From positions 1 through 22,672 of the IMG/VR virus record IMGVR_UViG_3300022074_000405: 22,672 bases of DNA; one strand, given 5' to 3'. This DNA is from a virus. The notes under the pieces were generated by a model, which had not been told where the DNA came from, ran no database searches, and saw only the letters and a list, made by a program, of their open reading frames with translations. Positions 1 through 22,672 of this stretch are shown here, piece by piece (within the stretch, counting starts at the first letter, position 1; every line of letters starts with the position of its first letter). The position numbers were made by a program, and so were the translations under genes.

Positions 1-2
1 CT

Positions 3-128
3 CAAATCATGGCTGTTAGTGGGCATGAGAATCCACAGTCAGTAAAGCCTTACATGAAAAATACCTTGACAAGTTCCTCCGAAGCCTGTAGACTCCGACT
101 TAAGGCAGGGGGCGGTGATATACTATAG
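3..128 (+). CDS. int: Tyrosine recombinase (phage integrase), C-terminal end only
   Basis: Partial: the gene enters from beyond the left edge and only its last 41 codons plus TAG are present. The reading frame starting at base 3 is open to 126-128. Near its start it reads VSGHENPQSVKPYMKNT. This matches the end of the tyrosine recombinase catalytic domain: the GH of the conserved box III histidine, and nine residues later the tyrosine that attacks DNA (HENPQSVKPY; XerD has the same H-to-Y spacing). The remaining ~24 residues are a basic tail. Such enzymes join phage attP to host attB by strand exchange through a 3'-phosphotyrosine. The RKHR catalytic residues upstream cannot be seen, so activity is not shown. 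The next gene's ribosome site (AGGAGA) overlaps this stop codon, so the two probably share a transcript or border a promoter. An invertase or resolvase of the same fold is possible, but an integrase is usual in this position. Confidence 0.72.
   Translation, partial: QIMAVSGHENPQSVKPYMKNTLTSSSEACRLRLKAGGGDIL
66..94 (+). promoter_or_regulatory. Candidate sigma70 promoter ahead of the replication block
   Basis: TTGACA at 66-71 is a perfect -35 consensus. After exactly 17 bases comes TAGACT at 89-94, four of six matches to TATAAT. Transcription would begin near 101, about 40 bases before the first replication-block gene. The site lies inside the 3' end of the integrase gene, so it would let the replication genes be read by host RNA polymerase independently of the integrase. 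No other consensus promoter was found in the plus-strand block. A chance match in coding DNA is possible. Confidence 0.42.
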
Positions 129-139
129 GAGATAAAGAG

Positions 140-400
140 ATGGCAAAAATTTATGATTACAAAACAGGGGACAAAGTTATCACTCCTACTAATATGGTAG
201 CTACAGTTATCAAAGAAACATATCAAGGGGAGAAATTAATACTTGAGTATGATGAAACACCTGATTGGCAGAAAGATGATGTAGTAGATGTAGTTACAGG
301 TAATGGCTTCAGGCATATAAAGTCTGTAACATTAGCTAAAGAATGTGTCAGACCTTTAAATCCTGACAACTATTCAGTAACCAAAGTTGTTATTAGGTAG
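140..400 (+). CDS. Small phage protein, possibly SH3-like barrel
   Basis: 86 residues, function not recognised. The ATG at 140 follows AGGAGA (127-132) by seven bases, a good ribosome site that sits on the integrase stop. The N-terminal half (GDKVITPTNMVATV then ILEYDE) has the look of a KOW/SH3-like beta-barrel: a GDxV turn, alternating hydrophobic strands and a short acidic loop. This is pattern reading only. No cysteine pairs, membrane span or signal peptide. It is the first gene of the replication block, three bases ahead of the primase, so a role in early infection or replication is plausible but not shown. Confidence 0.7.
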   Translation: MAKIYDYKTGDKVITPTNMVATVIKETYQGEKLILEYDETPDWQKDDVVDVVTGNGFRHIKSVTLAKECVRPLNPDNYSVTKVVIR

Positions 401-403
401 ACC

Positions 404-1249
404 ATGATTAATGTAAGAGGATATGTAGAAAGCCTAGATTTAGCTGACGGACAAAGGCATAGAGGTAAATGTCCATCATGCCATAGGGGTAATACATTTA
501 CAGCTACTAATGACATGGGTAAGTTACTTTGGAATTGTTATGCCAACAGTTGCAATCTATCAGGGACTACTAGAATTAACATGACAGTTGAGGAGATTAG
601 AAAACGCATGGATAGTAATTTTAAAATAGATACAGACAAAGCCTTTGCAGGTTTGAATGTGGCTAAACCTACTCAGTTTGTTTTACCTGAGAGTGTAGTC
701 AAGGGGACTAAGCAGGATATACTCGATGAATACTGCAATAGATATGGGATAGATTCACACGAATTATCCTTACACTATGATGTCAAAGAAGATCGAATCG
801 TATTCCCAATGTTCCTTGAAGGCACGATGGTAGATGCTATAGGCAGGGCAGTAGACTCTAAAGTAATACCTAAATGGAAACGGTATGGAAGTGAAGCTGA
901 TGGTTTTATCCGAGGTAACTGTACTATTGCAGTTATAGTAGAGGACTGTACCAGTGCTTCAGTAGTAGAAACTTTAGAACTAACTGGAGTTGCTATTTTA
1001 GGTACAACAATAAATCAGAATCATATTCAAGGATTAAAGGACTACAAGAAAGTTATAGTAGCTCTTGACCCTGATGCTGCACCCAAGACTATTGAGTACA
1101 CTAGGAAGTTAAAGGCTAATGGCATTGATGCATTTGCATTGAAGCTACTTGATGATATAAAATACAGACGGGCAGAAGACATTGCATACTTACAAAAACT
1201 TAAAAGGGAGTTCCATGGAACAGCAGATATTAAAGAGCCTACACAATAA
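404..1249 (+). CDS. DNA primase (zinc ribbon plus TOPRIM), stand-alone
   Basis: 281 residues. It makes short RNA primers for lagging-strand synthesis. An N-terminal zinc ribbon is formed by C23/C26 (CPSC) and C45/C50 (NCYANSC), as in the T7 gp4 primase DNA-recognition domain. A TOPRIM-like core follows: a hydrophobic strand ending in E180 (AVIVED) and the metal-binding pair D222/D224 in VALDPDA. The TOPRIM motif departs slightly from the usual EGxxD: it reads EDCTSA. In T7, primase and helicase are one protein (gp4); here they are two genes, and the helicase start lies inside the last 35 bases of this one, which suggests coupled translation and a working complex. Length fits a primase without a helicase domain. 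The ATG at 404 is preceded by a modest TAGGTAG ribosome site three bases after the previous stop. Confidence 0.88.
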   Translation: MINVRGYVESLDLADGQRHRGKCPSCHRGNTFTATNDMGKLLWNCYANSCNLSGTTRINMTVEEIRKRMDSNFKIDTDKAFAGLNVAKPTQFVLPESVVKGTKQDILDEYCNRYGIDSHELSLHYDVKEDRIVFPMFLEGTMVDAIGRAVDSKVIPKWKRYGSEADGFIRGNCTIAVIVEDCTSASVVETLELTGVAILGTTINQNHIQGLKDYKKVIVALDPDAAPKTIEYTRKLKANGIDAFALKLLDDIKYRRAEDIAYLQKLKREFHGTADIKEPTQ

Positions 1250-2438
1250 AGAGTTTTATGATTCAGTTCGGGGTGGCAAATGCCCCACTCAAGTATTCAC
1301 AAAAGACTTACGGAAGATAAAAGAAACTATTGACTATGCAATGGACGAGTTCGACAGGGACTTAACCACAGATGAAGTCAAAGGTTTATTCTTCTCTAAG
1401 AATCCTACACTAACTACCTCACAGAAACATCAATATGAACTTATTTTTAAACAGATAGAGAATAGTTCTATCGTTGGTTCGGATGTAGCCAACGAAGTAT
1501 TGTCTGGTATGTTCCGACAGTTTGTTGGACAAGAGGTAGCTAACCTTGGATTTCAATATGTCAATGGGGACATGACTACCATGGAACCCCTGAGAAATTT
1601 ACTTGAAACCCATCAAGATGATTTTACACCTACAGTAAAAGCTGACTTCTTAGATAACTCTGTTGAGAATCTAATCACTAGTGCAAGTAGTAATACAAAG
1701 TATCGTTTCAATATCAATTCATTGTTCCAGGCAGTTCAAGGACTAGACGGTGGTATGTTATTTGTCATAGGTGCTCGGTCTAATGTAGGTAAGTCCAGTT
1801 TCCATGCCACGTTATGTGCAGGGTCTAATGGTTGGGGACATCAGAATGCTAAGATTCTAGTCTTATGTAATGAAGAGAAACCAGAACGTGTGGCAGCTAG
1901 GTACATGACTGCTTGTACTGGTATGACTATGCAACAGATAAAACAAGATAAACAACAGGCACATAGATTGTATGACCCTATCAAGGACAACATAAAGTTT
2001 ATAGATGCTACAGGTAAAACTATGTCATGGGCAGAGTCAGTTATTAAAAACCATAAGCCTGACATAGTTGTTCTTGACATAGGTAGTAAGTTTTCTGAGG
2101 AAGGTTCTTCCACTAACAATCACGAGGTACTAAAAGCTAATGCAATTTACGCAAGGAACATAGGTAAACTCTATGGATGTCTTGTTGTGTATTGCACACA
2201 ACTATCGGCTGAAGCAGAAGATAAAGTTCGATTAAGTCAGGCGATGATAGAGGGCAGTAAAACTGGTCTAGCAGGAGAGTGTGACCTAATGATTCTGATA
2301 GCAAAGAATCGACCACTTAATGACCAGACAGAGGACGATGGCATGAGGTATTTAAATGTAGTCAAGAATAAAATATCTGGTGTCCATCGAATTGTTAATT
2401 GTGAGTTTGATTATAATACAGGTGAGTATACCTCGTGA
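1215..2438 (+). CDS. Replicative DNA helicase, DnaB/T7 gp4 type
   Basis: 407 residues from the ATG at 1215. That start is chosen over the in-frame ATG at 1182 because AGGGAG (1205-1210) sits four bases ahead of it. RecA-fold hexameric helicase that unwinds the fork by ATP hydrolysis. Walker A is GARSNVGKSS (about residues 187-196, catalytic lysine K193); Walker B is IVVLDI (about 284-289, D288). VVYCTQLSAEAE carries the Gln sensor (Q329) of the SF4 family, and SKTGLAGECDLMI is the DNA-loop region. The ~165-residue N-terminal part lacks a zinc ribbon or TOPRIM and is probably a linker or primase-docking domain, in line with the separate primase gene just upstream. The gene ends in CGTGAG, where the next gene's possible GTG start overlaps the TGA. 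Confidence 0.9.
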   Translation: MEQQILKSLHNKEFYDSVRGGKCPTQVFTKDLRKIKETIDYAMDEFDRDLTTDEVKGLFFSKNPTLTTSQKHQYELIFKQIENSSIVGSDVANEVLSGMFRQFVGQEVANLGFQYVNGDMTTMEPLRNLLETHQDDFTPTVKADFLDNSVENLITSASSNTKYRFNINSLFQAVQGLDGGMLFVIGARSNVGKSSFHATLCAGSNGWGHQNAKILVLCNEEKPERVAARYMTACTGMTMQQIKQDKQQAHRLYDPIKDNIKFIDATGKTMSWAESVIKNHKPDIVVLDIGSKFSEEGSSTNNHEVLKANAIYARNIGKLYGCLVVYCTQLSAEAEDKVRLSQAMIEGSKTGLAGECDLMILIAKNRPLNDQTEDDGMRYLNVVKNKISGVHRIVNCEFDYNTGEYTS

Positions 2439-2680
2439 GTGTATTTGATAGAATAAGTAAAGTAATTAATACTCCCTATGCAAAGGAGAAATATATGAAA
2501 ATGAAACTTGAAGAGTTAATAAACAGTGAGCATGATGAAGTATTAAAAACTCCTCTTAAAGATTTTCTAAAAGAAGCAGATGATGTTGGGTATAATTATT
2601 TTTTTAAAGACATAATAAAAAAAGTAATCATTGCAAGGTTACAAAAAAAGGGGCTACTAGATGAGTATAACAATACTTGA
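2435..2680 (+). CDS. Small helical protein of unknown function
   Basis: 81 residues if translation starts at GTG 2435, which overlaps the helicase stop. An in-frame ATG at 2495 would give 61 residues and has much the better ribosome site (AAAGGAG at 2482-2488, six bases ahead), so the shorter form may be the main product; both share one stop. The protein is rich in lysine, glutamate and leucine, predicted mostly helical, with no membrane span, cysteines or motif I recognise. Its end overlaps the DNA polymerase start by 20 bases, so it is probably translated with the polymerase and helicase and could be a replisome accessory; that is inference from position. Confidence 0.68.
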   Translation: MSVFDRISKVINTPYAKEKYMKMKLEELINSEHDEVLKTPLKDFLKEADDVGYNYFFKDIIKKVIIARLQKKGLLDEYNNT

Positions 2681-4715
2681 TGTTGAAAATACAGTCACAA
2701 CTAAGAACAGTAAGAAACACCTTGACCCATTCGAGAGGACAAACTCTCTGGTTATGGTTGGTGTTTACCCATTGGATGCTAAAGATCCATCCACTTATAC
2801 TTTCGACCATTGTGACCTTAATGAAAGTGATGATGTTGTATCTAACCGAAATGAACTACAGGGGATTTTAAATGAAACTACTACTCTTGTCATGCACAAT
2901 GCTAACCATGATCTTTTATGGTTGTGGGAATCTGGATTCACATACACAGGCAGAGTGTTCGACAGTATGTTATGTGAATGCATCCTCAATCGAGGAGTCA
3001 AACAACCCCTAGATTTAAAATCGGTTGCTAAAAAATATGATTGTGCCGTTGAAAAGCAGGACACCCTGAAAGAATATTTTAAGAAGGGTTACAGCACACG
3101 GGACATACCTAGAAAAGAATTAGACTATTACCTACGATGTGACCTTGCATGTACTAAAGAGTTATATCAAAAGATGCAGCTACGATTGAAGTCTAATCAA
3201 GATGCAGGACTAAAAAATGTTATTGATATAACTAATGAAGTTGCAGTTGTACTTGCAAGGATGTATCAGTCTGGTTTTAAAATTGATATGGATAGACTCG
3301 ATGATGTAGAAAAAGAGTTTAGAAAAGAAAAGTTAGAACTAGAGACTAGCCTACAGGAGTTTACTAAAAAACTTATGGGTGATACTCCTATTAATCTTGG
3401 CAGTACAGAACAACTCTCTTGGGTTTTGTTTAGTAGAAAACCTATAGATAAAAATGCATGGCACTCTTGCATTGAACCTCATACACCTACAAATGTTTTC
3501 AAAGGACTAATTAGAAAGCACTTCAAGACTTTGTTTAAAACAAAAGCAAAGCAATGTAGTAGGTGCAAGGGTAAGGGCCAGTTCTATAAAACTAAAAAGG
3601 ACGGTAATCCATTTAAGAAAGCTACCAAGTGTAATGTCTGTGGTGGTTCAGGCTTTGTGTATGAAGAAAGCAATAAGGTAGCAGGGTTAAAGTTTAGTCC
3701 TCCTAGTGCAAAGTGGGCCAGTGCTAGTGGGTTTAGTACATCCAAAGGTAACTTAGAAATACTAGAAAGATTTGCTAATAGTAAAGGGATGACAGAAGCA
3801 TCTGAGTTTCTATCTAAACTTAGAAGACTATCAGCTATCACAAGCTACTTATCAAACTTTGTTGAAGGCATAAAAGACTTTGTAAAAGAGGACGGGTTCC
3901 TACATGTCAGGTTAAATCAGCATGTTACTGCTACTGGTAGATTTAGTGGAGCTAATCCGAATATGCAGAACATGCCTAGAGGTTCTACCTTTCCTGTTAA
4001 AAAAGTTTTTGTATCTCGATTCCAGGGGGGCAAAGTATTAGAAGCAGATTTTGCACAACTAGAATTTAGGGTGGCAGCTTATCTCAGCCAAGACCCTGTT
4101 GCTATTAAAGAAGTGACAGAAGGTTTTGATGTACACAGCTACACTGCAAAAGTTATATCAGATGCAGGACAGCCCACATCGAGACAAGTTGCAAAGGCAC
4201 ACACGTTTGCCCCGTTGTATGGTGCTACAGGTTATGGCAGGACTGAAGCTGAAGCTACTTACTACAAACACTTTATTGAAAAGTACAAAGGTATAGGTAA
4301 ATGGCACAAGAAACTAGCTAATCAAGCAGTCGGGCATGGGTTTATTAGAATACCTAGTGGCAGGGAATTTGCCTTTCCTGATACACAAAGGAGAAGGGAC
4401 GGTACAGTAACTAACTTTACACAGATTAAAAACTATCCAGTACAATCATTTGCTACGGCAGATATAGTACCTGTAGTATTGGTAGAACTGTATAATAAAC
4501 TTGACGGATATAGGAGTTGTGTAGTAAACTCTGTACACGATTCCATCGTTATAGATGTACATCCCGATGAAGAGCAACAAGTAATTGATATCATTGAGGA
4601 TGTACAAAAGAATCTAGTAGCTGTAATTAAAGCTAGATATGGCATAGAAGTAAACGTGCCATTGTTGTTAGAAGGAAAGATTGGAAGTGATTGGTTAAAT
4701 CAAACTGAACTATGA
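2661..4715 (+). CDS. polA: Family A DNA polymerase with 3'-5' exonuclease and inserted DnaJ-type zinc finger
   Basis: 684 residues; replicative polymerase of the T7 gp5/Pol I family. Residues 1-165 form a DEDDy proofreading exonuclease: D7/E9 (LDVEN), N80/D84 (HNANHD) and Y157/D161 (YLRCD). Palm and fingers occupy about 390-684: motif A LEADFAQLEFR (D463), motif B R508-xxx-K512-xxx-F516 ending in LYG, motif C VHDS (D627). F516 corresponds to E. coli F762/Taq F667, where T7 has Tyr. Between exonuclease and palm lies a cysteine finger: CSRCKGKG (299-306) and CNVCGGSG (324-331), two CxxCxGxG repeats as in the DnaJ central domain, which has four. HMO-2011 polymerase is known for this partial DnaJ insertion; this is my main reason for placing the phage. 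All catalytic residues are intact. The ATG overlaps the previous gene; the ribosome site is AAGGGG. Confidence 0.96.
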   Translation: MSITILDVENTVTTKNSKKHLDPFERTNSLVMVGVYPLDAKDPSTYTFDHCDLNESDDVVSNRNELQGILNETTTLVMHNANHDLLWLWESGFTYTGRVFDSMLCECILNRGVKQPLDLKSVAKKYDCAVEKQDTLKEYFKKGYSTRDIPRKELDYYLRCDLACTKELYQKMQLRLKSNQDAGLKNVIDITNEVAVVLARMYQSGFKIDMDRLDDVEKEFRKEKLELETSLQEFTKKLMGDTPINLGSTEQLSWVLFSRKPIDKNAWHSCIEPHTPTNVFKGLIRKHFKTLFKTKAKQCSRCKGKGQFYKTKKDGNPFKKATKCNVCGGSGFVYEESNKVAGLKFSPPSAKWASASGFSTSKGNLEILERFANSKGMTEASEFLSKLRRLSAITSYLSNFVEGIKDFVKEDGFLHVRLNQHVTATGRFSGANPNMQNMPRGSTFPVKKVFVSRFQGGKVLEADFAQLEFRVAAYLSQDPVAIKEVTEGFDVHSYTAKVISDAGQPTSRQVAKAHTFAPLYGATGYGRTEAEATYYKHFIEKYKGIGKWHKKLANQAVGHGFIRIPSGREFAFPDTQRRRDGTVTNFTQIKNYPVQSFATADIVPVVLVELYNKLDGYRSCVVNSVHDSIVIDVHPDEEQQVIDIIEDVQKNLVAVIKARYGIEVNVPLLLEGKIGSDWLNQTEL

Positions 4716-4724
4716 GAGGACTTT

Positions 4725-5618
4725 ATGAGTACAGATATTTCAACATTAAATACGTCAAACTTTAATCAACTTGCTCAAGCTATGGGCATGGAAGCTGACA
4801 CAAAAACTAAGAAACAAACTAGCACACTTGCACGATTGAAGATAGACCACTCAGGTGTAATGGGTGAGACTGAAATCAAAGGTAAGAAAAAGAAAGTAGA
4901 AGTTGTAGATGCAGGAAGTTTTTGTTTAACACTACCTGATGATACAAAACTTTATGATTCTAATCCTAAGATTCGATTGTTCCAACAGAAGTTTATGTAC
5001 AAGAGGTATCTAACTTCTGGTGGGCCAGAGGGTAAGGGTATGTTTGTCAAGACAGAAATGGCAAATGATTTGAAAGGGGATCTAAGAGATAACACAGGCG
5101 GTTTTAATTGTGGTAAGCCTAGTGGTTGGATTGAGGATTACAACTCTTTACCTCAAGACCAGAAGGACTTAATTAAGTCTATTAAAAGAGTTCGGGTTTT
5201 GTTTGGTCATGTTACATTGACTGCCCCTGTAAATGAAAAGGGAGAGTCTGCTACTTTAGATAAAGCAGTTGATCCTATTCCTTTTATATACGAGGTAGAC
5301 AACAAGGAAGCCTTTAAAATTATGGGTGGCCCGATTGCTGAGATGGTTAAACAAAAGTTTCTACTTCCACAAAAGAATTTAAAGCTAGGTACAGAGGAAA
5401 GAAGTATTGCTTCTGGTGCTAAGTATTATGTTCCAAGTGTGGAGTTAGACTCTGGTGTAGTTGAACTAAAAAATCCTCAAGATGAAGATACGTTTAAAGA
5501 TTTCAATGCTTGGATTGAGGGTTATAACAGTTACATTGCAAATGCTTATTCTGATTCAGCAAAGAAGGACGAGAATAATCTAGTCAATGAATTTGTTGAA
5601 GTAACAGAGGCAGCTTAA
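4725..5618 (+). CDS. Conserved replication-block protein, candidate ssDNA-binding protein
   Basis: 297 residues. I do not recognise the family from motifs. It sits between the polymerase and a recombination nuclease, where T7-like phages place single-strand binding protein (gp2.5) next to endonuclease I and exonuclease. Features that fit such a role: a basic, lysine-rich patch (KGKKKKVEV) followed by beta-rich segments with aromatic residues, and a disordered acidic tail (DENNLVNEFVEV) like the acidic C-terminus by which SSBs contact partners. It lacks a recognisable OB-fold signature and is longer than gp2.5 (232 residues), so the assignment is inference. Ribosome site GAGAGGA lies four bases before the ATG. 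The stop shares one base with the next ATG (TAATG), so the nuclease is probably translationally coupled to it. Confidence 0.5.
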   Translation: MSTDISTLNTSNFNQLAQAMGMEADTKTKKQTSTLARLKIDHSGVMGETEIKGKKKKVEVVDAGSFCLTLPDDTKLYDSNPKIRLFQQKFMYKRYLTSGGPEGKGMFVKTEMANDLKGDLRDNTGGFNCGKPSGWIEDYNSLPQDQKDLIKSIKRVRVLFGHVTLTAPVNEKGESATLDKAVDPIPFIYEVDNKEAFKIMGGPIAEMVKQKFLLPQKNLKLGTEERSIASGAKYYVPSVELDSGVVELKNPQDEDTFKDFNAWIEGYNSYIANAYSDSAKKDENNLVNEFVEVTEAA

Positions 5619-6469
5619 TGATTACTCACCCTGCAGAAATTAGAATCAGACAGTACCTATCGAATGTAAAAAGTTCGGATTCCATTATGTCTGAAGAAGT
5701 TATTGACAGGGTGACTGATGAAATCAGAGACTCACTTAAAAAGCAGTTTGTAGATAAAAGCAATAATGATTTTCGATTGCGTATGTCAAACTTAGGTAGA
5801 CCTTATTGTCAACTATGGTTTGATAAAAATAAAAAACATACTGCTTTGCCTCCTACATCAAACTTTGTTATTAACATGATGATAGGAGATGTACTTGAGT
5901 CTGTATTCAAAGGCATACTTACTGCAAGTGGTGTTGATTATCAGAATGGGGAAAAGGTAACTCTTAATTTATCTCGCCACAAAATTGAGGGTACACCTGA
6001 CCTAATTATGGATGGTAAGGTAGATGATGTAAAAACTGCTAGTCCTTGGTCTTACGAAAATAAGTTCAAGGACTACAACACCCTAGCAGCAGGAGATAGT
6101 TTTGGTTACATAGCACAACTAGCAGGGTATGCAAAAGCCTGTGGGGTAAAGCCTGGTGGTTGGTGGGTTATCAACAAAGCCAATGGGGATTTTAAATATG
6201 TACCTGCAACAGGCTTAGATGTAGATGCTAATATAAATAAAGCTAATAACGTAGCAGAGGAACTAGATAAAAATTCTTTTCGTAGAGTGTATAATGATGA
6301 GCCAGAAACTTATTACAAAAAACTTACAGGTAATCGTAAGCTGTGTCGGGAATGTGGTTGGTGTAGTTACAGGAATGAGTGTTGGCCTACTTTAAAAGAA
6401 AGACCGTCAGTAGTATCGAAAGCAGAGATACCTCCGATGGTATGTTATACGGAGTTACGAGGTGTTTAA
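5618..6469 (+). CDS. PD-(D/E)XK exonuclease of Cas4/RecB type with likely Fe-S cluster
   Basis: 283 residues. Nuclease core: an acidic helix at D91/E94 (GDVLE), EGTPD (D128), then DVK (D137/K139), and the RecB-family QxxxY motif Q167-LAG-Y171. This is the order seen in lambda exonuclease, RecB nuclease and Cas4. Cysteines fit the Fe-S cluster of Cas4/AddB: C64 near the N-terminus and a C-terminal group C243, C246, C249, C255 (CRECGWCSYRNEC). In those enzymes one N-terminal and three C-terminal cysteines bind 4Fe-4S and lock the nuclease fold. It would resect DNA ends for recombination or degrade host DNA, the role of T7 gp6. The start is ATG 5618 in TAATG overlap with the gene before; its end overlaps the endonuclease I gene by eight bases. 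Family assignment is firm for the nuclease fold, inferred for the cluster. Confidence 0.82.
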   Translation: MITHPAEIRIRQYLSNVKSSDSIMSEEVIDRVTDEIRDSLKKQFVDKSNNDFRLRMSNLGRPYCQLWFDKNKKHTALPPTSNFVINMMIGDVLESVFKGILTASGVDYQNGEKVTLNLSRHKIEGTPDLIMDGKVDDVKTASPWSYENKFKDYNTLAAGDSFGYIAQLAGYAKACGVKPGGWWVINKANGDFKYVPATGLDVDANINKANNVAEELDKNSFRRVYNDEPETYYKKLTGNRKLCRECGWCSYRNECWPTLKERPSVVSKAEIPPMVCYTELRGV

Positions 6470-6920
6470 TGGTAAGGCATATGCTGCAGCTAGAAGAAGG
6501 GGGGTTCGTAGTGGACTAGAAAAAAAGATACAAGACAAGTTAAAAGAACAGGGTGTAAAAGCTAAGTATGAGCCATTGAAAATTGAATGGGAAGATTTAG
6601 CATACAGGAAGTACACACCTGACTTTATACTACCAAACGGGATTCTTATTGAATCTAAAGGATTGTTTACTCCGATAGATAGGAGAAAACATTTATTAAT
6701 TAAACAACAACATCCTAATCTGGACATTCGATTTGTATTTGAAAGCAGTAGGAGAAAGATAAATAAGATTTCTAAAACTACATATGCTGATTGGTGTGAA
6801 CGATATGAGTTTAAATATTCTACCAAAGAAATTCCAGATGAATGGATTAATGAAATAACTAAAATTAAAAAACTAACGAATGAAAAATTCATCAAGTTTC
6901 CAAAAGAAAAGAAAGGGTAA
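6462..6920 (+). CDS. Holliday junction resolvase, T7 endonuclease I type
   Basis: 152 residues, close to T7 gp3 (149). It cuts branched DNA such as Holliday junctions and replication forks and helps break down host DNA. Catalytic residues align with those of T7 endonuclease I nearly position for position: E20 (SGLE), D54 (YTPDF), E64 and K66 (IESKG); T7 has E20, D55, E65, K67. The C-terminal signature TYADWCERYEFKY and the IPDEW ending are also as in that family. The start is GTG 6462: no in-frame ATG lies nearby, and GGAG (6451-6454) is seven bases upstream. It overlaps the nuclease gene by eight bases. Together the two neighbours form a recombination pair like T7 gp3/gp6. Confidence 0.9.
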   Translation: MFNGKAYAAARRRGVRSGLEKKIQDKLKEQGVKAKYEPLKIEWEDLAYRKYTPDFILPNGILIESKGLFTPIDRRKHLLIKQQHPNLDIRFVFESSRRKINKISKTTYADWCERYEFKYSTKEIPDEWINEITKIKKLTNEKFIKFPKEKKG

Positions 6921-6924
6921 GGGA

Positions 6925-7068
6925 ATGATTAAACAGAGAAATCCAGTCGTACAAGAAACAATTAAAAATCCTAATAGGTCTAGTAAAGTTCATGGAGATA
7001 AATTTAGAAATGTTATGGATATAATTGTTAAGAGAGAAGTACAACAAGAACTTAAATTTAAGGACTGA
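6925..7068 (+). CDS. Very small basic protein, unknown
   Basis: 47 residues from ATG 6925, chosen over an upstream in-frame ATG at 6880 that lies inside the endonuclease I gene and has no ribosome site; AAAGGG and AAGGGA precede the later start. The product is basic, with the central stretch NPNRSSKVHGDKFRNVMDI and a charged C-terminus. No motif recognised. It is four bases after the resolvase stop and two before the next gene. Confidence 0.6.
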   Translation: MIKQRNPVVQETIKNPNRSSKVHGDKFRNVMDIIVKREVQQELKFKD

Positions 7069-7070
7069 TT

Positions 7071-7424
7071 ATGGATATGGAAACAAAACAATTTGACCCT
7101 GAAGAAGGTATACCAATACAGAAAGATGATACTGCTGTAGTTCTTAGACCTAACTTTACTAAGGAAGGTGAGTGGGATACTACTGTGCATGTCAATGCAG
7201 TTATGATGCCGACTGAAAAACTTAATGATGAAGATGCTGACTACTTGTCTGAAGTTACTTATGCACTAGTAGCCTGTTTTAATTTAATGAACTCTGACCC
7301 TGAGTTTGCTTTTAAAGTAGGAGAAGAAATGAATAAGATGAACATAGATGAAATTGATTCAAGTAAATCAAAGAGTAATGTAATTCAGTTAAGTCGTTGG
7401 ACTAAGACTGAAGGCACTGCATAA
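7071..7424 (+). CDS. Acidic protein of unknown function
   Basis: 117 residues, not recognised. Acidic overall, with alternating hydrophobic segments in the first half (DTAVVLRPNF, DTTVHVNAVMM) that look like beta strands, then a helix with LVACFNLMNSD. No metal site, membrane span or signal peptide. ATG 7077 (two codons in) is an equally good start. The stop shares a base with the ATG of the DUF3310 gene. Small acidic proteins of this kind are common next to DUF3310 genes in T7-like and marine phages. Confidence 0.65.
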   Translation: MDMETKQFDPEEGIPIQKDDTAVVLRPNFTKEGEWDTTVHVNAVMMPTEKLNDEDADYLSEVTYALVACFNLMNSDPEFAFKVGEEMNKMNIDEIDSSKSKSNVIQLSRWTKTEGTA

Positions 7425-7813
7425 TGAGTTTATATGGAGAGTATTTAGGAAATGTTCGTAAACAAATAGAAGAAGAAACTAAAGTTTGCGATGCTTGTGG
7501 AGAAGTGCATGGTGAAGAAGCACTACCTTTTAAAGATAAAGATATTTCAGAGTATAAAACTTTTGAACATTCAGCTAATAAAGATATGGTGAATCATCCT
7601 GAACATTACAACAAAGGTAAGTATGAAACCTATGATGTAATTGTAGATACATTAGGTAAGCATGAAGCTATGTCGTATTGTCAAGGTAATATACTTAAAT
7701 ATATTATGAGGATGTGGAATAAAGATAAGCCTTTGCAAGATGCAGAAAAAGCTGAATGGTATTTGAAAGCTATGATAAAGTTATTAAAAGAAACTAAGGG
7801 AGTCAACTGGTGA
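7424..7813 (+). CDS. DUF3310 (SaV-like) protein with an N-terminal CxxC
   Basis: 129 residues. The C-terminal ~75 residues carry the DUF3310 pattern: VNHPEHYNKGKYE (starting near residue 56), then a helix with CQGNILKYIMRMW and DAEKAEWYL. DUF3310 is widespread in phages near nucleotide-metabolism and replication genes; its biochemical role is not established. The N-terminal part adds a helix and CDACGEVHG (C22, C25), half of a zinc-ribbon-like knuckle with no second pair. The gene overlaps the ribonucleotide reductase gene (TGATG), which hints at a link to nucleotide supply. Confidence 0.82.
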   Translation: MSLYGEYLGNVRKQIEEETKVCDACGEVHGEEALPFKDKDISEYKTFEHSANKDMVNHPEHYNKGKYETYDVIVDTLGKHEAMSYCQGNILKYIMRMWNKDKPLQDAEKAEWYLKAMIKLLKETKGVNW

Positions 7814-9558
7814 TGATGTATGACAAAATAAACATAGATGTAAGTAGAGATACACTGCTTAGTGAACAGGCAACTCAACTGTTAAGAGATTACTACATGC
7901 TAAAGTCTGAGGTATCTCCACAAGAAGCATTTGCTAGAGCATCATTAGCATATTGTGACGGTGATTATGATTTTGCTCAGAGGATATATGATTATGCTAG
8001 TAAACAATGGTTTATGTTTTCTAGTCCTGTCCTCAGTAATGCACCTAAACCAAAAGAATCTTTTAAGGCATTACCTATTAGTTGTTTCTTAACTTATGTG
8101 GGTGATACATTAGAAGATTTAATTGCACACAATACAGAAGTTGCTTGGTTATCTGTAAAGGGTGGTGGGGTTGGCGGTCATTGGTCAGATGTAAGGGCTG
8201 TCAGTGATAAGGCTCCAGGGCCAATCCCATTCCTTAAAGTAGTAGATAGTCAAATGACTGCATATAAACAAGGTAAAACTAGAAAGGGAAGCTATGCTGC
8301 GTACATGGATATTGATCATCCTGACATTATTGAGTTTATCAATTTTAAGTTACCTACTGGCGGTGATGCTAATAGGAAATGCTTTAACCTATTCAATGCT
8401 GTTAATGTAACTGATAAGTTTATGAAACGGCTTGAGGCTGATGAGGTAATTGAACTGAAAGATCCTCATACAGGTCTATACAGAGATAGAATTAGAGCCA
8501 GAGAGTTATGGGAACGTATACTTGAGGCTAGATTTAGGACAGGCTCACCCTACATTAACTTTATTGATACAGCTAATGAAGCAATGCCTGAAGCTTTGAA
8601 GCAACAAGGCTTAAAGATTCATGGTAGTAACTTATGTAATGAGATTCACTTACCTACAAATAAAGATAGAACTGCTGTATGTTGTTTGTCTTCAGTCAAC
8701 TTAGAAAAGTTTGATGATTGGAGAACTACTCCGATGGTAAGAGATTTGATTCGTTTTCTGGATAATGTACTACAAGCATTTATAGATAATGCTCCAAGAG
8801 ATATTGTAAAAGCCAAGATAAGTGCATTAAGAGAGAGGTCACTAGGGTTGGGAGCTATGGGATTTCATGGTTACTTACAGAAATACAACACACCATTTGA
8901 AAGTCCTGTAGCTAAGTCTTTAAACAATAGAATATTTAAGCATATAAAAGATGAAGCCTTATTGGAAACAAAGTTACTTGCAACAAAACGTGGTTCACCA
9001 GGTGATCTTTTTGGTACTGGTGTTCGTAATGCACATCTTCTTGCTATTGCTCCTAATGCCAATAGCAGTATTATTTGTGGCTGTACTGCTAGTATCGAAC
9101 CTGTTAAGTCGAATGCGTATGTGCATAGGACGAGGGCAGGATCTCACTTAATTAAAAATAAGTATTTAGCTACAGTGCTAGATAAGTATAAGATGAATAA
9201 TGAAATTACATGGAAAAGTATTATTAACCATGAGGGTTCAGTTCAGCATCTAGATAATCTTACAGACTACGAAAAAGATACTTATAAAACTGCGTTTGAG
9301 CTTAACCAAGAGTGGGTAATCGAACACGCATCTGATAGACAAAAGTATATATGCCAAGGACAATCTGTTAATCTATTCTTTCCTGCAGGAAGTGATAAGA
9401 GTTATGTCAACTCTGTTCACATTAGAGCATGGAAGGGTAAATTAAAAGGGTTGTATTATCTCCGTACCTCTTCAGGCAATCAAGCTGAGAAAGTTGGTAC
9501 ACAAATTCAACGAGAAGCACTGAAAGATTCAGAGGAGTGTATAAGCTGCCATGGATAG
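7813..9558 (+). CDS. nrdA: Class I ribonucleotide reductase, large (alpha) subunit, without ATP-cone
   Basis: 581 residues from ATG 7813. GTG 7810 and ATG 7816 are alternatives; AAGGGAG at 7796-7802 serves any of them. Reduces ribonucleoside diphosphates to deoxy forms. Seen: active-site cysteine C91 (PISCF), the N273-C275-E277 trio (SNLCNEI) with the thiyl-radical cysteine, partner cysteine C290/C291 (AVCCLSS), the tyrosine pair Y548-Y549 (GLYYLRT) that receives the radical from NrdB, and the C-terminal shuttle pair C576/C579 (ECISCHG). The tyrosine pair and the nearby nrdB show class I, not class II. It is shorter than the ~760-residue host enzyme because it starts at the catalytic barrel: the N-terminal ATP-cone that senses dATP is missing, so feedback inhibition by dATP is probably lost. 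Three small genes and a terminator separate it from nrdB. Confidence 0.94.
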   Translation: MMYDKINIDVSRDTLLSEQATQLLRDYYMLKSEVSPQEAFARASLAYCDGDYDFAQRIYDYASKQWFMFSSPVLSNAPKPKESFKALPISCFLTYVGDTLEDLIAHNTEVAWLSVKGGGVGGHWSDVRAVSDKAPGPIPFLKVVDSQMTAYKQGKTRKGSYAAYMDIDHPDIIEFINFKLPTGGDANRKCFNLFNAVNVTDKFMKRLEADEVIELKDPHTGLYRDRIRARELWERILEARFRTGSPYINFIDTANEAMPEALKQQGLKIHGSNLCNEIHLPTNKDRTAVCCLSSVNLEKFDDWRTTPMVRDLIRFLDNVLQAFIDNAPRDIVKAKISALRERSLGLGAMGFHGYLQKYNTPFESPVAKSLNNRIFKHIKDEALLETKLLATKRGSPGDLFGTGVRNAHLLAIAPNANSSIICGCTASIEPVKSNAYVHRTRAGSHLIKNKYLATVLDKYKMNNEITWKSIINHEGSVQHLDNLTDYEKDTYKTAFELNQEWVIEHASDRQKYICQGQSVNLFFPAGSDKSYVNSVHIRAWKGKLKGLYYLRTSSGNQAEKVGTQIQREALKDSEECISCHG

Positions 9559-10000
9559 AAGAAAAAAATTTGATTATGAATTGTTCAAACAGAACGATAA
9601 ATTAGCTAGGGATGTGGGTAAAGCCTACTGGGAATCAAAAGGTAGAACTGTTATAGATAATCCAGATAGGTATGGCCCTGACTTATTAATTGATGGAGAA
9701 TATTATTGTGAAGTTGAAATCAAACGTGCTTGGAAAGGTAAAGAATTTAAGTATAGAACATGCCAGATACCACACAGAAAAGCTAAGTATCTGGACAAAG
9801 ATAAGTACGATAAGCCGACACATTTTTTCATCATTAATAATGAACAAGAGTATGCCTTTTATATCAAAGGTGAAGATGTGGCTGCATCGCCAGTAGTAGA
9901 AGTACCTAATAAGTTTGTACCCAAGGGAGAATTTTTCTTTCAAATACCTTTAAATAAACTAAAGTTGATAGACCTAAATGATAAAGACAACCAAGAATAA
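9551..10000 (+). CDS. Putative PD-(D/E)XK endonuclease-like protein
   Basis: 149 residues. The sequence NPDRYGPDLLIDG then EVEIKRAW fits the restriction-endonuclease fold: D44 in GPDL, then E56-I-K58 about twelve residues on, with a basic tract (KAYWESKGR) before it. Small phage proteins with this core include nicking or restriction-type nucleases and VRR-like resolvases, but no further signature tells which; a non-catalytic DNA-binding relative is possible. The ATG at 9551 overlaps the reductase stop by eight bases. Its place between the two reductase subunits recalls how mobile or accessory nucleases lodge in phage nucleotide operons, though no HNH or GIY-YIG homing motif is present. Confidence 0.58.
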   Translation: MDRRKKFDYELFKQNDKLARDVGKAYWESKGRTVIDNPDRYGPDLLIDGEYYCEVEIKRAWKGKEFKYRTCQIPHRKAKYLDKDKYDKPTHFFIINNEQEYAFYIKGEDVAASPVVEVPNKFVPKGEFFFQIPLNKLKLIDLNDKDNQE

Positions 10001-10283
10001 AACCCAGAAGAGTGATAAGGTAGATACTAATTCTGTAGAAGTCATACGGTGGAAAGATGCTTTGTCTGACCACGGTTGGAGTGATACAAGAGAAGCTGAG
10101 TTAGCTGATGTATTATCTGTAGGATTTTTGATTGCAGAAAATAAAGAAGCTGTAATGATAGCTACTACATGGGCTGAACCAGAGAGCAATGGTAGAATGA
10201 ATATTCCTAAGGGGTGGATAAAGAGTAGAAAAAAAATTAATATTGCTGAAAGGAATACTGAAGATGTTAATCGAGATAGATGA
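9978..10283 (+). CDS. Small protein of unknown function
   Basis: 101 residues, not recognised. Basic N-terminal tail, then a compact domain with VIRWKDALSDHGW and a hydrophobic core (DVLSVGFLIAENKEAVMIATTW), and a basic C-terminus. The spacing of strands and the tryptophans suggest a small alpha/beta fold. It overlaps the nuclease-like gene by 23 bases and the next gene by 20; no clear ribosome site, so it probably depends on coupled translation. Confidence 0.62.
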   Translation: MIKTTKNKTQKSDKVDTNSVEVIRWKDALSDHGWSDTREAELADVLSVGFLIAENKEAVMIATTWAEPESNGRMNIPKGWIKSRKKINIAERNTEDVNRDR

Positions 10284-10533
10284 AGTTCTATCGGCTAAGA
10301 TTACAAAACAAACTTTAAAACAAACGTATGAGGATGTAGAAAGAGAGATCCAAGAATATAAAAAAGGTTATAGGATTCCTCTTACAGAAGTACAGCAGGA
10401 AGATTTAATACAACTTATAAAGATACAAAAAGCCCTACAACCTGTACTGGATTGGTACACAGTGGGTGGTAATTTCTTAGTCGAATACGAGGAAGAGAAA
10501 CAATCTAAAAAGAAGTACAAAAAAAAGTCTTGA
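10264..10533 (+). CDS. Small helical protein with basic tail, unknown
   Basis: 89 residues from ATG 10264, preferred over an in-frame TTG at 10243 because AAAGGA (10249-10254) lies nine bases ahead. Mostly helical, with heptad-like leucines and isoleucines and a GNFLVEYEE segment, ending in a run of lysines (KSKKKYKKKS after EEKQ), which suggests nucleic-acid or membrane-surface contact. Not recognised as a named family. It is the last gene before the terminator at 10594. Confidence 0.62.
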   Translation: MLIEIDEVLSAKITKQTLKQTYEDVEREIQEYKKGYRIPLTEVQQEDLIQLIKIQKALQPVLDWYTVGGNFLVEYEEEKQSKKKYKKKS

Positions 10534-10545
10534 ATTAGTATTATT

Positions 10546-10567
10546 TCTGTGTAAAACAGAGTATACT
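10546..10567 (+). promoter_or_regulatory. Operator-like inverted repeat beside a -10-like hexamer
   Basis: TCTGT-N5-ACAGA (10546-10560) is a perfect 5-base inverted repeat, and TATACT (10562-10567, five of six to TATAAT) follows directly. No good -35 lies 16-18 bases upstream. A transcript from here would start near 10574 and meet the hairpin at 10594 after ~20 bases, giving an attenuated leader. This is a weak, composite signal in the only sizeable gap of the plus-strand block. Confidence 0.22.
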
Positions 10568-10593
10568 TTAAGTGACATGTTTTTCCTAAGTTT

Positions 10594-10620
10594 GGGGTAC
10601 GTCCAGTACCCCTTTTTTTT
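10594..10620 (+). terminator. Intrinsic terminator between the nrdA group and nrdB
   Basis: GGGGTAC (10594-10600), loop GTCCA, GTACCCC (10606-10612), then eight T (10613-10620). Perfect seven-base stem with four G-C pairs at its base and a U tract: a textbook rho-independent terminator on the plus strand. It lies 61 bases after the upstream stop and 24 before the nrdB ATG, so nrdB and the cytochrome gene would need either read-through or their own promoter. Confidence 0.9.
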
Positions 10621-10643
10621 CCCTTACAATTAGAGGAGTGCAT

Positions 10644-11621
10644 ATGAGTCTTACGTCTAGTTCCACAGTATATAAACCATTTAAATATCCTTGGGCAGTT
10701 GAGTTTGCTGTTAAGTCTGAGAAGGCTCACTGGGGTGAGTGGGAAGCAAAGCTACAAGATGATGTAGCTCAATGGCAGTCAGGCAAGTTAAATGAAGCAG
10801 AGAAAAATCATATTACTCAAATACTTAGGTTGTTCACTCAAAGTGATGTAGCTGTAGGTACAAATTATCTAGAGCATTACATACAAAAATTTAAGAACAA
10901 TGAAATCAGAGCTATGCTGACTAGCTTTACAAACAGAGAGTTTGTACATCAACGTAGCTATGCACTACTCAATGATACTTTAGGATTACCTGAAGAAGAA
11001 TACTCTGCTTTCTTAGAGTACGAGCAGATGAAAGAAAAGATAGAGTTTATGACAGACCTAGATACAAACTCAGTTACAGGTTTAGGCAAAGGTATTGCTA
11101 GGTCTGTAATGAATGAGGGTATGTCCTTGTTCTCAGCCTTTGTTATGCTATTAAACTACCAGAGATACGGTAAGATGAAAGGTATGTGTGAGATTGTAGA
11201 GTGGTCTGTAAGAGATGAGACAATGCACTGTGAAGGCATGGTCAAGTTATTCAGGGAATACTGTAAGGAACATCCTAGAATAGTTACTGATGAGTTCAAG
11301 AAAGATATATATCAGATGTTCAGGGATGGGGTAGCCTTAGAAGATGCTGTTGTAGATACAGCATTTGAGATGGGAGCAGTAGAAGGGTTATCAGCAGATG
11401 ACGTAAAGCAGTACATTCGATACATAGCTGACAGGAGATTGATACAGCTAGGATTGAAAGGTAACTTTAAAGTCAAGGAGAACCCCCTAGAATGGCTTGA
11501 TTGGATTGTTGGGGGTGATACCCTTAAGAACTTCTTTGAGGGTGTTGTGACGGACTACAATGCCTCTGGAATGGTAGGTGATTGGGGGTGGTCTACAACT
11601 AAAGAAAGGATAGCTGCATGA
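10644..11621 (+). CDS. nrdB: Class I ribonucleotide reductase, small (beta) subunit
   Basis: 325 residues from ATG 10644; GAGGAG (10633-10638) is five bases ahead, so the in-frame GTG at 10638 is part of the ribosome site. Ferritin-like di-metal protein that makes the tyrosyl radical passed to NrdA. Ligands visible: D68 (TQSDVAV), E99 and H102 (REFVHQ), E158 (NEGMS), E192 and H195 (RDETMH). The radical tyrosine Y106 is present four residues after H102 (EFVHQRSY, as in E. coli E115/H118/Y122). So it is the ordinary tyrosyl-radical type, not a Phe-substituted subclass. Length is near phage NrdB norms. It is isolated from nrdA by ~1.1 kb with three small genes and a terminator. Its last four bases (ATGA) are the start of the cytochrome gene. 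Confidence 0.95.
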   Translation: MSLTSSSTVYKPFKYPWAVEFAVKSEKAHWGEWEAKLQDDVAQWQSGKLNEAEKNHITQILRLFTQSDVAVGTNYLEHYIQKFKNNEIRAMLTSFTNREFVHQRSYALLNDTLGLPEEEYSAFLEYEQMKEKIEFMTDLDTNSVTGLGKGIARSVMNEGMSLFSAFVMLLNYQRYGKMKGMCEIVEWSVRDETMHCEGMVKLFREYCKEHPRIVTDEFKKDIYQMFRDGVALEDAVVDTAFEMGAVEGLSADDVKQYIRYIADRRLIQLGLKGNFKVKENPLEWLDWIVGGDTLKNFFEGVVTDYNASGMVGDWGWSTTKERIAA

Positions 11622-11917
11622 TAATAACCTTACTACTAGCCTTACTTTTTAACCCAGTATTTGCAGGTGATGCAGTACTGGGTGAGGCAAAGTTTATGCA
11701 GAACTGTAAGCAATGTCATGGCCCTGCAGGTATGGGCATGGCTAGTTACCCAAAGGTATCTGGTAATGATATTGATTACACGATAGATAGATTAAAAACT
11801 TATAGAGATGGTATTGAGGTTGGCCCGAACTCTGCATTAATGATAATGATGGCTAGACCTTTATCAGATATAGATATACATAACTTAGCTGAGTATTTAA
11901 AAGAAGCAAAGAGGTAA
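11618..11917 (+). CDS. Exported mono-heme cytochrome c, class I (c553/c4-like)
   Basis: 99 residues. Signal peptide: hydrophobic residues 1-13 with cleavage likely after VFA16; it has no basic N-region, which is unusual. The mature ~83 residues contain the heme-binding CKQCH (C30, C33, H34) followed by GPAGMGM, a middle segment YTIDRLKTYRDG, and MIMMARPLSDIDIHNLAEYL, where one of M75/M77/M78 would be the sixth ligand. This is the layout of small class I cytochromes c (c553, c5, c4 halves). It would be matured in the periplasm by the host Ccm system and carry electrons between the bc1 complex, oxidase or other partners. AAAGGA is seven bases before the ATG; the ATGA overlap with nrdB argues that it is a true operon member, not a stray. 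A cytochrome is an unusual phage gene. Function in infection is inference. Confidence 0.9.
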   Translation: MIITLLLALLFNPVFAGDAVLGEAKFMQNCKQCHGPAGMGMASYPKVSGNDIDYTIDRLKTYRDGIEVGPNSALMIMMARPLSDIDIHNLAEYLKEAKR

Positions 11918-11923
11918 TAATAC

Positions 11924-12022
11924 TTGATTAAATTTTCACTGTTTATAGTACTATTTTTTTTCTTAGCTATTAACCCTATGTGGTTTTGGTGTGCTTATAC
12001 AGCTTGGATATTTATTAATTAG
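11924..12022 (+). CDS. Possible 32-residue membrane peptide
   Basis: An open frame from TTG 11924 with GAGG (11911-11914) nine bases ahead encodes 32 residues, almost all hydrophobic: IKFSLFIVLFFFLAIN, then MWFWCAYTAWIFIN. It would be one membrane span with many aromatics. It starts six bases after the cytochrome stop and runs eight bases past the convergent stop of the minus-strand gene. It could be a small partner of the cytochrome, but a short frame in AT-rich DNA reads hydrophobic by chance, so this is weak. Confidence 0.25.
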   Translation: MIKFSLFIVLFFFLAINPMWFWCAYTAWIFIN

Positions 12023-15000
12023 GTGTTTCAAATATATATCCAGGCTTTGTAAGTCCTCTAAATTCTATTAATGCTTTTTCGTATTCTTTGGTATCGTCTA
12101 ATGACTCACCATACTTATCTTCATACGCATTTGCAATTATTGTTCTGTCTCTTTTACCTAATTGTCTAAAAGCTATATAGTCCATAGTTCGTATTATATT
12201 TTTAGAAACTCGTTCCCCTGTTCTTAAATCTACTCCAGTTCTTTTAAAATTTTCTTTGGTCATTCTAAATAAATCAGATATGGCTCTTTTTAGGTTGTTT
12301 ATTTGCTGTTCGGTACTTGAATTTTTATATCGGTCACTTTCAATAATGGGTAAGAGTTGTCTATCAATATATGCCATTGAGTTTGAAATAATTAAATTAT
12401 CGTAAGTTTTAATTCCAGTAGGAGTATACTCTTGCCAAGGTTGCATACCAAGTCTTATTATTTCTTTTTCAATTTTACTTTTTGGAGCAGATAATTTTAC
12501 ACCTAAAAAGTTTGTTAAAAATCCACCTGCTGTTGACGGTGGCCCATACTTAAAGTATTGGACAGCTTCTTCTAACTGTTCTTTACCATACATGTTGCCT
12601 AGTAAATGAGGGGGCAATTTATTTTTAAATTGATTATTTAAATGTTTTGCTAATAAATTCGTATCAGAGTCTAGCAATACATCAAAAGGAATATCTTTAG
12701 GGTCACGAGATATAAATCCTTCAGCACTCATGCCTTCAAAAAATTCTTTTACTGGTTTAATAGGTTGTGGAAATCTACCTAAAAAATCTGCCGCACCTCT
12801 AGCAAGTATTTTTGTTACTTCTTCTGTTGTCATTCCCTCTTCAAGAAGTCTTGCAAAATTACCAAGAATAGGATAACCACCATATCTTTGTGGTTCTATC
12901 GCAGTAAGGAGTTTTATTGTCTGATCTAGTGTCGATCTACTTGGTACTTTTTCTTTTTCATCTCTCATAAAAGAAATATAAAATAACTCTCCTAAAGCAC
13001 TGTACTGTGCCATTGGAAATACATTAGTAATTTTAAAAACATCACCTTCTTCATTAGTCATTTCATCTAAAGCTGCCTCTCTATCAAATTTTCTTTGTAA
13101 TCCAAAAGCTGCAATTATAGAAAATCCAACCATACCTTGAGAAAATGCTCTTAAACCATTGTTATACAATGCTTGTCTTTTAGCAAGATCCATATTTTTT
13201 TTAGTTAAAGCAGTTGTCATGTCTTGTATACCTGATACACCACCAACAGGTGAATATCTATACAAACTATTTAATCCACTTGCTATAAATCTAGGAAATG
13301 GAGTTCCTATAATACTTCCTGTAGGTAAATTTTCTATACCTTTTACAAGTACATGAGCTATAGTATTACCTGCTGTTTCAAAACTAAAATTTTTTCCATT
13401 TTTAAATCCTAAATTTTTAAATTGGTATGTAAAGGTTGCTCTCATAGCATCATCAGTAGCTTTTTTTAATATATCTTTAGGTATTGGAACTCCCTTGTCT
13501 AAAAAATCTGTATGTAAATTTTTACCAACTGAGTTTAATTGTCTTTCTACAGAGGCAGCAAAAAAACTTTTTCTACTAAATGAATCTACAGCAATGTTTA
13601 GGGTACTAAGAAATCTACCAAATCTACTTATCTGACTTTTATCTACAGGGCCAGTAATAAGAGTGTTAGTTAGAGTATCTCTAATAGATGGATTAAATTT
13701 TAAAATTTCGTCTACTTCTAAGCTAGTCATTCCGTAGTCAACCATTTTTACCCACTCTTTAAAAACATCTCCTACGTTTGTAACTTCAGGAATACTCATA
13801 ACTTTAGGGTCTGCTCCTAGAGTTGTTCCTATGCCTCTCATAAATTTATTAAACATTAACTCAAAACCTCTTGCTGCTGTACCAAAGGTTGCTTGAGATA
13901 AAGTACCTTGTATGTTAGCCGTAGTAGTCGATAAAGCTGAAGTAACCCATACTTTAGATTCTCTTTCTAAGTTTAAAAATCCCTGTCCTATTCTAGATTG
14001 AAATCCAGGATGGTATTCTCTTTTTGTTAAAGTTTCTATAAACTTCATAGACTCTGGATCTTTACCTACCATATTGTTATATATCTTAGATACATAAGAA
14101 TAAGGTTGCATTTTTTTTGCACTATCAGATAAGGAAGCACCCATTAGTTTTTCCATATCTTCAGGTTTTATATCGTATTGTTTTAATGCATCTATTAAAT
14201 CTGTCTGAACTCTTTTTGCATATTCATCTGCACTAATTCCTGCTTGTGTTGCAGCTTGCTCAATATCAAGTGCATCAATTTTATTTTCCATTAAATTTTT
14301 TATTACTCTATTTACAGCTTGTCCTATTCCTTCTTGCACAGAATCCGTCTGTATAAAAAAATCTTTTTCTCCTCTACCTCTTATAAATTGTTCTGCATCT
14401 CCCCTGTTTGCAAAAGTGCCAAATGATTTTTTGCCTCCTTTTTTCAGAACTCTGAATCTCATTTGCATTTGTGGGCCAAACTCTTTAATATTATTGAGCA
14501 TAATATGACCACCAATTTTTACTGCTATTGGGTACAATTTAGTTCTAACTTGTGTTTCAAATATCTCTTTTTGTTGAGGAGAATATTTTTCAAAGATTTG
14601 TTTAGCTTCGTCTGTATATTCGTAAAATTCAGATAGTTCTTTATCTGATTTACTTAGTAGTTCTGATACAGCCCTTTCTTCTTTAGATAATGTTTTTGAA
14701 ATGTTAGGACTTTTACCTGCTTTTAATTTAGACTCAAAGTCTTTTATAATTTTTTCACTTTGATCTAATTCTTTAAATGTAAATTTTTTATCTAACTTAC
14801 TTAAAAATCCAATTTGTTTTTTATCAGTTAGCTTATCAACTCCAGGTATTGATGTTATAGAATCAGCAACATCAAATCTTGTAGAGAGTCCACCAAATAA
14901 TGTACCTACTGCACCTTCTAATGCCACATTAGTGTAGTCAAAAGTTTCTTTTCTGTATTGTAGTATAGCTAAATTTTCTTTCATTCCTCCTGAGTAAGCA

Positions 15001-16199
15001 CCAATAGTTCCTTCTATTGCCGCACCTGCATACATTGCTCTTCTTTTTACTCGATTTTTATATAAATCTAAATCTTTTTTTAGACTATCAATATTCTTTT
15101 TACTTTCTTTTTTAAGAGCACGACTTTTTGGAGTAGATGTAAAACCATCTTTAAGTTTTTTTGAAACAGCTTCTTCTTTAAGTATAGCTTTAGCTCTGTT
15201 TAAAGCTCCTTTAGCAGCAACCATAGATGCTACTTTACCTGCACCTAAACCAAAGTAAGTAGTTGCATCTGTAACTAAAGCCTGTCCAAAATCAGCAAAT
15301 GCTTCAAACTTATTATACCCACCATCAAATATAGGAATAGAATCCCATAAAGTAAAAGCATATCCTGCACGGGTTCTATCTTCTTCACTTGCACTATTAG
15401 TCCATAATAACTCTTGAGCAAGATCAATATTGTTATATTCTACATGTCGCATGTGATTTGCAAACCTACGAATATAATCTTTTCTGGTTTCATTTGCTTC
15501 TAAGTTTCCTTGTTTTCCAAACCTTGCAATCATAAAATCTTCTACATGAGCAAAGTATTCATCATTTTCATAAAGCTCATCATACTTTAATGTGAGTTCT
15601 TCATCTGGAACAATATTAGCAGACTCAGGTAAATTTGATATACCTTCTATTCGTTCTTTTGGAGTTTGTAAAGAGGGAGTAGTATTATTAGTAATAATTG
15701 ATATTACAGAATCTCTGTAGTCTCTTGTCTGTACAGAGCCACCTTGTTTGTCTACTAAAGTTTCACCACCATTGTATGCTTCTAAAGTTTTATTTAAATC
15801 ATTATCATATTTTTTTAGTAAGTCATCTAAAAATCTAGCAGCACCTACAACATTTTGTCTAGGGTCAGTTGGGTCTTTAACACCATACTCATTACGAATG
15901 ATAGGCATTAATTGCATCATACCTATTTCACCATCTGCACCTTCTGCTAAAGGATCAAAGTTAGATTCTTGTTGAGCTATTGCTTTTAATATTTGAGGAT
16001 TGATATCATGTTTTTTACCCACCTCTTCAAATAAAGAGTCATATTCGTTTGCTTTTAAAACAGAATCTTTACGATTAATATCAGGTTGACTCGATGACTC
16101 CTCATCTTTTTTGTACATCTCAAGAACTTGTCTTTGCTCTTCTTCTGTTAAAGGGTCAGGAGAAGTTATTTCAAAACCATCTATTGTATATGTATTCAT
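12015..16199 (-). CDS. Giant internal virion/ejection protein with lytic transglycosylase domain
   Basis: 1394 residues, near the size of T7 gp16 (1318). An N-terminal SLT/lysozyme-like domain (about 50-160) shows catalytic E78 in QQESNFDP, the GEIGMMQLMP motif (90-99) and AYNGG (141-145): a peptidoglycan-cutting transglycosylase. Such proteins are ejected with the DNA, open the wall locally and help form the channel across the envelope. The remaining ~1200 residues are helical with lysine-rich coiled-coil regions (about 340-380, 460-560) and Gly/Ala-rich stretches (about 300-330, 385-405) of a type that can insert in membranes; I cannot name domains there. It is the last gene of the minus-strand module and meets the plus-strand transcription unit tail to tail. 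ATG 16199 is two bases after the stop of the gene before it; ribosome site weak, coupling likely. Confidence 0.87.
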   Translation of the reverse strand: MNTYTIDGFEITSPDPLTEEEQRQVLEMYKKDEESSSQPDINRKDSVLKANEYDSLFEEVGKKHDINPQILKAIAQQESNFDPLAEGADGEIGMMQLMPIIRNEYGVKDPTDPRQNVVGAARFLDDLLKKYDNDLNKTLEAYNGGETLVDKQGGSVQTRDYRDSVISIITNNTTPSLQTPKERIEGISNLPESANIVPDEELTLKYDELYENDEYFAHVEDFMIARFGKQGNLEANETRKDYIRRFANHMRHVEYNNIDLAQELLWTNSASEEDRTRAGYAFTLWDSIPIFDGGYNKFEAFADFGQALVTDATTYFGLGAGKVASMVAAKGALNRAKAILKEEAVSKKLKDGFTSTPKSRALKKESKKNIDSLKKDLDLYKNRVKRRAMYAGAAIEGTIGAYSGGMKENLAILQYRKETFDYTNVALEGAVGTLFGGLSTRFDVADSITSIPGVDKLTDKKQIGFLSKLDKKFTFKELDQSEKIIKDFESKLKAGKSPNISKTLSKEERAVSELLSKSDKELSEFYEYTDEAKQIFEKYSPQQKEIFETQVRTKLYPIAVKIGGHIMLNNIKEFGPQMQMRFRVLKKGGKKSFGTFANRGDAEQFIRGRGEKDFFIQTDSVQEGIGQAVNRVIKNLMENKIDALDIEQAATQAGISADEYAKRVQTDLIDALKQYDIKPEDMEKLMGASLSDSAKKMQPYSYVSKIYNNMVGKDPESMKFIETLTKREYHPGFQSRIGQGFLNLERESKVWVTSALSTTTANIQGTLSQATFGTAARGFELMFNKFMRGIGTTLGADPKVMSIPEVTNVGDVFKEWVKMVDYGMTSLEVDEILKFNPSIRDTLTNTLITGPVDKSQISRFGRFLSTLNIAVDSFSRKSFFAASVERQLNSVGKNLHTDFLDKGVPIPKDILKKATDDAMRATFTYQFKNLGFKNGKNFSFETAGNTIAHVLVKGIENLPTGSIIGTPFPRFIASGLNSLYRYSPVGGVSGIQDMTTALTKKNMDLAKRQALYNNGLRAFSQGMVGFSIIAAFGLQRKFDREAALDEMTNEEGDVFKITNVFPMAQYSALGELFYISFMRDEKEKVPSRSTLDQTIKLLTAIEPQRYGGYPILGNFARLLEEGMTTEEVTKILARGAADFLGRFPQPIKPVKEFFEGMSAEGFISRDPKDIPFDVLLDSDTNLLAKHLNNQFKNKLPPHLLGNMYGKEQLEEAVQYFKYGPPSTAGGFLTNFLGVKLSAPKSKIEKEIIRLGMQPWQEYTPTGIKTYDNLIISNSMAYIDRQLLPIIESDRYKNSSTEQQINNLKRAISDLFRMTKENFKRTGVDLRTGERVSKNIIRTMDYIAFRQLGKRDRTIIANAYEDKYGESLDDTKEYEKALIEFRGLTKPGYIFETPN

Positions 16200-16201
16200 A
16201 C

Positions 16202-17350
16202 TTAATTGTCAGAATATCTAACTTTTATACCTTGTTTGTTATTTATACTAAAATTCTTTTGTTTGTTATCATATATACCTATAAGACTTTTCTGACTTCC
16301 TTTGCCTTCTACTAAAGCACTTAAGGTTCTTTGATCAAAAACTCCCATAGCTGCTAGGAAAGGTCTTTTTATATTTCCAGGTAATGAATCTATGTCTTTT
16401 TCTATATCCCCTGTAATTTGTAAATTATTAGATTCTAAATATTCATTTAATAAAGGTCTGACTCTATCTTGTATTGCTTGTCCTATTTTTGCTGCATCTT
16501 CTTTACTAATATCGCCTATAAAAACTCGACCTTTTCCTGGAACAAATTGCATAGAACCCATTGCTTCAAATGTTTTTTCTGCTCCTGCAAGAGCAAATTT
16601 TAAATTAGTCACTACACTAGATTCTGTAACTTTACCTGCTTGTTTTGGTAAACTAGCTAATCGTTGTCTTGCTAATGCTAGTGCTTTTTCTTTTCTAGGA
16701 CTATCAGGAAGTTGTAACATAGCAGCTATATTTGAGGCATCTTGTTCTTGTCTTTCTTCAGCAGTTACTTTACTCAGCACTGTTTTATCTAAAGCAACAT
16801 CTACTTGAGGAGCAGATATAGCACCAGAACCAAATTCTTTATACTCTTCTGCAGTCATACCTAATCGTTTAGCTTCTCTTTCTATCTTTCTTTCCCCACT
16901 ACTTACTTTAAACCCAAGGAAACTTTTTTCTTCAGGAGGCATAAAGGGTGTTATATCCTTAGTAGCTTTTTCTTCTGCAGCTAATTCTATAGCTTGTTGT
17001 AAATCAAAAGATGGGTCATCTGAAGCAGATCCTGCAAACTGTTGTAGTTTAGCAGGACTATTTTGTTTCAAAGTTTCAAACTCTTTATATCCGTCTGTAG
17101 CTATTTTATACACAGTTGTTTTAGAAATAGGAATATTTAACGAATTAAATTCGTCTGTTATATTTTTAGTTTTAATTTCTAAATCTTTTACAAAAACAGG
17201 TTTTAGTTTTTTCTTTGCTATGTTTACAGCTTCTGAATGTTCATCTAATTGTTTTTGTTGTCTAGCTTCTCTTTTTTCTCTTTGTGTTCTAAGCTCTTCA
17301 GAAATAGCTCCTGCTACAGCACCACCATAGTCTCCAATATTAATACCCAT
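16202..17350 (-). CDS. Structural/ejection-module protein, unknown
   Basis: 382 residues, not recognised by motif. Glycine-rich N-terminus (GINIGDYGGAVAGAI) runs into a highly charged coiled coil (about 18-60), then helical segments with SGERKIEREAKRLGM and ALALARQRLASLP, and a final mixed domain with IGDISKEDAAKIG. No signal peptide or enzyme motif. It lies directly upstream of the transglycosylase protein in the same operon, where T7 has internal virion protein gp15, so an internal core or ejection role is the best guess. Ribosome site GAGGAG (17359-17364) is eight bases before ATG 17350, which shares a base with the previous stop (TAATG). Confidence 0.62.
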   Translation of the reverse strand: MGINIGDYGGAVAGAISEELRTQREKREARQQKQLDEHSEAVNIAKKKLKPVFVKDLEIKTKNITDEFNSLNIPISKTTVYKIATDGYKEFETLKQNSPAKLQQFAGSASDDPSFDLQQAIELAAEEKATKDITPFMPPEEKSFLGFKVSSGERKIEREAKRLGMTAEEYKEFGSGAISAPQVDVALDKTVLSKVTAEERQEQDASNIAAMLQLPDSPRKEKALALARQRLASLPKQAGKVTESSVVTNLKFALAGAEKTFEAMGSMQFVPGKGRVFIGDISKEDAAKIGQAIQDRVRPLLNEYLESNNLQITGDIEKDIDSLPGNIKRPFLAAMGVFDQRTLSALVEGKGSQKSLIGIYDNKQKNFSINNKQGIKVRYSDN

Positions 17351-17895
17351 TATACTATCTCCTCTTCAGATGGAGGAAGTTCATCTCCAAGTTCTCCTAA
17401 CTCCGTAGGAGGTCTAGACATTAATCCTGTAGAAGGTATAGTCATTTCTTCTTGTGGCATAACAGCACTTTCTTCTGGATTTTCTTTTAACACTTCTACA
17501 ATTACATTTCTAGCTACACCATAAGGTATTCTTTCTTTATTATGTGTTGAATAAGATTCAATATAATCAGTTTGATAAAGGTCGGCTAAGTACATTGCTA
17601 ATTCTTTTATATATGGCATTATAATATAAGCTATATCTAAGCTGTGAATACCATTCATAGTTCCAGATATAGCCAACATTTCTGCTAACTTTTCAGCAGA
17701 TGTTCCGTCATCTAATGCAATAAGAACTTTGTCTTCAACTTCTGGTTGTAGTATTTTTTCAGAGTAATACTCTACAGCCTCATCTAGTGTATTTAATTGA
17801 GAAGGATTTTCCCAAGGATAAGCACCTGGTTCTGATGTTAAAGACATTCCAGGTATTGGCCCTGTTAAAAGATTAGGATTGAGTTGTGTTTCCAT
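17350..17895 (-). CDS. Virion-module protein with Pro-rich ends, unknown
   Basis: 181 residues. N-terminus is Pro/Gly-rich (NPNLLTGPIPGMSLTSEPG, then YPWENPSQLNTLDEA), followed by a helical, hydrophobic middle (about 60-110) without a long enough stretch for a clear membrane span, and an acidic, disordered tail (ELGELGDELPPSEEE). The IPGMSLT...PWENP opening recurs, as far as I recall, in structural-module proteins of marine phages, but I cannot give a function. It overlaps the next upstream gene by 23 bases. Weak ribosome site; translated probably by coupling. Confidence 0.6.
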   Translation of the reverse strand: METQLNPNLLTGPIPGMSLTSEPGAYPWENPSQLNTLDEAVEYYSEKILQPEVEDKVLIALDDGTSAEKLAEMLAISGTMNGIHSLDIAYIIMPYIKELAMYLADLYQTDYIESYSTHNKERIPYGVARNVIVEVLKENPEESAVMPQEEMTIPSTGLMSRPPTELGELGDELPPSEEEIV

Positions 17896-18103
17896 TTTTT
17901 AATTCCATTCTACGTTTACGAATATCAACAATATATCTAGCTACTGTCTCAACAATATCCTCTTGTTTACTTTCTTCGGTAATTACTTTTTTATCTCTCA
18001 TAGGAGACATAAAACCTTTAGCCTCTACTTTTTTTTCTTTTTTAGTAGTTTTTTTTAATTCTTTTTCAATTGCTTTTTCTAGCTTTTTTAAATAACTTTT
18101 CAT
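17873..18103 (-). CDS. Small lysine-rich protein, unknown
   Basis: 76 residues. Very basic N-terminal helix (repeated KK/EK pairs in residues 1-28), then KGFMSPMRDK and a helix IVETVARYIVDIRKRRMEL. ATG 18103 has a good AGGAA ribosome site. Could be a scaffold-like or DNA-contacting small virion-module protein; nothing diagnostic. Lies 22 bases after the ejection protein stop. Confidence 0.62.
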   Translation of the reverse strand: MKSYLKKLEKAIEKELKKTTKKEKKVEAKGFMSPMRDKKVITEESKQEDIVETVARYIVDIRKRRMELKNGNTTQS

Positions 18104-18125
18104 ACTATATTCCTAAATATAAAAA

Positions 18126-20099
18126 TTATGGATAAAACATTTTGAATATATCAACAGCAAGTCTTGCCGTATTTGCTTCATTTTGTTTTTTCTGAGTATA
18201 CTTTGAGGCTTTTAAATCTTGTTCACCTGAAACTATTTGTGTGGCTAACTTAGCATATCTGTCTGCTTCATTGTCAGCAGTCTGCCATGCATATGCCATT
18301 TGATCTCTCCTATTTTGCCATTCATTTTCGTATTCTTTTACTGAAACATTTAAAGCACTAGTAGCATTAAACATATTTACCTGATTCTGCATAGCAGTAT
18401 CTGAAGTAGCTATTTGCCTTCTCCACTCTGCATTAGACTGACTTACTGCCAAGGAGTTTTGAGCATTAAATTTATTCATACTATTTATTTGATTTGCATT
18501 AAATTCTTCTACAGCATTTAATTGTTGTGTGTTAAATCTTTCTTGAGCATTTTTTTGTTCAACATTAAATGTTGCTATTTGAGTAGTTAAATTATCATAG
18601 AATTGATTAACTTGATTTTCACTAGAAGCATTAATTTGTTTAGCTGTATTTTCAGCAGCTTGATCTGACAACATACCTTGTATTACTTTTTCAGACTTAA
18701 ACATATTAGTTTGTTGCTCAAAACCAAAGTTAGTTAAGTCCATTTGCAAAAATGATTTTGCATTTTCAACTGCAGCTTGTTGTCTATTATTTAAGTTAGT
18801 AGTCTCAAGATTAGCTATCTGAGATACTTTTGCCATAGTTACAGCTTGATCATTATTTAAATTAGCTAAGTCTACAGTCTGTGCCATCTTAGCATTTTCT
18901 AAAGTAACTTGAACTTCAGCACTAAAGTTTTGATTGGCTATGTCAGCAATCCTAGAAGCATTAGCTACTTTAGTTTGAAATGCTTGATCAAACTCAAGAC
19001 CTAAAAACTTTGCTCTTTGTTCAGCACTTATTATAGCAACCTGTTGTCTGTTACTAAGATTCTGTATATTTAAATTAGCTATTGTTTGTGCATCTTGTTG
19101 TGCAATAGGTAAAGCAACTTCCATTTGTGCTTGTATTATTGCTTGTCCTGCCATACTAGATGCACCTATACCTCTTTGATTAAGTATAGCTGTAACATTT
19201 CGCATACTAGCCGCAGCCCATGCAGGAGGATTACCTGCTTCAAAGTTTTGATACAACTCATTTAACTGACCTTGTACCGTAGCTTTAGGGTCTACTCCTG
19301 CTTGTGCAGCTTTAACTTTATCTATTTGCTCTTCAACCCTAGCCATCTTAACTGATGGCCCATCAATCATTTCTTCTGCTTGTACTTGTCTCTTAGGTAC
19401 ATTGTCTATCTGTACTGCTTGAGCAATCTTAGATGCCTGTGCATCTTTTATAGCAGTCTCAGTAGCATTTACAGTTTGAGCTTGTGCTATTGCTTCGTTA
19501 GAAATTTCACCTTGAACAGCTTTAAGTTTTTCAGCCTCTTCAGAAACTTTAGTTTCTACTTTAGTGGGGTCTATTTTAGCAGCTTCTCTTGGGTCTACTG
19601 AAGTAGCAACTTCAGCAGGTTTAGCTTTTTTTCCTGTTGCTGTAACTGTATCTTTAACAGGGTCAAACTTTATATCTTGACTAGGATCATATTCTACTTT
19701 AGAAGTTTCTACTGTCTGTGGCTCTGGTGTTGTAGGTATTCCTCTTTGTTTTTTATCATAAGCAATTGCTTCCTCAGAAGAACCTACCATTGCTTTTACT
19801 TGATCGGGAGTATAATCTTTGTAGAAATCTACACCTTTTTGTTTAAAGTCTCTACCTAACTTTTCTTTTCCTATAGCTTGTATTTGTTCCGCAGTAGCTG
19901 TTGCAGGTACATCACCCCCTGACTGCATTTTAACTGCCATCTTTTGATCTATTTGAGTAATGGCATTATTATATATAGCCTTTTTAGATTGATCAGATTC
20001 TAAGAATTGATTAAACCCAGACATCGGCCCATCATAACCTACAATATTTCTGGCTATTCTTTCTCTTTGTGTATTATTTAATCTTGTTGCTATAGTCAT
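18126..20099 (-). CDS. Large virion (probable ejection) protein with hendecad-repeat core
   Basis: 657 residues. Residues 1-140 are a globular-looking N-terminus; 141-240 low-complexity (Lys/Ala/Val/Thr/Pro, probably disordered); about 270-346 carry the block NPPAWAAASMRNVTAILNQRG and IGASSMAGQAIIQAQ; 347-610 are tandem 22-residue units, each two 11-residue repeats, rich in Asn, Gln, Ala; a short basic end follows. I recall the PAW...GASSMAGQA block and the NLNNRQQ repeats as typical of large structural proteins in marine phages; no enzyme motif. In its operon it is followed by three small/medium proteins and the gp16-like transglycosylase, so it probably belongs to the internal core or neck ejection apparatus. 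Only a weak ribosome site precedes ATG 20099, five bases after the holin stop. Confidence 0.75.
   Translation of the reverse strand: MTIATRLNNTQRERIARNIVGYDGPMSGFNQFLESDQSKKAIYNNAITQIDQKMAVKMQSGGDVPATATAEQIQAIGKEKLGRDFKQKGVDFYKDYTPDQVKAMVGSSEEAIAYDKKQRGIPTTPEPQTVETSKVEYDPSQDIKFDPVKDTVTATGKKAKPAEVATSVDPREAAKIDPTKVETKVSEEAEKLKAVQGEISNEAIAQAQTVNATETAIKDAQASKIAQAVQIDNVPKRQVQAEEMIDGPSVKMARVEEQIDKVKAAQAGVDPKATVQGQLNELYQNFEAGNPPAWAAASMRNVTAILNQRGIGASSMAGQAIIQAQMEVALPIAQQDAQTIANLNIQNLSNRQQVAIISAEQRAKFLGLEFDQAFQTKVANASRIADIANQNFSAEVQVTLENAKMAQTVDLANLNNDQAVTMAKVSQIANLETTNLNNRQQAAVENAKSFLQMDLTNFGFEQQTNMFKSEKVIQGMLSDQAAENTAKQINASSENQVNQFYDNLTTQIATFNVEQKNAQERFNTQQLNAVEEFNANQINSMNKFNAQNSLAVSQSNAEWRRQIATSDTAMQNQVNMFNATSALNVSVKEYENEWQNRRDQMAYAWQTADNEADRYAKLATQIVSGEQDLKASKYTQKKQNEANTARLAVDIFKMFYP
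18270..19061 (-). repeat. Tandem 22-residue (2 x 11) protein repeat, 12 units in register
   Basis: Codes for residues 347-610 of the virion protein. Units start at 347, 369, 391, 413, 435, 457, 479, 501, 523, 545, 567 and 589 with no insertion or deletion. Unit starts read NLSNRQQ, EFDQAFQ, NFSAEVQ, NLNNDQA, NLNNRQQ, NFGFEQQ and so on. In the later half the sub-period is plain: Phe at 511, 522, 533, 544 and 577, each followed by Asn. The DNA itself is too diverged for a nucleotide tandem repeat, so the constraint acts on the protein. Confidence 0.8.
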
Positions 20100-20104
20100 A
20101 GTCT

Positions 20105-20299
20105 TTACTCATCTTCAACAATTATTCGTTTTTTATCTTTGCCTAACAACTTCTGTACAGTCTTAGTTTCGTATATCCTAATCCCTGTCCATACAATAGT
20201 GAATATAGCTGCTAGTGCAGGAAGAACATCTACTAATGCTCCTACTACTGTTGCCATTGATAAACCATCTAGTATTTGTTTTCCATGCTCGATGTTCAT
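20105..20299 (-). CDS. Small one-span holin-like protein
   Basis: 64 residues from ATG 20299. GGAG lies seven bases ahead; an in-frame TTG at 20311 is only the start of that ribosome site. One hydrophobic segment (about 16-40: ATVVGALVDVLPALAAIFTIVW), then RIYETKTVQKLLGKDKKR, a basic cytoplasmic tail. Size, single span and charged tail fit class II/III holins such as T7 gp17.5, and it directly follows the endolysin gene (shared base, TAATG). It would let the peptidase reach the wall. A second holin-like gene lies three genes upstream; which one triggers lysis cannot be told. Confidence 0.65.
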   Translation of the reverse strand: MNIEHGKQILDGLSMATVVGALVDVLPALAAIFTIVWTGIRIYETKTVQKLLGKDKKRIIVEDE

Positions 20300-20685
20300 T
20301 AGTAACTCCAAATAGTAGGTCTAGGTCTTTGAGGTGTACCATTTAATATATCTAAATGTATAAACCTACCACTTCCTTTCTGATTTACACCAATACCAGT
20401 AAACTCTAACTCTAATGCTATGTGAATAATCTTTAGAGCATCAGCCCCTCTAACTGAAATATCACAAGCCATACCACTAGCATGTGCTCCTGGAGTTTTT
20501 TTCTTAGCTTCAATAGGGTGAGTAGGATCTCTATATCCAGAACTTATAGTAATAGGTTTAGCATATATATCTCTAAGTTTATTTAACTGGTCAATAAAGT
20601 ATTGATCCATATTACAGTTACCTGTATATCTACATTTAAATTCTTCTTCGGTAAAGTATTTACCCCAATTAATGTTATGTATCAT
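20299..20685 (-). CDS. Endolysin: zinc D,D/L,D-peptidase of M15 type
   Basis: 128 residues. M15_3-like carboxypeptidase fold: TISSGYRDPTHP (R52), the zinc motif GAHASGMACDI (H68 and D75) and the last ligand H110 in RFIHLDI. These enzymes cleave the peptide side chains of peptidoglycan. No signal peptide, so exit to the periplasm would need a holin, and holin-like genes flank it. C18 and C24 near the N-terminus are extra. Overlaps the preceding gene by eleven bases. The transglycosylase at 12015-16199 is the entry enzyme; this one fits the release step. Confidence 0.88.
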   Translation of the reverse strand: MIHNINWGKYFTEEEFKCRYTGNCNMDQYFIDQLNKLRDIYAKPITISSGYRDPTHPIEAKKKTPGAHASGMACDISVRGADALKIIHIALELEFTGIGVNQKGSGRFIHLDILNGTPQRPRPTIWSY

Positions 20686-20878
20686 AATATTTTCTAAAAG
20701 TTTCTAGTTGATCTTCATACTCTGTTAGTAATTTAAGCTCTGCTAATATTGCCTCTGTTATATCTGTATGCTCTGGTATAGTTACTTGATTATCTAATAA
20801 CAAACTTATATTTAATTTATGTTGTGTAGCTTTTGCTTGTAATAAATTTATAGTATTAGTAGTTAATACACCCTTCAT
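20675..20878 (-). CDS. Small helical protein in the lysis cluster
   Basis: 67 residues, unknown. Two helical segments (TNTINLLQAKATQHKLNISLLL and, after a PEHTD turn, ITEAILAELKLLTEYEDQLETFRKYY), no membrane span. ATG 20878 overlaps the 3TM holin stop by four bases (ATGA), and its end overlaps the endolysin start, so it is co-translated with both. Could modulate lysis; an Rz-type spanin is unlikely because it has neither signal nor anchor. Confidence 0.62.
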   Translation of the reverse strand: MKGVLTTNTINLLQAKATQHKLNISLLLDNQVTIPEHTDITEAILAELKLLTEYEDQLETFRKYYDT

Positions 20879-21333
20879 ATCCTTGGTTCTTTCTTATCTA
20901 ATATATCGTTTAGTTCATTTGACTTTTGTTTACTACCTACACTACTACCAAAGTAATATGCTAATACCATTGTAGTAGCAGAGTTTAAAGCACCTAATAC
21001 ATATACTAAAATATCTTTAGCTCCTGAATTTACATCTACATCTGCAAATATAATTACTAAAAATAAAGCAAAAGACATTGTTACTGTACCTAGTGCAAGT
21101 AATGGGGTAACACATTTGTTTAACCAACTAGCATTTTCACTAGTAGCAATAGCTGTTTCTCTTCTTCTAGCTGAATCTCTATCAGCATACTCAGCTTCTA
21201 ATTTAGCAAGTTCTCCTTTTTGCTCCATAGCTTTAAGTTCTTTCATAGCTTTAGCACGAGCAGTAGGATCTGGTATTAATCTTTCGACTAACTTTTCTCC
21301 AATAGGTAATAGTCCTGTTAATAAATTAAGCAA
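20875..21333 (-). CDS. Holin of the 3TM (gene-transfer-release) family
   Basis: 152 residues from TTG 21333. This start is chosen over a GTG at 21432 because AAAGGAG (21340-21346) is six bases ahead, and because the longer form would run ~100 bases into the previous gene. The N-terminus then reads LNLLTGLLPIGEKLVERLIPDP, typical of the GTA/3TM holin family, followed by a long Glu/Lys helix (about 25-65), WLNKCVTPLLALG leading into a first span (75-98) and a second span (107-129), and a short charged tail. Two strong spans plus the amphipathic N-terminus suit a holin that opens the inner membrane for the M15 enzyme two genes on. Confidence 0.78.
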   Translation of the reverse strand: MLNLLTGLLPIGEKLVERLIPDPTARAKAMKELKAMEQKGELAKLEAEYADRDSARRRETAIATSENASWLNKCVTPLLALGTVTMSFALFLVIIFADVDVNSGAKDILVYVLGALNSATTMVLAYYFGSSVGSKQKSNELNDILDKKEPRI

Positions 21334-21538
21334 CTTCTTCTCCTTTACTTGCTTTATAAAACTTCTTTCTTCTTTTGCAACCCTTATCTGTTTTTGGTTC
21401 AAACCAATTAAACCCTCTTTTAGTATTAGCACACCAGTAAGTACATAAGTCTCTTTCTATCCACTGTAACTTACAATAGTATTGATCTACATGTGGTACT
21501 AAAGTAGCCATCCATATTGTAAAAGTTACACTAATCAC
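21326..21538 (-). CDS. Small Cys-rich protein with hydrophobic N-terminus
   Basis: 70 residues from GTG 21538, well supported by GGAGG (21546-21550) seven bases ahead and a GTGA overlap with the gene before. Hydrophobic start (ISVTFTIWMATLV), then four cysteines (YYC, DLC, YWC, DKGC), many aromatics and a basic tail. It could be membrane-linked or exported with disulfides, or bind a metal through the CTYWC pair; no family recognised. It sits between a membrane protein and the holin, so a lysis accessory role is possible. Confidence 0.62.
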   Translation of the reverse strand: MISVTFTIWMATLVPHVDQYYCKLQWIERDLCTYWCANTKRGFNWFEPKTDKGCKRRKKFYKASKGEEVA

Positions 21539-22041
21539 TTACTTGCCTCCACTATTGCTGTCCATAAAAAGTGAGATAGATAAATTAAAAGTAAAACTAA
21601 ACTTCCAACAGCAATTCCCATCTTGGTGTTATATAAAAAATTCTTCCTTCTTCGCATCTGATTATAAACTTCTCGTTCTCTTCTTTTCTTAATCTCTCTC
21701 CGCATTTTAATAAACTTTCGATAGCCGTTAAGTCCTCCCCAATCTGCTGTCCAGTTTGCAGTGAAGAACTCTCGAATATATTTTTCTTGCTCACGAATCT
21801 TTTCCTCTGCAATAATGCTATCAAATACTTCTTGAGTTGCTGACCTTTTATAACTAAGTGTTTTAAATATCCCTGGCTTACTTTTCTCTTGAGAGATTAC
21901 TTCTTTTACATCTTCAATGTGTCCTGCCCATTTAGACAGAGTGCGATAAATCTCCTCTACATCTTTCCCTACTGCTACTGCTTTTTTAAGAGTCGTGTAA
22001 CATACAGATGCTGCTGAAAGTGCAGTGATAGGATCTATCAA
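21535..22041 (-). CDS. C-terminally anchored membrane protein of the lysis/tail region
   Basis: 168 residues from TTG 22041, with GGAG seven bases ahead. Opens with IDPITALSAASVCYTTLKKA, a start common among small marine-phage proteins encoded near tail-fibre and lysis genes; then a charged helical region, very basic at 107-133 (MRREIKKRREREVYNQMRRR), and one span at 141-164 (IAVGSLVLLLIYLSHFLW). Function is not known to me. The orientation (basic tail just before a C-terminal span) differs from Rz inner spanins, whose anchor is N-terminal. Confidence 0.68.
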   Translation of the reverse strand: MIDPITALSAASVCYTTLKKAVAVGKDVEEIYRTLSKWAGHIEDVKEVISQEKSKPGIFKTLSYKRSATQEVFDSIIAEEKIREQEKYIREFFTANWTADWGGLNGYRKFIKMRREIKKRREREVYNQMRRRKNFLYNTKMGIAVGSLVLLLIYLSHFLWTAIVEASK

Positions 22042-22043
22042 TA

Positions 22044-22508
22044 TTATACTCCACTAGCAGAACTTCCGTCTAAACTAATGCTAGGCCAATCAGACCATGT
22101 TCTTGGATCTGCACTACCTATTGTGGCAGGAACATTTCTTAATGCTTGTCTATATGTAGCCATAGCACTAGGCATAGCCGTACCTGCTTCTGCTTTTCTA
22201 ATTGCAGCCCAATCTGTATCTTTTAACATATTGTCTCTAGTAGATCGTATGCTATTCATAGCACTTTCTTTAGCTGAAGTAATTTCATCAGCAGTCATGT
22301 CTGTTTTTTCTACAGTAAATACATATGTACCAGATACATAAGGTGTAGCACCTGTTAGTCGTTCTGTTAAAACATTATAAGGTTTATGTTTATTAACTTT
22401 TTTATAACCTCTAAGGGCTAACTGTTCATCGGTAGGTACACTACGAAACACTTTCGTATAATGTACTATTTCACCGACAACATTTCCATTTACTTTTGCA
22501 ATGTACAT
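22044..22508 (-). CDS. Tail-fibre assembly / tail chaperone-like protein
   Basis: 154 residues. The signature segment is SIRSTRDNMLKDTDWAAIRK followed by YRQALRNVP and ending near WPSISLDG: R..RDxxLxxTDW then YRQALRxxP. This is shared by phage tail-fibre assembly and tail chaperone-like proteins, usually encoded next to the fibre gene, as here. N-terminal part (IAKVNGNVVGEIVHY) looks like a small beta domain. AGGAG ribosome site upstream of ATG 22508. It probably helps fold or trimerise the fibre encoded just upstream; exact family uncertain. Confidence 0.75.
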   Translation of the reverse strand: MYIAKVNGNVVGEIVHYTKVFRSVPTDEQLALRGYKKVNKHKPYNVLTERLTGATPYVSGTYVFTVEKTDMTADEITSAKESAMNSIRSTRDNMLKDTDWAAIRKAEAGTAMPSAMATYRQALRNVPATIGSADPRTWSDWPSISLDGSSASGV

Positions 22509-22516
22509 TTTATCTC

Positions 22517-22672
22517 CTATCTATTTGCAAATGCTTTTGTTGGGACTGTAAAGTTTGAAGTATATCTGGCAACTCCTTTAGTTATTCTAATTTCGTCCAT
22601 GTATCCCCCTGCAAAGGGTCTACTAGTGCTTGGCCCAATATTTCCAATATGAAAATTATTAGAAGCATGACG
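22517..22672 (-). CDS. Tail fibre or tail protein with LamG/concanavalin-like domain, C-terminal end
   Basis: Partial: the gene enters from the right edge and only its last 51 codons plus TAG (22517-22519) are here. They read NFHIGNIGPSTSRPFAGGY, then MDEIRITKGVARYTSNF and TVPTKAFANR. The FAGGYMDEIRITKGVARYTSNFT pattern is the final strand-and-tail of a Laminin_G_3/ConA-like jelly roll, common on phage tail fibres and other surface-binding virion proteins, where it binds sugars. The stop lies eight bases ahead of the tail-assembly gene. The amount present does not show the length or catalytic parts. Confidence 0.72.
   Translation of the reverse strand, partial: RHASNNFHIGNIGPSTSRPFAGGYMDEIRITKGVARYTSNFTVPTKAFANR

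Follow-up and report, generated by a model that had tools for sequence, protein, structure and literature searches.

Why would a bacteriophage carry a gene for a cytochrome c directly behind a ribonucleotide reductase gene? The question is raised by an IMG/VR virus record, a metagenome fragment of 22,672 bases that was analysed over its full length (referred to below as the window). By polymerase identity, polymerase insert and early gene order, the window is classified as a fragment of an HMO-2011-type phage. Its DNA polymerase A gene (2661-4715, plus strand) is nearest to that of Puniceispirillum phage HMO-2011, with 60.4% identity over the full length of the protein and the Roseobacter phages CRP-345 and CRP-1 alongside, and the DnaJ-type insert of the polymerase matches the insert annotated in HMO-2011. 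The early genes run from primase, helicase, polymerase, endonuclease and a kinase-like gene to ribonucleotide reductase and then to convergent genes, an order resembling that of HMO-2011. The reductase is encoded by nrdA (large subunit, 7810-9558, plus strand; PF02867 and PF00317) and by nrdB (class I small subunit, 10644-11621, plus strand; PF00268, E 1.7e-72), for which the ATG at 10644 was used as start; the open reading frame list begins at a GTG two codons upstream. The cytochrome gene follows at 11618-11917 (plus strand), and beyond it a convergent gene encodes a large virion-type protein with a transglycosylase domain (12015-16199, minus strand; PF01464, E 1.6e-22), phage genes thereby flanking the cytochrome on both sides. 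Directly after the cytochrome gene lies a tiny, uncertain hydrophobic ORF of 32 residues with a TTG start (11924-12022, plus strand); tiny ORFs resembling it (MIKF...) are also found 3' of the cytochrome in two viral contigs (L063 and L064). A further gene of the window (21535-22041, minus strand) encodes a 168-aa protein without Pfam match that recurs in cytochrome-carrying contigs of other phage types (L005, L009, L012, L016 and L018).

The first-pass annotation had described the product of 11618-11917 as a complete class I cytochrome c, and this is borne out. The 99-aa protein, read from an ATG preceded at a distance of 7 bases by the Shine-Dalgarno-like AAAGGA (11605-11610), matches PF00034 with E 2e-9, its 39.1 bits lying clearly above the cut-off of 21.3. 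The haem attachment motif CKQCH (11705-11719) contributes C30, C33 and H34, which together with Met75 (codon 11840-11842) are invariant in an alignment of 48 phage and bacterial homologues. The gene is intact and carries a single haem motif, and the arrangement of CxxCH and a distal methionine on a small helical domain, ending in the C-terminal stretch NSALMIMMARPLSDIDIHNLAEYLKEAKR, is that of class I. Residues 1-16 (MIITLLLALLFNPVFA, 11618-11665) were read by eye as a leader peptide with a cleavage site between VFA and GD, and, likewise by eye, every complete relative has a hydrophobic leader of the Sec type; the protein is thus probably periplasmic. We conclude that the window encodes a genuine class I cytochrome c, which would be loaded with haem.

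Structure prediction, which had been proposed as a check of the haem pocket and the methionine ligand, agrees with this assignment. An AlphaFold2 model built from the 48 sequences reached a pLDDT of 85.7 with an all-helical mature part, and its best structural matches are monohaem cytochromes c. The closest solved structures, all three of them cellular proteins, are 8yts (Thioalkalivibrio paradoxus cytochrome c546/556, Z 12.0), 1cno (cytochrome c552, Z 11.4) and 2zzs (c554), with Z from 12.0 to 10.9 and 34-41% identity on structural alignment; for 8yts our literature search found no describing paper. A bc1-cbb3 supercomplex also contributes a structural neighbour, its cytochrome c4 (8smr). Of three neighbouring methionines only Met75 is invariant (Met77 and Met78 vary), and it aligns with the methionine of 8yts, which has GQHTALMAPHA instead of GPNSxLMIMMA; Met75 is therefore the likely axial haem ligand.

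Searches against viral and bacterial proteins, also suggested at first pass, recovered bacterial orthologues (see below) and, in two scans, the cytochrome gene in 24 further IMG/VR contigs of several phage types and many samples. A first group is HMO-2011-like with nrdB upstream (L002-L004, L006, L008, L010, L063-L068). A second is represented by L009, which has a class II ribonucleotide reductase gene just upstream and Lentibacter phage ICBM2 as nearest isolate, and its close kin L005, L007 and L011. The third comprises T4-like phages with IscU/IscA-type genes (L013, L014, L017) as well as contigs with an IscA-type gene (L012, L016, L018, L019) and the short L015; in this group Melnitz phages of OM43 have the sequences nearest to L013 UvsW and L018 RNase H, and for UvsW Mosig of SAR11 comes next. 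In two of these contigs a polytopic membrane protein, about 320 aa long and without Pfam match, is encoded near the cytochrome and the IscA-type gene (L018 9273-10232 and L016 7143-8105, both minus strand). No isolate phage with the gene was found, as nothing similar to the cytochrome was detected among 50,697 INPHARED phage records at the sensitivity used, and PHROGs gave no match to it.

The viral record is a metagenome fragment, and host DNA in a viral contig or a chimeric assembly could mimic such a gene. We consider this practically negligible in probability and rejected it, because the same gene stands in phage context in the 24 further contigs, from several phage types and many samples, and forms a distinct phage clade. 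It is therefore not confined to one assembly, nor are CxxCH and the methionine lost in its relatives, all of which keep them; either finding had been named in the first-pass annotation as one that would tell against the reading. Moreover, purifying selection on the gene is strong (dN/dS about 0.1). For the mature part, most pairwise dN/dS ratios lie between 0.06 and 0.15, while pairs with L018 give 0.17-0.29; between the window and L002 or L004 dN is 0 at dS 0.13-0.18, while the close pair L005/L009 gives a ratio near 1 from very few changes. Purifying selection and the 24 further contigs exclude a chance ORF.

The stop of nrdB and the start of the cytochrome gene share the four bases ATGA (11618-11621), an overlap that could be taken to mean that the cytochrome serves as redox partner of ribonucleotide reductase. 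The overlap is real in the window, but only part of the relatives keep it; L003, L004 and L008 have an extra ORF between the two genes. Of 80 IMG/VR loci that have a close nrdB, only some carry the cytochrome. In relatives at 86-95% nrdB identity the position after nrdB is taken by an MT-A70 methyltransferase, a 2OG-Fe(II) oxygenase, an unknown protein of 112 aa or some other short gene, and differing cargo of the first three kinds was seen at L003 4471-5001, L107 3992-4612 and L004 5922-6260. In L010 a radical-SAM gene, QueE-like by eye (PF04055 below cut-off), lies just 5' of nrdB (5460-6080). The proposed comparison of synteny in HMO-2011-type genomes accordingly gave a divided answer: nrdB precedes the cytochrome in the HMO-2011-like contigs, but near relatives hold other genes there, and the equivalent place in HMO-2011 itself is occupied by hypothetical genes and a MazG-like gene, with no cytochrome. 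Since the content of the slot varies, the link between cytochrome and nrdB is one of place and probably of expression, as had been surmised at first pass, where expression timing was offered as a possible reason for the arrangement. The class II reductase close by in L009 would also suit a reductase partner; however, export from the cytoplasm is predicted from the leader peptide, in the T4-like carriers the neighbouring genes are of the IscA type, and near relatives fill the slot with unrelated genes. On the strength of the leader peptide and the variable slot we rejected a partnership with the reductase as very improbable.

Where does the cytochrome come from, and with what might it exchange electrons? 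A scan of bacterial genomes, with search patterns that favour phage-like sequences, yielded 43 loci, 41 of them good relatives, mostly from marine Alpha- and Gammaproteobacteria and Methylophilaceae including SAR116, OM43 and Roseobacteraceae. In 39 of the 41 a glucose/sorbosone dehydrogenase gene (GSDH; PF07995, E about 1e-45) lies immediately downstream of the cytochrome, and the other two (L059 and L060) stop at the cytochrome at contig ends. As NCBIfam TIGR03606, the PQQ-dependent glucose/sorbosone family, matches these dehydrogenases below its curated cut-off, their PQQ dependence is likely but not proven. A second draw, consisting of the order of genome G002 and 385 genomes of one class, showed GSDH linkage in 15 of 15 strong orthologues with flank but in none of 13 weaker cytochrome loci, two of which are the same gene. 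In a third draw of 369 genomes of another class, all three matches above 100 bits were GSDH-linked, one of them (L181) with the dehydrogenase upstream of the cytochrome instead of downstream, and 27 loci at or below 86 bits were unlinked. Across the draws, whose counts should not simply be summed because they share genomes G001, G002, G003 and G005, none of about 40 less similar cytochrome loci is GSDH-linked. The orthologue is uncommon (9 of the 385 genomes of the first class draw). When seven bacterial genomes were scored against a phage profile, the linked gene obtained 138-150 bits and every other cytochrome at most 48, a gap of about 90 bits.

Concordantly, the phages retain 28 of the 29 conserved positions of the GSDH-linked family, and sequence coding for PNSxLMIMMA is shared by the phage genes with many of the linked genes and absent from all unlinked loci. 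Judged by these sequence features, the phage cytochrome almost certainly belongs to this small, mostly marine family, whose bacterial members, as gene order indicates, probably accept electrons from the dehydrogenase. The phage protein and the GSDH-linked cytochromes c of marine Proteobacteria are equal in length and share the haem and methionine motifs and a putative leader peptide. The phage gene differs in being placed in phage cargo slots without a dehydrogenase neighbour: no GSDH gene lies beside the cytochrome in any phage locus, and a two-pattern scan of the viral collection found no viral GSDH. We therefore class the phage cytochromes as an uncoupled branch derived from the family and not as typical members.

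The tree with bacterial cytochromes that had been called for at first pass supports this placement. Built on 87 columns, it places 22 phage rows in a single clade (100/100) nested in the GSDH-linked family, with L018 and L019 apart, few columns and long outgroup branches weakening the inner resolution. In the cytochrome of L018 (7944-8315) a leader like that of L016 is joined to a mature part with as much as 78% identity to bacterial members, a mismatch that points to a second capture or to recombination involving a bacterial allele. Taken together, a host-derived, intact gene that is flanked by phage genes, under purifying selection and nested in a bacterial family fits an auxiliary metabolic gene as far as its sequence can tell, and its metabolic effect would be exerted during infection.

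At the near-fixed positions K25, Q32, D86 and R99 the main phage clade departs from the bacterial members, which could reflect a changed partner. These fixed residues, like the uncoupling from the dehydrogenase gene, would also be in keeping with a redox decoy or regulator that competes with the host cytochrome and draws electrons away, for instance to a peroxidase, or obstructs sugar oxidation. Retention of the haem and methionine ligands and of the conserved family positions under strong purifying selection fits a working carrier better, and we hold a decoy to be improbable.

As a working carrier, the phage cytochrome would be made together with the early nucleotide-metabolism genes, exported, and then supplied with haem by the host cytochrome c maturation system. 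Electrons from a host PQQ-type glucose/sorbosone (aldose) dehydrogenase, perhaps also from bc1, would pass via the phage cytochrome to cytochrome c oxidase, and proton-motive force and ATP would thereby be sustained while phage DNA is copied. Periplasmic sugar oxidation is the likely electron source because the bacterial orthologues are encoded beside a PQQ-type sugar dehydrogenase. To get from family to role, we rely on this bacterial gene order, the leader, the haem motif and the family signature kept in the phages; that the protein is loaded with haem, which partner it has, which way electrons flow and what the phage gains are all predictions. We give a role with the sugar dehydrogenase during infection a slightly better than even chance. 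The best explanation as a whole, a phage member of the GSDH-linked family that feeds the host oxidase from sugar oxidation, we regard as somewhat probable.

The main rival is a general respiratory shuttle from bc1 to the terminal oxidase in which the sugar dehydrogenase has no special part. It is common for small soluble class I cytochromes to have several partners, and the phage loci without GSDH, some phage-specific residues and the presence of 8smr among the structural neighbours would all accord with such a shuttle; against it, all strong bacterial orthologues with flank are GSDH-linked, other cytochromes of the same genomes are far less similar, and the signature of the linked family is kept in the phages. 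We consider a general shuttle possible but rather unlikely. Thus, of the initial proposal that the phage, one related to those of heterotrophs, carries an electron-transfer auxiliary gene maintaining bc1/oxidase turnover, the first part is likely to stand, whereas its bc1/oxidase generality is weakened by the GSDH linkage of the orthologues. Our preferred reading, with the sugar dehydrogenase as electron source, can be widened: several distinct marine phage types may have taken up nothing but the mobile cytochrome from a host PQQ sugar-dehydrogenase pathway, and may exchange it, as a phage-specific branch powering infection via the respiratory chain, a scenario for which we see an even balance.

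Phage electron-transport genes are best known from cyanophages (plastocyanin, ferredoxin, PTOX), where, as here, the phage contributes no more than a small carrier or branch of the host electron chain. The difference is that the present gene encodes a c-type cytochrome of sugar oxidation or respiration, in phages related to those of heterotrophs. Phage-borne soxC and soxD are electron-transfer genes with cytochrome c motifs (Kieft 2021, PMC8190135); they concern sulfur oxidation, and the haem motif is absent from some viral SoxD but kept in all cytochromes described here. Metagenomes have been reported to contain viral genes for cbb3 oxidase (PMC3474794). Our literature search, which was short on subscription journals, found no paper on a cytochrome c in pelagiphages or HMO-2011-type phages, and precedent is possible.

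If the proposal is true, the cytochrome would be a respiratory counterpart of the photosynthesis genes of cyanophages. Periplasmic sugar oxidation via a PQQ-type dehydrogenase would provide a named, testable electron source that requires neither sugar import nor cytosolic metabolism, and the predicted partnership lends itself to a two-protein assay in vitro. With a conserved cytochrome c in relatives of the phages of SAR116, SAR11 and OM43, respiration would be shown to be manipulated by viruses of heterotrophic ocean bacteria as well.
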